From the IMG/VR virus record IMGVR_UViG_3300033146_005596, positions 62,001 to 126,000 of that record: a stretch of 64,000 nt of DNA, one strand, 5' to 3'. Positions 1-64,000 of the stretch are shown here, piece after piece. Source of the DNA: a virus. Position 1 is the stretch's first letter; each line of letters begins with the position of its first letter. The translations under genes and the position numbers were made by a program. The notes beneath the pieces were generated by a model. The model was not told the origin of the DNA. It was given only the letters and a program-made list of their open reading frames with translations, and did not search any database.

Positions 1-2088
1 AGTGATGAGCTTAGCAATATTGTTGGTTTTTATCTTCCTAGTACAGCTAAGAACATTGGTGATAACATTATTATAAAAACAACTGGGAGAATTAGCTATC
101 CTGGCCTTTTAATAGGTCCTAAGTTCTTAAGTACTACTGCAGGAGCTATCGTTGACAATTCAGATTTAAACTGGTCTGTTAAGGTTGGTACCTGCTCAGG
201 GGATGATTATTTAGACATAAACATTGAAAGAACCAAGCTAAACGAAACAGCAATCCCACTAGCAGGTATTAAAAAGACAGTAGGTGGAACTGTTGATAGT
301 ACCCATGGTTTTGTAGCTTGTGATGGCTCAGCTATTTCAAGCTTAGCAAGTATCCCTTCAGAGAAAACAGCGCTTGAGCTTGTATTTGGAGTAGGCGGAA
401 ATATACCTAATCAAACTGGCTACGAGATAAAAATAACTTATGCTTATGACTTAACAGAAGCAAAGCAACCTACTATCAAAAAGTTCAAATCAAATGGTAT
501 AGTAGTAGGAGATTTAACTTCTAACTATGAAATGACTCATAATCTGTTTAACTCTAATATAACAAATCAGCTAACTGGTGATTTTAATGATTTAATTTTT
601 AAGGCTTATGGTACCCATAGTTCAAAAGAGTATGATGTTACAGACCAGCTAACGTTTAAAAATGGTAGTACTAAAAACTCTGTTTTGATTTCAAGAAAAA
701 ATACTTATATTTCTATATTAGAGAATACTACCTCTATACAGCTAGATAATACTGATGCTATTGAAATTAAAGTATACCATGCTGAAAATTATTATTTATA
801 TGATGGTAATGAATTAGCAAGAGCTATTATGGAGCCTGTTGAAACAGAAGCTGAGCTAAAGGCTATAGTAGGTATGACAGATGATATTTTAGTTAATTGC
901 CGGGATAAAGGTGTTTATAGCTATAGTAGTACTATTAACCCAGTCTTTACTAGTGAAGAACAAATAGGAAATATAAATAGTCTAGGAAGTGTAACACAGT
1001 ATATGAGCGCTTTTGTACTAGAGGGGAGCTTAGCAGATGAGACTGATTTTCATGGAGCTATATACAAGTATACAGCTTCAGATAATTATTATGTTAGACG
1101 GCTAAACTATGGAGCTCCTGATATTACTTCAGTTGCAAGCTTGAGTGGAAACGGGTTACTCTGGCCAAAGACTGACTTAGCAGGTGGTGGAGTATACTTT
1201 TGGGATTCTAGTGATGGAACAGGAAGCATAAAAAAATGGACTGGTGGCTCAAACTTTACAACAATGCAATCTGCAGCTACTTTGAGTGGATTTGGATTTA
1301 CAGAAGAGTCTTTTAAGATTCTACAGATAGCAAATGGTTTTTATTATATGGCTTTGAATGATTTTACTGACCCAACAAAAATTAAATTTGCAAAATGGCC
1401 TCTTAATTTTACTTCTCCATCAGAGCTGGTATACTTAACAGGCTTATGCGAGCCAGGTAATAGCTTGGAGCCAGTTACCTTTGCAGTATTGTCTAATGCT
1501 AAGATTGTTTATAAAACACAAGTTGCTACTTCTGGAACAACTCAATATAAGACTGTTTCAATTAGTAATGGAGGTACAGCAACTGATGTGGATATACCTG
1601 GTTTATCTCACTATTTATCTAGTACTACACAACCAGAAATACTTGGTATAAGTAATAAGCAATTTATTTTTGCAGATGAAGATAGTATGTATGGCTATGA
1701 TTTAGACACAGACTTGAAAACTGTAGTGGCTGAAAGAGCATTTATAGACAAGGGTATGATTTTAATGAACTATTCAGGGGAATACTATACTACTTATACA
1801 TTTAGTGGTGTAAATCAAGTTCAAAACCGTATTTTTGGTCCTAAGGTTCCATCAGACAGTGGTACTGGTGAGTGGGTTCAGGTGGCTAGCAAAGACTATC
1901 CTACAAGGCTAGATGCGTTGGAAACAATGGATTTATCTGGTCATATTGCAAAAAATGGTGGTGATGTCAATGGTACACAACATGTTTCTCAAGCAAACAT
2001 AGATAAGTTAGTAGCATTACCTAAAACAACAGTAAGTACTACTTCTCCAGGAGGTCCCGCTTCAGGTGATATTTGGATAGAAATTTAG
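1..2088 (+). CDS. Tail fibre / receptor-binding structural protein, 5' part missing
   Basis: The frame is open from the left edge, so the N-terminus lies outside; 695 residues are visible. About residues 80-120 carry a tail-collar-like pattern (an aliphatic GG segment, then GFVACDGSAIS). The rest is rich in Gly, Ser, Thr and Asn with short beta-type stretches. It ends in a Pro/Gly turn and GDIWIEI, a style of ending common in tail fibres. It is followed by a family B motif and small genes of the lysis/tail block, and a second fibre starts at 4870. I infer a virion adhesin or a fibre/baseplate connector; the exact role is not visible. Confidence 0.65.
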   Translation, partial: SDELSNIVGFYLPSTAKNIGDNIIIKTTGRISYPGLLIGPKFLSTTAGAIVDNSDLNWSVKVGTCSGDDYLDINIERTKLNETAIPLAGIKKTVGGTVDSTHGFVACDGSAISSLASIPSEKTALELVFGVGGNIPNQTGYEIKITYAYDLTEAKQPTIKKFKSNGIVVGDLTSNYEMTHNLFNSNITNQLTGDFNDLIFKAYGTHSSKEYDVTDQLTFKNGSTKNSVLISRKNTYISILENTTSIQLDNTDAIEIKVYHAENYYLYDGNELARAIMEPVETEAELKAIVGMTDDILVNCRDKGVYSYSSTINPVFTSEEQIGNINSLGSVTQYMSAFVLEGSLADETDFHGAIYKYTASDNYYVRRLNYGAPDITSVASLSGNGLLWPKTDLAGGGVYFWDSSDGTGSIKKWTGGSNFTTMQSAATLSGFGFTEESFKILQIANGFYYMALNDFTDPTKIKFAKWPLNFTSPSELVYLTGLCEPGNSLEPVTFAVLSNAKIVYKTQVATSGTTQYKTVSISNGGTATDVDIPGLSHYLSSTTQPEILGISNKQFIFADEDSMYGYDLDTDLKTVVAERAFIDKGMILMNYSGEYYTTYTFSGVNQVQNRIFGPKVPSDSGTGEWVQVASKDYPTRLDALETMDLSGHIAKNGGDVNGTQHVSQANIDKLVALPKTTVSTTSPGGPASGDIWIEI

Positions 2089-2120
2089 TATTCTTATTTG
2101 TAAGAAACTCATAAAATCGC

Positions 2121-2140
2121 CTTATTATATATATAAGGAG
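2121..2140 (+). promoter_or_regulatory. Family B upstream motif (CTTATTATA...AAGGAG)
   Basis: CTTATTATATATATAAGGAG lies directly before the start at 2149 and fuses a -10-like TATTATA box to the ribosome site. Similar blocks recur before many genes here. Confidence 0.5.
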
Positions 2141-2148
2141 AAAAGCAA

Positions 2149-2475
2149 ATGAAAATTATTGCAAGTAAAAAAGATTACAAAGAGGTTAAAAAGGCCTTTG
2201 ATAAGCGGCATAAAGAATTAAAACAAATGCCAATGGAGCTTATCAAAGGTAATGAAACTAAAATAATTGTACCACAGCCAGAAGATGGTAAACCAGGTAT
2301 TGATTGGATTAAAAATAAGGCTGATGTTATTAACTACTTAACAAATGCGTATTTCCAGATTAAAAAGTTTTGTCCTATCCTACAAAAGGATTGCATAACA
2401 ACTGGGTGCCAGTGGTACATTATTGCAAATGGTACAGGAGATTGTAATCAAAACTGGTTGTTTCATAAACAATAA
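2149..2475 (+). CDS. Small Cys-containing protein of unknown function
   Basis: 108 residues, basic at the N-terminus, with AAGGAG at good spacing. The C-terminal third holds four Cys (CPILQKDC, then GC and DC). That could bind a metal or form disulphides. No family is recognised. It lies between a tail fibre and a C39-like peptidase, so a role in the late lysis/tail block is inferred from position only. Confidence 0.6.
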   Translation: MKIIASKKDYKEVKKAFDKRHKELKQMPMELIKGNETKIIVPQPEDGKPGIDWIKNKADVINYLTNAYFQIKKFCPILQKDCITTGCQWYIIANGTGDCNQNWLFHKQ

Positions 2476-2498
2476 TAAACAATGAAGGTGGAAATTGA

Positions 2499-3095
2499 AT
2501 GATTAAAGGCACGAAATACTGGAATGATAGTGATAAGTATTACACACAGGAAAATAACCCATTGGATAATATGCTAAGAAAGGCCAAGGTGAAATTATGG
2601 CTTGAGACGTGTGGTCCAACCTCTGCGGTTAACATAGCTTCAAGCATGGGATTACTACCAGAAGTTCCAAAGTATGGTATATATAGAATGCAACCTGAGT
2701 CTGTAGTAATGGATTATTTTAACGACTCTAGGCAATACGGAAAATTTAACTTTGTTCGGGACTTGGACAACAAAAAATGGCTGAATAATGAAATACCTCA
2801 GTACTATCCTATAATGGCTAATGAGTTATTTGGAATGAAGGCCATATTTGATTTTGGGCTGGTTTGGGACCTGATAACAAGTAATCTTGTAGAGGGAAAT
2901 GGTATACAGCTTTGTTTAAAGAAACCTGGACATTATATTGCAGCTGTTGCATATGATAGTGGTACTAATGAGATTATCTATAATGATTCTCATCCATCTA
3001 GATTTAAAGACGGAAAAGGTGGGCATAATAGACGTATGACTAAAAAGGAATTTTTAAAAAATGTAAAGCCATATTACATAATTTATTACAAATAG
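2499..3095 (+). CDS. C39-like cysteine peptidase, candidate endolysin
   Basis: 198 residues. The papain-like triad is visible: Cys in TCGPTSAVN (about residue 38), His in PGHYIAAV (about 147) and Asn/Asp in YNDSHPS (about 166). This is the order and spacing of peptidase C39-type domains, which phages use in cell-wall hydrolases. No signal peptide or binding repeat is seen. It sits before a lipase, spanin-like genes and a holin-like gene, so peptidoglycan peptide cleavage at lysis is a reasonable inference. A terminator follows directly. Confidence 0.65.
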   Translation: MIKGTKYWNDSDKYYTQENNPLDNMLRKAKVKLWLETCGPTSAVNIASSMGLLPEVPKYGIYRMQPESVVMDYFNDSRQYGKFNFVRDLDNKKWLNNEIPQYYPIMANELFGMKAIFDFGLVWDLITSNLVEGNGIQLCLKKPGHYIAAVAYDSGTNEIIYNDSHPSRFKDGKGGHNRRMTKKEFLKNVKPYYIIYYK

Positions 3096-3102
3096 ACCAA
3101 AG

Positions 3103-3128
3103 AGGCTGATTCTTATCAGCCTTTTTTA
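3103..3128 (+). terminator. Rho-independent terminator
   Basis: An 8-bp stem AGGCTGAT/ATCAGCCT with a 4-nt loop is followed by six T. It lies 8 bases after the peptidase stop. Confidence 0.85.
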
Positions 3129-3134
3129 TTTGAA

Positions 3135-3154
3135 CTTATTATAATAGTAAGGAG
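3135..3154 (+). promoter_or_regulatory. Family B upstream motif
   Basis: CTTATTATAATAGTAAGGAG lies between the terminator and the lipase start, so the lipase operon has its own start signal. Confidence 0.5.
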
Positions 3155-3165
3155 ACTAAAACACT

Positions 3166-3933
3166 ATGAAACTAACTAAAAAAGAAATGGAATTCGCTGT
3201 TAAAACATACGAAGATGTTCGCTACGCTAAAAGAGGGCTTATGTTTAAGAAGTCTAAGAAGAAAAGAAAAGACCCTTCTAAAATAAAAGGTGTTGTAGAT
3301 TTTTATGAGTTTGGTAATGCCCAAGCTGCCCATGTTAAAAAAGGTAAATTAAATATTATAATGACAATGGGGTCTAACGAACTACTAGACTGGATTATGG
3401 ATTTTAGTATTTCATTCAAAAAAGTACCATATAAAAAGCCGGACCAGAAGTCTAAAGTACGAGTTCATAACGGATTTTTAAAATCTTATATGAACATGCG
3501 AGGCTGGGTACACGAGATTGTTAAAGGGCTAGAAGACGGAGATAAGCTCTTAATCCAAGGGCATTCAATGGGTGCTGCTATGAGCACTTTAATGGCCATT
3601 GATATAGATTATAATTTTCCAGGCAAACTAAAAACAGATGTAATTCTAACAGGTTCACCTCGTGTTGGAAATAAGCATTTTGTAGAATCCTATAATAAAA
3701 GAGTTGGTGCTATTACTACAAGATTTGTGTATAAGTCAGATTTGGTACCTCTAGTTCCTTTCAAGTTCTTAGGCTTTAAGCATGTTGTAACTGAAACTCA
3801 TTTAGGGAAAAAAAGGATTATGTTCAGCATACTAAACCATATTATGAGAAAGGGTTATAATAATGTTCTAGTAGCTGGTTATGCAGAAGCCAAGACAAAC
3901 AAAAAGAGGGACAGTAATGGCTCAAAAAGCTAA
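3166..3933 (+). CDS. Class 3 (alpha/beta-hydrolase) lipase
   Basis: 255 residues. The nucleophile elbow GHSMGAAMS (Ser about residue 129) follows a beta-strand LLIQ. The downstream LTGSPRVGN is typical of class 3 lipases, a later SDLVP supplies a plausible catalytic Asp, and the His is probably in the KHVVTETH stretch. Family members hydrolyse acyl glycerides. In a phage lysis block the enzyme could attack host membrane lipid, but there is no signal peptide, so release after holin action would be needed. It overlaps the next gene by 17 bases. Confidence 0.75.
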   Translation: MKLTKKEMEFAVKTYEDVRYAKRGLMFKKSKKKRKDPSKIKGVVDFYEFGNAQAAHVKKGKLNIIMTMGSNELLDWIMDFSISFKKVPYKKPDQKSKVRVHNGFLKSYMNMRGWVHEIVKGLEDGDKLLIQGHSMGAAMSTLMAIDIDYNFPGKLKTDVILTGSPRVGNKHFVESYNKRVGAITTRFVYKSDLVPLVPFKFLGFKHVVTETHLGKKRIMFSILNHIMRKGYNNVLVAGYAEAKTNKKRDSNGSKS

Positions 3934-4378
3934 AGACCTTTTATGGAGGATTTTCACTAATGAAAAAACATACATTATTATCCTTGTTATTCTTGTTGTT
4001 GGTGCCATTGCTTTTGGTATCACAACAGGAGTCGGATATTTCAAACAAAAAAGATTTATTAACCAGCTCTCAGAGTACTCAATCCAATACCAAACAGAAA
4101 TTGATGGACTTGCTAAATCAAATGCAAAACTTAAACAGTCAAATAGACAGTTCAGTTCAGCAAACACAAGACTTAGAAACTCAAACTCAAAGTATGAGCA
4201 GCTTAATTCAAGATTACAATCAACTAATGAGCGACTACTCAGCACTACAGGAAGATTACAATCTGAGCTTAGAGGAGTCCAAGAAACTTCAAGAAAGCTA
4301 CGAGAGACTAACCTTGAGTTACAAGCAAATGGAAGAGAGTTACAAAAAGTCCTTGAGCAAATTATCTCAGACTACTAA
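3917..4378 (+). CDS. Membrane-anchored coiled-coil protein, inner-spanin-like
   Basis: 153 residues from the ATG at 3917, preceded by AGAGGGA. An earlier ATG at 3881 lies deep in the lipase gene and has no ribosome site. One transmembrane helix (about residues 19-43) is followed by a long Ser/Asn/Gln-rich heptad-like coiled coil to the end. This N-in, periplasm-facing layout matches Rz-type i-spanins. Its last 419 bases also encode the next protein in another frame. Spanin function is inferred from topology and position. Confidence 0.6.
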   Translation: MAQKAKDLLWRIFTNEKTYIIILVILVVGAIAFGITTGVGYFKQKRFINQLSEYSIQYQTEIDGLAKSNAKLKQSNRQFSSANTRLRNSNSKYEQLNSRLQSTNERLLSTTGRLQSELRGVQETSRKLRETNLELQANGRELQKVLEQIISDY

Positions 4379-4562
4379 AGAGTTAACACTAGAGATTGAA
4401 GCTAGAAAAAAAGAGCTTGAACATGAGTTAGCTACTAAAGAAAAGATAATAATAGCGGCATCAGTAGTGGGTGGCCTTCTTATAATAGGAACTATAACAT
4501 ACATAGCTATTAAAGAAACATCCAATACAGATAACCCAAATATAATAATTATGAATGAATGA
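3960..4562 (+). CDS. Out-of-frame overlapping coiled-coil protein, spanin-partner-like
   Basis: 200 residues, with its own GGAGGA 10 bases upstream of the ATG. It has a hydrophobic N-terminus like a signal peptide (LLSLLFLLLVPLLLV), a long Gln/Ser-rich coiled coil, and a C-terminal membrane helix (IIIAASVVGGLLIIGTITYIAI). There is no lipobox Cys, so it is not a classical Rz1 lipoprotein; two possible membrane ends make it closer to a unimolecular spanin layout. It shares 3960-4378 with the preceding gene in a different frame. Both frames keep heptad patterns and good start signals, so I take both as genuine. Confidence 0.6.
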   Translation: MKKHTLLSLLFLLLVPLLLVSQQESDISNKKDLLTSSQSTQSNTKQKLMDLLNQMQNLNSQIDSSVQQTQDLETQTQSMSSLIQDYNQLMSDYSALQEDYNLSLEESKKLQESYERLTLSYKQMEESYKKSLSKLSQTTKELTLEIEARKKELEHELATKEKIIIAASVVGGLLIIGTITYIAIKETSNTDNPNIIIMNE

Positions 4563-4574
4563 GGAGAGCATTAA

Positions 4575-4868
4575 ATGGCACAAAAATACGGAAATAACCG
4601 GAAGTATAAATCAGCTAATATTGAGCTAAGGGCAGCGAATAGCTATATGTTTGAGTTTAACTCTTATCCAATATCAACTGAAAACATTATGCTAACAAAT
4701 GATTCTGTATCAAATAGTATAGAGCTAAATTTTGATTCAAAGTACAACGATGAGTGGATAACAATAAAAGCAGGGGAAGTCCTATCAATAGAAGGTCACT
4801 TTGAAGAGCTAACAGTTAAATCACAGTCAGTAGATGCAGAAGCTCGTCTACTAGTACTAGGAATTTGA
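4575..4868 (+). CDS. Small beta-rich protein, probable fibre-associated
   Basis: 97 residues with a strong GAGGAG. It has alternating hydrophobic/polar strands, one Gly-rich segment and no Cys. The stop is two bases from the next fibre gene, and the two appear cotranscribed. Small beta proteins just before a fibre are often virion decorations or fibre adaptors, but no family is recognised. Confidence 0.55.
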   Translation: MAQKYGNNRKYKSANIELRAANSYMFEFNSYPISTENIMLTNDSVSNSIELNFDSKYNDEWITIKAGEVLSIEGHFEELTVKSQSVDAEARLLVLGI

Positions 4869-4869
4869 T

Positions 4870-7221
4870 ATGTCCAAAATAATATTCACAAGAGCAAAGT
4901 ACACTTCCCAAAATGCAGCTATAAACCTGGCTGTAGAAACGTATGCTGAACTTCCTAGTGGAGTTATAGCTGGTACAACAGGCTTAGTAAAAACGTCAAC
5001 AGGCACAAAATGGCTACTAACATTCAAAGCTGCTGGATTATACATGTATGATGGTACTAACTGGTCGAAAATTAGTAAAAATATAAAATATTCTCAGATT
5101 GCAAGTCAACTTGAATCACTATGGCAGCCTGCCTCTGAAGTAGGCCCAAGCTTATACCCCGTTACAACAATTATAAACTATAATGGAAAACCATATACTA
5201 ACTTCACAGGAGTCAATACTAACTTGAATCCTGAGCTTGACCAAGAAAACTGGCAAACAGTAATAGTATCCGTTTGGAATGAGTACTACCATTATAAAAA
5301 AGGAATGCGAGCAATAGGCTCTGATAACAACACATATGTTGCATATAATGATAATGTTGGGAGTAATCCAACAAATGACTTGGACAATGATTGGGGAATA
5401 TTTTATATTATTGATGGACAGGTGGATACTTTCGCAGAGCTACCAGACTATTCCCAAGTGCAAGGGCAAAAATACTCAGTTAAACAAACAGGTGGACTAT
5501 ACCTAGCTACTCCATTTAAATGGAGCTTTGTGGGAGAGGGTACAACTGGGACTTTTAGTATGCAATCAAGTGGAATTGTACCAATTCCTTACGTTAAAAA
5601 GTTTTTAGAGCCTACCTTTTCTGGTAATACCATGCTAATGAGTGGTATTGGTACCGGGTCCATTACCTATAATGAGTTCTGGATTTTTAAAGCTAGCTTA
5701 CTAAGTACTTTGCAGTCACCATTTATTAAGGTTAATGCTGGAGAATTTCCCATTCCACCTAGCATTTTTGCAGGTGTTGGAGCAAATAATGTTATAGCTT
5801 ATCTTGTATTTCTAAAGAATGACTTAACTTTGGGTTTATCTGAAGAAGATGTCAATCCAACGGATAGTACTATTATAAAGCTGGGTATTACTGTAGTATC
5901 TAATTCTTCAATAGCTTTATTGCAAACAGTACCTTGGGCAAGTACAACCACTAGTAGAGAAAGAATCGAAGGCCCAGAACTACTTAATATGGTAGTAGAC
6001 GGACTAATTGGTCGGGAGTTGGCTCATCAGCAATACTCAGTAGTTCAAGAGGGTATAAATTATGAAATCAATTCATCTTTTGTTTGGAAAAAGGATATAT
6101 TACAAGCGGAGCCACTAGAATGGAAGCCTTGGTGGTCTGGTGCAAACTTACTCGATGTATTCATGGAGCCAACGTTCACAGAAGTAGAAACTAAATATGA
6201 TTTAAATGGTACTTTAACTGAGCTGTCTACTGATAAATGGGGTATATTTCGCTTAGTAGTAAGCCCAGCAACAGGTTTATTTGCATTGGTCTATGGAAAA
6301 CATCAATTTGATTCTAGGACAGAAGCAAAAGCTGCCTCAGTTCAATCTTTTGAGTTTGAAACTTTTCCGTTTACAAGTATGCTAGAGGTTGGACGATTCA
6401 TAGTAAAAGAAGGTTGTGTTTCTTTTAGAGATTACAGTACTTTTGAATGGGTATCTGGAGTAGAGGGCTCAGCCACAGGTATACAAATAACAGCTCATAA
6501 TAGCCTGAATGAAATACAAGGCGGTATTGCTGGTGAGAGATTTCACCTAGACCAAGCAGAATATATTAATAGAGATAGTAGACTACGAAATAATTGGCAA
6601 CCATTTGATGGAACTTCAGGTAGCACTTATGCTCTAAATTGTATGGTTAACTACTTGGGTAAGATTTATAAAAATATAACTGGTACAAATACTCCAACCT
6701 CACCAGCAGCTGATACTACTAACTGGGTAGCTTTTGAGCATTTATCACCAAGCCAATTTGATGGGCTAGTTGCTATGCTAAAGGATCTAGAGCCTGTCGG
6801 TACTATAGTCTCATCACTTCTAACAGAGTCTCAGTTCATTGCTGCAAAAAATAATAATGGTAAATGGGTAATGATGAAAGGGCAGAACATTGGGGGTTCA
6901 GACTTTTCAAACATTACAGGTATTACCTCACTTCCAAGCCAAGATGCTGAAAATGGAATGCACTTAAGAGGTGCAAACGGCCGTACACTAGGAGCAACTG
7001 AGAACGGACAGACTAATAATATTGATAAGCTTTCTACTACTTGGGACTCAAACCAACCTGAAGGTGAAGTAGTTGTACCTGATAATGGTGCTTGGATAGG
7101 TAGGAAGAGCCTAATCTCATACTGGGCAGCAGGTGATTCAACAACATGGCTTAAAAAGAAAGGTATCGAGACGAGAGTACCTAACATAGCTGTTAATTAC
7201 TTTATTAAGATAAATAAATAG
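4870..7221 (+). CDS. Tail fibre with C-terminal collar-type tip
   Basis: 783 residues. Two short modules of the form 'NxxxxLNPELDQENWQ' (about 115) and 'TSPAADTTNWVAF' (about 612) resemble tandem carbohydrate-binding/fibre units. The last ~145 residues follow the tail-collar pattern: EPVGTIVSSLLTESQF, KWVMMKGQNIGGSDF, MHLRGANGRTLG, and a final VPNIAVNYFIKIN. Such tips bind surface sugars. The start is set by TAGGAA just inside the end of the previous gene. Confidence 0.75.
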   Translation: MSKIIFTRAKYTSQNAAINLAVETYAELPSGVIAGTTGLVKTSTGTKWLLTFKAAGLYMYDGTNWSKISKNIKYSQIASQLESLWQPASEVGPSLYPVTTIINYNGKPYTNFTGVNTNLNPELDQENWQTVIVSVWNEYYHYKKGMRAIGSDNNTYVAYNDNVGSNPTNDLDNDWGIFYIIDGQVDTFAELPDYSQVQGQKYSVKQTGGLYLATPFKWSFVGEGTTGTFSMQSSGIVPIPYVKKFLEPTFSGNTMLMSGIGTGSITYNEFWIFKASLLSTLQSPFIKVNAGEFPIPPSIFAGVGANNVIAYLVFLKNDLTLGLSEEDVNPTDSTIIKLGITVVSNSSIALLQTVPWASTTTSRERIEGPELLNMVVDGLIGRELAHQQYSVVQEGINYEINSSFVWKKDILQAEPLEWKPWWSGANLLDVFMEPTFTEVETKYDLNGTLTELSTDKWGIFRLVVSPATGLFALVYGKHQFDSRTEAKAASVQSFEFETFPFTSMLEVGRFIVKEGCVSFRDYSTFEWVSGVEGSATGIQITAHNSLNEIQGGIAGERFHLDQAEYINRDSRLRNNWQPFDGTSGSTYALNCMVNYLGKIYKNITGTNTPTSPAADTTNWVAFEHLSPSQFDGLVAMLKDLEPVGTIVSSLLTESQFIAAKNNNGKWVMMKGQNIGGSDFSNITGITSLPSQDAENGMHLRGANGRTLGATENGQTNNIDKLSTTWDSNQPEGEVVVPDNGAWIGRKSLISYWAAGDSTTWLKKKGIETRVPNIAVNYFIKINK

Positions 7222-7276
7222 CTAATAACTTTTTTATGGAAGCAACTAAACTAGTTATAGTAAAAAGGAGATAATT

Positions 7277-7927
7277 GTGAAAGGTTTTATGATTTTTAGT
7301 TCAGTAGTTATATCATTATATATGATAGCTTATTTGAGTTTAGCTCTAGGTGGTATATTCTATCTAATAAACAAAAAGAAAAGCTCAAGGAGGCTAAGCT
7401 ATGGTATTAGCTGGTTATTGAGAATATCTATGTTAATTCGTAGTTCCCCTATTTTAGTGATAACTATGCTAACCCATCTGTTTATAGAGGAGTCATCTAT
7501 GCAGAATCTATTTACAACAGAAAACTTCGGGGGAGTTAAAGTCTATTTTTTTAGATATGAAAAGCTAAATAAATTACAATCTCTTTTTAGTGGAGCTTCT
7601 ATATTTCATATATTTTTACCTCACTACTTCCGAATAGAAGAGAATGAAAATACTAAAGAGGGTTTTAAAGCTATAACTATAAGACATGAATATGGTCATT
7701 TTTTACAGTTAGCTATTCTAGGTGGATGGTTGTATCTATTTTTAATTGCTATACCATCTATTACTAATAATCTAAGAGACCGAAAAAATAAGCTTAAAAA
7801 AGATTATTATGAATATTTCTGGGAAGCTTGGGCTGATAAGCTAGGTGGAATTATTCATGTTTATACAACTAATTCCCAAGGGGGAAGGAGAATCCTCCGG
7901 AAAATAAAGGTCAAAACTAAAAATTAG
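7277..7927 (+). CDS. Membrane protein with HExxH metalloprotease-like motif
   Basis: 216 residues, starting at GTG (AGGAG ends 6 bases before it). Two or three N-terminal membrane helices (about 7-30 and 48-73) and another near 146-160 surround RHEYGHFLQ (about 135) and, later, FWEAWADKLGG. HExxH plus a downstream E/WAD is the zinc-site arrangement of several membrane peptidase families. Activity is inferred. It lies in the lysis/tail block and ends at a strong terminator. Confidence 0.55.
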   Translation: MKGFMIFSSVVISLYMIAYLSLALGGIFYLINKKKSSRRLSYGISWLLRISMLIRSSPILVITMLTHLFIEESSMQNLFTTENFGGVKVYFFRYEKLNKLQSLFSGASIFHIFLPHYFRIEENENTKEGFKAITIRHEYGHFLQLAILGGWLYLFLIAIPSITNNLRDRKNKLKKDYYEYFWEAWADKLGGIIHVYTTNSQGGRRILRKIKVKTKN

Positions 7928-7935
7928 TTTATAGT

Positions 7936-7976
7936 AAAAGCCATAACCCTTGTTTATTTCTAGGGTTATGGCTTTT
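7936..7976 (+). terminator. Strong hairpin, bidirectional-type terminator
   Basis: A perfect 15-bp stem (AAAAGCCATAACCCT with its complement) encloses an 11-nt loop and ends in a T-rich arm. Any start inside it (7950) is unlikely to be used. Confidence 0.85.
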
Positions 7977-7998
7977 CTAGCTAAACTTATAAAAAGTA

Positions 7999-8012
7999 CT
8001 TATTATATATCA
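7999..8012 (+). promoter_or_regulatory. Family B upstream motif
   Basis: CTTATTATATATCA lies about 28 bases before the start at 8040, just after the terminator. Confidence 0.4.
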
Positions 8013-8039
8013 AATAGAGAGTTAAGAGGGTGGTTAATT

Positions 8040-8297
8040 ATGATGCAAGGCGAGGAACAAGAGGTTATTTGTAAAGAAACTTTAAATCCTTCAAAAAAAT
8101 TAAAAAAAATAGGATTTCTTTCTGACCCTTTTAACAAGCGGAGTAGTGGCCGGTTAATTAAGCTAGGCAGCTGGTTTTTTGCAGTTGGTATAACTATATA
8201 TGGTATAATAACTAGGCAGGATGTAATTCTGTATGTAACAGCTTTTTTAACATTGGCAGCAGCTAATGAAATAACTTCAAAGGTGACAAACAAGTAA
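8040..8297 (+). CDS. Two-helix membrane protein, holin-like
   Basis: 85 residues from the ATG at 8040, preceded by GAGGGTGG; an upstream ATG at 7950 lies in a terminator hairpin and was rejected. The N-terminal half is charged. The C-terminal half has two closely spaced membrane helices (LGSWFFAVGITIYGII and VILYVTAFLTLAA). The small size and position downstream of lysis genes suggest a holin or antiholin, but no family signature is seen. It overlaps the next gene as TAATG. Confidence 0.5.
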   Translation: MMQGEEQEVICKETLNPSKKLKKIGFLSDPFNKRSSGRLIKLGSWFFAVGITIYGIITRQDVILYVTAFLTLAAANEITSKVTNK

Positions 8298-9229
8298 TGG
8301 ATAGTTTTTTTTCTCTTAGCCCCGAGCAAAAAATATTAGTGTTTGCAATGACAGTAGTTTTAGGTGGTTTAATTATAGGCGGCATATCATTCCTAATAGT
8401 TTTAATAATAAAAACTTCTTCAAAGTATAAAACGAGGATAGGGCTAGGTAAATCAGGAATTTCTGTAGATGGTGGTATTCAAGGCTCTAGCTCTCCTTTA
8501 AGTAAAGACCCATATTTTTTGGAAGTTTTAACCAAAAAGGATAAGCAAATTTCTGGTCTTTACGTAGATATAGATATTATAAAAAATAAAATGCTGGCTA
8601 TGGAACTAGACGTTATCAAGCGGTCTTATGAAACAGATGAGTTAAAAGTTAAACGCCCTCTAAAAGAGCATCCACTTATAGCTAATCTGCAAAATATTAT
8701 AAATAATGGCCCAGAAATATCCGATTCTGATATTAGAAATAAAAGTAATCTTCAAATTAAGTTTGATATTTTTAAGGCGGTAATGATTTTTAGAAATAAA
8801 GTTATGCTAGACTTAGTTTTAGAAGTTCTAAATGAGCTGGAAAAGCCCAACTTACAGGATATAGATAAAGATGAAATACTTTCTAAAATTCCTACGATAT
8901 ACCAAGACTGGAATGCTAAAACAATAGATGATATTTCTAGCTTACCAATTAAACTAACCAACGGAAGTATTTTAAATGGGGCTCCACAATGCTTTATGAA
9001 AAAGTTTAATATCTGGGATGATACCCATTCAAAAGCTTTTTTCATTAAAATGAAAGATGTCATGACTTCTGAGTTTTATAAAACATGGAAGATTAAATTT
9101 ATTTTAATAATGGACGTTTTAGATGTCCTAAGTCAACACTCTTCTATGGAAGCAAAACATACATTAAGTGTGTTAAATGGTGAATTAGATACGGAACTAA
9201 AAAAATCTTTAGGAGATAAATATAAATAA
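8297..9229 (+). CDS. N-terminally anchored protein of unknown function
   Basis: 310 residues. One N-terminal membrane helix (about 14-37) is followed by a soluble, mostly helical, charged domain with no known motif. TAATG overlaps on both sides couple it to the small membrane gene before it and the gene after it. A function with the upstream holin-like protein is possible but not shown. Confidence 0.5.
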   Translation: MDSFFSLSPEQKILVFAMTVVLGGLIIGGISFLIVLIIKTSSKYKTRIGLGKSGISVDGGIQGSSSPLSKDPYFLEVLTKKDKQISGLYVDIDIIKNKMLAMELDVIKRSYETDELKVKRPLKEHPLIANLQNIINNGPEISDSDIRNKSNLQIKFDIFKAVMIFRNKVMLDLVLEVLNELEKPNLQDIDKDEILSKIPTIYQDWNAKTIDDISSLPIKLTNGSILNGAPQCFMKKFNIWDDTHSKAFFIKMKDVMTSEFYKTWKIKFILIMDVLDVLSQHSSMEAKHTLSVLNGELDTELKKSLGDKYK

Positions 9230-9708
9230 TGAAAAGACTAATGACAGAAGTAGAGCAAAAGGTATATAATAGATTCTTTGAAGACGGAGAGAGTGGTGGT
9301 TCACCTATAGGTCAGACATCTGCTAATATGGCAAGTTTAACACCTGAAAACTTAATCAGTGTTGTAGATGTAAACAAGAATAAGAAAACGTTTAAAGACA
9401 CCTCAAAATATCCTGGTACCACCTACCAAGAAGATGAAGATTTTGGTGCTAATCTAGCAAATAGTTTAAGTCCTATTATTAAAAAAGTAATGTATGGGCA
9501 AGAGCTATATGACCCAAGTGCAATAGAAGCAAAACTAAAAAGTGATTATGGAGTGTCCGGTGATTCTGTTTCAGCTTTAATACAAAATGAGGTTAATGCT
9601 TTTAATAATGCAACTTTACAAGACGGTGAAACAGCTCAAGTACAAAATGTTGCAACAGCAGACGTTCCAGAGTCTCAGCAACAGCAAACAGTCCTAGGAA
9701 CAGGTTAA
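9229..9708 (+). CDS. Soluble hypothetical protein
   Basis: 159 residues, overlapping the preceding stop as TAATG. The middle is acidic and the C-terminus Gln-rich (ESQQQQTV). No family is recognised. It is the penultimate gene before the strand switch at 10.24 kb. Confidence 0.45.
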   Translation: MKRLMTEVEQKVYNRFFEDGESGGSPIGQTSANMASLTPENLISVVDVNKNKKTFKDTSKYPGTTYQEDEDFGANLANSLSPIIKKVMYGQELYDPSAIEAKLKSDYGVSGDSVSALIQNEVNAFNNATLQDGETAQVQNVATADVPESQQQQTVLGTG

Positions 9709-9715
9709 TATTCTT

Positions 9716-10243
9716 ATGAGGCATTTCCAAGCAAGGCTTATGGCAAAGCATGACAATATAAAACGCAAAATGTTTGATAATTCTATGAAGTGGGTAGGTA
9801 ATACAATTGACATGATTAGAGTTAAAACAGAGTTAACTCATCAGGGAGATATAGAATCCCGCGAAATTATAAAAGCAGACACCTTAGAAATTGTCATGCC
9901 GACCTTAAAAGACATACCCCTAAGAAGAGTAACAAAAGAAGGGTCTGGGTTTACAATGGACTCTATATCATCTCTAGACGACGAGACTCAAGGCGTAGAA
10001 GTGCATGCGCCAATGTCTTCAGATGTAACTAGAGATGATTTGTTATTTTGGGTTATGTACGATGAAAATGTAGATTTACCTATTGTGCTTTGTTTAGAAG
10101 TTAAAGACATACTAGGAACTTTTGGAGGCCATGAACTTCTTTATCAGAAATTCAAGACCTCCTACTTTAACGAAACATTGCCAACTAAAATAATACAACT
10201 TTTAATAGATGCTACAGAGCGAAGAAACAAAGTAAACTTTTAA
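9716..10243 (+). CDS. Soluble hypothetical protein
   Basis: 175 residues with a basic N-terminus. The region after about residue 50 alternates strands and acidic loops. No recognisable domain. It ends 5 bases from the end of a convergent - strand gene, with no clear terminator between them. Confidence 0.45.
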   Translation: MRHFQARLMAKHDNIKRKMFDNSMKWVGNTIDMIRVKTELTHQGDIESREIIKADTLEIVMPTLKDIPLRRVTKEGSGFTMDSISSLDDETQGVEVHAPMSSDVTRDDLLFWVMYDENVDLPIVLCLEVKDILGTFGGHELLYQKFKTSYFNETLPTKIIQLLIDATERRNKVNF

Positions 10244-10247
10244 GAGA

Positions 10248-10580
10248 CTACAAAAATAGTTTCATTTTAAGTTCAGTACTAAGCTTCAATGCTACTATTG
10301 GATAATTTCTAATTAGCTTTACATTATCTGAATAATTCCATAATGGCTCCTTATAATAAATATCACAGACTATTTGAGTTGCATCTGAAAAAATATCCTT
10401 TATCTCATGGATATTTTCGACTTTTTGAATTTTCAGGTTAGCTCTTCTGACCTTTAAATCAGGTAGTATAAATCCAGTATAGTCTTCAACAGAATTTTCA
10501 TATAAAAGGCTGACACCCTCTGCCCTATTTGCCACAATTGATTTAAAAAAGGTTTGCTTATTTTTGTTTATATCACTCAT
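10248..10580 (-). CDS. Small member of a duplicated gene pair
   Basis: 110 residues, family A motif immediately upstream. It resembles the product at 11681-11968: both have an acidic DYxGFIxP segment, a basic middle and a closing (I/L)KLSTxxKxK. Each follows a copy of the same larger gene, so the pair looks like a duplicated large-small cassette. Function unknown. Confidence 0.55.
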   Translation of the reverse strand: MSDINKNKQTFFKSIVANRAEGVSLLYENSVEDYTGFILPDLKVRRANLKIQKVENIHEIKDIFSDATQIVCDIYYKEPLWNYSDNVKLIRNYPIVALKLSTELKMKLFL

Positions 10581-10587
10581 ATTTTGT

Positions 10588-10612
10588 CTCCTTACAAATA
10601 TAATATAACAGT
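10588..10612 (-). promoter_or_regulatory. Family A upstream motif
   Basis: Read on the - strand: TGTTATATTATATTTGTAAGGAG, just before the start at 10580. Confidence 0.5.
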
Positions 10613-10616
10613 CTTC

Positions 10617-11627
10617 CTACTTTCTGCGTAGAAAATTGCTGGTATCAGGTACCCCCTGATTAAAAACAAAATCTAATGGGTTCGTAGTTGTTTCTAGATA
10701 TTTAAACCAATTCTCAGGGCTTACTAAATATTTAACTTTATTAGCTATATCTTTGATTATCAATTTGTCACCTACAGTATTATAAAAGACTTTAGAATTC
10801 ATAAGTTTATGTAACCTGACTAGCTCCTTATCTGATATTTTTTTAGAAAGCTTACCATACTGAAAGTAAACTTGACCTTTTTCTATTTTGGAAATTTTGA
10901 AAGTTTCTAGCTTATCAGCATAAGGCATATTCTCAAAGGCAAAACCAAAGATTCTATAGCAAGACTTACTTCTAGTCTTAGTCGTGGAATAAACCTTCAT
11001 CCTCCGAACGGGTTTTGAGCTCCTTCCTTCACTGAAAAACGCTATAGCTGCTTCAACGTCTTTAATTGTAAATTTTCCGAGATTGACCTGTGGAATTGTA
11101 TGACTATAAACGCTGGTCTCACTAAAAATATAATTTTCTCCCCTTATTGAGATAGCTTCAACTAAAGCCTCTAGTTTTTCCTGAGTGTTAAATATTATTT
11201 TTAAGGCTTTGAGCTCATCATTCCAACATTTTATATTAGACAAAATGTCATCGCAGCTCTCAGAATTATAAGTTGCATCACCTAATTCTAGCTGTATTTC
11301 ATTAGCACTGTTTAGAGTAAGGCAGTATACGTTATCCTTATATAGGAATCCTGTCCTAAAAAACTTTGAATTAGATGGGTTTGGACGTGAATAGCTATTA
11401 GGCCAGTAAGACCTAAGTTCTTCATCTTTTGGTCTAAAAATTCTGAATTCTCTACTACCTACTATTGCATTTATTTTTTTCTGAGGCTCAGAGTCCTCAG
11501 TACCTAAACCCGCATGCAGATATTTGCTCTTAGCTGCTTTATAATAATTTTTCTTGATTTCAGAGTTTATATACACCTTTTGGTCATCTAAAATCATGTT
11601 TAATGTAGCTCTTGTTTCTACTGTCAT
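10617..11627 (-). CDS. Large member of a duplicated gene pair
   Basis: 336 residues. It is paralogous to 11971-12978: shared landmarks are F(N/D)TQ(E/D)KLxxLxEAIxIR (about 155), a (Y/F)TxxxxxxAxxxFxEG helix (about 195) and xxSDxELVxLx (about 275). No catalytic motif is seen. It has its own family A motif, so the two copies of the cassette are separately expressed. Function unknown; the location and motif suggest an early gene. Confidence 0.55.
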   Translation of the reverse strand: MTVETRATLNMILDDQKVYINSEIKKNYYKAAKSKYLHAGLGTEDSEPQKKINAIVGSREFRIFRPKDEELRSYWPNSYSRPNPSNSKFFRTGFLYKDNVYCLTLNSANEIQLELGDATYNSESCDDILSNIKCWNDELKALKIIFNTQEKLEALVEAISIRGENYIFSETSVYSHTIPQVNLGKFTIKDVEAAIAFFSEGRSSKPVRRMKVYSTTKTRSKSCYRIFGFAFENMPYADKLETFKISKIEKGQVYFQYGKLSKKISDKELVRLHKLMNSKVFYNTVGDKLIIKDIANKVKYLVSPENWFKYLETTTNPLDFVFNQGVPDTSNFLRRK

Positions 11628-11633
11628 ATTTAG

Positions 11634-11656
11634 CTCCTTACAGATATAATATAACG
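11634..11656 (-). promoter_or_regulatory. Family A upstream motif
   Basis: Read on the - strand: CGTTATATTATATCTGTAAGGAG, before the start at 11627. Confidence 0.55.
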
Positions 11657-11680
11657 AACTTTTTGAAATCTGTGTGAACT

Positions 11681-11968
11681 TTATTTTAAATTTTTTAATT
11701 TATACTTAGTAGACAGTTTAATTAGCTCTTTTGGAAAAGCTTTAATACTACGAAAAAATTCATATAGATGCGGTACATTTTCAAGGTCGCAAAGCACCTG
11801 CTTCCTACCAGTATAAGGACAAGTAACAGTAAACTCTCTAAGAATAATTATCCTTATGGGCTCAGTATAATTATTTGGTGTTATAAACCCCAGATAGTCT
11901 ATATCTTTGGGTACCACGGTACCGGCTTCAACTCTATACTCCAAAGTAATACCATCATAGTCTTGCAT
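11681..11968 (-). CDS. Small member of a duplicated gene pair (second copy)
   Basis: 95 residues, paralogue of 10248-10580 (DYLGFITP and a basic LIKLSTKYKLK end). It starts two bases after the stop of the large partner, so the two are translated together. It contains a CPYTGRKQVLC pair of Cys that the other copy lacks. Function unknown. Confidence 0.5.
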   Translation of the reverse strand: MQDYDGITLEYRVEAGTVVPKDIDYLGFITPNNYTEPIRIIILREFTVTCPYTGRKQVLCDLENVPHLYEFFRSIKAFPKELIKLSTKYKLKNLK

Positions 11969-11970
11969 AT

Positions 11971-12978
11971 CTAAACTCCTTGTCCATGTTCTAAAGACTT
12001 ACTATTTTGAATAAAAGAATATAAGTTATCTTCTTTATCTAGGTAATTGAGGTAGTCCTCCATCTTAACAGAATAGCTAAGTCCTGTCCTGCAATTATAA
12101 ACAACAGGTTTTGTATAAATAACTCTGGAGCAAGTGAACCTATAATATAAGCATACTAGCTCGCTGTCAGAAACTTCAATACCCGGCTCATTTTTGTTTG
12201 TTTTGTAGTATAGTAACTTGTTCTCTGGAATATACTTTAATGTAGAAACATCTGATATATCTCCAGCTTTTAACTCTACTCCAACAAACCTTCTAAAAGT
12301 GGACTTAAATATCCAAGGGTGATAGTTTCCTTGAAACATGTTAGACGTTACATCTAAGCCCTCTTTAAAGTATTCTTTTGCTAGGTCAAACTCTTCTTGA
12401 GTATATGTTTCTTCTATAATCCCTTGTACTTCCTGGCTAATATTTTCTGAATTATGGAGTAGGCTGTCTTGGCTTGGCCATAAGTTGGTACCTTCTCTTA
12501 TGCAAATAGCCTCTGCTAAAATAGCTAATTTATCCTGAGTATCAAACTTTGATTTTAAATGCTCAAAAGCAAATGACCAGTCTTCAGCTCTTCTTCTGAG
12601 CTCCTCAAGAGATAAAGAAACAGATTCTAGTATTCTATCAGTTGATATTATAAAATCATTTTCTACTTTAGCAAGACTAAAAGGGTAGTCACTAAATAAA
12701 AAAACATTTTGCTTATAGTCTTCATCTTCGGTGCTTGGAGTGTCTGAATCTTGGTACCAGTATCTCGACCCATCTAAATCATCATCTAGGTTAAAGACTA
12801 AAATAGAATTATTCAAGTCTCCCATTATATTGTCAATAGCATTCTGAGTAGTAGTCCATAAAACTTTGTTTTTTTCTATTGGCTCATTAGCTTTTTTGTA
12901 CCAGCTACAAGCTTCAACATCTTTAAGATAGCCTTTAGCTATCTTCCTATACTTTTTTATAGCAGCTTCTCTAAGCAT
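11971..12978 (-). CDS. Large member of a duplicated gene pair (second copy)
   Basis: 335 residues, paralogue of 10617-11627 with an unrelated acidic N-terminal third (DLDDDLDGS, about 75). The shared helical core lies at about 145-300. It overlaps the Cys-rich gene upstream by 8 bases. No known family. Confidence 0.5.
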   Translation of the reverse strand: MLREAAIKKYRKIAKGYLKDVEACSWYKKANEPIEKNKVLWTTTQNAIDNIMGDLNNSILVFNLDDDLDGSRYWYQDSDTPSTEDEDYKQNVFLFSDYPFSLAKVENDFIISTDRILESVSLSLEELRRRAEDWSFAFEHLKSKFDTQDKLAILAEAICIREGTNLWPSQDSLLHNSENISQEVQGIIEETYTQEEFDLAKEYFKEGLDVTSNMFQGNYHPWIFKSTFRRFVGVELKAGDISDVSTLKYIPENKLLYYKTNKNEPGIEVSDSELVCLYYRFTCSRVIYTKPVVYNCRTGLSYSVKMEDYLNYLDKEDNLYSFIQNSKSLEHGQGV

Positions 12979-13252
12979 CTACTTGGCTCCTTTTAACATC
13001 AAACCCCCAACCTTGGTACCGACGAAAGTCAGAACAAATCTTTGTTTTAAAGACAGGCTTTTTAGTTAGCGTACAAACCTTGCTCTTTTTACCATATTCA
13101 CAATTACTGCAGTTTGCTTTAATATAGCTATTACAAGTAGTTGCTCGGTCTTGATTACTAAAATAGACATAGCAAAACTTTTCATAAGCAGTACCAATTC
13201 CATCTTCTTCTTTTCTAAAAGCCCTATAAAAACAGCTATCACATTTACTCAT
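12971..13252 (-). CDS. Cys-rich small protein, probable metal-binding
   Basis: 93 residues with nine or ten Cys, several in CxxC pairs (CDSC near the N-terminus, CSNC about 48), then single Cys in CTL and ICS. The pattern suggests zinc or Fe-S binding, but does not match a family I can name. It heads the operon containing the second copy of the duplicated cassette. Confidence 0.5.
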   Translation of the reverse strand: MSKCDSCFYRAFRKEEDGIGTAYEKFCYVYFSNQDRATTCNSYIKANCSNCEYGKKSKVCTLTKKPVFKTKICSDFRRYQGWGFDVKRSQVDA

Positions 13253-13307
13253 TGTCTTTTTCTCCTAATATCATACATATGCTCCAGTACTCATGCTGAT
13301 TAACTGC

Positions 13308-13469
13308 TCAAATTCCCTCAGCTAAAGCCACTAAAACATGAAACATACCAATAAAAACTCCTACTATCAAAGTAGAGCTTGCTAGTAACCAAGCCATTTG
13401 TCTTGCATTAATAGCCTCATTCTGGTCGTCCTTATAAACTTCTTTAAAATAATCTCTAATTCTCATCAT
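13308..13469 (-). CDS. 53-residue single-helix membrane protein
   Basis: Starts with MMRIRDYF; a basic/acidic N-terminus is followed by one membrane helix (MAWLLASSTLIVGVFIG). AAGGA lies just before the ATG and a family A motif (13511-13530) further upstream. It fills most of the space between 13252 and 13644. Function unknown. Confidence 0.6.
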   Translation of the reverse strand: MMRIRDYFKEVYKDDQNEAINARQMAWLLASSTLIVGVFIGMFHVLVALAEGI

Positions 13470-13510
13470 TTCCTTAGCTTCTCCTATTAAGTGATTAACG
13501 AACTCAAGGT

Positions 13511-13530
13511 TCCTTACATATAATATAACG
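13511..13530 (-). promoter_or_regulatory. Family A upstream motif
   Basis: Read on the - strand: CGTTATATTATATGTAAGGA, about 40 bases before the start at 13469. Confidence 0.5.
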
Positions 13531-13587
13531 AAGCCGTGTGATTATGCGTATAAATAATATTATCTTTATTATAAAATAATAAAACAA

Positions 13588-13600
13588 CTTATTATATAGA
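13588..13600 (+). promoter_or_regulatory. Family B upstream motif
   Basis: CTTATTATATAGA, about 45 bases before the isolated + strand gene at 13644. It forms a divergent pair with the family A site next to it. Confidence 0.4.
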
Positions 13601-13643
13601 AGAAAGTATGGTATTTGGTACCAACTTGGTGAGGTAAAATCTG

Positions 13644-14204
13644 ATGGAAAGAATTAAATTTTTAGAGGCTCTAAACGAGTCAGGTATAGCAAAGCAAACT
13701 ATTAAGCAAATCCTAAGGGAAATGGATGCTGTTGAGTTATCTGATAAGAACCCAGAAACAACAAATAAAATGGGGCCCCAACCTAATGAGAAATGGCAAG
13801 CTCAGGGTAATGCTTCAGAAGATACTAAAAAGAAAGGTTTGGAAATACTTTATATATTAAGCCAAGCAGTTAGTAATCCTAAGTACACCATTGCACCTCA
13901 GTTTAGAAATTATAATTTCGGGCCATCTGATACTTCTAATCTGGACTTTAAAGGACCATTCTCTATATATGATGATTCTTCTATGAGCCGAGACAATTCT
14001 ATTGGTGGTTTATATTTACTGACCCCAGATGAAAGCCGTAGTGGTAACCTTATGCTAGTTTACAAAAGCACAAATACTAAGATGTGGAAATTTGCAGAAA
14101 TAGAAAAGAGCTATATACAGCTATTCAATAAAACTCGAATAACAAATCATCAGCTCTTAGTCTATTTAAGAGACCCCGGTAAATGGAGCCCAATTATTAG
14201 TTAG
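13644..14204 (+). CDS. Hypothetical protein, isolated + strand gene
   Basis: 186 residues. A helical N-terminus (about 1-30) is followed by a Pro/Asn/Gly linker and a mixed domain with GGLYLLTPDESRSGN (about 130). No family is recognised. It is the only + strand gene between 10.2 and 28.9 kb and has a family B motif, so it may be expressed with the late set. Its stop overlaps the end of a convergent small gene. Confidence 0.55.
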   Translation: MERIKFLEALNESGIAKQTIKQILREMDAVELSDKNPETTNKMGPQPNEKWQAQGNASEDTKKKGLEILYILSQAVSNPKYTIAPQFRNYNFGPSDTSNLDFKGPFSIYDDSSMSRDNSIGGLYLLTPDESRSGNLMLVYKSTNTKMWKFAEIEKSYIQLFNKTRITNHQLLVYLRDPGKWSPIIS

Positions 14205-14346
14205 ATTCTTTATGGTCTTCTACATTCTGGGCTGCTAGTAGAGCATATATGGTATCAATAATACTGGTACCATTTTCTCTGCATTCTTTTAAAATATCAT
14301 CTGTAATCTCAGTCCCTTTTACTGGGTCTATATTCATTATATTCAT
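14197..14346 (-). CDS. 49-residue acidic protein
   Basis: Begins MNIMNIDPVKG and has one predicted helix pair. AAGGAT lies at good spacing. It overlaps the 3' end of the + strand gene at 13644 by 8 bases. No homologue is recognised. Confidence 0.5.
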   Translation of the reverse strand: MNIMNIDPVKGTEITDDILKECRENGTSIIDTIYALLAAQNVEDHKESN

Positions 14347-14424
14347 TTCTTTTATCCTTATTTTATAGTATAACCATTGGTTATTATATTGTTGATTCCA
14401 AAAGTAGCCAGATTAAACCACTAC

Positions 14425-14453
14425 GCAACAATGAGTAATTTACTCATTGTTGC
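14425..14453. repeat. Perfect 14-bp inverted repeat
   Basis: GCAACAATGAGTAA and its complement surround a single T. There is no clear T run on either strand, so it could be a weak terminator for the - strand gene at 14484 or a protein-binding dyad. Confidence 0.5.
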
Positions 14454-14483
14454 TACCTTTTCATTCCTATACCACTTTGTCAG

Positions 14484-14726
14484 TCAATTTTTTCTTAACC
14501 TATTCGCTCTTTTTTTAAATTGTCGAACAGTTAATACTTTGTCATATCTTTTGTTAATAGTAGGCTTTTCTGTATAAAACAAACTATGTTCTAATTCTTT
14601 ATCATATTTTGATATTAAAGTGTGATGTTTACTAAATGAGTTTCTTATTGGCATTTTGATAAAAGTAGAATATCCACAGCCTACATTTTCCAAACAAACA
14701 CTTCCTATATAGTTATATTTTCTCAT
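14484..14726 (-). CDS. Small basic protein of unknown function
   Basis: 80 residues, strongly basic at the C-terminus (RQFKKRANRLRKN), with two Cys near the N-terminus. The ribosome site GGGGAG lies in the end of the preceding gene. Nucleic-acid binding is possible from charge alone. Confidence 0.45.
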   Translation of the reverse strand: MRKYNYIGSVCLENVGCGYSTFIKMPIRNSFSKHHTLISKYDKELEHSLFYTEKPTINKRYDKVLTVRQFKKRANRLRKN

Positions 14727-14730
14727 AAAC

Positions 14731-15120
14731 TTATTTCTCCCCTTCAGTCTCTGTTAGACTTTTTATAAACTCTGCAATATCTTGAATGCTATTATCTGTA
14801 TTTTCTAAAATTGAGTTTGGTGAGAAATTACTATCTTCGTGAGTTAAATTATAATTATCTACTTCCTTAGCAATAATATAAGTACCTACTATTTTTTGTG
14901 AAGGATATAAAGCTGTACAAACAGTAATAAAGCTTAAAATTATTAAAGCACTAACAAGTTTTATTTTAAATGATTTAGTCTTAACTCCTTTTGTACTACT
15001 TTCTGCTATTATACTTAAATAAATAATCGAACTTCCAATAAAGATAAAAAGTGATGATACTAATATTAATCCAATACTATCAATAACCCACAACCAAAAT
15101 ACCACATCTGAATAACCCAT
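14731..15120 (-). CDS. Two-helix membrane protein
   Basis: 129 residues with membrane helices at about 6-35 and 52-72, then an acidic soluble tail of about 50 residues. AAGGAG comes from the preceding micro-gene. Unknown function. Confidence 0.5.
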   Translation of the reverse strand: MGYSDVVFWLWVIDSIGLILVSSLFIFIGSSIIYLSIIAESSTKGVKTKSFKIKLVSALIILSFITVCTALYPSQKIVGTYIIAKEVDNYNLTHEDSNFSPNSILENTDNSIQDIAEFIKSLTETEGEK

Positions 15121-15131
15121 CTATAACTCCT

Positions 15132-15200
15132 TTATAATAAAAACACTACAACAGCCCAAATAACTATTGTGATTATCAAGCCTAACATAAAACTAAACAT
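15132..15200 (-). CDS. 22-residue membrane micro-protein
   Basis: MFSFMLGLIITIVIWAVV continues as an almost uninterrupted hydrophobic helix. The ATG overlaps the end of the upstream gene, and the stop is followed by the ribosome site of the next one. It is compact and coupled, so possibly real; a chance ORF cannot be excluded. Confidence 0.4.
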   Translation of the reverse strand: MFSFMLGLIITIVIWAVVVFLL

Positions 15201-15579
15201 TAGCACCCTCTTCACTAACTTCTATCTCGAAGAATTGCTTATTGCCGTTTTCATCAAAGTAAAAACCTACTTCTTCCAACTCTTCTAGTGTGTATAAATT
15301 CTTTAAATTATTTCCACCATTAAAACAGTTATTAGTTATAATATGCACTACTTTTTCTGGTAGACTCATAGGCTTAGTTTTAATATATTTCCTCATTTCA
15401 AATCGCACAGTTTGGAACGTGCCACCATTGAAAAAGTCTTCTAATGAAAATGGTGCAATAGTTACAACTGCACCATTTTTAGCTTCTCTAATAACTATTC
15501 GTCTTATCCATTGCGACCCCATATTATCTTTAACATACATCTCTTCGTACTTAATTCCATTAGCTATGCCTTTATGCAT
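15193..15579 (-). CDS. Paralogous small protein, copy 1
   Basis: 128 residues. It is similar throughout to 16454-16825: NGIxYE(E/K)M(Y/W)V(K/R)D at the N-terminus, W(I/Q)(R/K)R(I/L)VI, F(E/S)M(R/S)KxIKT(K/R)PM in the middle, and a final (E/D)(N/K)(G/Q)NKxxFEIE. It overlaps the acetyltransferase-like gene upstream. Function unknown. Confidence 0.55.
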   Translation of the reverse strand: MHKGIANGIKYEEMYVKDNMGSQWIRRIVIREAKNGAVVTIAPFSLEDFFNGGTFQTVRFEMRKYIKTKPMSLPEKVVHIITNNCFNGGNNLKNLYTLEELEEVGFYFDENGNKQFFEIEVSEEGANV

Positions 15580-16090
15580 TAGTATCCTCCATTAAAAAAT
15601 AATCATCTCTATGAACCTCATACGTTATTTCATTTAAAAGTTTTCCTCTAAATAAATACTCATCTCTAAATACAAAACGAGTATATTTAATATTTGACAA
15701 TAATTTATCATACAATCTAACTGCTCTTTTATTATTAGCGATAACTGAAAAATCAAGTTTGTTAATTTCCTCTTCCTTAAATTGATATTCAAACCAACTC
15801 TTCAAAGATTTTACAAAAATCAATTGTTCACTAAATGTTTTAGCAAATGATAGTAAATTGAGATTGCAAATTGCATTAAGGTTATTGTTGTAATTATATG
15901 TAATCATTCCTACTATTCTATTTGTATCAGGCATATAAAGCTCTATAAGTGACATATAGCCTTTATCTAGACCTTTCTCAATAGCTTTTAAGTACTGAAT
16001 TGGGGTTTTACCTAGTGTTAAATATTCACTAGCTTCTAGATAAGGAATCATTTGCTCTTGATTATTTAAGTGACACTGCTTTCTAAACAT
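15572..16090 (-). CDS. GNAT-family acetyltransferase-like protein
   Basis: 172 residues. The order fits GNAT folds: a central strand RIVGMITY (about 65), a helix, then LDFSVIANNKRAVRLYDKLLSN (about 115-135), which matches the NxxAxxLYxK acetyl-CoA-site helix. The substrate is unknown. It lies between the two paralogues 15193 and 16454 with tight overlaps. Confidence 0.6.
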   Translation of the reverse strand: MFRKQCHLNNQEQMIPYLEASEYLTLGKTPIQYLKAIEKGLDKGYMSLIELYMPDTNRIVGMITYNYNNNLNAICNLNLLSFAKTFSEQLIFVKSLKSWFEYQFKEEEINKLDFSVIANNKRAVRLYDKLLSNIKYTRFVFRDEYLFRGKLLNEITYEVHRDDYFLMEDTNA

Positions 16091-16157
16091 GATTTATCAC
16101 CAGCATACGAATCAACACAACAATCTCTTCATATTTAATATCATCAACTATACGCAT
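16083..16157 (-). CDS. Possible 24-residue micro-protein
   Basis: MRIVDDIKYEEIVVLIRMLV plus four residues. It starts on the upstream stop (TAATG) with GGGAAGAGG before it and runs into the acetyltransferase start. Translational coupling favours use, but its size gives little support. Confidence 0.3.
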   Translation of the reverse strand: MRIVDDIKYEEIVVLIRMLVINHV

Positions 16158-16450
16158 TAGCCTCTTCCCTTATTTTTAGTTTTATTGCTAGGTAAAACTA
16201 CTTCTACCCAATCTTCTGCAAATAACTCTTTGTTAGTAGGTGTATAAGCACTTACTTTCTCTGTTCTTTTGTCAATCAATTCTAAAATAGGTTCTGGTCT
16301 AGAAGTCCATGCTATGTCTTTATAAAATTGTACCCTAATATATTGTTTATTTTCCCAGGACTTTCTAGCTAGTTTAGTGCCTCCTAGCAATAATAAAATC
16401 CCTACACCAAAAGAAAATCCTATTTTGTTTCTAGCTTCACCCTTCTGCAT
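16157..16450 (-). CDS. Small single-helix membrane protein
   Basis: 97 residues. One hydrophobic segment (IGFSFGVGILLLLGG, about 10-24) is followed by a basic domain. It starts four bases after the stop of 16454-16825. Function unknown. Confidence 0.45.
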   Translation of the reverse strand: MQKGEARNKIGFSFGVGILLLLGGTKLARKSWENKQYIRVQFYKDIAWTSRPEPILELIDKRTEKVSAYTPTNKELFAEDWVEVVLPSNKTKNKGRG

Positions 16451-16453
16451 TAG

Positions 16454-16825
16454 TTAGTCCTCCTCTATTTCAAATTTATATTTATTTCCCTGTTTGTCAT
16501 AAACTGTATCTAAGTGTAACACTTCATTTAAAGTATGAAAATCGTTCACCAAATCCCCATTAACAGTGAAATAAAATCCGCTAAGCAAAAACTCAATCTT
16601 TTCTACTGTCGTCATTGGACGCGTTTTAATTGGTTTACTCATTTCAAATCGTGTAGTATCAAATACAAAACCGTTTAAAAAATCATCTTCGTACTCTACT
16701 ACGATTGCAACAGCCTTACCATTTTTTGACTTTAATATAACAAGTCTCTTTTGCCATGGATGAGTTATTTCGTCTCGAACCCACATTTTTTCATAGTTAA
16801 TTCCATTTACTTCACCTTTTTTCAT
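16454..16825 (-). CDS. Paralogous small protein, copy 2
   Basis: 123 residues, paralogue of 15193-15579 (MKKGEVNGINYEKMWVRDE start and YKFEIEED end). A family A motif lies directly upstream, so this copy is first in an early-type operon running to about 14.5 kb. Confidence 0.55.
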   Translation of the reverse strand: MKKGEVNGINYEKMWVRDEITHPWQKRLVILKSKNGKAVAIVVEYEDDFLNGFVFDTTRFEMSKPIKTRPMTTVEKIEFLLSGFYFTVNGDLVNDFHTLNEVLHLDTVYDKQGNKYKFEIEED

Positions 16826-16831
16826 TTTTTA

Positions 16832-16855
16832 GCTCCTTACATATATAATATAACG
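16832..16855 (-). promoter_or_regulatory. Family A upstream motif
   Basis: Read on the - strand: CGTTATATTATATATGTAAGGAG, directly before the start at 16825. Confidence 0.55.
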
Positions 16856-16911
16856 TAATTCTCAAAAATTGTGTAAAACAAATTTTATTATTGATGCAAA
16901 TTGCTTTAGAG

Positions 16912-17150
16912 CTAGCCAAAAACATTGTTGGTACCAGCTTTCCACCTGGTAATGTCTTGATTAAATATTGAATTACAAAACATATAACTCATATTTTTAA
17001 CATTAGAGACATCCCAGTTTGAAAGGTCTTGATTAAATTGTGAATGAGCAAACATATAGCTCATATCAGTAATTCCAGATACATCAACATCAGATACATT
17101 TTCTCCGTTTTTATCATTTCTTTTAATTCTTTTCTTGTTATCTTAGTCAT
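16912..17150 (-). pseudogene. Frameshifted BspA-like (DUF285) repeat gene
   Basis: One frame starts [14 protein letters not shown], the usual short head of these proteins. One base out of phase, the next segment reads [36 protein letters not shown] and FNQDITRW. These are successive DUF285 repeats (leucine-rich surface-protein type). The shift falls in the A-rich run near 17113-17124, and the repeat frame has an in-frame stop just upstream. The repeat array is truncated after about two and a half units. Confidence 0.7.
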
Positions 17151-17177
17151 TGGGCGTACCTACTACTCCAGCTATTT

Positions 17178-18260
17178 TCATTTATTATCTTTTTCTTTTT
17201 TATTAAACCAAATCTCATAGCTTCTACTTTTAATCTTAGCTGATATATCTGGAGAGCTATACCCCCTTATTACAATACCTTCTCGCTTTACTTTACTATT
17301 CAATAAAGAAGTACCTTCAGAATACTCCAGTAGCTCCTTGACTGAGTTTCCAAGCTTGGAAAGGCTAGTACACTCTTTTAATATTGGTACATAAGATAAT
17401 CCTGTTTCTAAAAAAAAGCTGGTCATTTTCTCAAAGCCCAAATCCTTTTCTGTATCTAAGTTCCTAACATTATACACAAAAAAAGCTAATATATCAAGAT
17501 TATAAATATTTTTCTGAATACCAGGCCCAACAATCTCACCTTGGACCGCAATATTAAAACCGTGCTTTTTTTTATATTTTTTTAACACCTTGTTTAGTTG
17601 GTACTGTTCAGCTACTCGGTACCAGTTATTACTCTTGTCTAACCTCCGTGTATTATGGCTAAAAACTTTAAACTTCTTACCTTCTAAGGAGTAAGCGGCC
17701 GCTTGACCTTCCAACTTTTCAGTAACAGAAAAAAGTATATTTTCCTTTTTGAGTCTATCATAACAAACCTGAATATTAGTCTCGCCGCTTTTTTTAATAT
17801 TAGCTGGATAGGCAAAATCAATAGGGCCTATGAGTTTTATTCTCAATTTCTGGAAAAAGTTTAATTTAGTAGTGTCCGTTTGTGCAGTCTTTTGCTCATA
17901 TCTTTTAATTTCTAAAATATCAGCAACTTTTAAGCCTTCAACTCTATTCTTAGCAAGAAGAGTTTTAGGTAAAATGTCTAAGCTGAATACAATTCCTTGA
18001 GAAAATAATCCTCGCATTTTCATATTCCGAATCCTAAAACCTTTTACTCGACTGTTATAGCACCTCGACCTTAAGAACTCAAACTTAGGCTTTTCTGGTA
18101 ATACTGTATCATATTCAATATAAACACACAGGTCCCCAGCTTTGAAATCATCTTTTTTTACAATGACATCCCAGCCAAGAACATGTGCTAATTCGATATT
18201 ATCACAGCCTTTAATTGGCTCTATACTTTTAATCTTTTGAATGCTTGCTAAATCTCGCAT
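17178..18260 (-). CDS. ATP-dependent RNA ligase, Rnl5 (DraRnl)-like
   Basis: 360 residues. An N-terminal OB-like domain (about 1-110, with YIEYDTVLPEKP) precedes a nucleotidyltransferase domain. The adenylated lysine is in EKLEG (K182, motif I), with SHNTRR (about 203) as motif Ia/III region, VQGEIVGPG (about 248) as motif III/IV and EGIVIRG followed by KIKS (about 330-345) as motifs IV/V. This order matches Deinococcus-type RNA ligases, which seal nicked RNA. It starts after AAGGGGAG. Nearby are RtcB, a phosphoesterase and tRNA genes, suggesting repair of cleaved tRNA. Confidence 0.8.
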   Translation of the reverse strand: MRDLASIQKIKSIEPIKGCDNIELAHVLGWDVIVKKDDFKAGDLCVYIEYDTVLPEKPKFEFLRSRCYNSRVKGFRIRNMKMRGLFSQGIVFSLDILPKTLLAKNRVEGLKVADILEIKRYEQKTAQTDTTKLNFFQKLRIKLIGPIDFAYPANIKKSGETNIQVCYDRLKKENILFSVTEKLEGQAAAYSLEGKKFKVFSHNTRRLDKSNNWYRVAEQYQLNKVLKKYKKKHGFNIAVQGEIVGPGIQKNIYNLDILAFFVYNVRNLDTEKDLGFEKMTSFFLETGLSYVPILKECTSLSKLGNSVKELLEYSEGTSLLNSKVKREGIVIRGYSSPDISAKIKSRSYEIWFNKKEKDNK

Positions 18261-18287
18261 GTTTACTTCTCCCCTTGTATATAATAC

Positions 18288-18545
18288 TTATTCTTCATTA
18301 ATAAGTATACTATCCCATCTTTCAGAAGTTCGATACCACTTAGCATATTTATCTAAGGCTTTTCCAGTTCTTGCATCAAACTTAGGCCCAAAATCAAATG
18401 CTCCAAAGATTAAGCAATCTTGCGGGCAATCATCAAACACTTCTTGGCTATCCACTGCAGAACCTTCTCCAGCATTTTGTCTATACTCTTGTAGTAGTTC
18501 TTGGTCTGCTAAAAACGCTACAAACTCTTCTCTTGTCTTTTCCAT
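18288..18545 (-). CDS. Small acidic protein of unknown function
   Basis: 85 residues, acidic, with paired Cys (DDCPQDC, about 40). It has a family B motif and AAGGAG upstream and heads the transcript that includes the RNA ligase. No family is recognised. Confidence 0.5.
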   Translation of the reverse strand: MEKTREEFVAFLADQELLQEYRQNAGEGSAVDSQEVFDDCPQDCLIFGAFDFGPKFDARTGKALDKYAKWYRTSERWDSILINEE

Positions 18546-18555
18546 ATTTTATTAT

Positions 18556-18578
18556 CTCCTTATATTATTATAATAAGG
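18556..18578 (-). promoter_or_regulatory. Family B upstream motif
   Basis: Read on the - strand: CTTATTATAATAATATAAGGAG, before the start at 18545. Confidence 0.5.
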
Positions 18579-18611
18579 TGAAAGTAGACCTTTCTTACAA
18601 AAATAAATAAA

Positions 18612-18643
18612 AAAAACAGTCTTTTTAATTAAAGACTGTTTTT
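18612..18643. terminator. Bidirectional terminator hairpin
   Basis: A 13-bp stem AAAAACAGTCTTT with its complement and a TTAATT loop; A/T runs on both sides allow termination in either direction. Confidence 0.85.
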
Positions 18644-18687
18644 GGTAATTGGTACCAACAATTTTAATCTTACTATGAAAAAGAGCT

Positions 18688-18825
18688 CTAGTCCTTGCCA
18701 CAGTAGACATATTTACTTGTCAGCTTTATACAAAGCTCACAGTTGACACAATTTATTTTCTTTTCCAATGGGCACTCCTTCGGTGCTTGATTCTTAAAAA
18801 CTCTTAAGTGCTTATCTGCCTTCAT
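18688..18825 (-). CDS. 45-residue Cys-rich protein
   Basis: Starts MKADKHLRVFK; five Cys follow, including CVNCELC and a late YCG. This looks like a small zinc or Fe-S knuckle. GGGGAGG sits at good spacing and the ATG overlaps the previous stop (ATGA). It occupies most of 18655-18822. Confidence 0.6.
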   Translation of the reverse strand: MKADKHLRVFKNQAPKECPLEKKINCVNCELCIKLTSKYVYCGKD

Positions 18826-19049
18826 TTACCTCCCCTTCCTCTTCTTATAATTGAAATAATCATTAAGGTAACTCCTATTATAAGCATTAAACTAGAATAG
18901 ATAGCAAAAACTAATAATGGGAAGATGCTTATAATCCACCAACTTACAAAAATTAAGCCAAATAGCTTAAGTCCTATAAGAGTAAACCACGCTCCATAAA
19001 ATACCAGGCCTTCTAAATTTGTGTTTAACCATTTAATAAACTTTTTCAT
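18822..19049 (-). CDS. Two-helix small membrane protein
   Basis: 75 residues with two membrane helices (about 14-35 and 39-66) and a basic RRGRGGK end. Translationally coupled to the Cys-rich gene after it. Unknown function. Confidence 0.5.
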   Translation of the reverse strand: MKKFIKWLNTNLEGLVFYGAWFTLIGLKLFGLIFVSWWIISIFPLLVFAIYSSLMLIIGVTLMIISIIRRGRGGK

Positions 19050-19054
19050 AAACT

Positions 19055-20185
19055 CTACCCCTTTATATTATAAACAGATTTCCAGATTTCAATATCTGAT
19101 ATATTACCAGATAGTTCTTTAATCACAATATCAGCGTCTTTGTAAGCCCTAGGACTTTCATCTAGCCTCTTCTCATCTATACAAGAGCTCCAAATGTCTT
19201 TAGTATCCTCCTTAAACTCTTCCATTGCTAGTGTCTTTTTAGCTTGTGTTCTTGAGAAATTACGGCCAAGCCCATGAGGAGCTGAACTGTTCCAATCAGT
19301 TTTTCCTCTTCCATACCCAACCAAAACACCTAAACCCATATTTAAAGGTATAATAACCTTTTCTAGCTTATGAGCAGATATAGCCCCCTTCCTAAGTATA
19401 TTATCCTCAAAATCAATATAATTATGAACTGATGAAAAAGTCTGCATTCCATTCCTATTAAAAAACTCAAATATAATAGTAGAATAAATCAAGGACCGAC
19501 TAGTCTCTGCATACTCTTGAGCTATTTTCATGTGGTCAAAATATTTCTTAGCAGCTTTTCCATCTAAGTACTCTAAGCCTTTTTCTGCGTCTTTACAAGT
19601 ATCCTCTGCTATTTTCTGGTGATAATCACAAATGTCTTTTCCAAACTTTCTAGAGCCAGTATGAACCACTAGGTAATGCTCATTGTTTTTATCTTTAACA
19701 ATTTCAATAAAGTGATTACCACCTCCCAGGGTACCAATAGAGTTCTTGTACCTTTTTATGGAGTCTTCTTGACCTATTTCTTTAGCTACTTTTTCTATTT
19801 TCTTTAACAGACCCACTAAATTATTTCTTTCAAGAACTTTATCCAGATTTTGATGTATGTTAAATCCAACTGGAGTCCTTTCTCTTATAAACTTGTCAAG
19901 CCTTTCAAAAGTTGTTGCATCCAAGTTGTTCAAACCATCAATAGACGTACAAGAAACGCCACAGCCAATGTCTACACCAATTAAATTTGGTATTACTTTT
20001 GAGCCCAACTCCATTGTTAACCCAATAGGACCAGCAGCTCCAAAGTGGTTATCTGGCATTATTCTAACTTTCTTACCTTTTGAAACAGGAGAAACCATAA
20101 TAGATTTAACTTGTTCTGCTACGTTATCAGGTACTTCATTACAAAATATTTTAGCGGTACCGAATTTTCCTTTTATTTCTTCCAT
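19055..20185 (-). CDS. rtcB: RtcB-type tRNA-splicing RNA ligase
   Basis: 376 residues, slightly shorter than host RtcB. Landmarks: IMPDNHFG (about 43), GVDIGCGV (70-77; D72 and C75 as Mn ligands), GGGNHFIEIV (about 155), VVHTGSRKFG (about 174), and SAPHGLGRNFSR (about 304), which contains the His that is guanylylated. RtcB joins 2',3'-cyclic phosphate or 3'-phosphate RNA to 5'-OH RNA with GTP. Those are exactly the ends left by anticodon nucleases, and the gene is beside the phage tRNA cluster. Confidence 0.9.
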   Translation of the reverse strand: MEEIKGKFGTAKIFCNEVPDNVAEQVKSIMVSPVSKGKKVRIMPDNHFGAAGPIGLTMELGSKVIPNLIGVDIGCGVSCTSIDGLNNLDATTFERLDKFIRERTPVGFNIHQNLDKVLERNNLVGLLKKIEKVAKEIGQEDSIKRYKNSIGTLGGGNHFIEIVKDKNNEHYLVVHTGSRKFGKDICDYHQKIAEDTCKDAEKGLEYLDGKAAKKYFDHMKIAQEYAETSRSLIYSTIIFEFFNRNGMQTFSSVHNYIDFEDNILRKGAISAHKLEKVIIPLNMGLGVLVGYGRGKTDWNSSAPHGLGRNFSRTQAKKTLAMEEFKEDTKDIWSSCIDEKRLDESPRAYKDADIVIKELSGNISDIEIWKSVYNIKG

Positions 20186-20229
20186 ACTTTAACTCCTATT
20201 TTTAGTATTCTTTTTATCTGGTCTAATTG

Positions 20230-20334
20230 TGGACCTGTCGGGATTTGCACCCGAGTCTTATAACAACTTGGCTTTTCTTTCTAGTGCAGTTATTTCACCT
20301 CAGGCATTGTTACAATCGATACTAGTTCAGGCCC
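20230..20334 (-). ncRNA. tRNA-like RNA with tmRNA-type layout (about 105 nt)
   Basis: Read on the - strand, GGGCCTG pairs with CAGGTCC as a 7-bp acceptor stem followed by A. A 5-bp T stem holds a TGCAAAT loop and is preceded by GAC, as in tmRNAs. The 5' side resembles the tmRNA D-loop start (GAACTAGTATCGA). TTGTAACAA pairs with TTGTTATAA as a 9-bp helix 2. There is no cloverleaf anticodon arm. The ~40-nt interior is far too small for tmRNA pseudoknots and shows no clear tag frame. It could be a reduced tmRNA, a tRNA mimic or a decayed gene. Confidence 0.5.
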
Positions 20335-20342
20335 TATTCTCT

Positions 20343-21047
20343 TTATTCTAAATCAAAGAACTCATTCCATAAACAAATGGACTTCTTATCCTTTGAAATA
20401 TAATCTTCGTGAAAATGGCCAAAAAGCCATTTATCAAACTTAACTTTCCCAGCAATCATACCAAAATATTCTCTGATACAACGCTCATCAGAATCAGTTT
20501 TATAATTAAATAACCCTTCTCTGTTCATCTCCTCAAACAAACTACTAGAACAAGTATGTGTTACTATAACATCAACTTTGTTTCTTCGCTTTTTAAGAGC
20601 AGCTAAGCCTTTACTAAATTCTCGGACAGTTGGAATCTCTTCCTTCCACCAAGAAACATAAGGAATTCTATTACCTTTATCAAATGAATTAGCACCACCA
20701 AATGTAAATATTTTCTTCCTTTCTATCGTATATGTCTCACCTCTTAACAGATGATAAACATTAGTATCAACAACGCCAACAGTCCCTTTATACTTCTTTT
20801 CTCTGGGTAATTTATTTAATAGCTCAAAGTTTTCATGATTTCCATCTACAAAACAAATAACTCCATAAAACTCGGCATACTGTCTGAACTCTCTTTCTAT
20901 TTTTTCTTTAGCTGCTTCAATATCTGCATCCCAGACAAAGCCAAAATCTCCAGCTACTATAACAATATCTTCTTTTTTTAGACCTTTAAACTTATCCAAG
21001 TCTGATTTACTGATACAGCCATGGGTATCTCCAATAATTCTAATCAT
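20343..21047 (-). CDS. Calcineurin-like metallophosphoesterase
   Basis: 234 residues from the ATG at 21047, preceded by GGAGGT; the ATG five codons earlier lacks a ribosome site. Metal-site motifs appear in order: GDTHG (about 6), GDFGFVWD (about 33), GNHEN (about 73), THTC (about 163) and GHFHED (about 216). Such enzymes cleave phosphomono- or diesters. Lying between RtcB and the tRNA cluster, it may trim RNA ends before ligation, but the substrate is not visible. Confidence 0.8.
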   Translation of the reverse strand: MIRIIGDTHGCISKSDLDKFKGLKKEDIVIVAGDFGFVWDADIEAAKEKIEREFRQYAEFYGVICFVDGNHENFELLNKLPREKKYKGTVGVVDTNVYHLLRGETYTIERKKIFTFGGANSFDKGNRIPYVSWWKEEIPTVREFSKGLAALKKRRNKVDVIVTHTCSSSLFEEMNREGLFNYKTDSDERCIREYFGMIAGKVKFDKWLFGHFHEDYISKDKKSICLWNEFFDLE

Positions 21048-21057
21048 TTTCTGTACC

Positions 21058-21079
21058 TCCATATACTATTATAATAAGC
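21058..21079 (-). promoter_or_regulatory. Family B upstream motif
   Basis: Read on the - strand: CTTATTATAATAGTATATGGAG; it ends in the ribosome site of the phosphoesterase. Confidence 0.45.
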
Positions 21080-21128
21080 AACTTTATGGTATTTCTTATA
21101 AAATATTTTAAAAAATTACCATAAAAAT

Positions 21129-21150
21129 AGTCGGTACTTAGGTACCGACT
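21129..21150. terminator. Terminator hairpin built around GGTACC
   Basis: AGTCGGTAC pairs with GTACCGACT (9 bp, 4-nt loop). On the - strand the stem is followed by ATTTTTAT, so it should end transcription from the tRNA cluster. Confidence 0.75.
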
Positions 21151-21194
21151 TTATTAAATACAAACTTTATTTAATAACTTATTTTTAAATGAGA

Positions 21195-21236
21195 CCAGAA
21201 TTAATTCTGGATTTGCACCGGAGAAATCTCCGGATT
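21195..21236 (-). other. Two adjacent palindromes with a T-loop-like TGCAAAT
   Basis: On the - strand a CCGGAGA/TCTCCGG hairpin is followed by TGCAAAT and a 16-bp palindrome CCAGAATTAATTCTGG. TGCAAAT flanked by GG and CC matches the T loops of the nearby tRNA-like genes. I cannot complete an acceptor stem, so this may be a tRNA remnant or a structured 3' end of the cluster transcript. Confidence 0.35.
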
Positions 21237-21398
21237 TGTCATTGCTAGAACTAATACATAGGCCAGGTTTGGAAATGAGCCTCTTTTGAGACTGCCTAAA
21301 TAAAAGCAATAACTCCTGTTAAAAATTATTTTTAAAAAGTCTCTTTCTGCAATAGCAGGACTTGTAGAAAGTGTATTTGCTATCACTTTCTTAACTCA

Positions 21399-21464
21399 TT
21401 AAAAATCCAATGATTTTTGTCCGACGCATTTTTTTTGCTCTATTTCCTCTTTCACAGCCTTCAT
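21399..21464 (-). CDS. Possible 21-residue peptide
   Basis: MKAVKEEIEQKKCVGQK plus four residues, with AAGGAG seven bases before the ATG. The strong ribosome site within the tRNA cluster is the only support. Confidence 0.3.
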   Translation of the reverse strand: MKAVKEEIEQKKCVGQKSLDF

Positions 21465-21525
21465 ACTTTATCTCCTTTTTATTTTGTAAATCATCTATCT
21501 ACTATATTGCAGACCTTTCTTTAGA

Positions 21526-21599
21526 TGCTACTTATCTAGAATTGCACTAGACTTTACTAGGTTTATTCCTAGCAGCTTTACTTCATAAGCGAAAGTAGC
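21526..21599 (-). tRNA. tRNA-like gene without a usable anticodon loop
   Basis: GCTACTT/AAGTAGC (7 bp), D stem GCTT/AAGC with loop ATGAAGTA (no GG), an anticodon-like stem CTAGG/CCTAG with a 6-nt AATAAA loop lacking U33, and T stem TCTAG/CTAGA with loop TGCAATT. One extra base lies between the T stem and the acceptor. All four stems pair well, so it is a folded RNA, but decoding looks impossible. Loss of D-loop GG together with U55 is also seen in the 21761 gene. Confidence 0.55.
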
Positions 21600-21760
21600 T
21601 CAAAGGGGTTTTATTTAAGTGAGTACCTAACTCTCACTCTCCGGTACAACGCTTAGCTGGCAACTATAGCATAGGAGTCTTGGTACCAACTAGGCAGCTC
21701 ATACAGGAGTTTTCAAGAAGTTTTTGATAGCTTGTTCAACAATCAATTATACTTCATTTC

Positions 21761-21832
21761 TAGCAGTGGCTGGAATTGCACCAACATGCACTAGGTTATG
21801 AGCCTAGCCGCTTTCTAATCGCTCACACTGCG
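21761..21832 (-). tRNA. tRNA-Met/Ile (CAT)-like, atypical
   Basis: Anticodon arm CTAGG-CTCATAA-CCTAG gives CAT. Acceptor pairs GCAGTG/CACTGC with an unpaired first position (C1 opposite T72), which recalls initiator tRNAs, although the stem lacks the three G-C pairs of tRNA-fMet. The T loop is TGCAATT (G at 55) on GTTGG/CCAGC, and the D arm is weak and lacks GG. One base separates it from the next gene. It may be a CAU-Ile tRNA, an initiator-like RNA or a non-translating tRNA. Confidence 0.55.
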
Positions 21833-21833
21833 A

Positions 21834-21906
21834 CGGAAAATCTTGGGTTCGAACCAAGGACCTACGACTTTACAGACCGTTGCTCTACCAACTGAGCTAA
21901 TTTTCC
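21834..21906 (-). tRNA. tRNA-Tyr (GTA), short variable loop
   Basis: A complete cloverleaf: acceptor GGAAAAT/ATTTTCC, D arm GCTC-AGTTGGTA-GAGC, anticodon arm ACGGT-CTGTAAA-GTCGT, T arm CTTGG-TTCGAAC-CCAAG. The anticodon is GTA. Bacterial tRNA-Tyr normally has a long variable arm; here it is five bases, so identity should be checked. Confidence 0.75.
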
Positions 21907-21910
21907 AGGA

Positions 21911-21981
21911 CGGAAAATCTTGGGTTCGAACCAAGGACCTACGAGGTAACAGCGTTGCTCTACCAACTGAGCTAATTTTCC
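21911..21981 (-). tRNA. tRNA-Asn (GTT)-like copy with a 2-nt deletion, probably defective
   Basis: Acceptor, D and T arms are identical to the tRNA-Tyr four bases away. The anticodon region reads ACG-CTGTTAC-CTCGT: the loop fits Asn (GTT), but the 5' strand of the stem lacks the two bases needed to pair with CT. It looks like a duplicated tRNA whose anticodon arm changed and then lost two bases. Confidence 0.55.
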
Positions 21982-22007
21982 AGTAATTTGCATTCTAAAT
22001 GCTAATT

Positions 22008-22080
22008 TAGTTCCTAAGAGATTCGAACTCTTGTTATCAGATTGAAGGCCTGATGTCCTAACCAATTAGACGAAGGAACC
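22008..22080 (-). tRNA. tRNA-Glu (TTC) with C at position 33
   Basis: Acceptor GGTTCCT/AGGAACT, D loop with GG, anticodon stem TCAGG/TCTGA, T arm AAGAG-TTCGAAT-CTCTT. The loop CCTTCAA gives TTC, but position 33 is C rather than the near-universal U. Confidence 0.75.
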
Positions 22081-22164
22081 AAGTCATGAGCCTTGTTACT
22101 AACTCATACTTATAATAGCTAACAAACTTGCTCGCTCTGAATACTTCAGCCAGCTAAAGTTAAG

Positions 22165-22235
22165 TAAGACGACTCAGATTCGAACTGAGGAACTCCTGTT
22201 CCCAAATGGACCACTTGTGCAACCCAACCCGTCTT
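22165..22235 (-). tRNA. tRNA, probably Pro (TGG), poor anticodon stem
   Basis: Acceptor AAGACGG/TCGTCTT and T arm CTCAG-TTCGAAT-CTGAG are perfect or nearly so. The most likely loop is TTTGGGA (TGG). The stem around it pairs badly (only TCC/GGA), so either the isotype or the functionality is uncertain. Confidence 0.55.
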
Positions 22236-22281
22236 ATGCTATTTAATTAGTGCTTTGAGGTTTTATACTCAAAACTAATTA

Positions 22282-22352
22282 TAGGGCCTAGAAAATTTGA
22301 ATTCCTACTATCTCCGTCAAAGGGAGATGTGCTACCATTACACTAAAGCCCT
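22282..22352 (-). tRNA. tRNA-Gln (TTG)
   Basis: Acceptor AGGGCTT/AGGCCCT, D loop with GG, anticodon stem TCTCC/GGAGA around CTTTGAC, T arm AGGAA-TTCAAAT-TTTCT. It is the first gene of the tRNA cluster in the direction of transcription, 8 bases after a membrane-protein gene. Confidence 0.8.
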
Positions 22353-22359
22353 GCATCAA

Positions 22360-22620
22360 CTATCTACAAGTTGCGTTGAAAATTAGACTAACAACTACAA
22401 TAATTGTAAAAATAAAAACAATGGTATATACCCCAACAAAAGCTAGAGTACCAAAAGCTAGCGGACCGCACTCTACAAAGTCATTTACTCTTTCAAGTAT
22501 AAGTCCTATGATTCCCCCAATAATCCCTAAGATTACTGGTAGGTAACAAACAACAAATACTCCAATAGCCTTTCCTACCTTTTTATTATGCACACTATCA
22601 TAACTCTTAGTTGCTACCAT
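22360..22620 (-). CDS. Two-helix membrane protein
   Basis: 86 residues with helices at about 19-43 and 55-82. A family A motif and GGAGG are directly upstream, and it is followed on the same strand by the tRNA cluster, so they may share a transcript. Function unknown. Confidence 0.5.
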   Translation of the reverse strand: MVATKSYDSVHNKKVGKAIGVFVVCYLPVILGIIGGIIGLILERVNDFVECGPLAFGTLAFVGVYTIVFIFTIIVVVSLIFNATCR

Positions 22621-22623
22621 AAT

Positions 22624-22648
22624 TCCTCCTTACACATATAATATAACG
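22624..22648 (-). promoter_or_regulatory. Family A upstream motif
   Basis: Read on the - strand: CGTTATATTATATGTGTAAGGAGG, before 22620; it probably also drives the tRNA cluster. Confidence 0.55.
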
Positions 22649-22654
22649 GACTTT

Positions 22655-22933
22655 TTATTTCCTGTGTAACTTTTTATTTTTTATTATAAAATAAATTACT
22701 TGGCCTACAACACAAAATCCATATATCATAGTATAAGATATTAAAAATACTATAGCAAATAGTCCTATAGAAATACCTCCAAATACCATGGTACCAAGAA
22801 AATAGTCTACAAAAAATATTACATTTATAAGTACTACTGATAACATAAAACCCAAAGTCATTGGTAAAGTACTAACCCAAAACATTGGATATTTAGTTTT
22901 ATACACTTCTAGCCTCCAGTCTTTTCTTATCAT
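22655..22933 (-). CDS. Small membrane protein
   Basis: 92 residues with two long hydrophobic helices (about 16-46 and 50-80) and basic ends. It overlaps the DUF3310 gene upstream by 35 bases. Function unknown. Confidence 0.5.
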   Translation of the reverse strand: MIRKDWRLEVYKTKYPMFWVSTLPMTLGFMLSVVLINVIFFVDYFLGTMVFGGISIGLFAIVFLISYTMIYGFCVVGQVIYFIIKNKKLHRK

Positions 22934-23282
22934 CTAACAATTGTTTAGAAAGCTTCATAGCTTTGTCCATATCATAAGATAACAACGCAAATAATATTGC
23001 TCTTCTTTCTGGGCTCAAGCTATCTTTGTTAAGCTCATAGAAATCTTCAGCAGAAACCTGTGTTTGATTTTCATCATAGTATTTTCTAAACTCACAGTAA
23101 TGTACAATCTTTTCAAGGTCCAGCATATCTTGACCGGGCTTCTTTCTCAAAATATATTTGATAGCTGACGCAGTACAAAAGTCCATGTTATGGATTAGCT
23201 CAATAGGCTGTACTCCTGCATTGTCCTGATGCTTTTTATAATGGTTTCCACCGGGCTGATAATCTAACGGATTTTTACTCAT
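22899..23282 (-). CDS. DUF3310-family protein (T7 gp1.7-like)
   Basis: 127 residues. The family pattern is clear: GGNHYKKHQ at the N-terminus, QPIELIHNMDFCTASAIKYI, then RKKPGQDMLDLEKI. DUF3310 includes T7 gp1.7, a nucleoside monophosphate kinase, so a nucleotide-metabolism role is plausible. The C-terminal ~50 residues are an extra helical piece. A family B motif is upstream. Confidence 0.75.
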   Translation of the reverse strand: MSKNPLDYQPGGNHYKKHQDNAGVQPIELIHNMDFCTASAIKYILRKKPGQDMLDLEKIVHYCEFRKYYDENQTQVSAEDFYELNKDSLSPERRAILFALLSYDMDKAMKLSKQLLDDKKRLEARSV

Positions 23283-23292
23283 TTGTTTTATT

Positions 23293-23314
23293 CTCCTTAT
23301 GTTATTATAATAAG
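23293..23314 (-). promoter_or_regulatory. Family B upstream motif
   Basis: Read on the - strand: CTTATTATAATAACATAAGGAG, before 23282 and after the terminator at 23345. Confidence 0.5.
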
Positions 23315-23344
23315 GAGATTTTAATAGTTTTTAATTATTAAAAT

Positions 23345-23381
23345 AAAAAAAAATCCACTCAATACTAAGACGAGTGGATTT
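23345..23381 (-). terminator. Rho-independent terminator
   Basis: AAATCCACTC pairs with GAGTGGATTT (10 bp, 11-nt loop); on the - strand nine T follow. It closes the terminase-side transcript. Confidence 0.9.
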
Positions 23382-23401
23382 GAGCAGTTAATAAACTGGG
23401 T

Positions 23402-24010
23402 TTAATCCTCCCAAAGTTTCTGGTAGGTATAACAAGTTGTTGCATTAAAGTTGATACTACCTGCTGAGGTAGAAAACTCCATGTCGTACTCTTCTCCATT
23501 AAGCTCAAAAGTGATATATAATTCAGCCGCACTAATATCTATGTAGTTTTCAGGAGTTAAATCTGAATGAATAAAGCCTTCTCCATACATAGTGGGGTCT
23601 ACTGAGTTGACATCAGCTAAGTATAATGTATTTCTAACTTCTTCTTCAAAGTCTTCAACCTTACCACTAGCCTCATCAATAAGCCAATACATAGCTGGGC
23701 TATTCATTGCATCTTTTAACAACTGGTCTTGGTCAAAAGTTAAAGTTCCTTTTACCTCCTCATCAGTTTGAACGTCACTGGTTGACATTACAGCGTAGTA
23801 GGATTCAAATATAACTTCCCCTGTAATATTAAACTCAAAATCACTTTGCTGAGACTGGGTAAACTCTGCATTGTTCAGACTAATACTTACACCAGAACCA
23901 CTGCCTTCTTGGACTCTAGCTTTACTTTTAACAGAAATGAAATCTCCAGACTCCACTATAATATTAGTCCCCGGAATTCTAAATTCATTTCTTGCTTGTA
24001 TTCTGTTCAT
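23402..24010 (-). CDS. Beta-rich hypothetical protein with IPGTNIIVES motif
   Basis: 202 residues, acidic, mostly beta, ending in a Cys/Tyr-containing strand. Residues 12-21 read IPGTNIIVES, which recurs exactly in the small frameshifted gene at 44253. It has its own family B motif (24023-24050) and lies just downstream of the terminase. A virion-assembly role is possible from context only. Confidence 0.5.
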   Translation of the reverse strand: MNRIQARNEFRIPGTNIIVESGDFISVKSKARVQEGSGSGVSISLNNAEFTQSQQSDFEFNITGEVIFESYYAVMSTSDVQTDEEVKGTLTFDQDQLLKDAMNSPAMYWLIDEASGKVEDFEEEVRNTLYLADVNSVDPTMYGEGFIHSDLTPENYIDISAAELYITFELNGEEYDMEFSTSAGSINFNATTCYTYQKLWED

Positions 24011-24022
24011 AATTAAAATGTT

Positions 24023-24050
24023 TCTCCTTTGTTAATTATATAATAAGTAC
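24023..24050 (-). promoter_or_regulatory. Family B upstream motif
   Basis: Read on the - strand: ACTTATTATATAATTAAC followed by AAAGGAG, before 24010. Confidence 0.45.
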
Positions 24051-24066
24051 CATCAAAAAAAAACAG

Positions 24067-25434
24067 TTAAAAAGTTAAGCCCAAATTTTTTAATGATTTA
24101 TTCAAGTCTTCTTTTCTCTGTTTTTCAGAGACTACGATTCTATCTGGGTTCCAGACTTCAGTTGGGCCATAAGGAAAAACTTGATTCAATAGCTCTAGTA
24201 CTGCTGTTGTTGCATCTGAAACGTCCTTTGCATTTATGCCACATCTTTCTTTTTCCCAAGCGTTCTCTCCACCTCCATACGACATAGTTGGGCCACTTGA
24301 GTGGTCAATTTTAGTAGTTCCTGTTCTTTTTCTTTTTGCATATTCCAGAGTCTTTAGCTCGTTTTTAAAATAGCAATTCCTTCCTGATTTAACACGGCCA
24401 GTTGTTATATAAGATAATAAATTGAGGTACGGTCCTACTTCTTTATCTACTGATAACTTTCTTGTATCTATCTCAATAGAGTTCAAATACTGTATCAGAC
24501 TTTCTGACTGGAAATTATCAAAACTTACTGCTTCCAAGTGTATATTGCCCAAATGTACAAGGTCTTTTATAAAGAATTTAATAGCATCTAGTGATATTCT
24601 ACCACCAAGCGGGGATACAACAATTTGCATATCAACAACAAATATTGGCTCATTTTTTATACGGTCTAACTCTAAATGGCCCATTGCTAATCCAAGATTA
24701 TCGCCAGTTAATGCTAAGTCAACTGCTAAGCACCTAGGAATATGAGGCTTGTAATAAAAGCTATATCGTGCTAGATTATACTCAAAGAATATATCTTTAA
24801 TCTGGTCCCAAATACAATGAGTTGGGTCTTCTTTAACACTAGCAAATATATGTCCTTCTATACTCCTAAACTCCGTCATAAAAATGTTATCAATTAGTCT
24901 ATGGTCCATTATAAACCTTGATTTTTGTCCAGAGGGGATTCCAGATATATCTTTAAGTGACTTCAACAAGTCATCTATATAATATTGCTTTTTCTCTTTT
25001 GGTACCCACTCCAAATCAGTTGGGCTGTACTGGTCAACTTCGTGCTCTGGTACAATCTGAGGCGGCCGCCCTTTTCCGCCTTTAAAAACAGGAAATCTAT
25101 CATCTGGATTTTCATAGTCCTCTGGGCGCCAGTCATACTCAGCACCTTTAATAATTAAGTTCTTAGGATTTTTATGGGCTTCTTGCAGGATATATTTATC
25201 AATTGGACTTTCAATATCATTAGGTGAAGAATCCAAAATAGTACGGCCCCAGTAATTACCTCTAAGTCTTGACTCAATTCTTCCTTTAGCATCATTGTAT
25301 AACCGCATAACAAACTCAGGGCTATTATGAGTTATTATGTTATCATTTACAATAAATAAGCCATCATCAGCCCCTACAGTTATACACCTTTGTGGTTTTT
25401 TTCCGACTTTTTTTATACTTACTATTTTAGGCAT
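24067..25434 (-). CDS. terL: Large terminase C-terminal part, preceded by an intein C-fragment
   Basis: 455 residues. Residues 1-37 are an intein C-terminal half: RCITV (block F, C17) and NIITHN (block G, T-H-N), with S38 as +1. Residues 38 onward continue the terminase: TILDSSPND (ATPase motif III, about 66-74), then the RNase H-like nuclease with LAVDLALTGDN (D239), SFDNFQS (D306) and AKDVSDATTA (about 425). The start overlaps the endonuclease stop by 8 bases and uses GGAGAGA inside that gene. Trans-splicing with 27371-28930 would restore full TerL. Confidence 0.85.
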   Translation of the reverse strand: MPKIVSIKKVGKKPQRCITVGADDGLFIVNDNIITHNSPEFVMRLYNDAKGRIESRLRGNYWGRTILDSSPNDIESPIDKYILQEAHKNPKNLIIKGAEYDWRPEDYENPDDRFPVFKGGKGRPPQIVPEHEVDQYSPTDLEWVPKEKKQYYIDDLLKSLKDISGIPSGQKSRFIMDHRLIDNIFMTEFRSIEGHIFASVKEDPTHCIWDQIKDIFFEYNLARYSFYYKPHIPRCLAVDLALTGDNLGLAMGHLELDRIKNEPIFVVDMQIVVSPLGGRISLDAIKFFIKDLVHLGNIHLEAVSFDNFQSESLIQYLNSIEIDTRKLSVDKEVGPYLNLLSYITTGRVKSGRNCYFKNELKTLEYAKRKRTGTTKIDHSSGPTMSYGGGENAWEKERCGINAKDVSDATTAVLELLNQVFPYGPTEVWNPDRIVVSEKQRKEDLNKSLKNLGLTF

Positions 25435-27322
25435 CTTGTCTCTCCTTTACAAAAACTTTCATACCACAATCAAATATTCTGTTATAATTATTTGCAATCA
25501 TGTTTTCAACTTCTGTTTTTGACTCATCAAAATTAAATCCCTCTATATTTTTTAATTTATGCTTCTGAAATTGCTGCCTTGATTTTAGAATAAGAGAATC
25601 TTTAAAATAGTAATAATTTGGTGAGCTTATTCTTTCTAAGGAAAATCCTAGTTTTTCATAGCTGGTACCACCAAACCATCTATAATCACAATAAGATATT
25701 ATATTTCCTTTATACCTATTTTCAAAATGTTTTAATAACTTTGCTTTTCCACCTAAAACATGAACTCCCTGTTTTTCACAAAACCTAAGCAATTCATAGT
25801 TATACTTTTTATTAAACCTTGATTTTCCAAAGGACATTACACTAACAAGTTCAGTTCCTTGGTATAGCCCTAGTTTTATAGACGCAGCGATATATCCTTG
25901 TAAATGATTTTCTTCTAAAAATAGTTTATATTCTTTATTTCCTACTTCCCTAATATCAGTCTTCCTTCCTCCTATTTTTTTTGATTTTCCAAGCAAGCTA
26001 GAAAGGGTTGCTAAAACTAATTTTTTATTATTTATATACTCATTTTCCCATATATGTATAATTCTAATTCCTTTTTTTTCTGCAAGTTTAGTCTTGTCTA
26101 TATGATACTTTTTTCCTTTCATTAGCTCAGAATGCCAATAAATACCATCATACTCTATTCCTAAATTAAGTTCTGGAATAAAAATGTCTATTTCCTTACC
26201 ATCTAAATATTTACGGCTGTTTAATACAGTTTTATACCCTAGAGCTTTTATATAACTGTTTATTTCAATCTCTGCTCTCGAAGCATGCTTTTGAATAGGA
26301 AAGCATTTTTGACATTGAGCTTTGTGTATATGACTAGGTGGGTAGATTAAAGGTGTTATCTCACCACACTTAGTACATTCAGTAAAAAAAGTATCATCTT
26401 TATAGATAAACTTTAAAGAGTATTTTGAAAAATCAAGATTTTTGAACTTCTCTAAATTTTCTAAATGATGCCTCTTTTGTCTCTTCATTTTTATTGTGTC
26501 TGTACTCCATAGGGCTTTATAGCCTCCATACTTTTTATCCACAGTTGCTTTAGCTTTATCTCCAGCTCCCTTTAACTGATGAGGGTTTATAACCCCGTAC
26601 CTTTCTTTTAATGTTTCCTGATAATGCCTCAAGCCCTCTTCTGACTGCATAAAATGTTCTGTACCATACTTTTTAAGAAAAGTATCTCTTGACTTCAAGT
26701 TACGTTTTTTATAAAAATCAGGTTTAGATTCTATTGTCTTTTTAGCTTTAGTTTTAACTACCTCTGATTGAGTTGCATACTCAGTCCCATACTTCTTTAA
26801 GTTTGTTTCTCTACTTTTTTTCTTAAACCTTTCAAGTTGAAGAGCACTCTCTACGCCATATTTTTCAAGCATAGTCTTTTTTTGATTTATTAAAACATAG
26901 CTATAGTAATCTTCCATTGTTCCATATTTTTCTACTATAGTAGCTCGTCTTTTAGCTTCACGTTTTTCAAACCATAAAGGGTCTTTATTTATTGTTATTT
27001 TACTTTTTATATCTCTTTGATTTTTCCAGTTTTCCATAGTACCATAGTGTTCTAGAATAGTTTTTTTCCATATTTCTTTTCTATCTTTTCCCCAGTCTGG
27101 ATTATTTTTAATAGTCTTATTCCTTTTCAGTTGCTTTTGCTTTTCAGCTTCTTCTAAAGACCCATATTTTTCGAGCCTTGCTTTCTTAGCTCTATCCATA
27201 ACTATTTTAGAACAGGAAGTACACCTAGCATTAGACAACCTTTTGTAATCAGTATAGGACTCAAAAGGTTTTTTACACATACCACAAATAACAGTTCTTG
27301 ATTCTTTTAGTTTCTTACTCAT
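25427..27322 (-). CDS. Vsr-like (EDxHD-type) homing endonuclease between split-intein genes
   Basis: 631 residues. An N-terminal zinc knuckle (C13, C16, C34, C37) leads into about ten KYG(T/S/V)-type DNA-binding repeats (about 50-265). A second zinc knuckle follows (C316, C319, C337, C340), then a Vsr-like nuclease with SRAEIEINSYI, GKEIDIFIPELNLGIEYDGIYWHSE and IRIIHIWENEY (about 347-430). The C-terminal ~190 residues are a conserved extra domain with FGKSRFNKKYNYELLRFC. This layout matches endonucleases found inside fractured split-intein genes. It begins after a family C motif. Confidence 0.8.
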   Translation of the reverse strand: MSKKLKESRTVICGMCKKPFESYTDYKRLSNARCTSCSKIVMDRAKKARLEKYGSLEEAEKQKQLKRNKTIKNNPDWGKDRKEIWKKTILEHYGTMENWKNQRDIKSKITINKDPLWFEKREAKRRATIVEKYGTMEDYYSYVLINQKKTMLEKYGVESALQLERFKKKSRETNLKKYGTEYATQSEVVKTKAKKTIESKPDFYKKRNLKSRDTFLKKYGTEHFMQSEEGLRHYQETLKERYGVINPHQLKGAGDKAKATVDKKYGGYKALWSTDTIKMKRQKRHHLENLEKFKNLDFSKYSLKFIYKDDTFFTECTKCGEITPLIYPPSHIHKAQCQKCFPIQKHASRAEIEINSYIKALGYKTVLNSRKYLDGKEIDIFIPELNLGIEYDGIYWHSELMKGKKYHIDKTKLAEKKGIRIIHIWENEYINNKKLVLATLSSLLGKSKKIGGRKTDIREVGNKEYKLFLEENHLQGYIAASIKLGLYQGTELVSVMSFGKSRFNKKYNYELLRFCEKQGVHVLGGKAKLLKHFENRYKGNIISYCDYRWFGGTSYEKLGFSLERISSPNYYYFKDSLILKSRQQFQKHKLKNIEGFNFDESKTEVENMIANNYNRIFDCGMKVFVKERQDA

Positions 27323-27325
27323 ATA

Positions 27326-27333
27326 TAATTAGT
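27326..27333 (-). promoter_or_regulatory. Family C upstream motif
   Basis: ACTAATTA on the - strand, a few bases before the endonuclease ATG at 27322. It may let this gene be expressed apart from terL. Confidence 0.4.
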
Positions 27334-27370
27334 TCACTTACATTTTTAGGTATAAACTTGACGACTAAGA

Positions 27371-28930
27371 CTATGAGAGCTCTGGAATACTGAAACTATA
27401 CGTGTCCATGTTTTCTAAAATAAACCTAGTTGTTTTTACTTCTTGTAGACTTTTTCCATTTTTAGTATAATTAACAAGCCATAAATGTTCTAAGTTACAT
27501 TCAACTTTTTTTCCATTATCAAAAGTTATTTCATAGGCATCGTCAGTTCCCTCATAGGGTATACCTACTACAGGTGTAGTACCTAAAAAAGGATGAGTTA
27601 TAGTATCCCCAAGTTTCAAGGCCCCTATTGGGACTTTGCCTTGTGGAGTTTCAACCAAAGTCTCAAGAACCAGAGCTTTTCCTGCATCAAGGAAAAAGCT
27701 GATTTCACTGAGTACAATGCTGGCAAAGTTTATTCCTAATAATTTGCTAGGGTTAGTGACTATTTTTATATTAGCACCATTAGAGAAAGATAGCGCTGAG
27801 GAAGGAGCAGCTGTTGTCCAGTAAATTCTATTATCTCCTTTAGTGCCTTTATCATTTTTCCATTCAAAATCAAGTTTTCTCATTTTGTCCGCTGTCCGTA
27901 CCCTTTCAAAATATGGTGACTGCGCTAAAATATTAAGGAACGGCTCTAGTAATAGCTCTGAGGTTTTTTCAATGGAGTATGAAATAAAACCTTGTGCAAT
28001 TATTGAAGCTGGTGATAAACCAAAATATTCTTTTGAATCTCGCATTAAAGATAAATGGGTAGTTATGTACAAAGTTATTAGGGTAGAAAGATATGAATTA
28101 TGAGTTATTATATTATTTTCTAATACATATAGCCCCTCTTCTGAGTCAAGTGTGATACATTTTTGTTCTACAGGCGGAAGCTTTTTAATTCCTTTTAGTT
28201 TTACTTTACCCTTATAGTCTCCATTTTCTTGACCTATATCTGATGGAAATAAATAATGCAAATCTGGATTTTCAAGTATAAACTTAGTTTCTACATTTTC
28301 CCATGCTCTATAGCTATAAGACACTCTCCAGATGTGGTTAAGCCCACACTGTGCTGTTCTACTATCAGCAAACTCGAGTTCATATACATCTTTTTTACCT
28401 TGAGGGTGTTCAGCAATTACTTTAGCTGTACCTCCATTTGGGGTTACAACTGTATCTCCTACAGTTAATTCACCCATTGTTTTTATTCCTGTTGGTATTT
28501 TAATTCTAGTATCTACTGGTTGTTCTTTACCAAAGCCTATGTGGGGATATAAAATTAAGTCCCTATACTCTGCACTATTGCTAAAAAATAGCTTAAATAT
28601 ATCTTTTATTCTTGGGTATGTACTCAAGATAGCTCTTCCTAAGTACTTCTCAGTTAAAAACTCCTCAGGTGTTGGTGGTTTACTTGTATATAGTATCTTC
28701 CAGCTATTCTGTACCAAATACGATTTCTGTACTTCATTCAATTCAGGGTTATTTAATAGGTAGTCTAGTGCTAATTGTACCTTCTCATTATTACCGTTTA
28801 ATTTTTCTATAAAAGTAGGGTGCTCAGCAGCTTGTGCATCTCCCATTATTACATCAGTTAATAAGGAGGATAGCTCGTTCAATTCTTTCATTGAGTAAAT
28901 TGTATTATTTTTTATATTTAAATCAACCAT
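27371..28930 (-). CDS. terL: Large terminase ATPase part with one whole and one half class 3 intein
   Basis: 519 residues. Terminase residues 1-135 end in HIGFGK; residues 136-278 are a complete mini-intein (W201, C258, THN at 276-278); S279 restores Walker A as GFGKS. Terminase then runs to K418, with Walker B around VLSEISFF (406-413). Residues 419-519 are an intein N-half (starts ALVLETLVETPQG, block B HLW at 482-484). Both inteins start with a non-nucleophile (E136, A419) and carry the class 3 W-C-T set. The C-half is in 24067-25434. Confidence 0.88.
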   Translation of the reverse strand: MVDLNIKNNTIYSMKELNELSSLLTDVIMGDAQAAEHPTFIEKLNGNNEKVQLALDYLLNNPELNEVQKSYLVQNSWKILYTSKPPTPEEFLTEKYLGRAILSTYPRIKDIFKLFFSNSAEYRDLILYPHIGFGKEQPVDTRIKIPTGIKTMGELTVGDTVVTPNGGTAKVIAEHPQGKKDVYELEFADSRTAQCGLNHIWRVSYSYRAWENVETKFILENPDLHYLFPSDIGQENGDYKGKVKLKGIKKLPPVEQKCITLDSEEGLYVLENNIITHNSYLSTLITLYITTHLSLMRDSKEYFGLSPASIIAQGFISYSIEKTSELLLEPFLNILAQSPYFERVRTADKMRKLDFEWKNDKGTKGDNRIYWTTAAPSSALSFSNGANIKIVTNPSKLLGINFASIVLSEISFFLDAGKALVLETLVETPQGKVPIGALKLGDTITHPFLGTTPVVGIPYEGTDDAYEITFDNGKKVECNLEHLWLVNYTKNGKSLQEVKTTRFILENMDTYSFSIPELS

Positions 28931-28946
28931 ATACTAATAAGTTCTT

Positions 28947-28975
28947 GTTGGTACCGGGCTTAAACTGGTACCAAC
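28947..28975. promoter_or_regulatory. Dyad of GTTGGTACC in a divergent promoter region
   Basis: GTTGGTACC, 11 bases, then its exact complement, in the 54-base gap between divergent terL and the RecU-like gene. The arms could bind a dimeric regulator or form a hairpin. Confidence 0.5.
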
Positions 28976-28984
28976 TTATTAAAC

Positions 28985-29458
28985 ATGAAAGAAGCTGAAG
29001 TTAATAACATTATTAGAAAGAGTTTAGACTGGGGTTATAAAATTCCAGATGATGGAAGTTCAATGTCAATGGGTATAAAAAGACCTTTTGATGTATTTGG
29101 TATTATAGACGGGAGACCTATCTATATAGAATCCAAAGCTATGAATAAAATGCAGAGTTTTAATCTTGGTAAAATACGAGACCACCAAATAAAAAGCCTA
29201 GTGGATATTAAGAAATTAAATCCAGATGCAATTTGTGGTATAGCTCTATCAGTTAATTGTGGACGTGCAAAGCATAGACTCTATCTTTGGACTGATGTTG
29301 AAGAAATTGCAAGACGTCGAGATAATAAAGAAAACTTTAAAAAAACTGAATTAGAAACTCTGGAAAACTATGTACTACGCAAAAAAACCACCTGCATAAA
29401 TGGAGATGGTTACACAGTTAGCTGTCATAAATATGACATCAAAAGCTTAATTAGCTAA
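28985..29458 (+). CDS. RecU/Hjc-like Holliday junction resolvase
   Basis: 157 residues. It follows the PD-(D/E)xK plan of RecU: a helical start, KRPFDVFGIIDGRPIYIESKA (D about 36, E and K about 49-51) and FNLGKIRDHQIKSL, the helix typical of RecU/penicillin-binding-factor proteins. Such enzymes resolve branched DNA before packaging. It is divergent from terL and overlaps the end of a convergent gene by 12 bases. Confidence 0.75.
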   Translation: MKEAEVNNIIRKSLDWGYKIPDDGSSMSMGIKRPFDVFGIIDGRPIYIESKAMNKMQSFNLGKIRDHQIKSLVDIKKLNPDAICGIALSVNCGRAKHRLYLWTDVEEIARRRDNKENFKKTELETLENYVLRKKTTCINGDGYTVSCHKYDIKSLIS

Positions 29459-30991
29459 ATCATAATATTTCTGAAAAGCCAAGAGCTTAGCTTTGTGCTT
29501 ATCAACTTCTTGCTCTATTTTATTCAAGCGTCTATCTAAGAAAGATTCTTGCTGAACAGACTTTTCTTCTTGGGCCTCTTCTGAGCTTACCTGTGGCTCT
29601 TTCGCTTTTTCAGGATTTTGCTCTACCTGCTCTGTATCGTCAGTTGGCTCCTCAGAAGCTTTTCCAGTTCTAAACTCTTCAATAACCCTTTTATTTATAG
29701 GTAAGACCTCATTTATTGCTTCTTTAGAGAACTCTGAGCTTTTAGACCGGATTAAGACTTGTCCTGCTTCTAGCATTTTTCCATTGTACTCAAATGAAAA
29801 TTGTACCAGTCTTGGGTCCAAGCCATATAACTCTTTTGAGCTATCAAACTTGGAATATAACTTTAAAATTTCGTTTCTGTTATCTATCTTTTCATTACCA
29901 AACTTTGTACAAATAGCTACTGTAAAGAAAGTGCTTAGCTCATAGCCTTCTCCTTCTCTTAAAATAAGACTTCGTGAGTTCCCGTGTAAATCAAAGGTGA
30001 TTGTTTCAGTATTAGTAGTATTGTTCAATAAGCGAACTAGTGCTGCTAAAAAAGATGAGTTTTTAGTTGATATGTCCTTCATATACTCATCAATGAACTC
30101 TGGTATCAACTTAATAGGTGTGGCTGCTAATTCAGTTGTTTTATCCTTATCATTAAAATCATAGCCTCCATCACCTTCTTGCATACCTAGAAAACTCAAG
30201 CCTGTTATATGAGATATTACTTTACTTAATGATTTCTGCATATAATAGTCTTTTAATAAAAAGCTATGAATTGATTTTCTTGCGGACTCTTTTGCTTTAT
30301 AGCTAATTGCTAATGCGTTAAACTGTTGCTCTCTTGAAGCTGCTGCTCTTGTAAATGAAAATATATACTGGAGGATTGATTCCTTAAAACCTTCCTCTTT
30401 TTGTTCATCATTAGCTTGTGGTAAGAAATACATCTCAACTAGAGGTCCATGCCCAAACTTAATTGCATCTGTCAATAGCAGGTCATATATTTTAAATGAT
30501 TTTTGGTTAGTGCTTTGAGTTTCTTTTTGTTCTGGCTGCTCATCAGCTTCTTGTACTTTGGTACCATTGTTTCTTTGTGCTTTTTCAGCATTGGCCTTTG
30601 CTTTTTTCCTATTTTCTGGGTCTGAAAGCAAAGGATTTATTTTAAATTTACCATTTTTATATTCTGTGTGTACTTTTTGAAAAGTCCCTATATTTAGCTG
30701 TTGAGTGTCTGTTTGAGACAAGGCTTTTTTATAAATCTCACTTAGGATATATAATCTTATTCCTACATCTGCATCGTTTTTTAAATTCAGAGGGTCATCA
30801 TTAGTGGATAGTTTTTTCCAGGCGTCCATTAACTCTTTATATAAAGTCAAAAAATCACCATCATAACCATGCAAAGCAGCAACGGCACCAATTATTTCCT
30901 TAAAGCTTACTATAGAGCCTTTGGGAATACTGATGCCATTAACTGTGGTTGTTCTTTCTAAATAAATACATCTTTCTACAAATCTTTTCAT
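29447..30991 (-). CDS. Large hypothetical protein with charged linkers
   Basis: 514 residues. A helical N-terminal domain (1-130) and a Lys/Gln/Glu-rich linker (about 135-165) are followed by a long helical-beta core. A Glu-rich linker (about 440-480) and a C-terminal coiled coil (LDRRLNKIEQEVDKHKAK) complete it. A family C motif is upstream. It is one of three consecutive unknown or sigma genes leading to terL. No function assigned. Confidence 0.5.
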   Translation of the reverse strand: MKRFVERCIYLERTTTVNGISIPKGSIVSFKEIIGAVAALHGYDGDFLTLYKELMDAWKKLSTNDDPLNLKNDADVGIRLYILSEIYKKALSQTDTQQLNIGTFQKVHTEYKNGKFKINPLLSDPENRKKAKANAEKAQRNNGTKVQEADEQPEQKETQSTNQKSFKIYDLLLTDAIKFGHGPLVEMYFLPQANDEQKEEGFKESILQYIFSFTRAAASREQQFNALAISYKAKESARKSIHSFLLKDYYMQKSLSKVISHITGLSFLGMQEGDGGYDFNDKDKTTELAATPIKLIPEFIDEYMKDISTKNSSFLAALVRLLNNTTNTETITFDLHGNSRSLILREGEGYELSTFFTVAICTKFGNEKIDNRNEILKLYSKFDSSKELYGLDPRLVQFSFEYNGKMLEAGQVLIRSKSSEFSKEAINEVLPINKRVIEEFRTGKASEEPTDDTEQVEQNPEKAKEPQVSSEEAQEEKSVQQESFLDRRLNKIEQEVDKHKAKLLAFQKYYDLAN

Positions 30992-30994
30992 ATT

Positions 30995-31003
30995 TAATTA
31001 GTC
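30995..31003 (-). promoter_or_regulatory. Family C upstream motif
   Basis: GACTAATTA on the - strand, 3-4 bases before the start at 30991. Confidence 0.4.
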
Positions 31004-31006
31004 GTT

Positions 31007-31561
31007 TTATTTGGGTGTATTATAAATCGTACTTATTTCAGCCTGAATATTCTTAGATAAAGTATTAAGGGTAAAGCTATGAGACTCCCAGCTTGTTAGT
31101 AACCTCCTAAAAAAAGCAACTCTTAATTCTGCATCATTTAATGATTCTCTTTTCTTACCATACAAATCAGCTTTTCTAGCTATTAAAGAATACTCTATCT
31201 CTTTAGCTGAGTACCACTTAGTTGCAGTAACATTTCTAGGATTTAGCCTATCTCTCTCTTTTATAAACTCTTCAGCATACCAACGTTTATATGCTTCTTT
31301 CTCAATTACTAGCTCATTTTTAGCAAGGTTATACATTGAGATAAGACCTAGCTGTATTGAGCTATATTTCATCAAAGCATTGTTAACTTGATTAAAATTT
31401 AAGTTTGAAGCATTACCCATCATAAGATGTTTTTTCATCATTACAATTTGTTGTTCAACAAACTCAGCAAAAGATTCTCTGTCCAGTTCTTTATGTGGAT
31501 TGTCTGGGTCAAAGCTTTTGAACTCATCAACCTCTTCCTTTATCTCTCTTGTTGGTACCAT
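31007..31561 (-). CDS. Helical hypothetical protein
   Basis: 184 residues, largely alpha-helical with many charged residues; MMKKHLMMGNASNLNFNQ is the most distinctive stretch (about 37). It starts three bases after the sigma-factor stop and is probably cotranscribed with it. No family is recognised. Confidence 0.5.
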   Translation of the reverse strand: MVPTREIKEEVDEFKSFDPDNPHKELDRESFAEFVEQQIVMMKKHLMMGNASNLNFNQVNNALMKYSSIQLGLISMYNLAKNELVIEKEAYKRWYAEEFIKERDRLNPRNVTATKWYSAKEIEYSLIARKADLYGKKRESLNDAELRVAFFRRLLTSWESHSFTLNTLSKNIQAEISTIYNTPK

Positions 31562-31564
31562 TTT

Positions 31565-32176
31565 CTAGCTCTCCTTTAGCAAAACTTTGATTTTATCACG
31601 AACCCTATACACTTGATGATAGGTTAATCCTGTGATGTCCATAATGTCTATAGTAGCATAACCATCTGCAATGTAGTTCGCAACTTGGTTTTCAACATCT
31701 GATAATTTTGTGCCTAAGGACCTAACTGCAGAAATCTTATCTAGCATTTCACTGCTGTGATAGACACGTTCATCAATTAGTACTATTGTACCTTCTACAT
31801 CAACTGCATCATTTCCTTTATCAAATAGGCCTTGGTATGATGTTTCATTTGAGGATTTTTCAATTAAGTCACTAGTAGTATAATTTCTGAGATTTCTAAT
31901 ATAATAGATAAACTTAGTGTAAAAACTCCAGTTATCATCATATATTATATCCAGATTTACATGGTCCACACAGTTTGCAAGGCTAATATAAGCCTCTTGA
32001 AAAAACTCATCCCTGTCGTACTGAATGACCTTTATCATCTTATAGTAGTACTTATTTATTAAAGGTGTATACCTATTATAAAGTACCTCTAAAGCTTGTG
32101 TCTGAGCAGATGGACTTCCTGAGAGCTTAATTATTGTGACTAGCTCCCTGTCACTTGAATCTTTTAGTTGTTGCAT
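31565..32176 (-). CDS. Sigma-70-like (ECF-type) RNA polymerase sigma factor
   Basis: 203 residues. Region 2 is visible: LYNRYTPLINKYYYK (2.1), DRDEFFQEAYISLANCVDHV (2.2) and WSFYTKFIYYIRNLRNY (2.3/2.4). Region 4 is a C-terminal helix-turn-helix, IDIMDITGLTYHQVYRVRDKI (about 174-194). Phage sigma factors redirect host RNA polymerase to late promoters, so this is a candidate reader of one of the upstream motif families. Its own promoter is family A-like. Confidence 0.75.
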   Translation of the reverse strand: MQQLKDSSDRELVTIIKLSGSPSAQTQALEVLYNRYTPLINKYYYKMIKVIQYDRDEFFQEAYISLANCVDHVNLDIIYDDNWSFYTKFIYYIRNLRNYTTSDLIEKSSNETSYQGLFDKGNDAVDVEGTIVLIDERVYHSSEMLDKISAVRSLGTKLSDVENQVANYIADGYATIDIMDITGLTYHQVYRVRDKIKVLLKES

Positions 32177-32186
32177 ATCATATGTG

Positions 32187-32205
32187 CCTCCTATTATAAT
32201 ATAAC
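32187..32205 (-). promoter_or_regulatory. Family A-like upstream motif of the sigma gene
   Basis: Read on the - strand: TGTTATATTATAATAGGAGG, a short-spaced version, before the start at 32176. Confidence 0.45.
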
Positions 32206-32229
32206 AGGAGATTATATAACTGCGTAGTT

Positions 32230-34161
32230 TTAATGTTGAAAGTTTCTATAAGAAAATGTTGGTCTATCCACTAGTTTGATTAGCTCACCATTATAGGCTA
32301 AAACAAACCCTTCTCCTGTTGTCCTCTTACCTTTGTACTTATGCACAAAATAATTAACTTCGGCAAGGGTATTCATATAATCTATTATCATGGTTTTATT
32401 TTCAAAAATAGCTCTTAGAAATACATCGTATAAGGTTATAATTTCATCTTTATTTGTTTCCACAATTTTGACAATAGCTTTAGAAGGAAGTTTGTCCTCT
32501 ATTCGTGATTCTATTGTATCCATTACGTTTATGTCATATTCATTATTATTGGTGAAAAATCCATTACGTACAAGTTTATTAGTAATAAGCTCGAAAAAAG
32601 CTCCATAGCTCTTAGCTTTTGTTATGTCTTGTAGCAAGTATCTAATATTTCCGAATTCTTTTCTTATTGTATCAAGGTTCATTTTAAAGGCTGTATTATC
32701 TTCAGGGGTAAAGCCTAAGCCCCCAACCTGTAAAACTTTAGTCGGTGCAATATAAGTCTTATCTGGTGTTGTATACAAGCTCTCATCTAATTCGGAACTA
32801 ACATTGTTTCTGGCCTCTTCAATAGTACTTCCTGTCATTTTTGTATGAAGCACAAGCCCAAAATCAGCATTATCAATTTCTTTATATAACTTTGGGTTAT
32901 TCTCTTTGTCTACAGAGTAGGTTAGAGTGTTTGGGGTAAACTCTATAGTAGTCTCACCATACTCTTTTGAGGTACTATCAAATAGGTAATCTCCTTTTAA
33001 AATAGTATCTGGTTTTATATGCATATTCTTACAAACATCAAGAGCTTTTGACATTATTCTTATCATTTCATCTAGGCCATTGTACTTCTCTTCAATTTGC
33101 TCTTTAGTGGTAAAGTATAACGGTTCTTTTTTATGTAAGCCTTGCCTTGTACAAATAGCTGGACCTTGAGCGTTACCAATCTTGGACCACATCAATAAAG
33201 CTGGACTTCCATCAATTTTCACAGTTGTGCTAATCTTTTCTCCAACCTGAGCATCATCTAAAAAATGCTCAAATAGTTCTAAAATATCCGCAATAGACCC
33301 AGATGAAAATAAGCCTTGTTCTGGATGGCTAATATGCCCAGCTATTGAAGCTTCTGATAATTTATTAAGCTCTTCTGGAATTTCCCAACCTTTTTTGTTA
33401 TAAAAGAAAATTAGAAAGCTAGTTAGTTCCTGATATTGCTCTTTATTAAAATTATCTCTTGCAACTTCTAATGTTTGTTCTAGTGAGTGTAATATTGATT
33501 CCATTTTAAAGTTGGTACCAAGAAAATTAGGTGATGCACTTATTACTTTTTCTAAACCAGCCCAATTTGTATAACCACTAATATTCCAACGTTTTGATTT
33601 TTGAGTAGTAGACCTAGCCTTACGGACAGCTCCTTTATTGTTATCCACTATATAATACGATATTGTGTCTTCGTCTTCTACTCGATATGTAGCTAGACGT
33701 ATTATATAGAGTAATGCAAATTTATTGTATAGGCTTGGATACTTTGAGTTGACCGGGTCAGAGCTATAAAAGGCTGTTTTCATCCAGTTAAGAGTCTGGT
33801 TTATTGCTAACATTAAATCAATCTGTACCAGCTTGTCTGTTCTGAGGCCTTTATGATATTGGGGATAAGCTATGGATACCAGAGATAAACCCTTCATACC
33901 TTTATAGGCATATCCAGATTCTTCTGCTATTTTCAAGACATCATCATAAGTTGTACCATCTTCTATATCTAGGCCTATATCTAAGTCACCTTTAGACTCT
34001 TTTGAATTATCTGGAGAGCTCGAACCTAAAAAAGCATATTCTTTATATGATATTTTAGATAAGATTTCTTTCTTAAAAATTTCAAATGTTTCAATAATAT
34101 CTTCTCTATTTATTCTGTCTACAGCACCAACTGCCTTTCCGCTTTCTTGTAATACTTTCAT
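32230..34161 (-). CDS. Nucleotidyltransferase fused to a ligase-like domain (DUF6267-like)
   Basis: 643 residues. The N-terminal part has a pol-beta-type nucleotidyltransferase signature, GSS (46-48) followed by DLDIGL (D59, D61). The middle to C-terminal part starts SHPEQGLFSSGSIADIL (about 277) and has VKIDGSPALLMW (about 310), a KxDG motif like the adenylation lysine of nucleic-acid ligases. Later come KGDYLFD and GEGFVLAYNGELIKLV, which could serve as motifs IV and V. Proteins with the HPE...K-DG-PA arrangement occur in T4-like phages with unproven function. A role in RNA or DNA end repair is inference. Confidence 0.6.
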   Translation of the reverse strand: MKVLQESGKAVGAVDRINREDIIETFEIFKKEILSKISYKEYAFLGSSSPDNSKESKGDLDIGLDIEDGTTYDDVLKIAEESGYAYKGMKGLSLVSIAYPQYHKGLRTDKLVQIDLMLAINQTLNWMKTAFYSSDPVNSKYPSLYNKFALLYIIRLATYRVEDEDTISYYIVDNNKGAVRKARSTTQKSKRWNISGYTNWAGLEKVISASPNFLGTNFKMESILHSLEQTLEVARDNFNKEQYQELTSFLIFFYNKKGWEIPEELNKLSEASIAGHISHPEQGLFSSGSIADILELFEHFLDDAQVGEKISTTVKIDGSPALLMWSKIGNAQGPAICTRQGLHKKEPLYFTTKEQIEEKYNGLDEMIRIMSKALDVCKNMHIKPDTILKGDYLFDSTSKEYGETTIEFTPNTLTYSVDKENNPKLYKEIDNADFGLVLHTKMTGSTIEEARNNVSSELDESLYTTPDKTYIAPTKVLQVGGLGFTPEDNTAFKMNLDTIRKEFGNIRYLLQDITKAKSYGAFFELITNKLVRNGFFTNNNEYDINVMDTIESRIEDKLPSKAIVKIVETNKDEIITLYDVFLRAIFENKTMIIDYMNTLAEVNYFVHKYKGKRTTGEGFVLAYNGELIKLVDRPTFSYRNFQH

Positions 34162-34163
34162 AC

Positions 34164-34172
34164 TTAATTAGT
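34164..34172 (-). promoter_or_regulatory. Family C upstream motif
   Basis: AACTAATTA on the - strand, just before the start at 34161. Confidence 0.4.
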
Positions 34173-34199
34173 TATTTTATTAAAAATACCCTTTGGAGC

Positions 34200-34220
34200 C
34201 TTATTATAATAGGATAGGAG
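34200..34220 (+). promoter_or_regulatory. Family B upstream motif
   Basis: CTTATTATAATAGGATAGGAG before the polymerase start at 34233, divergent from the family C site next to it. Confidence 0.5.
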
Positions 34221-34232
34221 ATTGATAAAAAT

Positions 34233-36254
34233 ATGAATTTTGGTGTAAACACAGGTATTAGTAAAAAGCAGATTAACAATGTTACAAGCAAAAGTAATGT
34301 TCTGTATGATAATTTAAGTGATAATGGGATTATTATATATTGTGATTATTTCTATAATAAACATGAGCTAAAAATAATCAGAAGTTTCATGACAGCTTCT
34401 GAAGTGGAAAATTATGCTGTAGTTGTAGCTAGTGTTTTGGATTTTAATCCAGATGATAATTTAACAGCAGGTAAAATAAAAACATATAGAAACTCAAGGT
34501 ATAAGCTTGATGGCTATTTTAAAAAGTTCAGAGGCCTTAGGATTATAACAGTAGGAGCAGCACTATATACTATTTCACCAGACTTAATGATTAAAGGGTT
34601 CACAAATATTGGATTCACTAACTCATATTTTTATGCTTCTGAGTTTAAGTGCAATGTATACCCCTCATTTGGTTTTTATGATTTTATAGGCTCAACAGTT
34701 TTAAAAAGCTCAAGAGCTCCTTATGCAAAAACTTGGAAATTAAACTTTTTTTATTACCAAGTAAAGATGGCAAAAGAACAGCAGTTGTATAGAAGGGAGT
34801 TAAAACCTATTATTCAGACAGTTAATAGCAAAGAGGATTATATAAAAATAATACAAAATGAGATTGATAGAGGTACTGAGTATGTTGCTTGGGATTTAGA
34901 GACTTCTGGGTTTGACTTCAGGACTGATAAGCTTGGTTGTATAACTCTTTCATTTGATGGTACTATTGGCTATTTTGTTGAGTCAAAGTATATAGACAAG
35001 GAAGTCACAAGTCTTATGTTTGACTGTATGAAACAAATTGGTGCTAACCTAAAGTTTGACTATAAGTTCATGAAAGAACAGATGGGAGTTGATTCAGTAC
35101 GTGTTGATGATGATATTATTCAGTTGGGTCATGTGTTAAACGAGATTAGAAACAAAGGTTTGAAATCAGTTGCTTGGGAATATACAAATTTTGGGGGCTA
35201 TGATTCAGGTCTTGATGACTATGTTGAAAAAACTAAAACTAAAAATTACCTAAAGATTCCAACAGATATATTAAAAGAGTATGCAACAATGGATGCTATT
35301 ATAACATATCGAATTTTTATGGAAATGAAAAAGCAATGTGAAATGTTAGACCGAAAATATAGAAATAAATATGCAGAGTCTTGGACTATGTGGAGATACT
35401 ATCACGAGATTATGATGCCTGCTGTAAATACATTTGCTAGTGCTGAATATCATGGTATTGTTATTGATAAGGAAGAACTTGATAAGTCTGCTATAGCTAT
35501 GAAAAACTTGTTGAATGAAAGTCTTGATGCTATATCTACAAAGATTGGAATACCAAAATCAGATATTGGCTCACCTACTAAGCTTGGAAAATTTTTAGAA
35601 AAAGCTGGCTGGGAAAATCTTGGTACCAATAAAAGGGGTATTTACCAAACAGGGGATGAGCAATTAGCTGCTTGGGCAACTATTTATAAAAGAGATGGTG
35701 CTGCTGAGCTTAGAGAGTATCGCTCTAGAGAAACAGCTTATAATATGTTCATTGGTAGTGATGAAGATGGTAAAGGCTGGAGAAAGTTTCTAAAGTTTAA
35801 TAAAAATGTTAATGAGTATACAGTACACCCAACTTATGCACTAATGCTAGCAAACTCTGGAAGAGGAAAATGCTCAAGACCAAATTTCCAACAAGGAATG
35901 AGTGGTTCTCCTTATGCTAAATATCAAAAAAGAATAATCTCAGTACCTAAGAATATGAAGATGATGAGTATTGACTATTCTGGCTTGCAGCTAAGAATTG
36001 CAGGTATTTTAGGAAAAGAGAAAAGTGTTGTTGATTTGTTCTCAGACCCAAAAGTAAAAAGAACCGCGGATATACATTCTAGAACTGGGTTTCAGGTATT
36101 TGCTTCTAATAAAACATTTAATGTTACTGAGTATCATGTAACTGATGAAAAGGGTTTACGCTATACTCTGTTATCTGAACAAACAGTAGAGACACAAAGA
36201 GGACGTGTTAAAGCTAAAGATTTAAAAGAAACAGATACAATTAAAAGTATTTAA
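34233..36254 (+). CDS. Family A DNA polymerase, N-terminal part ending in an intein-like segment
   Basis: 673 residues. A 3'-5' exonuclease domain has all three motifs: WDLETSG (D221, E223), NLKFD (272-276) and YATMD (350-354). The polymerase domain begins normally and has motif A, MSIDYSGLQLR (D581), and ADIHSRTGF (612-620). Motifs B and C are missing. From about 626 the sequence resembles intein block B (YHVTDEKG, then SEQTVETQRGRVKAKDL) and stops at 673. I see no other gene here with motifs B or C. Either a partner elsewhere supplies them by trans-splicing or the gene is broken. Confidence 0.8.
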   Translation: MNFGVNTGISKKQINNVTSKSNVLYDNLSDNGIIIYCDYFYNKHELKIIRSFMTASEVENYAVVVASVLDFNPDDNLTAGKIKTYRNSRYKLDGYFKKFRGLRIITVGAALYTISPDLMIKGFTNIGFTNSYFYASEFKCNVYPSFGFYDFIGSTVLKSSRAPYAKTWKLNFFYYQVKMAKEQQLYRRELKPIIQTVNSKEDYIKIIQNEIDRGTEYVAWDLETSGFDFRTDKLGCITLSFDGTIGYFVESKYIDKEVTSLMFDCMKQIGANLKFDYKFMKEQMGVDSVRVDDDIIQLGHVLNEIRNKGLKSVAWEYTNFGGYDSGLDDYVEKTKTKNYLKIPTDILKEYATMDAIITYRIFMEMKKQCEMLDRKYRNKYAESWTMWRYYHEIMMPAVNTFASAEYHGIVIDKEELDKSAIAMKNLLNESLDAISTKIGIPKSDIGSPTKLGKFLEKAGWENLGTNKRGIYQTGDEQLAAWATIYKRDGAAELREYRSRETAYNMFIGSDEDGKGWRKFLKFNKNVNEYTVHPTYALMLANSGRGKCSRPNFQQGMSGSPYAKYQKRIISVPKNMKMMSIDYSGLQLRIAGILGKEKSVVDLFSDPKVKRTADIHSRTGFQVFASNKTFNVTEYHVTDEKGLRYTLLSEQTVETQRGRVKAKDLKETDTIKSI

Positions 36255-36268
36255 AGGACTTATTAGAA

Positions 36269-36427
36269 ATGTTATTATATAAAATTATAGAATTAAGTAT
36301 TACAATAATTGGTATTGTTGTTTTAATTGGCACCGTTTCCGGTGCCATTTATTTAGTGTCTAAATCAACAAGGGACTTAGCACAAGATGAGTATGAGAGG
36401 GAAAACTCATACTGGTATGATGGGTAG
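36269..36427 (+). CDS. 52-residue membrane protein
   Basis: MLLYKIIELSITIIGIVVLI begins one membrane helix of about 30 residues, followed by an acidic tail ending SYWYDG. A weak ribosome site (AAAGGA) precedes it. It follows directly after the polymerase fragment. From 36430 to 36610 I see no convincing gene, only a short - strand frame (start 36566) whose possible continuation is out of phase. Confidence 0.45.
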   Translation: MLLYKIIELSITIIGIVVLIGTVSGAIYLVSKSTRDLAQDEYERENSYWYDG

Positions 36428-36615
36428 TATAGACCATATGTGAGAAAGATACTATCTTTAGCATACGTTCTATAAATATTTTTAAGAAAGTTTAATACAG
36501 CTTTTGTTCCCTTTTGAGGAGTCCACGTTTTACTACAGCTATGAATTTCTTATTATTTATACTCATCTAATTTTCATATTTAATAAATATATTTATTAAA
36601 AAAAGCAAGATTCAC

Positions 36616-36642
36616 CTTATTATAATAATATAGACTAATTAA
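36616..36642 (+). promoter_or_regulatory. Family B and family C motifs in tandem
   Basis: CTTATTATAATAATA is followed at once by GACTAATTAA, then CAGGAG, before nrdG. It is the clearest place where both families occur together. Confidence 0.5.
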
Positions 36643-36658
36643 AAACAGGAGAAGAATA

Positions 36659-37231
36659 ATGAAAGGAATTCCTATAGAAAAAACACATAATACAAGCTGG
36701 AATGATTATCCTAGCTCAGATGTTGATATGAGCATGGTGTTGTATTTCAAAGGCTGTAACTTTGCATGTGAAGGCTGCCACAATAAACATTTATGGCCGT
36801 TTGAAAACGCGGATTGGACTTTTGATGATTTATGTAAAAAGATCGATAAAACATTATCAAACATTAGAAGTAACAAAATTGTAGTAGTTGGTGGAGAGCC
36901 ATTTGGTTCTGATACTAATATAGAGTACCTACAAAAGATTCTTGATTATGCTAACAAAAAAAGTTATGATATTTGTGTTTATACAGGACATGAGCTAGAC
37001 CAAGTGAGAGACAAGGTAACTGGCTATAAGTTTATTAAGTGTGGGTTATATGAGCATAATAATCTTAATGATAACCCAGGGCATCATACTAACGAGTTTG
37101 TCCTTGCATCTAAAAACCAAAAAATTTATAATGCAAAGCATGAGCTATTATCTAAAGATGGTATACTAAAGTTTTTGGCGGAATCAGTACCAGAAGCAAT
37201 GAAATTAAATAAGGAGGATTATAAGCTATGA
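36659..37231 (+). CDS. nrdG: Anaerobic ribonucleotide reductase activating protein
   Basis: 190 residues. The radical-SAM cluster motif CNFACEGCH (CxxxCxxC, about 31-38) and the SAM-binding VVGGEPFG (about 76) are present, with YTGHELDQV later. NrdG uses an Fe4S4 cluster and S-adenosylmethionine to create the glycyl radical on NrdD, which is encoded on the other strand at 38720-40867. This implies infection under anaerobic conditions. Confidence 0.88.
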   Translation: MKGIPIEKTHNTSWNDYPSSDVDMSMVLYFKGCNFACEGCHNKHLWPFENADWTFDDLCKKIDKTLSNIRSNKIVVVGGEPFGSDTNIEYLQKILDYANKKSYDICVYTGHELDQVRDKVTGYKFIKCGLYEHNNLNDNPGHHTNEFVLASKNQKIYNAKHELLSKDGILKFLAESVPEAMKLNKEDYKL

Positions 37232-37386
37232 TGGAAAAACATTATATAAATGATAGAGGTGTTTTATACACTTCTATTTATATGAAGGTTAGTAACAACA
37301 AGAAAGAAGTTGTTATGAAAAGAGCTCTTGATAAGAAAGTTTGTACTTTTGATTATAAACAGTTTAGAACATTTCAAAGGGCATAA
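37228..37386 (+). CDS. 52-residue basic protein after nrdG
   Basis: Starts MMEKHYIND; lysine-rich with one Cys. AAGGAGG lies 11 bases upstream and the ATG overlaps the nrdG stop (ATGATG). A terminator begins at its stop codon, so it is the last gene of the nrdG transcript. Confidence 0.6.
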   Translation: MMEKHYINDRGVLYTSIYMKVSNNKKEVVMKRALDKKVCTFDYKQFRTFQRA

Positions 37387-37418
37387 AAAAGACCGTTTAT
37401 TAAAACGGTCTTTTTTTT
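37385..37418. terminator. Bidirectional terminator
   Basis: AAAAAAGACCGTTT pairs with AAACGGTCTTTTTT with a 4-6 nt loop, between convergent genes ending at 37386 and 37454. Confidence 0.9.
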
Positions 37419-37453
37419 ATAAAGGTACTTAGCTTTATCTCTAAACTGTATTT

Positions 37454-37681
37454 TTATCTATCAGCATACATTTCAGTTCTAAGCTGCGTAAGTGCTTCAG
37501 CTTCTGATATGCCAGTATCAGTACCAGCTATTACCATAGCAATAGCCTCTAGTACATACTCCAGGTTTTGGCCTTGCATTGAATCTAAGTTAAATAGTTC
37601 ATCTGCAAATGCTAGTACATCATAAACTGAATTATCATACCTTTCTCGATTACTTTCTTCTTTTAAAATTCTTATTCCCAA
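37454..37681 (-). CDS. Small acidic helical protein
   Basis: 75 residues, overlapping the end of the gene before it by 10 bases. Helical, acidic, no recognised motif. Confidence 0.5.
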   Translation of the reverse strand: MGIRILKEESNRERYDNSVYDVLAFADELFNLDSMQGQNLEYVLEAIAMVIAGTDTGISEAEALTQLRTEMYADR

Positions 37682-38232
37682 TCTTCATCATTATCCGTAT
37701 ATTCTATTTGCCAGTCTAAATAGTCAATAGTTTGTCTATCTAGCTTACCATTAGTCTCAGGGCAAGCTGCTTTTGCATAAGGTAAAAGCTCCATATAAAT
37801 GTCAGCTTGCATTGAAGCGTCAATTTCAGGAGAGTGAAAATCATTAGGGTCTGTTATTACTAAAAGTACATCAATGATATGTAAACCCAACTCTTCTCCA
37901 ATTTCAACAGCTTTTTCATAAAGAGCAATGACCTCTTTCTTGTTAACTTCCTCTCTCATAAAAGGAGTTCCTTTTTCTCTAACTCGTCTCACTATTTTTT
38001 CCTTATTATCAGTAAATAACTGATACCTATTATATTCATCAGTACCATACTGATATTTTCTTTGTGCTTTTATCTGTCCTAAAACACTTCTAAACATACT
38101 TAAAAAATTGGTACCATCACCAGAGTTATAAGCCTCATCTGTAACATCTAAAATCATCTGAGCCAGCTCTGCTTCATCAGTATGAAATTGTCTTGCATAC
38201 CCTTTAACAAGTAGCTCTAGTGTATTTTGCAT
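37672..38232 (-). CDS. Helical hypothetical protein
   Basis: 186 residues, acidic C-terminus (YTDNDEDWE), mainly helical. AGGAGG upstream. Coupled to 37454-37681. No family is recognised. Confidence 0.5.
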   Translation of the reverse strand: MQNTLELLVKGYARQFHTDEAELAQMILDVTDEAYNSGDGTNFLSMFRSVLGQIKAQRKYQYGTDEYNRYQLFTDNKEKIVRRVREKGTPFMREEVNKKEVIALYEKAVEIGEELGLHIIDVLLVITDPNDFHSPEIDASMQADIYMELLPYAKAACPETNGKLDRQTIDYLDWQIEYTDNDEDWE

Positions 38233-38255
38233 ACTTGAACCTCCTATTTTACTAT

Positions 38256-38447
38256 CTAAAACTCTTCAACATCTTTGACAAATTGGTCGCTTACATTATA
38301 ATACTCAGCATCAAGCATAGCTAGTGTCCTAGCTATTCCAGTGCCTTAAGCACAATTATGTAGAATATAAATGATGAATTGCATCAGAAATTAAATCTGT
38401 AATTCTGGACAATTCTAAATCTACTGTATTTTCTTGTACTCACACAT
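38256..38447 (-). pseudogene. Small decayed gene with frameshifts
   Basis: AAGGAG and an ATG at 38447 are intact, but the frame stops after eight codons. Out of phase lies a coherent stretch, NTVDLELSRITDLISDAIH, then, after another shift, ARTLAMLDAEYYNVSD to a TAG at 38256. A family C motif remains upstream. The pieces look like one former gene of about 60 residues. Confidence 0.5.
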
Positions 38448-38469
38448 GAAAATACTCTCCTTTAATATT

Positions 38470-38518
38470 TAATTAGTCCATAAAGTTTTTTGGGTTAAAT
38501 ACACATATAATATAACAA
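38470..38518 (-). promoter_or_regulatory. Family C and family A-like motifs upstream of the decayed gene
   Basis: On the - strand TGTTATATTATATGTG (38501-38518) is followed by GACTAATTA (38470-38478). Confidence 0.4.
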
Positions 38519-38637
38519 ACTTAAAGTTTGTGCAAATTAAAGGGTCTACTATAAATTAAATTAAATTGGTACTTCCTGTTTGGTATTTTGTAACCAAGCT
38601 TTCTGTTTACTAAACTTGTTATTCTGTATAGATAATG

Positions 38638-38664
38638 GAACTGCTCAAATAATATGAGCAGTTG
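38638..38664. other. 9-bp inverted repeat, possible weak terminator
   Basis: AACTGCTCA and its complement flank a 7-base loop. There is no T run, so it is a weak candidate for the end of the nrdD transcript. The rest of 38520-38720 shows no gene. Confidence 0.4.
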
Positions 38665-38719
38665 GAAAAGTGACCTTACGCACACATATTAATGTACACG
38701 CAAGGCCTTAAACGTTTTC

Positions 38720-40867
38720 TTAGGACTTGTTTACATCTTCAAAATCCCAGCGTTCAAATAGCTCCCGACGAGCGTCATTCCAGCTGCTAATAGGCGTCAT
38801 GAAACCTACAGTTCTGGACATTTGTTCTACAACCTTACTACTGCATATAGGACATATCTTATTATTACCTATTGTAGTATGGCCTGACATACATGTTGAG
38901 TAGACCGCGTTTAGTGCAAAGAACTCAGCCCCAGACTTTATAGAATAGTTAATAATCTTTTTATAAACCTCTGGCCTAGCAATCTCAGAAAGGTTAACTG
39001 AAGTTATCCCTCCACCTGTTAGTAATTTGTCATATTTTCCTGTAACATCCATTCTCTTCCAGATAGAGGATTCCACATCCTGTGGAACGAATTGATTAGC
39101 ATATAAGCTCTGTGGTACTAGCTTATTTCCATATAAAAGTCTATCTACTTTTGCTAGTTTAGCCGCCATAGACTCAGCTGGGATTTGTTCTATATTAAAA
39201 GCATTGTTAAGTTCAATTGACTTTTCAGTAGCAATTTTATTTATAATTTTTAATGCCTCAAAAACATAATCTGTATCAGTGTTAAACTTTTCTTGTAAGT
39301 TTTCATTCATCTCATAATAGCCAGATAGCCCAATAGTACTAAACATTTTGCTCATCGTAATCCAGCCAGCTTCAAAAAATACATCTGGGTTTTTCTTAAG
39401 AATATCCTTGATGAGCTCTCTATGAGAGATTAAAATCTTAGTAGCATCAACAGTTCTTTCTGCAAGTCTAGCATAAAAGTCTTCTTCAGACTCAGACTCT
39501 AGCGCAAGTCTATTAAGATTCAAAGTTGCTACTCTATGAGACCCTAAAGATATTGCGGTACCACCAAAACTATTTACCTGATTACCAAGTTCTAGCATTT
39601 CTGGAATAGAACTTAAACGACAACAGCTAGATACCTTGGTACCTTCACTAGTCATTACATTATAGCGGAATACATCTCGGTTCTGAGTGAAGGACTCTAA
39701 AAAATCTTGGTCAGGAATAGAAATATTTTCAGTTGATTCTACTTTAGAAATATGTTTCTGACCAACTAAAGCTGATTTTTTTATATCTTCATTTTCTAAG
39801 TCCTTAAGCTTGACTAAAGTTTCCTCATTTCCTACAGTTATAGAAATATGGTCTACCGAAAGGCCCTCTTTCTTAGAGCCGTCTTCCATTGTTAAAATTG
39901 TTTTCTTCTCAACTAACTTAGAAATATTAGCTGTTACTACTGGAAATCTATAAGGTGCTCCATCTTTCAGTGGGTCTCCCTTATCAAAGAAATCCATAAA
40001 ATTTTCTTGGAGTTCTAAAATATAATCAATTACATAATCAATAGATATATCTTGCCCATTAACTTGTCCTTTAAAATACCACTCTAAGTTATCTGGTCCA
40101 AGTAGTGAGGCTAACTTCGGCCTATCAAATATAGATAAGTTTGTGAAGGGAGACTCATTCGAGCTTCTACTTAGGTGATTGACTGAGTGAACAAAATTTT
40201 GAAAATTGTTGGTAATATATTTCTTAAGCTTATCACTATTTGTATAGTCTTTTAAAGTAACTTCCTCTCGATAAATCAAAATATGAGCTATGTCCATAAA
40301 AAAGGTACCAACAGCAATAGCTCCAGCTAAAGAGTTTGACATTTGATGAACTGTCTCATTTAATGCAGAAATATAGCTTACTACTCGCTTGGGTGGTTTT
40401 GATTGTAACTGGCCAAATGGTCTACCTTCCAATACTATTTTGGAAGCGTCAAAACTCCAACAATATGGTTTTAGTATATTTGATGAATCTGAGAGAGCTA
40501 TTGACAAGTCGTACATTTCAGCAGCTAATCTTTTTGCTTCTTTCTTGCCGTACATATCTCTTAGTTTTCTGTATAAAAATCTATACCCAATGATTTTGTT
40601 TATTGGAATTGCAATCTCGTTTCCAAGTGAGGTGATTGTAGAATTAGCCTTGTTTGCATTTTGGTCAAAACTTGCATCTGCTAAGCCCTTCTCAATTAAG
40701 TTTTCGAAGTTAGCTACAAAGTCTAAGTTATGTTTTGCCAGTCCATGTATATCTAATATTTTTGTTGCTATGGTACTATCTTTTATACCATACTTTTTGT
40801 CTAGAGAGTATTCTAAACCTGATTTGATTCGTTTCTGAGACGCTAAAACGCCCGAATTTTCAAACAT
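38720..40867 (-). CDS. nrdD: Anaerobic ribonucleoside-triphosphate reductase
   Basis: 715 residues. The C-terminal part has the family's cysteine pairs (CMSGH, then CPIC, about 664-682) and the glycyl-radical segment SRTVGFMTPISSWND (about 690-704). VSSCCRL (about 416) supplies candidate active-site Cys, and GHTTIGNNKICP binds zinc. NrdD reduces ribonucleotides to deoxyribonucleotides without oxygen. It has an AAGGAG and a family C motif upstream and lies opposite in strand to nrdG. Confidence 0.88.
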   Translation of the reverse strand: MFENSGVLASQKRIKSGLEYSLDKKYGIKDSTIATKILDIHGLAKHNLDFVANFENLIEKGLADASFDQNANKANSTITSLGNEIAIPINKIIGYRFLYRKLRDMYGKKEAKRLAAEMYDLSIALSDSSNILKPYCWSFDASKIVLEGRPFGQLQSKPPKRVVSYISALNETVHQMSNSLAGAIAVGTFFMDIAHILIYREEVTLKDYTNSDKLKKYITNNFQNFVHSVNHLSRSSNESPFTNLSIFDRPKLASLLGPDNLEWYFKGQVNGQDISIDYVIDYILELQENFMDFFDKGDPLKDGAPYRFPVVTANISKLVEKKTILTMEDGSKKEGLSVDHISITVGNEETLVKLKDLENEDIKKSALVGQKHISKVESTENISIPDQDFLESFTQNRDVFRYNVMTSEGTKVSSCCRLSSIPEMLELGNQVNSFGGTAISLGSHRVATLNLNRLALESESEEDFYARLAERTVDATKILISHRELIKDILKKNPDVFFEAGWITMSKMFSTIGLSGYYEMNENLQEKFNTDTDYVFEALKIINKIATEKSIELNNAFNIEQIPAESMAAKLAKVDRLLYGNKLVPQSLYANQFVPQDVESSIWKRMDVTGKYDKLLTGGGITSVNLSEIARPEVYKKIINYSIKSGAEFFALNAVYSTCMSGHTTIGNNKICPICSSKVVEQMSRTVGFMTPISSWNDARRELFERWDFEDVNKS

Positions 40868-40902
40868 CTATTGTTGCTCCTTAATAATTTGTTTATTGTA
40901 TT

Positions 40903-40911
40903 TAATTAGTC
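40903..40911 (-). promoter_or_regulatory. Family C upstream motif of nrdD
   Basis: GACTAATTAA on the - strand, about 36 bases before the nrdD start. Confidence 0.4.
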
Positions 40912-40972
40912 CTTTGAACTTTTTTCACCTATTGGTACTTTTTTATTAAATCCCCACTTTTTTGACAAATTG

Positions 40973-41722
40973 TTATTTTAATAATTCTAGCTTCCTTTTG
41001 AGAGTTTCTTTTTCTAATAGTTCCAAAGGGCTGTTATATCCAAACTTATATCTGATATACCGCCATGGGCTAACTGGACTATAATGTAAACCATTATCCT
41101 TGATTAGTCCAAGCTCTTTAGCTCTTTTGAGTGAAGCAAGTACAAAATCTAATTTTTGAGTTCTTAAATATTTAATTACTAGAGGATTTCCATATAGTGC
41201 CTTATATACTATCTCATCAGTCCTTTCATTGTTTCTAACATATCTTAAAGCACTAGGGTCCTTAGAAATAGCTAAGTCTATAAGTTCTTTAGTTCTATTT
41301 GGCTTGTTAATCATACCCAGTCTACAAGGACTTTGATTAATAACAAAAAAGCACTGCTCATAAGTCTGATTTTTAATATAACCAATAGCAGCAGGATTTC
41401 TTGTAACTATTGCTTCTTGGCATATTAAGGCGGTTTGGTCTTTTGCTGGTATAAACTCCAGATAATTCCAATCAGCTCTAATAAGGGCTACATCTATTGA
41501 TTCCATTTTGGTACCAGGTGCTACAAACTTTCTAGCTTCTTTATTTTCAAAGACAATCTCTTTTATTATATCTAATGGTATCTCAATATTTCTTTCAGCG
41601 CAAAACTGAAATAGTTTTGCTGCATTAGCTCTAGCTAACACTAAAAACATGCTTTCAGGGATTGGCCCATCTTTATAAATTGTTCCTTTCTTTGCAGAAA
41701 TGCTCGGTACTAAGTATTTCAT
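40973..41722 (-). CDS. DUF4116-like repeat protein
   Basis: 249 residues. Repeats of about 25 residues show the pattern 'ALICQEAIVTRNPAAIGYIKNQT', 'LIDLAISKDPSALRYVRN', 'IVYKALYGNPLVIKYLRTQ', as in DUF4116. Function unknown. It is the last of a run of similar genes and starts inside the end of the preceding one (ATGA). Confidence 0.55.
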   Translation of the reverse strand: MKYLVPSISAKKGTIYKDGPIPESMFLVLARANAAKLFQFCAERNIEIPLDIIKEIVFENKEARKFVAPGTKMESIDVALIRADWNYLEFIPAKDQTALICQEAIVTRNPAAIGYIKNQTYEQCFFVINQSPCRLGMINKPNRTKELIDLAISKDPSALRYVRNNERTDEIVYKALYGNPLVIKYLRTQKLDFVLASLKRAKELGLIKDNGLHYSPVSPWRYIRYKFGYNSPLELLEKETLKRKLELLK

Positions 41723-42456
41723 TTTAACTCCTCCAATTTGGTCTTAACCATATTCATTTTTAGCCAATAAATATAGTCTCCAATACTCTGGCTTGATGTT
41801 TTCCAGTTCCAGCTAAATAAATCAGGTTGAGTTCCTTGGTCTAAAATAGCTAGGGCTGCAGTCAGTTCTACTTTTTTAGATGGATTTTCAATAAAAGCAT
41901 AGGAACTAGCTTTACTTTTTATAGCCATGATTTTTAATTCATCTGTTATTTGACTCTGAGGTATATAGCATATTCCTCTAGCATGGGTTTTAACAATCCT
42001 TTCTATCATAGCCTGAGGAGCTAACCCATCAAAATATTTGTTGTAGTCTTTAAAAACATTACAGCTAGTATTGACTGCTAATTGAAATAGTTTCTTATCA
42101 ACTAGCTTTTTGTCTATCAAATAGATATTCCTGCCATTTTGTTTTACGGCTATAACTGCTAGGTCATAAGTTTGTTTGTTTGATGGAATTTCAGAAATCG
42201 TACTGCCTTGAAGTAAAATAGCAATTTTACAAAGTTGGTCAGACGGATTTTTGATTAAACTAATAACATCAGGATTTTTTCTAACTGCATATTCTAGAAT
42301 GTACTCAGGCGGTTTTAGCATATCTTTAATTGAGTATGGATTGTTTTCAATTGCAGCTTTTGCCTCAGCGTCTATTAGCTCTCGGCCTATGTTTTTTATC
42401 ATTCCTGCCCCATAAATATTTATAGATTTTTCTAGGCTTGTTACTTTCTGAGGCAT
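41719..42456 (-). CDS. DUF4116-like repeat protein
   Basis: 245 residues. Repeats such as ILEYAVRKNPDVISLIKNPS and LAVIAVKQNGRNIYLI match the same alpha-helical repeat. The final segment (DYIYWLKMNMVKTKLEELK) resembles the ends of its neighbours. It is a paralogue of 40973-41722. Confidence 0.55.
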   Translation of the reverse strand: MPQKVTSLEKSINIYGAGMIKNIGRELIDAEAKAAIENNPYSIKDMLKPPEYILEYAVRKNPDVISLIKNPSDQLCKIAILLQGSTISEIPSNKQTYDLAVIAVKQNGRNIYLIDKKLVDKKLFQLAVNTSCNVFKDYNKYFDGLAPQAMIERIVKTHARGICYIPQSQITDELKIMAIKSKASSYAFIENPSKKVELTAALAILDQGTQPDLFSWNWKTSSQSIGDYIYWLKMNMVKTKLEELK

Positions 42457-42644
42457 AGCTCCTCCAAAAAGCTTTTTGTTCTCTTAAAATCAGGATATAA
42501 ACCAAAATACTCTTCCATACCGTTCCACTCAAGCGCAAACTCGTACTTACCCTGCCTTTTATAGATAACTGTACATTCATTGTATAGAAAATATTTTTCT
42601 AAAATTTTGTTCAGCTCTAATAGCTCCATCTTCAATTTTTCCAT
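42441..42644 (-). CDS. Small hypothetical protein
   Basis: 67 residues starting after AGAGGAG, with overlaps on both sides. Helical start, then short strands (YNECTVIYKRQGKYEFALEW). No family. Confidence 0.5.
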   Translation of the reverse strand: MEKLKMELLELNKILEKYFLYNECTVIYKRQGKYEFALEWNGMEEYFGLYPDFKRTKSFLEELCLRK

Positions 42645-42994
42645 ATTGACTCCTCTAGCTTTTCTAAAGCTTCTAACTTTGCTAGTGTTTTTAACCGCTT
42701 CCTCAAGTCCTCATACGTATCAGACTTTTTATTAAAATTTTCAAAGTTTTTAATATAAGGAACAGTCAAAAGACTAGTCCCTACTGCAAGGTATGAAATG
42801 TTATAATCCAAAATATTTTTAGGTACTGCCCTAATATTTATGTGAGCATTAAACTTAACTTGAACCGCAATCTTGCATATTGCATAATTTCGGTCTTCTT
42901 TAGGAATTTTGTCAAGGTTTATTATTCCCTTACTTAATTGAATTACTTGCAATGCAAGTAATTCTTTTTTAGACAGTTCCATTTTTGGATTCAC
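42632..42994 (-). CDS. Short DUF4116-like protein
   Basis: 120 residues with one or two repeat-like units (YAICKIAVQVKFNAHINIRAVP and ISYLAVGTSLLTVPYIKN). It heads the four-gene - strand unit and has a family A motif at 43002-43025. Confidence 0.5.
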   Translation of the reverse strand: MNPKMELSKKELLALQVIQLSKGIINLDKIPKEDRNYAICKIAVQVKFNAHINIRAVPKNILDYNISYLAVGTSLLTVPYIKNFENFNKKSDTYEDLRKRLKTLAKLEALEKLEESIWKN

Positions 42995-43001
42995 TAGTAT
43001 T

Positions 43002-43025
43002 TCTCCTTACTCATATAATATAACG
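43002..43025 (-). promoter_or_regulatory. Family A upstream motif
   Basis: Read on the - strand: CGTTATATTATATGAGTAAGGAG, before 42994. Confidence 0.55.
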
Positions 43026-43070
43026 AAGTTATTTAATTCCGCACAATTTATATTACTTTTTTATTTTAGA

Positions 43071-43080
43071 ACTAATTAAA
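43071..43080 (+). promoter_or_regulatory. Family C upstream motif
   Basis: ACTAATTAAA two bases before the ATG at 43082, with no ribosome site between them, so the transcript could be leaderless if it started here. Confidence 0.35.
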
Positions 43081-43081
43081 T

Positions 43082-43489
43082 ATGAATAATATAGAAAACA
43101 AGGCAAATAATGGATTTTTACAAGGTAGTTTGAATTTCTGGAATGAGTTCTCAAAGAATGCACCCCAGCTTATGCAATCAGTTTATAGTAGTGTTATTCC
43201 AAGTTGTGATGCAGCTCTTATAAACTTTCTAGGCTCATCTAGTGAGTTTTCAAAGGTCAAGGCAGATTTTGCTGTAAAACCTGGTGAAAATGGTACCGTT
43301 GAGTATAAGCTGAGACTTATATATTTTACCCCATCTTTTAAAGATGTTGATAACGATATTGAGCCAGAAACAAAACAAACAGATATGGAGTTGTTAAAAA
43401 ATAGCTTGAGCTCTACTGGATTTTTTAAAGCATTAAATGTCTCATTTGATTTGAAACAGGGACTAGTAGTAATTACTGGGGCAATATAA
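43082..43489 (+). CDS. Hypothetical protein
   Basis: 135 residues, with helical N-terminal half and beta C-terminal half (LVVITGAI). It lacks an AGGAG-type site; ACTAATTAAATATG runs directly into the start. Isolated + strand gene between - strand units. No family. Confidence 0.5.
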   Translation: MNNIENKANNGFLQGSLNFWNEFSKNAPQLMQSVYSSVIPSCDAALINFLGSSSEFSKVKADFAVKPGENGTVEYKLRLIYFTPSFKDVDNDIEPETKQTDMELLKNSLSSTGFFKALNVSFDLKQGLVVITGAI

Positions 43490-43492
43490 ATA

Positions 43493-43527
43493 AAAATCGG
43501 TACCAAATATAAATGGCACCGATTTTA
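43493..43527. terminator. Bidirectional terminator
   Basis: AAAATCGGT pairs with ACCGATTTT, with partial pairing inside (the left arm contains GGTACC), between convergent genes. Confidence 0.8.
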
Positions 43528-43529
43528 TT

Positions 43530-44135
43530 TTACTTCTTTTTAAGTTCAACTAAAATCTGTTTAAGAGTAGACAAGGTCTGTTCTTCAATGGATTTACTTT
43601 CTTGGGCTCTTGATAACCGTTCTTTTCTAATCTGAACAGCTTCATCAAATTGCTCAGAATAACTTTCTGTTGGTAAAAATCCAAACTCTGCTTCAAATGC
43701 AACATCTGTCAAAGCTAAAACAGTTAGGTCTTTGTTTAAGTCCTGTTGTTCTAAATTAAATAAATCTGAAAAACTAAAGCCCGCTAAATCTGCCTCTTCT
43801 AAAAAATCAACATTATTATCTAACTCTGTAATAGTACCATAATAAACATCATTTTTATCTATTCCATAATAAATAGGATTAGGAATATAAAACCCAATTA
43901 CCCACTTAGTTTCATCTTCTGTGTCATCTTCTGTGTCATATGCCTTGGTAGTCATCTCCTGGTAAGGAATAAAGGAAGAAGGGTAAGGGTCTTTAAACAA
44001 TTCTTCTGGTGATGGCCCACCAAGTTCTGATGAGGCTTTACCAGCCCTTCGCTCTGTAATTTTCTTGGCCATCATGTTAGCCATTGATGCTGATTGGTCT
44101 GGACTGTCAAAAAGTTCTGAAATTCCGTCTGTCAT
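43530..44135 (-). CDS. Acidic hypothetical protein with C-terminal coiled coil
   Basis: 201 residues, acidic, with a basic N-terminal helix (AKKITERRAGK) and a C-terminal coiled coil (TLSTLKQILVELKKK). A family A-like motif is upstream at 44142. No known family. Confidence 0.5.
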   Translation of the reverse strand: MTDGISELFDSPDQSASMANMMAKKITERRAGKASSELGGPSPEELFKDPYPSSFIPYQEMTTKAYDTEDDTEDETKWVIGFYIPNPIYYGIDKNDVYYGTITELDNNVDFLEEADLAGFSFSDLFNLEQQDLNKDLTVLALTDVAFEAEFGFLPTESYSEQFDEAVQIRKERLSRAQESKSIEEQTLSTLKQILVELKKK

Positions 44136-44141
44136 TGTGTA

Positions 44142-44165
44142 ATCTCCTATATAAATAATATAACG
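44142..44165 (-). promoter_or_regulatory. Family A-like upstream motif
   Basis: Read on the - strand: CGTTATATTATTTATATAGGAG, before 44135. Confidence 0.45.
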
Positions 44166-44252
44166 GAAGTTTATATATCCGTGTAACTATTATAATTAGT
44201 TATATTTTATTTAATAGTATTTATATAAGCTAGTTATACAAAGAGGTGATTT

Positions 44253-44382
44253 ATGACAAAAAAAGTTAAGATTTGGGATTCCGGGTACCAACATTATAGT
44301 AGAATCTGTGATGTTATTAGGGTTTGAAGGTACAAAAGTTCCTATTTCACAAAGAAAAGCTTTGGTCCAGCAAAGTAATTAA
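44253..44382 (+). pseudogene. Small gene with a one-base frameshift in an A7 run
   Basis: GAGGTGAT precedes ATG ACA followed by AAAA... The annotated frame ends early at 44324. If the run of seven A had six, it would read MTKKLRFGIPGTNIIVES and continue for 42 residues to a TAA at 44382. IPGTNIIVES is also residues 12-21 of the protein at 23402. Either a recent indel, a +1 programmed shift or a sequence error in the homopolymer. Confidence 0.55.
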
Positions 44383-44391
44383 AAATTGGCA

Positions 44392-44424
44392 CTCTCTTCT
44401 GATTATTAACTTATTAGAAGAGAG
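44392..44424 (+). promoter_or_regulatory. Hairpin over the ribosome site of 44436
   Basis: CTCTCTTCT pairs with AGAAGAGAG across a 15-nt loop. The right arm contains the AGAGAGG that should serve the ATG at 44436. It may be a translational control hairpin; it has no T run for termination. Confidence 0.45.
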
Positions 44425-44435
44425 GCTAAAAAATT

Positions 44436-45560
44436 ATGACAAAATATAAATTACTAAAATCATATCCTGCAAATAGGAAGCGAGATTCTTGGAATAATCT
44501 AGGTGCTTTGGAAATAGTACTAAGTACCAAGGTTTTAAATGCTGATTCTATTTATTTAATCAACGATGCTACTTCATCTTTTGATGGTTATCTAATTTAT
44601 AGTAATGAGTTTTATGATAAAGAGCTAGATTGGACAAATTGTGTTGTTGAAGATTTAGACAAGGGATATTTCTCTTTTGAAAATCAAATAATAACTCCTT
44701 ATTTTAGGATTGTTGCAAGCAAAGATGAAATAGATAATATTGTTGAGCCATTGGACCCTGACTTTTTACCGTATCAAGAATTAAAAACATCAAAAATAAA
44801 AATACCCGATGATATTTATGAGCAGATACTCAATGAAATTGGAGTGCCGTTTATAACAGAAGATGAGCTAGAATATACAAGACAAGAAATCCTAGATTTA
44901 ATGATTGCACCGGCTTTTGATATTTATTTTAAGTGGTTTCCTATCATAGAGACAGAGGGTATTTTTAATGGTTATTCTAAAAAGTACCTCAAAAAATTGC
45001 CACCTGATGCTTATGGAGTTCATAGAATTACAGTTAATCTAGGCTATCAACATAACAATGAAATCACTAATCCACTATTGAGGTTTCAAGATGAGTATAT
45101 GTTTGCTGGAACTGGATATGGAGGATTGAATTCTCATAGGTCTGGGAGGGGGAAATCCTTTGCTAATTTACAAGGCTATGCTTCTATGGAGCTTGATACT
45201 CTAGCAAGACAAAGCATTATCAATAAGTACTCAAGGGTACATTTTAAATTAAAAACTATAGATGGTGAAAGATATGCAGAGTTCTGGACCAATAAGAAAG
45301 GTATGGTAGAGATATACTATGCAAAGAAGTCTGATGATTTTATGGATATTGATTTTGCTAGAGTTGATGAAGTTATTAAATTAGCTAAGGCAAAAGTTTT
45401 ATTAGCTTTTGGAAAATTAAGAGCCCAAGCTAAGTCTGAAATACCCGGAACCTTGGACTCTAGTGAAATGATTTCTTCTGGTAAAGAACTAGAAAAAGAA
45501 GTTATAGAAAAATGGGAAAACTTTACTAAAGCTACCGCAGTAGTTTCTAGCTTTAAGTAA
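44436..45560 (+). CDS. Hypothetical protein, possible virion structural component
   Basis: 374 residues. The segment VPFITEDELEYTRQEILDLMIAPAFD (about 135-160) resembles the helical start of phage neck/structural proteins, followed by beta-rich sequence and a C-terminal helix. This resemblance is weak. It is expressed alone on the + strand and converges on the sigma-like gene with an 8-base overlap. Confidence 0.45.
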   Translation: MTKYKLLKSYPANRKRDSWNNLGALEIVLSTKVLNADSIYLINDATSSFDGYLIYSNEFYDKELDWTNCVVEDLDKGYFSFENQIITPYFRIVASKDEIDNIVEPLDPDFLPYQELKTSKIKIPDDIYEQILNEIGVPFITEDELEYTRQEILDLMIAPAFDIYFKWFPIIETEGIFNGYSKKYLKKLPPDAYGVHRITVNLGYQHNNEITNPLLRFQDEYMFAGTGYGGLNSHRSGRGKSFANLQGYASMELDTLARQSIINKYSRVHFKLKTIDGERYAEFWTNKKGMVEIYYAKKSDDFMDIDFARVDEVIKLAKAKVLLAFGKLRAQAKSEIPGTLDSSEMISSGKELEKEVIEKWENFTKATAVVSSFK

Positions 45561-46263
45561 GAATTTGAGATGCTTTGATTCTTTCATAAATTTCGCTAAT
45601 CGTAAATTGATAAGCTTTTTTCTGAGCTGGAGTCAAAGTAGCCTCAAAGTTTTCCGTGAAGTTTTTTAGTTTAGGCTTTCTAAAAAATAGTAATACTCCC
45701 TCATTTACCTTTAAATAAGTAATAGGGCTTACTGAAGATTTGAGCTCAACAAATATCTGGTGAATTTCCTCCTCTAAAACATTTACTTTTTCTAGAAAAG
45801 TTTCCTCTGGACTAGCTTGAACATTTTCATCATAATAATTTTTAATATGAAGATTTTCCTGAGTGTCTAATAACTCCCCATCATTATCATTGATTTTTAT
45901 ATTTAACGAAATAGTCCTATCATTTTTCTTCACTTTAGGCCCATATAGATATGCAAGAATTGGGAAGTTAACCCAGCCACCAAATGATGAGTTGCATTTG
46001 TAGTTAGGGTCTTTTAAGTAGCCACTCATAATCTTAAGGGTTGCGTCAACAGCAACGCCTTCCACTCGCTCAGCTGACAAAAATACTTTTCCTGTCACCT
46101 TCTTAAGAACTATGGACCGAGCGTAATCCTTCAAAATAACAAACATTTCATCGTAATATTTTCGGTCTCTTGTTGCAAGGTACTTATCCTGCAAAGACCG
46201 GAGCGAAAGCTCCGTATCTTGGTACTTTGGTTTTTTTCTTTGTTTCTTTATAATTGTTGCCAT
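45553..46263 (-). CDS. Sigma factor-like protein (T4 gp55-like region 2)
   Basis: 236 residues from the ATG at 46263; a start 57 bases earlier lies in the clamp gene without a ribosome site. Residues about 15-95 follow sigma region 2: LQDKYLATRDRKYYDEMF, LKDYARSIVLKKV, then a variable loop and FGGWVNFPILAYLYG. The C-terminus lacks an obvious region 4 helix-turn-helix, as in T4 gp55. It is directly downstream of the clamp gene, an arrangement that suggests clamp-linked late transcription. Assignment is moderate. Confidence 0.55.
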   Translation of the reverse strand: MATIIKKQRKKPKYQDTELSLRSLQDKYLATRDRKYYDEMFVILKDYARSIVLKKVTGKVFLSAERVEGVAVDATLKIMSGYLKDPNYKCNSSFGGWVNFPILAYLYGPKVKKNDRTISLNIKINDNDGELLDTQENLHIKNYYDENVQASPEETFLEKVNVLEEEIHQIFVELKSSVSPITYLKVNEGVLLFFRKPKLKNFTENFEATLTPAQKKAYQFTISEIYERIKASQILT

Positions 46264-46267
46264 AGCT

Positions 46268-47455
46268 TTATTGTTGTACTCCTGCAAATATAATTTCAGT
46301 ATTTCCAACGGTACCATCATCTAGCTTAATACCAACAACTCCATCTTGCCAGTATAAGCAAACATCATCTTTTTTTGTCTCAAAACTTGACAAAATTACA
46401 TTAAAACAATCTAGTAAAAGGTTGAAACTAACAGACTTTTCTTCCAAAATATTACTAGCTTTTAGTGTTTCTTTAGCGTCAAATACTGCATCTTTCTTTA
46501 TATTTATTACTAATTCATCTGCTTTTTCAGCAGCAAAATTCATAACTTTCCAATCACTTCCTGAGCAAAAACCTGATAAAAACTTAAGAGATTTTAGCAT
46601 TATTTCCTTATTAAACTCTAAAGTTGAAGGGTTTTCATCAGCTTTGCAAGGGTTTATTCCTGTTATATCTACCTCTTCTGGATTCTCAATTGTTAGTTTT
46701 GAGTTCAAGAACTGAACAAACATTGAGCCAGCTGTTAGGCCAACATAATTAAAATTATCAGAAAAATCAACTAGAATTGGAGAATCATCTTGTGCTATTG
46801 TCTTTGAGCTAATTGCTGTTAAAAGTTTTAAAACATCGGAGTTTAGATAAGCGACCTCATCTTTTGCTAATGTTGGTAAGCTAACATCTTTTGTTGTATA
46901 GACAATAGTTGGGTCATTATAAATTAATTTATCCTTTGCAAAATATACACCAGAATTAGAATAGCTAGTGTTTAGCAGTGGACCAAGGGCTTCTAAGTGC
47001 TTTTTAAATCCAGCGCCATTTAGGTCTAGAGATACTTTACTCAGATTGTCCTTGAACTTTTTAATAGTTTTATCTTCAGTCATTGACAAATCATCAAATT
47101 CTGTGTCATAGCTGATTAAAGAAAACTGCAGGTTTAAACTATTTACCTCAACTTTTATAGAGTTGGGTAGGATTTTTAGGTCTAGAGTTTCACTAGTATT
47201 GTTGTTAATAGCATACAAAAACTCATCAATATTTATAAAAGAAAAGTACTTTTCCTCTCCTTCTTTGAAGCCTTTGTTTGATAGTCCTTTAATTTGATAA
47301 GAGCAAAACACATTGTTTTGTTGGTTAAAAAGTCCTAATTTCTTCTCTGTTAGCTTAAAAATAATCTTGTCTTCTGCTTTATTTCCTGCAATAACATGAA
47401 TTGCAAGGGCCTTTTTTAGCTCAATTAACTTGTCTTTTGTTAGATTTAATTCCAT
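46268..47455 (-). CDS. Sliding clamp-like protein (DNA polymerase beta-clamp type)
   Basis: 395 residues. Repeated beta-alpha-beta units and length near bacterial beta clamps (about 370) fit a DnaN-like ring: an N-terminal helix LTKDKLIELKKALAIHVI, then KIIFKLTEKKLGLFNQ and later repeats ending VGIKLDDGTVGNTEIIF. Clamps tether the polymerase and can activate late transcription in T4-like phages. It is cotranscribed with a sigma-like factor and nucleotide-metabolism genes. Confidence 0.65.
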   Translation of the reverse strand: MELNLTKDKLIELKKALAIHVIAGNKAEDKIIFKLTEKKLGLFNQQNNVFCSYQIKGLSNKGFKEGEEKYFSFINIDEFLYAINNNTSETLDLKILPNSIKVEVNSLNLQFSLISYDTEFDDLSMTEDKTIKKFKDNLSKVSLDLNGAGFKKHLEALGPLLNTSYSNSGVYFAKDKLIYNDPTIVYTTKDVSLPTLAKDEVAYLNSDVLKLLTAISSKTIAQDDSPILVDFSDNFNYVGLTAGSMFVQFLNSKLTIENPEEVDITGINPCKADENPSTLEFNKEIMLKSLKFLSGFCSGSDWKVMNFAAEKADELVINIKKDAVFDAKETLKASNILEEKSVSFNLLLDCFNVILSSFETKKDDVCLYWQDGVVGIKLDDGTVGNTEIIFAGVQQ

Positions 47456-47465
47456 TTTTTCTCCT

Positions 47466-48161
47466 TTATTTCTTGAATCTTAGCTCTGAAATATTAGTAT
47501 TTATGATGTTTTTTACATCAATAAAGCCTATTTTTTTAGTAGATACTTCCCATAAATACTCTAGATACGGACAAGTTTTTAGAAAGTTATCAATGAAAAA
47601 TAGCCATTCTCCACTAAGTTTTTCTGTATATCTTGCCTCACAAATAGCAATTAATGTCTCATAATTCAGGTCAATCATACGCTCTTGTTGGTAAGCCATT
47701 GGTAATAAATCAATCACTTTTTTCCAGGCCTCTTTTGCTTTCTTAGGATCTTTTTTGAGGTTATCTTGATAAATCCTGATATTTTTATTAAGCACATCTA
47801 AAACATAGTCAAAAGACTCGTCCCAGTTATCAACATGAAAATCCTCTTTTACTAGCTCACGAACTCCCATTTTGTGCATACGACTTCTTGAGTTTGCAAC
47901 TGTTGCAACTTTATAGGTATCATATTGAATCCACCAAGAAATTGGCATATCAACAGAAGCCTGAACATGTATCATTCTTAAAACTTTTCTATGGTCTCGA
48001 CCAGCTTTTGTAAGTCTAAATAATAGGCTAGCGTCTTTCTTTCCAAGTTTAAACTTTAAACCAGTACCTTTACTGTCATAAAGATGTTCTGAGTTTTTTG
48101 GGTACCGCATACCAATTACAGCATTTTTCCAGCCAGACACAACAACATTTTCTATTCTCAT
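47466..48161 (-). CDS. ThyX-like (flavin thymidylate synthase-related) protein
   Basis: 231 residues. GRDHRKVLRMIHVQASVDMP (about 53-72) and YKVATVANSRSRMHKM (about 83-98) recall the RHRxxS and NExSxRY region of ThyX. NYETLIAICEARYTEKLSGEW (about 182-202) recalls its C-terminal NxRxLxxxxxLR helix. The resemblance is loose; the catalytic RHR is replaced by RDHR. The neighbouring nucleotide kinase supports a role in dTMP supply. It could also be an unrelated phage family. Confidence 0.45.
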   Translation of the reverse strand: MRIENVVVSGWKNAVIGMRYPKNSEHLYDSKGTGLKFKLGKKDASLLFRLTKAGRDHRKVLRMIHVQASVDMPISWWIQYDTYKVATVANSRSRMHKMGVRELVKEDFHVDNWDESFDYVLDVLNKNIRIYQDNLKKDPKKAKEAWKKVIDLLPMAYQQERMIDLNYETLIAICEARYTEKLSGEWLFFIDNFLKTCPYLEYLWEVSTKKIGFIDVKNIINTNISELRFKK

Positions 48162-48643
48162 AAATTTCCTCCGCGAATTTCTTTGAATAACCTTTTGACT
48201 TGCTTATCATCAAAAGGGTCTATAATAATTTTGGGGCAGCTAACTTTTTTATATTCTTTTAAAAACTCATCTTTAATCTTAATAATTTTATCAAGACCAT
48301 AGGCCTCATCTCTATCAAGAATATCATTGTCTGTAAACTTATTCCTATTACATAATAAGAGGATATAGTTATTTTCTTGCAAAGTACTTTCAATTTTTTC
48401 TTGGATGATTGTATCAATAGATGATTTGCCTCGAAATAAATTACCATAAACAATTTCAGATAAATACCCACGGTCTATAATTCTATTAGTCCCATCAATA
48501 AAAGATGTATATTCTTTTATTGGGTCAAACCCCTCTACAGGTACACCAAAATGTTTGTAGCTATAACCAAATTCTTTTACTAGCTTTTGTGCTAGAGTTG
48601 TTTTTCCTTGCTGCTCAGTACCCTCAATAATAAAACTTACCAT
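48158..48643 (-). CDS. P-loop nucleotide kinase (dNMP/thymidylate kinase-like)
   Basis: 161 residues. Walker A is IEGTEQQGKTTLA (7-19). IIDRGYLSEIVYG (about 56-68) fits the DR(G/S) base/phosphate site of thymidylate and deoxynucleoside kinases, and LLCNR (about 97) a following strand. Likely phosphorylates a deoxynucleotide for phage DNA synthesis. It overlaps both neighbours by a few bases. Confidence 0.7.
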   Translation of the reverse strand: MVSFIIEGTEQQGKTTLAQKLVKEFGYSYKHFGVPVEGFDPIKEYTSFIDGTNRIIDRGYLSEIVYGNLFRGKSSIDTIIQEKIESTLQENNYILLLCNRNKFTDNDILDRDEAYGLDKIIKIKDEFLKEYKKVSCPKIIIDPFDDKQVKRLFKEIRGGNL

Positions 48644-49476
48644 TGTACAACTCCTATATTAGCCCCTGCTTTTGGGCGTTTACCCATGATAGCAGATACA
48701 GGACAATATTCATGAATTCCTTCAAAGTCACAATATTTGCACATAAAGCTAGTTTTTGGATAAAACTTTTCTTTATTAGAAGTTTTTGTTTTAATCTCAT
48801 CAAGTATACTGGTCATTTCAGTTTGGAACTCATAAAACTCTGCTGGGCCTTTGAATTTCATAAAGTCCAGGTTACCTTTGGCCTCATCAACATAAGGATA
48901 AAAAATCCCAACATGTATCTTGTCCAGGTCTTTCTCCAAATCATAACCATAATTTTGGAATAGATAATAAGTATAAATCTTAAGCTGGAAATCATGCCTC
49001 TTCATATCTTTAGACTTGCTAGACTTATAATCAATAATGTATATTTCTTTGGTTTTTTTGTCAATCAATAGTAAATCTATGATTCCAACAAAGTCTTCAT
49101 TACCAATAGTCCAATTTTCCCATTTTTCTGGAATAACCTCAAAGCGTTCTAAAGTTATTCCGCCTTTGAATGTTTTAAAGAAGACTAAAACTGCATTGAC
49201 TGCATTAAAATATGCAGTTTTATCAATAATAGATAAATCATACTTGTCAGCTACTTTTTTCTGAATTACATCTTTAACAATTCTTTCACCTTTCACAATA
49301 GCTTTTGCTACAAGCTCAGCAAATAGATGAATTGCTAATCCTTTTTCAATGTCTGGTTGTGGGACATCATTAGTATTTCGTAAATGTTTGTTGTACTTCA
49401 AGTTGTAAGCTAATTCACATGACTTGTACATTTTAACCTTTGATGCAGACCATCTTTTTTTCTTTTTTTTCATCAT
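48637..49476 (-). CDS. Cas4/RecB-like PD-(D/E)xK exonuclease
   Basis: 279 residues. The core VGIIDLLLIDKKTKEIYIIDYKSSKSKD (D about 133, D and K about 147-149) is the PD-(D/E)xK site with QLKIYTYYL as motif QxxxY. Cys near the N-terminus (KSCELAYNLKY) and CKYCDFEGIHEYC at the C-terminus (about 248-260) match the four-Cys iron-sulphur cluster of Cas4/AddB-type nucleases. Probable DNA exonuclease in replication or recombination. It starts after a family B motif. Confidence 0.75.
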   Translation of the reverse strand: MMKKKKKRWSASKVKMYKSCELAYNLKYNKHLRNTNDVPQPDIEKGLAIHLFAELVAKAIVKGERIVKDVIQKKVADKYDLSIIDKTAYFNAVNAVLVFFKTFKGGITLERFEVIPEKWENWTIGNEDFVGIIDLLLIDKKTKEIYIIDYKSSKSKDMKRHDFQLKIYTYYLFQNYGYDLEKDLDKIHVGIFYPYVDEAKGNLDFMKFKGPAEFYEFQTEMTSILDEIKTKTSNKEKFYPKTSFMCKYCDFEGIHEYCPVSAIMGKRPKAGANIGVVQW

Positions 49477-49479
49477 TTC

Positions 49480-49500
49480 TCCTATATTTATAATAAGGGA
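49480..49500 (-). promoter_or_regulatory. Family B upstream motif
   Basis: Read on the - strand: CCCTTATTATAAATATAGGAG, before 49476; likely drives nuclease, kinase, ThyX-like, clamp and sigma-like genes. Confidence 0.5.
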
Positions 49501-49527
49501 GAAAATGGAATTTCTTGCGAAATATAT

Positions 49528-49701
49528 TTAATTTTTTATAAAAAGTTTTGTCCCAGCTTTTACTATCATATTACCAATCAGAGTGTCCTCTTGAAGAACT
49601 ACTTCAGTTGAATCTAAAAGGTCTGTCTCATTATCATTGTAATAGTCTGTATCATAATAAGCATCAATACTATCTATTAATATTTCATCTGTAAATTTCA
49701 T
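49528..49701 (-). CDS. 57-residue acidic protein
   Basis: Starts MKFTDEILIDSIDAYYD; very acidic N-terminal half, basic C-terminus (KAGTKLFIKN). TAGGAG at good spacing, family C motif just upstream. First - strand gene beside the AT-rich divergent region. Unknown function. Confidence 0.6.
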   Translation of the reverse strand: MKFTDEILIDSIDAYYDTDYYNDNETDLLDSTEVVLQEDTLIGNMIVKAGTKLFIKN

Positions 49702-49717
49702 GTGTTTTTCTCCTAGT

Positions 49718-49725
49718 TAATTAGT
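49718..49725 (-). promoter_or_regulatory. Family C upstream motif
   Basis: ACTAATTA on the - strand, before 49701. Confidence 0.4.
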
Positions 49726-49748
49726 CTCTTTAATAACCCTCCCTGCTT

Positions 49749-49790
49749 TTGAAAAACCTCAAAGCAGCTGCTATTGAAAAACCTCAAAGC
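49749..49790. repeat. Direct repeat, two 17-bp copies 25 bp apart
   Basis: TTGAAAAACCTCAAAGC occurs at 49749-49765 and 49774-49790, at the edge of the AT-rich region. Confidence 0.8.
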
Positions 49791-49858
49791 TATATACTAT
49801 TATTAAAATATATTATATATATAATATTTATTATTATAATATTAAAATTTATATATTA

Positions 49859-49966
49859 AGGAATTTAGGAAATTTAGGAAATTTTAAAAATTATATTTTT
49901 AGGAATTTTAGAAATTTTAAAAATTATATTTTTAGGAATTTAGGAAAATTTAGAAATTATATTTTT
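49859..49966. repeat. Tandem 33-bp AT-rich repeats, candidate replication origin element
   Basis: About three copies of a 33-bp unit, AGGAATTTtAGAAAtTTTa then AATTATATTTTT, end at 49900, 49933 and 49966. They follow a nearly pure A/T tract (49790-49858), lie between divergent genes and mark the switch from mostly - to all + genes. Iterons plus an easily melted tract are what an origin would look like; a promoter control region is the alternative. 49980-50050 holds only a family C motif and a T-rich run. Confidence 0.55.
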
Positions 49967-50053
49967 AGGAGTTTTGGTAGATGGTACCACTTAAGAATTA
50001 GCTAAATATTAACGTTCGCGTTTTTTTTTAAGAGTGAGGGAGAAACTTAAATG

Positions 50054-50064
50054 GACTAATTAAC
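50054..50064 (+). promoter_or_regulatory. Family C upstream motif
   Basis: GACTAATTAACC runs into the ATG at 50066; no separate ribosome site is seen between them. Confidence 0.4.
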
Positions 50065-50065
50065 C

Positions 50066-50473
50066 ATGCTAAACTCAGAAATATTTAACAGTGTAAAGTT
50101 TATTATATTTAACAAAGTTCTCAACCTACAAACTCAAAGAAACTTCTTTAAAGTTTATTTTGATGGTTCCCCAAATTATATACTTGTTAAGGAAGAAGAC
50201 TTTATAAGTATAATGATTAAGCTTGCTGGTTTAAACTACTTTTATAATATATATAAAAAAGATACATCAAGTTATTTTTTTGATATAACAGCTAAAAGTT
50301 TAAAGCAACTAAAAATTAAAGACTTAAAAAAAGAATCTGTTATCGAAAAGCGAAGCATTACTAAAGATGAGTATCTAACAAAAGAGAGAATAAATAATTC
50401 TAGGAAAGCTAATAGCTTACTAAATAATGGCCTGGCGGATAAGTTTTTTGATAATACAAAGTTTGGGTTTTAG
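50066..50473 (+). CDS. Basic hypothetical protein
   Basis: 135 residues, lysine-rich. Helical segments and a YFYNIYKKDTSSYFFD strand region; no family. First gene of the long + strand unit. Confidence 0.5.
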   Translation: MLNSEIFNSVKFIIFNKVLNLQTQRNFFKVYFDGSPNYILVKEEDFISIMIKLAGLNYFYNIYKKDTSSYFFDITAKSLKQLKIKDLKKESVIEKRSITKDEYLTKERINNSRKANSLLNNGLADKFFDNTKFGF

Positions 50474-50517
50474 CTATGACACAACCGCAAGAAATCCAGG
50501 ATTTTCCCTTATTATAT

Positions 50518-50530
50518 AAAGATAAGGTAA
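50518..50530 (+). promoter_or_regulatory. Family B upstream motif
   Basis: CTTATTATATAAA, followed by AAAGGAG, before the membrane-protein start at 50546. Confidence 0.45.
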
Positions 50531-50545
50531 AGGAGAATATTTTAT

Positions 50546-51763
50546 ATGTTTAAAAACTATTTTAAAGACTTAGGAAAAAGAAAAGCAAAAAGAAATAAAG
50601 AGTTTGCTGGAAAAATAATTATCACACCAAGATGGTTGGACTGGCTCAAGTCTTTTTCTTTTATATTTTTGTCTGGAGTTTCAGCATTATTAGTAACTAA
50701 CATAATGGTTCAGTTAGTTGCATCACCATTTGAAAAGATAACAATGGGTATAGTTGCATTGGTTTATGAAATCCTAAAAATAGTATCTCTACTTACTGCT
50801 ATGATAGCTATTACAACACATAAATATTTTAAAGCTACTTTATTTATAGGGCTATACATCTCTTTTGCTTCAATTGCTATTCTAGCAAATTATGGATATA
50901 TTTTAGAATCCGTAAACAAAGCTGAAACAGACCCAGTAGTATTACTTCAGATTGAAACTGAAAAAGTAATGCAAGAAGATATTAATAATTTAAACATTGA
51001 GTTTGTTAGGCTGACTACTGACGAAAAGCTAGAACTTAATGAGTTAGACGCTTGGAGACTGGAGCATAAAAATGATAAAGATTTCTCTTTAGACTATTTT
51101 TCTAGAAAGAGGTCAAAAATTAGAACCTACTATAGTACTATGAAAAATAGAAAGCAATCTGAAATTAAAGGCCTACGGGCAGAGTTTTCAAAATTAAAGA
51201 AAAAATCTTTTGAAGATGATGCGTTAAAAGCTGGTAAAAATAGAATGTTTCTACTGCTAGGAAATGCTTTTGGTATGACTGAAAACAGTATTAAATTTAA
51301 GTTTTTAATAGTAATTGCTTTTATGATTGAGTTTGGTATTTTAATTTCAAGTCCTAAGAAAAAGCTAATAAAAATTAAAGATAAAGAAAAAAAGATACCT
51401 ATCAGAAAGATGGTACCAAAGGCTAAGGCTATAAAACTTGTAGAAACAGTTAAACCACAGCAAAGCTTGGTAACAGAAAAAACAATTGAAAGTAAAGAAA
51501 TCAAAAAAAGGACTATTAAGAAACATCTAACTCATGAAATAGTAGACTTAATTTATAGTAATCGCTTGAGATTAAAAGAAGGTGAGTTTTTATTTACTCA
51601 AGCAGACCAAGAAAACTATGATATTAACGAAGTAAAAGCACTCATAGACAAATGTACAAAATTAACTGGAAAATCAGGTTTGCCATTCTTAAGCATTGAT
51701 AAGAAAGCTAACAAGCTGAAGAAAAATTACACAAAAGAATATCTATTAGAAAATTTAAATTAA
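50546..51763 (+). CDS. Membrane protein with cytoplasmic helical domain
   Basis: 405 residues. Three or four membrane helices lie at about 33-54, 60-85 and 92-118, then a long charged helical region, another hydrophobic helix (about 250-268, LIVIAFMIEFGILI) and a basic C-terminal domain. No transporter or enzyme motif. Possibly a membrane anchor for phage machinery; this is inference. Confidence 0.5.
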   Translation: MFKNYFKDLGKRKAKRNKEFAGKIIITPRWLDWLKSFSFIFLSGVSALLVTNIMVQLVASPFEKITMGIVALVYEILKIVSLLTAMIAITTHKYFKATLFIGLYISFASIAILANYGYILESVNKAETDPVVLLQIETEKVMQEDINNLNIEFVRLTTDEKLELNELDAWRLEHKNDKDFSLDYFSRKRSKIRTYYSTMKNRKQSEIKGLRAEFSKLKKKSFEDDALKAGKNRMFLLLGNAFGMTENSIKFKFLIVIAFMIEFGILISSPKKKLIKIKDKEKKIPIRKMVPKAKAIKLVETVKPQQSLVTEKTIESKEIKKRTIKKHLTHEIVDLIYSNRLRLKEGEFLFTQADQENYDINEVKALIDKCTKLTGKSGLPFLSIDKKANKLKKNYTKEYLLENLN

Positions 51764-51779
51764 AAATCCGATAAATCTC

Positions 51780-51801
51780 CTTATTATAATAATATAAGGA
51801 G
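51780..51801 (+). promoter_or_regulatory. Family B upstream motif
   Basis: CTTATTATAATAATATAAGGAG before the start at 51810. Confidence 0.55.
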
Positions 51802-51809
51802 ATTAAAAC

Positions 51810-52259
51810 ATGAATGAAACATTAGATCGATGTAAAATGGACTTTAATGAATTAATACCTACTATGATTTCAAGTAGGTTTGAAAAAGACAAATATTTTG
51901 TTACTGGCTCTCGTAGGTTTGGGGTTGAGACACAAGAGAGTGATTTAGATATTGTACTTGAAACAGGGTCTGCTTCAATATTAAAACAAGCATTAGACGC
52001 AGTGGATATTAAAACCACTAAAAGTAGCTATTTTGATGGTTGGTATTACATTTACCAAGAATTAAAAATAAATATTATTCCATTATCTGGAGTACAGTTT
52101 GAGGCTTGGAAAATGGCTGCCGAAATAAATGATAAGTTTAAGCTATTTGGAAAAAATAAATCTGAAAGATTAGTGATGCACGGTATATTACATACACTAG
52201 CACAACAAAAAATTATGAGACATGAGATAAATAATAAAATTTTAGGTGGTAATTTATGA
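51810..52259 (+). CDS. Pol-beta-type nucleotidyltransferase domain protein
   Basis: 149 residues. GSRRFGVETQESDLDIVLE (about 33-51) is the classic GS...DxD nucleotidyltransferase signature; a third acidic residue may come from LKINIIPLSG (the usual D is replaced by N). Minimal nucleotidyltransferases modify RNA, proteins or antibiotics. The substrate here is not evident. Its stop overlaps the next gene (ATGA). Confidence 0.7.
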   Translation: MNETLDRCKMDFNELIPTMISSRFEKDKYFVTGSRRFGVETQESDLDIVLETGSASILKQALDAVDIKTTKSSYFDGWYYIYQELKINIIPLSGVQFEAWKMAAEINDKFKLFGKNKSERLVMHGILHTLAQQKIMRHEINNKILGGNL

Positions 52260-52528
52260 GCAACACAAAGAAAATTAAGCTGGACAAAAAAGATTCAGCA
52301 TTAGAGGCTAGCATTAAGAGAGCACAGGACTCTTTTATAGAAGTTGATAAGGTTTTAGCAGATTTACAGTCCCGAATAGATGCAGATTCTGATAATCCTA
52401 GTATTTACGATTTAGGCTTGTACAATGGTGCAGCCCTAGTAAACGCAATCTTGCGAGATGTACCTGTAAAGTTTTATGAAATTCACGAAAAAGGCGCAGA
52501 CCTAAAAGAGGTAAAAGATGGAGAATAA
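52256..52528 (+). CDS. Small helical protein
   Basis: 90 residues, acidic and mostly helical, coupled to the nucleotidyltransferase before it and overlapping the next gene by 11 bases. No family. Confidence 0.5.
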   Translation: MSNTKKIKLDKKDSALEASIKRAQDSFIEVDKVLADLQSRIDADSDNPSIYDLGLYNGAALVNAILRDVPVKFYEIHEKGADLKEVKDGE

Positions 52529-52889
52529 TTTACAAGACCAAAATCTACTCAATGAAATCTCAGCAATTTCTGGTTATTCAAAAGTTCAAATAGCAGAAGT
52601 TTGGGAGTATACTGCCCTTAGAGTTTTGGAGAGTTATTTAGAAGCTATAAATGATGGCACTATTTCTGGTACTATTGAGAGCTACATTCCTAAAATTGGA
52701 AAGATTACTACTTATAAAGTTAATGATATAGACAAAGGTAGTTATACTGAGACCCAATTCAAATCAACTATTGAGCTATCCTCTTTCTTAAGAACTTTAA
52801 TTACTGAGGGTATGACTAATGAAACAATTTCCCTTGACAAGATATTTGAAAGAAAACTAAATAATTCCATAGTGGCTATTACCAGCTAA
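52518..52889 (+). CDS. Small protein, HU-like pattern uncertain
   Basis: 123 residues. Two N-terminal helices (NLLNEISAISGYSKVQIAEV) followed by strands IPKIGKITTYKV and a helical end vaguely recall HU/IHF folds, but the basic DNA-binding arm is not evident. AGAGG upstream. Unknown function. Confidence 0.4.
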   Translation: MENNLQDQNLLNEISAISGYSKVQIAEVWEYTALRVLESYLEAINDGTISGTIESYIPKIGKITTYKVNDIDKGSYTETQFKSTIELSSFLRTLITEGMTNETISLDKIFERKLNNSIVAITS

Positions 52890-52901
52890 TATCTAAAACG
52901 T

Positions 52902-52919
52902 AACTAATTATTATAGGAG
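52902..52919 (+). promoter_or_regulatory. Family C upstream motif
   Basis: AACTAATTATTATAGGAG, a form in which the motif is fused to the ribosome site, before 52926. Confidence 0.45.
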
Positions 52920-52925
52920 ATAACA

Positions 52926-53213
52926 ATGACTATTAAGCTAAGTGATACTTTTGAAATTGATGTAGATGATTATCCGGGTTTGGATTCTAAGAAGTTTAAG
53001 GCTTGGTTATCTCAACTTAGTTTAGTTTTGAACGATGAGTATAGTATTTCAACTATTACTGAGTTATTTGAAACTTTGCAAAATTTAGATGGAAATGATT
53101 TGATTGACATCTTTGTAAATGACTTTGAAATAGATGAAGCTATTGAGGAGCTAATGCTTAGTAAAAAGTATAGTTCTAGGCTTGATAGCCAAAAATGGAA
53201 TAATATACTTTAA
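52926..53213 (+). CDS. Small acidic protein
   Basis: 95 residues, acidic, helical, no motif. It heads a run of tightly packed + strand genes ending near 57.46 kb. Confidence 0.5.
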   Translation: MTIKLSDTFEIDVDDYPGLDSKKFKAWLSQLSLVLNDEYSISTITELFETLQNLDGNDLIDIFVNDFEIDEAIEELMLSKKYSSRLDSQKWNNIL

Positions 53214-53229
53214 ATAAAAAGGGGATATA

Positions 53230-53646
53230 ATGAGAGTTCTAAAAGAAGTAAATAAAAAGGTTGGGGATATAAACCCACTTTTTGACAAGATTGAAAAGGC
53301 AATTGAAAAATTGTCTGCAATTAGTGAAGACCTAGGAACAATTCTAGAAAGTGCTTCAGCAATTGGTGGTACTGTGGAACAAACAGTAAACAACCAAGTA
53401 CAAGCTGCACAACAAGTATTAAAAGGTATTTATGGAGAAAATGGACAAAGTGCTGGTAATTTATATGCACTTAAAAACTTTATTTTGACGGTACCTGTAT
53501 CTGACTTAATTGCAGGTAATATTAGACAAGTAGTACCATCTCAAAGTGAGCTGGTTACACCACAACAACCATTGTCTGCAGGTCGTTCATTTGATGGACA
53601 AGTATATGGACAAAACTCTGATGTTTCTTATGAGGATATGATATAA
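53230..53646 (+). CDS. Hypothetical protein
   Basis: 138 residues. Helical N-terminal half, then a Gln/Ala-rich segment (VNNQVQAAQQVLKG) and an extended C-terminus. AGGGGAT upstream. Overlaps the next gene as TAATG. Confidence 0.5.
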   Translation: MRVLKEVNKKVGDINPLFDKIEKAIEKLSAISEDLGTILESASAIGGTVEQTVNNQVQAAQQVLKGIYGENGQSAGNLYALKNFILTVPVSDLIAGNIRQVVPSQSELVTPQQPLSAGRSFDGQVYGQNSDVSYEDMI

Positions 53647-54233
53647 TGTTTAAAGTAAATACAAAAATTAAAGAAGACGGGACAGTTCTAACAAAAATTA
53701 CAAAAGAAGATGGTTCATATAAAATTATTGAAGATGTATCAGCACGAAGAGAAAACGGTTTATCTACAATGACCGAAGCCTTGTATGGTACCCAGAAGTT
53801 AAACGAAGATAGCTTTGAAGATGAAATGTTTGGAGATGAGACTGAGTTAAATCAGTATGGTTATGAAGATGAGTTTTATTTCAATTCTCAGACAATCTTT
53901 ATTTCCAACAAGACTTCAATACCTGCTGCAGTAGGCTCTAGATGTTCACCTGTAAAACTAGACCTAACTAAAGATGAGATTCTTAACTTGATTCGAGAAA
54001 AGATTGAGCCACTAGCTGGAAAAGCATTAAATGTTGCTGAAAAGATTGAAGTCTTGGACTTTTTAATGAAGTATAAAGCTAGGATTTCTAAGGTTGATTT
54101 TAGACTATTTGAAACAGCTTGCGCAACTTATGATGCTCGCCGTTCAATTCCACTTGGGGACCGAGAAGATTGGCAGCACAAAGTTTACATGTTAATTAGA
54201 GCTATGCCACAAGGACAAAAAGGAGTTCTATAG
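53646..54233 (+). CDS. Hypothetical protein
   Basis: 195 residues. A beta N-terminal part (VNTKIKEDGTVLTKI), an acidic linker and a helical C-terminal domain (ICEKIEPLAG-like). Coupled on both sides. No family is recognised. Confidence 0.5.
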   Translation: MFKVNTKIKEDGTVLTKITKEDGSYKIIEDVSARRENGLSTMTEALYGTQKLNEDSFEDEMFGDETELNQYGYEDEFYFNSQTIFISNKTSIPAAVGSRCSPVKLDLTKDEILNLIREKIEPLAGKALNVAEKIEVLDFLMKYKARISKVDFRLFETACATYDARRSIPLGDREDWQHKVYMLIRAMPQGQKGVL

Positions 54234-54235
54234 TC

Positions 54236-56140
54236 ATGGTGAGAATTAAACTTAATGAGTCTATAACTGAAAAAGAAAAAGTTATAGACTATATTTATGA
54301 TGAAGTTTTAAAGGGTCTTGGCTTTAGCCGAGACCAATTCTCAATAAAAAGTAAAACAACCCCTAGTGGTAGTTTTATTTATTTAGATTGTGATGTAACT
54401 AAAGACGAAAGAAATACTTTAAAAGAAGCTTTTACTGACTGGCGTGTGCACTATGTATTAGAACAGACTATCAAAAATCCTGAAGAGGCCTATCAAGAGT
54501 ATCTTGAAAATAAAAAAGAGTATCTTGATAATAATTATGATGAGCTAAAAGGCTATTATAGCTATTTTGAGAATATAGTTAGTAGTAATAAAGTTAAGTT
54601 TAAGTATAATGGTAAGCCCTACTCAGTAAGATTTCATCTCAAGAGTAATTTAAAAAGTAAAGGTCATAAGTATGAAGACGAGTTATTAGAAAATTTTGAA
54701 AAAAACTTATATCCTGATTTTTATAATTTTATGGAAAGTACTTTGGGTATACAAGGTGCTGCAGATGAGATAACAGAAGTTAAAGCTTTGGGCTCACTAA
54801 ATGTAAGAAGGCCAATTGATTGGGCTGCTTTAGGCTCTAAAGAAAAACTTCAGTTCTTGAATCCAACAAGGCCATTATCAGAGGTTGGAGATGACCTTGC
54901 TGATTTAAGAGTTTACCTTAAAAGTAAATTTGGAAAACTAAAAAAGGACTATATAAACATAAGTGCTAAGTATGGTGGAACTGTTAGCTTTATAAACTTA
55001 GGCTTAAGAAGTAAAATTATAAAAGATAGTAATCCAAAAAAGTATAATGATGTACCAGCTTGGGAAGTTAACTTGTCTGCTATTCTGAAAGCAATTGGAG
55101 TTACAAAAGACCAAATTACTGAAATAATGAAAAACTATTATTTATATAGTGATTTCAGGACAAGAGTTACCTCTAAAAATCCAGGTAAAGACATGAGTTC
55201 TAAGCGGTTAAAAGTTAAAATAAACATAGAAGACTATAATTTGAACCTTGATGTTTTAAAAGACTTTTTTTCAAGAGCTATTGGTGAGAATTACATTTTG
55301 TCACACAAAAGAAAAAATGGAAAAGAAGACTACTTGTGGGTCAATAGTGAGACAAATAAAAAATTAGTTAATAACTTGGAGCTAGTTGAGGTCAATACTC
55401 CTTATGTAGCTGGAGAACGTGGAAGAGGAACATTAAACTTTAAGTTCATTTCTGATGGTGCTAAGTTTAATTTCAATTTCCGTTCCAGTGATGGTAAAAC
55501 AACAACACCTACTGGTATTTATTTAGGCTATGCAATTGACCACTCACTATTTGAGTCCCGTACAAGAACAGCAAAAACTCGTTTAAGCGAGAGTACTAAG
55601 AAAACATTAGTTGTGTCTACAGGTAGGTTTAATCCTCCAACACTAGGTCACAAGAGGCTATTGGACTGGGTTAAGAAAACAGCAGATAATAAAAATGCGG
55701 ATTTATTAGTTCTTCCTACAAAAAAAGTTGATGTTAATAATCCATTAGATTTCAGCTATAAACTTGATTTGTTAAATGAATTGTTTCCTAATATCATATT
55801 TGAAGATGACCCAAATGTAAGAAATATTTTTGATTTGTTCAAAAAGTACGGAACTGTAGATAGCAAGTACAATAAAGTTATTTTAATACTGGGGTCAGAT
55901 AGGGCTTCATCATTAACAGCACGACTAGAAAAATATAACTATAGGGACTATTTCTTTGAATATATTTCTAGTATTAAGCTAGATAGGAACGCTGAAGGAG
56001 ATGATGTCTCAAACTGGAGTGCTACTAAAATGAGACAAGCTGTTAAAGACAGAGATTTTGATACTTTTTATTCTGGATTTCCAGGTAATAAGCAATTAGC
56101 AATGGAAGTATTTAGTTATATAGGGGATAAGTACTTATGA
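54236..56140 (+). CDS. Large protein with C-terminal cytidylyltransferase-like domain
   Basis: 634 residues. The last ~175 residues are a nucleotidylyltransferase of the HxGH superfamily: VSTGRFNPPTLGHKRLL (about 460-476), LVLPTKKVD (about 493) and VSNWSATKMRQAV (about 590-602), the ISxTxxR-like end motif. The first ~440 residues have no recognised domain but contain basic and Tyr-rich segments. Phage relatives are often annotated as nicotinamide- or glycerol-type adenylyl/cytidylyltransferases. The fusion to a long N-terminal domain is unusual; NAD or cofactor metabolism is inference. Confidence 0.65.
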   Translation: MVRIKLNESITEKEKVIDYIYDEVLKGLGFSRDQFSIKSKTTPSGSFIYLDCDVTKDERNTLKEAFTDWRVHYVLEQTIKNPEEAYQEYLENKKEYLDNNYDELKGYYSYFENIVSSNKVKFKYNGKPYSVRFHLKSNLKSKGHKYEDELLENFEKNLYPDFYNFMESTLGIQGAADEITEVKALGSLNVRRPIDWAALGSKEKLQFLNPTRPLSEVGDDLADLRVYLKSKFGKLKKDYINISAKYGGTVSFINLGLRSKIIKDSNPKKYNDVPAWEVNLSAILKAIGVTKDQITEIMKNYYLYSDFRTRVTSKNPGKDMSSKRLKVKINIEDYNLNLDVLKDFFSRAIGENYILSHKRKNGKEDYLWVNSETNKKLVNNLELVEVNTPYVAGERGRGTLNFKFISDGAKFNFNFRSSDGKTTTPTGIYLGYAIDHSLFESRTRTAKTRLSESTKKTLVVSTGRFNPPTLGHKRLLDWVKKTADNKNADLLVLPTKKVDVNNPLDFSYKLDLLNELFPNIIFEDDPNVRNIFDLFKKYGTVDSKYNKVILILGSDRASSLTARLEKYNYRDYFFEYISSIKLDRNAEGDDVSNWSATKMRQAVKDRDFDTFYSGFPGNKQLAMEVFSYIGDKYL

Positions 56141-56499
56141 GCAAAGAAGTAACAGCACAGCTTTATGATGAGATTGATAAGCTAAACATGGTAGCTGCTG
56201 ATATACAAAACACATCAGATGCTTTAGCTGAGCTCATTGCTAGTTATAGTGATGAGGATTTACAGGATTTTGAGCTTGATTATACTGAGTTAACCCGTTC
56301 AAATGGTGGTTTAAACAGAGATTATATAAATCAGCTTCAAAATAAAAAACAGGACTTATTAAATAAAGCTAGGACAAATAGTGAAGTGATTGAAGGTATT
56401 TCTAGTGCTTCTGTAGCATTACAAAACCTACAAATAACTTTTAAAAATATTAGTTTGAATATTGAAATATTAGTTGAACAGATACAAAGAGGAGTTTAA
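56137..56499 (+). CDS. Helical hypothetical protein
   Basis: 120 residues, predominantly alpha-helical and coiled-coil-like, starting inside the end of the transferase gene (ATGA). No family. Confidence 0.45.
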   Translation: MSKEVTAQLYDEIDKLNMVAADIQNTSDALAELIASYSDEDLQDFELDYTELTRSNGGLNRDYINQLQNKKQDLLNKARTNSEVIEGISSASVALQNLQITFKNISLNIEILVEQIQRGV

Positions 56500-56501
56500 T
56501 A

Positions 56502-57464
56502 ATGAGAAAAGGTTATAGAGAAGACAAGGGCTTAAAAAGTAAACTTGAAAGAGCAGGTTTTATGTTTTCCAGAGTGGAAATGAAAAAGAAAGTTGATGGG
56601 GTTGAATACTCAGCTTACCTAGTTATAAATCAAGGTACCAATAAAGCATACCAAACTTTTGAAAAAGATGGTGAAATTAAATTGATTGGTGTATATGCTA
56701 ATGAGTATGATGAGATGATGGACCAAGCCGAAGCATTGTTTGATGTTGAAGACTTTAGTGCTGATGAGGTTATTGAGTTTATAACTGATGATGTTTTACA
56801 TGAAGCAACAAGAGGCCGGAGAGGCTTTTTACTAAGAGAATCTGCAGGCCTTATTCAGCAATGGCTTGGGGAAGAGCAGCCTGATTTAGACAATGGGCCA
56901 ATGACTAAGCATTATGCAGCTCACCAAGCTTGGGCTGAAGCACAAGGTCTAAAGCCTTATGGCTATAAAACATTTGCAAATATCATTAAAAACTATAAGA
57001 GTGGTGGTGGGATACCCGGACTCGTACAAGGTGGTGGAAACGTTGAATTAATACAACCTGTAGAATATGATGAGTTTGAGCAGGAAATATTAGATAATGA
57101 AGTTTATTATAAGTTTTCTAGTTTTGAGTTTATCATTGAACAGATTGCAAAGAAATTTCCTGGATTTAATAATGCCTTTGTTTTTGGTACATCTGGAGTT
57201 GGAAAAACTTTTACAGTTAAAGAGATACTGGATAAGTATAGACCTGACTATTATTTACAAACTGGAGGTATTTCTGGTTATACTGGACTTATGAAGCTAT
57301 TATACGACCATAGAAAAGATGAGATGGTAGTTCTTGATGATTGTGACAACTTGTTAGAACCAGGAAAACAAACCGCTCATAATATTTTAAAAGCTGCACT
57401 AGGTGATAGTAATGATGATGGTGAGGGTGGGAGAAGAATGTCTGTTGCAAGAGCAGGTAAATAG
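56502..57464 (+). CDS. AAA-type ATPase, apparently truncated
   Basis: 320 residues. A ~170-residue N-terminal region (with KLERAGFMFSRVEMKKK and HYAAHQAWAEAQGL) is followed by an ATPase start: Walker A GTSGVGKTFT (about 229-238) and Walker B MVVLDDCD (about 275-282). The protein ends about 38 residues later, at GRRMSVARAGK, before sensor or arginine-finger motifs. A terminator follows at once. It may be a natural short form, a truncated gene or another fractured gene. Confidence 0.6.
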   Translation: MRKGYREDKGLKSKLERAGFMFSRVEMKKKVDGVEYSAYLVINQGTNKAYQTFEKDGEIKLIGVYANEYDEMMDQAEALFDVEDFSADEVIEFITDDVLHEATRGRRGFLLRESAGLIQQWLGEEQPDLDNGPMTKHYAAHQAWAEAQGLKPYGYKTFANIIKNYKSGGGIPGLVQGGGNVELIQPVEYDEFEQEILDNEVYYKFSSFEFIIEQIAKKFPGFNNAFVFGTSGVGKTFTVKEILDKYRPDYYLQTGGISGYTGLMKLLYDHRKDEMVVLDDCDNLLEPGKQTAHNILKAALGDSNDDGEGGRRMSVARAGK

Positions 57465-57494
57465 TAATACTACCCATCTATCTATAAGGAAAAA

Positions 57495-57530
57495 GGGGCT
57501 GGATACTAGTATCCGGTACCCTATTTTTTT
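57495..57530 (+). terminator. Terminator with a perfect GGATACTAGTATCC palindrome
   Basis: A 14-bp palindrome inside a longer GGG/CCC stem is followed by eight T, just after the ATPase gene. Confidence 0.8.
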
Positions 57531-57548
57531 TGGTCTTTTCTAAAATGT

Positions 57549-57563
57549 ACTAATTATTATAGG
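57549..57563 (+). promoter_or_regulatory. Family C upstream motif
   Basis: ACTAATTATTATAGGAG-type block before 57575. Confidence 0.45.
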
Positions 57564-57574
57564 AGAGTTTACTA

Positions 57575-57871
57575 ATGCCTATCTATGATTATAAATGCAC
57601 AAACTGTGGTGAAATCACAACTGAAGTTCGTAATTCGAACAATCTTAAAGAAGATGCTAAATGTGAAAAATGTGGTTCTACTGCCAGATATAAGTTTTCG
57701 TTTGGTGGTACTATTAAAATTAAAGAGCATATGAAAGCAGTACCTTCATCTAGTAGCTATTCAATATCAGATAAAGATATAGCTAAGCTTGATGAAGCTG
57801 AAGACAAGAGAGTTATAGATTATGCAACAGCTAAGCTTTCAGGTAACAAAATACACAAGAAATATTATTAA
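57575..57871 (+). CDS. FmdB-like zinc-ribbon protein
   Basis: 98 residues. MPIYDYKCTNCG and CEKCGSTARYKFS form the two CxxC knuckles of FmdB/zinc-ribbon-8 proteins, followed by a Ser-rich linker and a helical tail. Such proteins are found near portal genes in several large phages, role unknown; transcription regulation or assembly is possible. Confidence 0.7.
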   Translation: MPIYDYKCTNCGEITTEVRNSNNLKEDAKCEKCGSTARYKFSFGGTIKIKEHMKAVPSSSSYSISDKDIAKLDEAEDKRVIDYATAKLSGNKIHKKYY

Positions 57872-57872
57872 T

Positions 57873-57891
57873 AACTAATTATAGTAGGAGA
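57873..57891 (+). promoter_or_regulatory. Family C upstream motif of the portal gene
   Basis: AACTAATTATAGTAGGAG before the portal start at 57902. Confidence 0.45.
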
Positions 57892-57901
57892 TACTAAAGA
57901 T

Positions 57902-60043
57902 ATGGCCAAAAACGTATATATATCAGGAATGGATGCCCAGTCTGAGATAAAAAAGATTTCATTGATAAATAGACTTGCTTCTAGATTTGGGTTTAAATTT
58001 TCAAGGCCTGATGAAAATAGAACTAGCTCAAGTCAAGAGCTATCCAATATTAAGTTTGTACAGAAAGAAATAAATAACCTTAAAAAGGACAATTCTGCTT
58101 TTGGGCCAGATGCATCTAAATTTTCTCAAAAGATGGAAGATTTATTTGACTCGTGGTTGTCTGAAACAACTAATTCACAAACAGATTTGAACATGCGAAC
58201 TCGCCGTATAAGTGAGTTATCTTTTGCTTACTACAACGACCCTTATATTTCTAGGGGAGTTAACCTCGCGGCTAATGAGGCAACTCAAACAGATGTACAA
58301 GATATTTTAATAGACGTAAAAAGTCCTAATCCAAAGTTAAAAGCTAGGATTTATGAACTATTTGACCAGTGGGGTATTACTCAGTCAAGAGTCAGAGGTG
58401 CAATCCGAGACATAGAACTTTTTGGAGATGCTTTCTGGACTAACAAAATTTCAGAAAGAGGTGTCGAGAAAATTATGCCTTTAAAGCAAACTCAAATAAA
58501 AGAGAGGCTGGAATACAATCCCATTGAAATTGCAGAGAGGGAAGCTCTAAAAAAAGGTAATTTGACCCAGTCAATAAATAAAAAAGCAGCTCTTGAAGAG
58601 TTGTTTAACTACTTAAAAAAAGAGTATTCTTTTAATGAGAGCTACGTTGATGTTTTTGAGTCGAGGCTTTTTGGATATATACTTCAAGATGATATAGTAC
58701 TACCTCCTTGGAGTGTTACACATTTTAGAAACGATGCAGATGCCTCAGAATTTTTTCCGTTTGGCCGTTCTAATGTTATTAGTGCTCTGGCACCATTTAA
58801 ACAAGCAGCTAGTACTATGACGTTGCAATCGATGGCTAGGTCCCTTAGCTTTCCTTTGACAATAAATGAAGTTGAGGTAGTTCCATCAATGGACTTAGCC
58901 GCTAAGTTTGAAGCTGTTAATATGGTACGAGAAGCTTATGAAAATGTTGGTGCTGTTGCTGGTGTTGGACAGTCAGAGACTTATGGAATAAACCATAAAA
59001 TATGGATTCCCAAAGGGTTAGTTAGTACGTCTATTCACAAATCAGAAATAAATGCAGACTTTATTGAGGATTTAAAAATATATCAAGAAAGAGTTGCTAT
59101 AGCAATGGGTATTCCATCATCAATATTTGACCCTGACTTTGCACTAGGTAATGTATCAGCTATATCTTTAATAGAACAACACAAGCCTTTTGCTCGTAAA
59201 GTCTTTGGTTTACAATCATCATTTTTAAATGGAATTGATGAGCTACTAAAAATACATTTTTCTATATCTGGTGAGTTTGATTTAGATGAAGAAGTATTTA
59301 TGCTAAGTATGAACTTCCCAGGTGCGGAGTCTGGTTCAGACCGAGTTGATGCTAAAAAGAGGTCGATGGAACTTGCGAGCTCAGTTCTTGAGATTTTTAA
59401 AGATACTATTGGAACAGATGATTCTGAATTTCCACGAGAAATTGCTAAAGATATACTGTTAAAATATAGTTTTTTAGACCCAAAAGATGTTGAGAAATGG
59501 ACATCAACTTTTAGAACTTTTTCCAAGAATAAGCCAGAGTCTAAAGAAGACTCAGGAGATAAATCAGAAAACGAGGACGATTTTGGTGGCTTTAGTGGTG
59601 GAGATGATTTTGATGGAGGCGATTTTGATGGAGAAAGCTACTCAGATGATGATTTTGATGATAGTGCTTTAGAAGACGAGCCCACTGAAATGCAGGATAG
59701 TTATAGAAAAAGACAAAAAAGAATACGAGAAGCCAGAAGATATAAAGAGCTAAAAACTAGGTATAATCTTATAAAAGAAGATACTTATTTCAAAACATTA
59801 GACGAATGTCAATTTAGAGACTTTAAAAATAATAATAGGCACTATGTTTTAAGCAAAGCAAAACCTAGCTATTTAGAGGCAATACAGCTTGGGTGGGTTG
59901 AAAACAACTTTGACACAAAACCAAAGGCAAAAACTCTAAAAACTTTAAAGGAAGCTACTAATGATATTATGGCTGATATGGCAGATATGAAGGCAGATGC
60001 ACAAACTTCTATAGAGTTAAACTTCGAAAATTTGGAGATTTAA
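57902..60043 (+). CDS. Portal vertex protein (T4 gp20-like)
   Basis: 713 residues, longer than T4 gp20 (about 524). The T4-type portal pattern is visible: DLNMRTRRISELSFAYYNDPY (about 99), VRGAIRDIELFGDAFW (about 165), PPWSVTHFRND (about 262), IYQERVAIAMGIPSSI (about 391) and a helical clip region. A Gly/Asp-rich acidic insert (about 555-590) and a basic tail are added at the C-terminus. Twelve copies form the DNA channel in the head vertex. Confidence 0.82.
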   Translation: MAKNVYISGMDAQSEIKKISLINRLASRFGFKFSRPDENRTSSSQELSNIKFVQKEINNLKKDNSAFGPDASKFSQKMEDLFDSWLSETTNSQTDLNMRTRRISELSFAYYNDPYISRGVNLAANEATQTDVQDILIDVKSPNPKLKARIYELFDQWGITQSRVRGAIRDIELFGDAFWTNKISERGVEKIMPLKQTQIKERLEYNPIEIAEREALKKGNLTQSINKKAALEELFNYLKKEYSFNESYVDVFESRLFGYILQDDIVLPPWSVTHFRNDADASEFFPFGRSNVISALAPFKQAASTMTLQSMARSLSFPLTINEVEVVPSMDLAAKFEAVNMVREAYENVGAVAGVGQSETYGINHKIWIPKGLVSTSIHKSEINADFIEDLKIYQERVAIAMGIPSSIFDPDFALGNVSAISLIEQHKPFARKVFGLQSSFLNGIDELLKIHFSISGEFDLDEEVFMLSMNFPGAESGSDRVDAKKRSMELASSVLEIFKDTIGTDDSEFPREIAKDILLKYSFLDPKDVEKWTSTFRTFSKNKPESKEDSGDKSENEDDFGGFSGGDDFDGGDFDGESYSDDDFDDSALEDEPTEMQDSYRKRQKRIREARRYKELKTRYNLIKEDTYFKTLDECQFRDFKNNNRHYVLSKAKPSYLEAIQLGWVENNFDTKPKAKTLKTLKEATNDIMADMADMKADAQTSIELNFENLEI

Positions 60044-60061
60044 CCTAAATTTTACAAGTAA

Positions 60062-60080
60062 CTTATTATATAATAAAAGG
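60062..60080 (+). promoter_or_regulatory. Family B upstream motif
   Basis: CTTATTATATAATAAAAGG before 60089. Confidence 0.45.
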
Positions 60081-60088
60081 ACGGGTTT

Positions 60089-61747
60089 ATGAAGCAACGA
60101 TTTACTGAAACGTTTATATATGACAAAAATACTTTTAGCAAGATTAAAAAGGTAAGAGGTTCAGCTTTAGCTGAGTCTCATATTAAAAAAGTTTTGAAAG
60201 AGAAAAAGATTATAGATGAGGGGAAATCAAAGAATTTCTATGAATTTCCAATTTCTAAATATGATTTTGTCAATGCAAATAATAGGGATTATCCTAAAAA
60301 GCTTTGGGAGAATGTAATAAAAAATCAAAAAGCTATTTGGAAAGGCGGTGTTGGACTAGCTGACCATCCAGAAAATGAAGGCTTTTTTAAAGATTCAGTA
60401 ATTGTATGGACTGACATGAGAATATCAGAATCTGATAATCTTGTATATGCTACTGGCGCCTTTGTTGGACCTTATGGAAAAATGTGCGAAGAGATTATAG
60501 ACACTGGTGGACGTGTTGGCTTTAGTTCATCTGGTTTTGGAGAGTTGATGGATGAGTCAACTGTAGACCCTGACACTTACGAAATAGAGAGAGTCGCAGA
60601 CGTTGTACTAAATCCTTCTCAGGGAGTATTTGGTGATGCAACACATAAACAAAACGAATCTAAGAGCTTTAACGGTATTAAAGAAAGCTCTATTAAAAAG
60701 GAGAGTGCATCAATGCCGGGAACAAAAATCTCAAAAATTGAGGAAAAAAAGTTTAAAAAAGACGTGCAGGTTTTTATAGAAGATGCAAAAAAGCATAATG
60801 ACCCACGACAAAAAATTGGAGAGCTAAATGATATTAAAGTTTATCTTGAAGATAATAAAAGTTTTGATAGCTCAAGTACTTTTATGGAAGAAATCAACAA
60901 GCTTGTTGAAAGTACTGAGTCTGAGCTAAAAGAGTTTATTGAAAGTTCAATTGATTTAAAGGTAAATCTTGGAGTGGATAATTCTGAGGATTTAAAGCAA
61001 AAACTAGAGATGATTCATGAAGATTCTAAAACTCTTAAAGCTAATGTTAAAGACTGGGAAAAGATTTCAGAAACATTGGCACAAAGAAACAAAAAGCTAA
61101 AGGATAAACTTACTGCATCTCCAACTATGAGAGAACAAAAAAGTTTATTAGCAACTATCAAGAAACTTGAGTCTGAGAAAAGAAACACAGTTAAAAAGTT
61201 TAGAGCTTTTGAAAAAGAAGCAATAAAAGCAAATTCAAAGTTAATGAAAGCTTATAAAGAGCAAGGTGCAAAACTTGTTGTACTAGATGAAAATCTTGAA
61301 ATAGAAAAAAGAAAAAATAAGCATTTAATCAAAGAGAATTATAAACTAGTTAATGCTGAAAAATCAAGAGTTAATAATCTAAGAGAAGCTAAGAAACAGG
61401 AAATTAGAGAGGCAATTGATAAAAAGAAAGCTGCTCAAGACCCTATTAAAAAGTTTTATGAGAGTGAGTTTTCCGAAGAAGCACAAGTTGAGTCTTACTA
61501 TGCAGACCTAGTGCTAAAGCACGGTTCTGCTATAGCACCTTTTAGAAGAAAGATTTTGTCTGAAAACACAGTTAAAGGTGCAATGAGTGTATATTTTAAG
61601 ATTAGAGACGGACTAACAAATGTTGATAGAATTCCAGAGTCTTCTTTAATTGGAAACAAGAGCAGAACAAAAATGCTAGAAAGTAAAGGTATTAAGCTAG
61701 TAGACAGGGATTCCAAGCTAGCAAATATGCCTGAAGGATGGAACTAA
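60089..61747 (+). CDS. Prohead protease fused to a coiled-coil scaffold
   Basis: 552 residues. Residues about 45-200 match the T4 gp21 protease: NFYEFPISKYDFVNANNRDYP, GGVGLADHPENEGF (H93) and GRVGFSSSGFGE (Ser about 146-148). Residues about 230-470 are a long charged coiled coil like a prohead core scaffold. T4 has these as separate proteins (gp21 and gp22). Fusion suggests self-processing of the core after assembly. Its stop overlaps the next start (TAATG). Confidence 0.75.
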   Translation: MKQRFTETFIYDKNTFSKIKKVRGSALAESHIKKVLKEKKIIDEGKSKNFYEFPISKYDFVNANNRDYPKKLWENVIKNQKAIWKGGVGLADHPENEGFFKDSVIVWTDMRISESDNLVYATGAFVGPYGKMCEEIIDTGGRVGFSSSGFGELMDESTVDPDTYEIERVADVVLNPSQGVFGDATHKQNESKSFNGIKESSIKKESASMPGTKISKIEEKKFKKDVQVFIEDAKKHNDPRQKIGELNDIKVYLEDNKSFDSSSTFMEEINKLVESTESELKEFIESSIDLKVNLGVDNSEDLKQKLEMIHEDSKTLKANVKDWEKISETLAQRNKKLKDKLTASPTMREQKSLLATIKKLESEKRNTVKKFRAFEKEAIKANSKLMKAYKEQGAKLVVLDENLEIEKRKNKHLIKENYKLVNAEKSRVNNLREAKKQEIREAIDKKKAAQDPIKKFYESEFSEEAQVESYYADLVLKHGSAIAPFRRKILSENTVKGAMSVYFKIRDGLTNVDRIPESSLIGNKSRTKMLESKGIKLVDRDSKLANMPEGWN

Positions 61748-62901
61748 TGAGATTTCTTTATAAAGAAGATGAGCAGGGCATAAGCCCTAATGAACAATTT
61801 AATGATGATGAGCTTGACTTGTCACAAGACTTGGACTTTGAACAAGGTGAAGACCCTCAGACTGAACCAGCCCCTGAACCAGCTCCTGAAGCGGCAGCTC
61901 CAGTACCACAAGCCCCAATAGCAGGTGCTGATGGTGTTCAGTACATGCTGGTACCCGTGGCTAATTTACAAGCTGGCCAAACTGTAACAGTACCAACAAA
62001 CACTGGTATTACTGGAGGCGGTCAAGTTGGTGATGAAGTTTTGCAAGGAAATGAAAATTTAGCACAACCTCAGCAAGAGTCTCGTAGGGCTAAGTTTAAA
62101 AAAAGGCAATTAGCTTTTAGAGAAGAGGAGTTTATGGATATTGATACTGATGACTTTGGAGCAATTGAAGACTATGACTTTGATGATAACCAAGTACAAG
62201 ATTTTGATAATGAACATACTCCTGAGTCAACTTCTATTGAAATAGAACTACCAGCTGGTGTTGAAATTCCACCGGGTACAGAGCTAACAGCTAGGTTTAC
62301 AGCAGACGATGATGAGGATTTAGATAATGATGGCATGTTAGATACAGAAGAGGAGCATGGAGAGTTAGAAGATTATAATTTAGAAGGAGATTACGAACAA
62401 CCTATGAGAGTATTAGAAGACAGAAGAAAAAGAACGGGTGAATTAGCAAGACGAAGTGAAGCAGCTAGGCAAAAAAGCAAGGTGCTTAGAAGAAGAGAAG
62501 CAATTGCGAGACATAAAGAGGCAGCTGATGTATCAAAGTATCAGACAGCAGGTAAAGTTATAACTCAAGATTTTATTAAGTATGGTGATAGAACTGACTT
62601 AGTTTCTAGAGGAGTTGGTAAGACTGCAGGACGAAAGAAAGAGTATACACCTAGAATTGGAAAATCTTGGATTGTTAGTGATAAACAACCAAAAAGAGAA
62701 GCTCCTAAGGGATTACCTGGAAATGATTTTTCAAGTAAAAAGAGAACTCCTTCTAAATACAATCCTAAAAGAACTGGAGCGCCTAAAAACTTTAGAGATT
62801 CCATTCAAAGAAAACGAGCTGTAGCTCCTGTGGAAAGAGTTGAAGAAAAATCAGGTAAACTGGACTATAAGAAATTACTATCTGAGGGAATTCTTGGATA
62901 A
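61747..62901 (+). CDS. Acidic/basic bipartite protein of the head module
   Basis: 384 residues from the ATG at 61747 (GAAGGA at good spacing; an ATG nine bases earlier is too close to it). The first ~200 residues are very acidic with a Pro/Ala-rich linker (about 40-60), the last ~180 strongly basic (KRRKRTGELARR and similar). A two-charge layout like this is usual for scaffold or core-packaged proteins. No family is recognised. Confidence 0.55.
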   Translation: MRFLYKEDEQGISPNEQFNDDELDLSQDLDFEQGEDPQTEPAPEPAPEAAAPVPQAPIAGADGVQYMLVPVANLQAGQTVTVPTNTGITGGGQVGDEVLQGNENLAQPQQESRRAKFKKRQLAFREEEFMDIDTDDFGAIEDYDFDDNQVQDFDNEHTPESTSIEIELPAGVEIPPGTELTARFTADDDEDLDNDGMLDTEEEHGELEDYNLEGDYEQPMRVLEDRRKRTGELARRSEAARQKSKVLRRREAIARHKEAADVSKYQTAGKVITQDFIKYGDRTDLVSRGVGKTAGRKKEYTPRIGKSWIVSDKQPKREAPKGLPGNDFSSKKRTPSKYNPKRTGAPKNFRDSIQRKRAVAPVERVEEKSGKLDYKKLLSEGILG

Positions 62902-62929
62902 CTAAAAATTATTTAATAATTGTATAACT

Positions 62930-62966
62930 AAGCCTGTTTAATTTAATATTAAGCAGGCTTTTTATT
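62930..62966 (+). terminator. Rho-independent terminator
   Basis: AAGCCTG-type stem with TTTAAT/ATTAA extension pairs with CAGGCTT and runs into TTTTTATT. Confidence 0.8.
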
Positions 62967-62969
62967 TGG

Positions 62970-62979
62970 ACTAATTATA
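62970..62979 (+). promoter_or_regulatory. Family C upstream motif
   Basis: ACTAATTATA directly before the ATG at 62981; no separate ribosome site. Confidence 0.4.
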
Positions 62980-62980
62980 T

Positions 62981-64000
62981 ATGCTATTATCAGAAACAGG
63001 AAGCAAAGTCTTCTATAAAAAATTTTATGAATGGATTCAGCTACAAGACCTCAGGCCAGAAATGGGTATATCTGATTTTACTAAAAAGTTTAAAGATGAA
63101 AGGACTTTAGAGTTTGGCCCAGAGAAAAACTTAGCTCGGCTTGAAGATATGGAACAAAATGGTAATGATATTACTTTTATATGGACAACTCCAGTAGGAA
63201 GCCGTGACCCAAAAAAAGTTAATGATAACCACGAGATTGTTGATAATCCCGAACGTGAGTATATCCTAAAAATAAAGTTTATAGACTTTGTACAAAAAAC
63301 GAATAACTTAAGAATTGAGGATTTGGAAGACTTTCATAGTATAGCTATGTCCTGTAATATTCAGATAGATGATAATGACCCGAGCTTTCAATTTCAAGGT
63401 ATGAATTATAACATAAGCCAGTTAGATGGCTCATTGAATCCCACAAATATACCACCTAAAGATTGGAGAAGATTCCATAATAATGACAACTTCTTATCTA
63501 AGTTTATGCAGGGCTTAATAGATAGTATTGAATTTTTCTACAAGCCTATGATGCTGATGTTCAATGATTATAACTCTTATGCTTCAAGTATAGCTGCAGG
63601 AGAAGAGATAAACATAAATGATGATGTTTATGATAACCCTTACAATATTGATGGATTTCCAGGTGAGGTTGAGTTTACCCCTGAATATAATACTGATGCA
63701 GAAGAAAAAGATATAAATGAAGACCCAGAAGATGATAGGTTTAATATTGACTGGGACAGCTTAGATATAGATGATTCAGATTTTGAGGTTACTATAGAAG
63801 ATGATGACAGAGGTTGGGTACTTGATATTAACAACCCAGAATCGGAAGAGATTGAATATTCAGATTTTTCAAGTGATACTGAAGATTTGGAGCCAGTAAT
63901 TGAGCCATTGTTAAAGGATGATGAAAGTTCTGATGATGTAGAAGATAAAGCAGAAAAAGAAGACATGGAATTTGATTTTGATGATTTTTATGATGAGTTT
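62981..64000 (+). CDS. Acidic protein, 3' end outside the window
   Basis: 340 residues are visible with no stop before the right edge. The N-terminal ~200 residues are a mixed fold (LLSETGSKVFYKKFYEWIQ, then DWRRFHNNDNFLSKFMQG). From about residue 225 the chain is extremely acidic (Asp/Glu runs). It follows the head protease and scaffold genes, so a head-module role is likely. No family is recognised. Confidence 0.55.
   Translation, partial: MLLSETGSKVFYKKFYEWIQLQDLRPEMGISDFTKKFKDERTLEFGPEKNLARLEDMEQNGNDITFIWTTPVGSRDPKKVNDNHEIVDNPEREYILKIKFIDFVQKTNNLRIEDLEDFHSIAMSCNIQIDDNDPSFQFQGMNYNISQLDGSLNPTNIPPKDWRRFHNNDNFLSKFMQGLIDSIEFFYKPMMLMFNDYNSYASSIAAGEEININDDVYDNPYNIDGFPGEVEFTPEYNTDAEEKDINEDPEDDRFNIDWDSLDIDDSDFEVTIEDDDRGWVLDINNPESEEIEYSDFSSDTEDLEPVIEPLLKDDESSDDVEDKAEKEDMEFDFDDFYDEF

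What the first reader, a model, noticed from the sequence alone, without database searches (positions are those of the whole stretch)
24067..28930. Terminase gene fractured by a split intein with a Vsr-like endonuclease gene between the halves
Seen: the upstream terminase piece ends in a 101-residue intein N-half after ...LDAGK; the downstream piece starts with a 37-residue intein C-half ending ITHN, then S and the rest of TerL including DSSPND. The endonuclease gene sits between them on the same strand. This is the 'fractured gene' layout described for split inteins with Vsr-like homing endonucleases. TerL would need trans-splicing to work.
Basis: partly seen in the sequence, partly recalled or inferred. 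Interest (0 to 1): 0.88.

Follow-up and report, generated by a model that had tools for sequence, protein, structure and literature searches.

The report
Phage packaging gene split by intein
In this uncultured virus the gene for the DNA-packaging motor is broken in two by a DNA-cutting gene, and the two protein halves carry the two parts of a rare self-splicing element (a 'class 3' split intein) that should glue them back together; relatives show that this happened repeatedly in the same gene family, whereas only one such natural split element had been reported before.

Summary
Confirmed and extended. On the minus strand of a 126.6-kb virus contig, TerL lies in two ORFs: 28930-27371 (135-aa extein, 143-aa cis mini-intein inside Walker A, 140-aa extein, 101-aa IntN) and 25434-24067 (37-aa IntC, 418-aa extein). 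Between them, same strand, is a 631-aa endonuclease gene. The joined exteins (693 aa) align with intact TerLs without gap or duplication, and no second terL exists on the contig. The nuclease domain's model matches I-Bth0305I and Vsr best. A 2020 survey found no split form among 1701 class 3 inteins and reported one exception, AceL NrdHF, with a deviant MCT triplet. In about 79 IMG/VR relatives I found eight more contigs with TerL broken at one or two of five sites: same site and Vsr-like gene (L024), inverted Vsr-like gene (L166), other endonuclease kinds, one TerL in three pieces (L142). The seven canonically split inteins plus two cis mini-inteins form a supported clade (97/94); LAGLIDADG inteins at site B in other relatives are a different lineage (AU p=0.003). 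Splicing and homing are inferred, not shown.

The parts
27371..28930 (-). TerL N-terminal gene (519 aa): extein 1 + cis mini-intein + extein 2 + IntN
   Evidence: ORF, translation; aligns with intact TerLs
28097..28525 (-). Cis class 3 mini-intein (143 aa, E1...THN|S) in Walker A GFGK|S, site A (K135|S136 of the joined TerL)
   Evidence: Intein profile; same site holds LAGLIDADG cis inteins in L022 and L140 and is empty in most relatives
27374..27676 (-). IntN of the split class 3 intein (101 aa, A1, H64, W66) at site B (K275|S276)
25427..27322 (-). Endonuclease gene (631 aa): CxxC and KYG-repeat region, Vsr/EDxHD-like nuclease (about 348-445), Mom/GNAT-like C-terminal domain (about 453-626)
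   Evidence: PHROG 3339 homing endonuclease E=5e-119; DUF7487 and MTES_1575; AlphaFold models and Foldseek
25967..26317 (-). Nuclease domain (residues 336-452); conserved E351, E377xD379, E390, H397, K410
   Evidence: Alignment of 39-40 relatives; best structural matches 3r3p and 1vsr
24067..25434 (-). TerL C-terminal gene (455 aa): IntC + extein 3 (C-motif and nuclease domain)
25324..25434 (-). IntC (37 aa; C17 = class 3 branch-point Cys, T35-H36-N37)
   Evidence: own ribosome-binding site
24070..25323 (-). TerL extein 3 (S276-F693 of the joined TerL), LDSSPND at 305, nuclease Asp 477, 544, 645
   Evidence: Alignments

Best explanation
The terL gene is a 'fractured gene'. A class 3 intein at K275|S276, between Walker B and the C-motif of the ATPase, is split at the canonical endonuclease position into a 101-aa IntN and a 37-aa IntC made from separate genes; a free-standing Vsr/EDxHD-type endonuclease gene lies between them. 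Inferred mechanism: IntN and IntC bind and fold; Cys17 of IntC (class 3 branch point, with His64 and Trp66 of IntN and Thr35 of IntC) attacks the K275-Ala1 bond, the N-extein passes to Ser276, Asn37 cyclises, and a 693-aa TerL results. The cis mini-intein in Walker A must also leave, so no complete ATPase centre exists until both have spliced. The endonuclease probably cut intein-less terL alleles and spread the cassette by homing (inferred). Shown: anatomy, signatures, seamless exteins, one terL copy, same layout in a relative, recurrence at other sites. Inferred: splicing, homing.
For: Exact anatomy. Joined exteins align over 88% with intact phage TerLs (about 26% identity, E down to 9e-24) and at 33-43% identity with IMG/VR relatives, with no gap or duplication at either junction; Walker A K/S, catalytic E266, DSSP and nuclease D477/D544/D645 are kept. 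Single terL on the contig. Class 3 signature complete in both inteins: residue 1 = A or E, H-x-W, Cys in block F, Thr of THN, S+1. Closest solved structures are inteins, first gp41-1 with a grafted WCT (6riz, E=9e-11). L024 repeats the layout at the same site; IntC 65%, IntN 36%, endonuclease 36%, exteins 40-48% identical. Nuclease model: best PDB matches I-Bth0305I and Vsr.
Against: No expression, splicing or cleavage data. The endonuclease target is unknown. The Walker B Asp is Ser here, but Ser/Thr in all close relatives compared, so this is not decay. The nuclease-domain Foldseek E-values are modest (1e-3 to 3e-3).
Confidence: 0.88

Rival explanations
1. The gene is rejoined at RNA level: the interruption is a group I or II intron carrying an endonuclease, as in ICP1 terL.
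For: Intron-split terL with endonuclease genes is real in ICP1 (PMC10448857); phage introns carry Vsr-like endonucleases (PMC12350094).
Against: Both extein ends run in frame into recognisable intein halves with all catalytic residues; no group I/II match in 23500-29500; in L166 the endonuclease is on the opposite strand while the intein halves are kept.
Confidence: 0.03
2. terL is dead here (defective phage), or an intact copy lies on DNA missing from the contig.
For: The record may be a fragment.
Against: Catalytic residues and open frames are kept on both sides, IntC has its own ribosome-binding site, and L024 keeps the same layout at 40-48% extein identity, so it is old and maintained.
Confidence: 0.05
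3. The halves work as separate, unligated subunits (ATPase and nuclease).
For: TerL has two domains, and some proteins tolerate splitting.
Against: The break is inside the ATPase domain (after residue 275, between Walker B at 262 and the C-motif at 305), not at the domain border; IntN and IntC keep complete splicing residues.
Confidence: 0.02
4. The split-intein anatomy is right, but the endonuclease is a passenger with no part in mobility.
For: Its nearest relatives in IMG/VR are not beside class 3 intein halves; in L142 site E and L131 it is absent or a remnant; kinds differ between sites.
Against: Endonuclease genes sit exactly between intein halves in window, L024, L128, L141 and L166.
Confidence: 0.25

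Closest known systems
Fractured genes with split inteins and Vsr-like endonucleases (Dassa et al. 2009, NAR 37:2560; not held, known via citing papers)
   Same: Host gene in two pieces, IntN and IntC at the break, free-standing Vsr-like endonuclease gene between
   Different: The intein is class 3 with a full WCT; the same gene carries a second (cis) class 3 intein; fractures recur at five sites of one gene family
AceL NrdHF, the first naturally split class 3 intein (PMC7891396)
   Same: Fractured gene in a phage-like contig, Ala1, branch Cys on IntC, +1 Ser, similar split (98+48 against 101+37 aa)
   Different: AceL has MCT, lacks the two conserved C-terminal histidines and has a GIY-YIG gene; here WCT and THN are canonical, the host is TerL and the nuclease is EDxHD/Vsr-like
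gp41-1 split intein and its engineered WCT version (6qaz, 6riz; PMC7664689)
   Same: Closest solved sequences; similar size and split type
   Different: gp41-1 is class 1; the engineered WCT version did not splice productively; this one is natural class 3
I-Bth0305I / Vsr (3r3p, 1vsr)
   Same: Best structural matches of the nuclease domain; modular DNA-binding region in front
   Different: Extra C-terminal domain whose best matches are phage Mu Mom and GNATs
GOS-TerL and AceL-TerL split inteins (named in PMC7090010, PMC11766414)
   Same: Split inteins in TerL
   Different: From my own knowledge these are class 1, and AceL-TerL has a very short IntN; not compared here

Membership tests
Class 3 intein | No Cys/Ser/Thr nucleophile at residue 1 | tested here: met
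   A1 (split), E1 (cis)
Class 3 intein | Trp N3:12 - Cys C2:4 - Thr C1:5 triplet, block B His, C-terminal HN, nucleophile +1 | tested here: met
   EHLW, RCITV, ITHN|S; HIW, KCITL, ITHN|S; motif definition from PMC7891396
Class 3 intein | Internal Cys forms the first branched thioester | not testable with these tools
   Needs Cys mutants and thiol cleavage assay
Naturally split intein / fractured gene | Host gene in two ORFs, each carrying one intein half at the break | tested here: met
   repeated in L024
Naturally split intein / fractured gene | Joined exteins give one intact host protein; no other copy | tested here: met
Naturally split intein / fractured gene | Endonuclease gene between the halves | tested here: met
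   27322-25427
Naturally split intein / fractured gene | Protein trans-splicing | not testable with these tools
EDxHD/Vsr-like homing endonuclease | Vsr-like nuclease fold | tested here: met
   Top Foldseek hits 3r3p (E=1.1e-3, TM 0.58/0.66) and 1vsr (E=3.2e-3)
EDxHD/Vsr-like homing endonuclease | EDxHD active-site residues in register | tested here: inconclusive
   D379, E390, H397 invariant in 40 sequences; E351, E377 nearly so; not superposed on 3r3p residue by residue
EDxHD/Vsr-like homing endonuclease | Cleaves the intein-less allele and homes | not testable with these tools
   Needs purified enzyme and allele substrates
Terminase large subunit | Walker A, catalytic Glu, RNase-H-like nuclease Asp triad in the joined product | tested here: met
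   GxGKS 132-136, E266, D477, D544, D645; Walker B Asp is Ser/Thr in the close relatives too

The most novel reading that the evidence does not exclude
This TerL family hosts one lineage of naturally split class 3 inteins (plus HEN-less cis mini-inteins) that has colonised at least four insertion sites of one gene, picking up or swapping unrelated endonuclease genes (Vsr/EDxHD, even inverted; NUMOD3 protein; another DUF7487-repeat protein), independently of the LAGLIDADG class 3 inteins that occupy the same sites in relatives. In one phage TerL is made as three polypeptides. The split intein, not the endonuclease, would then be the stable unit.
Probability: 0.6. Interest if true: 0.8.

Novelty: new variant of a known kind. 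Interest (0 to 1): 0.74.

Why it matters
In 2020 a survey of 1701 class 3 inteins found none split, and one deviant example was described from a metagenome (PMC7891396); full-text searches of open papers up to 2026 showed no further natural one. Here is a set of seven canonically split class 3 inteins with complete WCT signatures, in one gene family with empty-site, cis-LAGLIDADG, cis-mini and split states side by side. That makes testable how class 3 inteins become split and move, whether endonucleases are interchangeable, and, by comparison with gp41-1 whose grafted WCT fails to splice (PMC7664689), what class 3 chemistry needs besides WCT. Because both splicing nucleophiles are on the short C-terminal side, they are also candidates for protein-ligation tools.

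Tried and rejected
RNA intron: Rfam over 23500-29500 found only one match, far below threshold, to a plastid element. Second terL: none. Walker B Ser as a sign of decay: rejected, shared with relatives. Site B split intein as a broken descendant of the site B LAGLIDADG intein: one clade rejected, AU p=0.003. Window's split and cis inteins as each other's closest kin (local duplication): not the best tree, but not rejected (AU p=0.27). gp41-1 inside the split class 3 clade: weakly disfavoured (AU p=0.042), but its branch is long (1.98), so no conclusion on class 1/class 3 origin. Single-protein scans with the joined TerL and with the C-half found no relatives; alignments did. GTDB genome contigs: none, so no host assigned. 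INPHARED hits examined (H33, H58, H62, H64) all carry the match inside one long ORF, so no isolated phage with a split class 3 intein was found. Missing middle of the DNA polymerase intein: not found; no polA N-half relatives. L128's interruption after IntC looked like a group I intron, but Rfam gives nothing.

Full report
WHAT IS THERE. The window is bases 62001-126000 of a 126,585-bp virus record. On the minus strand three genes follow each other: 28930-27371 (519 aa), 27322-25427 (631 aa), 25434-24067 (455 aa). The first carries TerL residues 1-135, a 143-aa cis intein, TerL residues 136-275 and a 101-aa IntN; the third a 37-aa IntC and TerL residues 276-693. The endonuclease stop overlaps the IntC start by 8 nt, and a ribosome-binding site (AAAGGAG) lies just before that start.

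THE EXTEINS. Joined, they give a 693-aa TerL that aligns over 88% of its length with intact phage TerLs at about 26% identity and at 33-43% with closer IMG/VR relatives. Neither junction shows a gap or a duplicated stretch. Walker A (GFGK|S), the catalytic Glu, the DSSP motif and the three nuclease Asp are kept. The Walker B Asp is Ser here, but Ser or Thr in all the close relatives compared. tblastn of four TerLs finds no other copy on the contig. Site B (K275|S276) lies inside the ATPase domain, so the unligated halves could hardly form an ATPase; site A is in the P-loop itself.

THE INTEINS ARE CLASS 3. Both have no nucleophile at residue 1 (A1, E1), a block-B His followed by x-Trp, a Cys in block F, and THN before Ser+1, the class 3 definition in PMC7891396. 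That paper found no split member among 1701 class 3 inteins and described one from a metagenome, AceL NrdHF, with MCT in place of WCT and without the conserved C-terminal histidines, in a fractured gene with a GIY-YIG endonuclease. A 2025 review still names only this one as a class 3 split intein. The best PDB match of the window's split intein is gp41-1 with a grafted WCT (6riz, E=9e-11), ahead of wild-type gp41-1 (7.6e-8) and mycobacterial DnaB inteins (0.024); that graft did not splice productively (PMC7664689).

THE ENDONUCLEASE. PHROG 3339 homing endonuclease (E=5e-119), with DUF7487 repeats and a weak MTES_1575 match. AlphaFold models have pLDDT 83 and 84: for the nuclease domain alone the two best PDB matches are I-Bth0305I and Vsr. 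For the whole protein the best matches are phage Mu Mom and GNAT acetyltransferases, pointing to a C-terminal Mom/GNAT-like domain. PMC12350094 describes a broad outgroup of EDxHD/Vsr endonucleases with repeated small domains in phages, which this resembles. Of its 80 best relatives in IMG/VR none was found between separate class 3 intein halves: it is mostly a free-standing gene.

RELATIVES. Alignment-based scans gave about 79 distinct IMG/VR contigs of this TerL family, near-duplicates included. Most are uninterrupted. Six have cis inteins only: both sites A and B in L022/L136, L137 and L140, with LAGLIDADG-type inteins; site A in L135, L157 and L144 (mini). Eight besides the window are fractured: L024 site B with a Vsr-like gene; L128 site C (L162|S163) with another DUF7487-repeat gene; L131 site D (I257|N258) with an 84-aa remnant; L166 site D with a Vsr-like gene on the opposite strand; L141 site E (S234|S235) with a NUMOD3 protein; L142 at A and E, so TerL comes as three ORFs; L146 and L218 at A. 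At A in L142, L146 and L218 the break is atypical: the TerL N-part runs straight into an HNH protein, and the second piece carries nearly the whole intein; whether these splice is open.

HISTORY. In a tree of 26 inteins the seven canonically split ones and the two cis mini-inteins (window A, L144 A) form a supported clade (97/94), and the two site-B split inteins pair (92/85). Holding split and LAGLIDADG site-B inteins together is rejected (AU p=0.003); so is holding all site-A cis inteins together (p=0.008). So the same codons were colonised more than once, and the HEN-less/split lineage spread to several sites. Whether it was split once or several times, and whether the window's cis intein is a rejoined form, is not resolved. 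Window and L024 cassettes differ about as much as their exteins (IntN 36%, endonuclease 36%, exteins 40-48%; IntC 65%), so the fracture is old, not a fresh transfer.

MECHANISM. Inferred from class 3 chemistry (PMC7891396): assembly of IntN and IntC; attack of IntC Cys17 on the K275-A1 bond; transfer to Ser276; Asn37 cyclisation; acyl shift. Both nucleophiles are on the C-terminal precursor. With the Walker A intein also to be removed, packaging activity would appear only after two splicing events. Homing by the endonuclease is plausible, but untested.

VERDICT. Observation confirmed, interpretation supported. By layout it is a known kind (fractured gene); by chemistry it is a new variant, a canonical-WCT split class 3 intein, with several relatives found here. 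Literature coverage is limited to open-access papers, so a subscription-only report of the same cannot be excluded.

Noticed in passing
window 34233-36254(+) and L013:14559-15380(-) (outside the window, about 81 kb away, opposite strand): A second split gene: family A DNA polymerase. The N-half ends ...GLRY|TLLSEQTVETQRGRVKAKDLKETDTIKSI* (29-aa block-A-like IntN), the C-half begins with 43 aa ending GYLTHN|CNFGLLFGAQ. Relatives L133 and L199 have both parts contiguous. The middle of the intein was not found, so it is either a third piece elsewhere or dead.
   Followed up: partly
window 25427-25966(-): The endonuclease has a C-terminal Mom/GNAT-like domain (best Foldseek match phage Mu Mom 8bv8, E=2.8e-5; Pfam Mom E=0.037), unusual for a homing endonuclease; perhaps DNA modification or just DNA binding.
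   Followed up: partly
L142:5148-9690: TerL apparently made as three polypeptides, broken at sites A and E; the site A piece is fused to an HNH protein.
   Followed up: partly
L128:6700-6998: Six codons after the IntC/extein junction (THN|SPATVK) the frame stops, and about 300 nt of non-coding sequence precede the rest of TerL: intron-like, but no Rfam match.
   Followed up: partly
L164:249-1127: Two class 3 mini-inteins in one TerL-like protein, separated by only three extein residues (TGK) of the Walker A motif.
   Followed up: no
L138:5395-6225: A second, shorter TerL-like ORF directly downstream of an intact terL.
   Followed up: no
L003:4001-4426 (MT835601.1): Class 3 mini-intein in the P-loop of an SbcC-like ATPase of a human-gut phage contig.
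   Followed up: no
window 38720-40867(-): NrdD-like anaerobic ribonucleotide reductase, suggesting an anaerobic host.
   Followed up: no
window 17178-18260(-) and 19055-20185(-): RNA ligase and RtcB-type tRNA splicing ligase genes close together.
   Followed up: no
L303:1382-4362 (Shigella phage ESh36): Helicase/primase gene of an isolated T4-like phage in two pieces; the first ends in a gp41-1-like class 1 IntN, followed by a 332-aa ORF.
   Followed up: partly
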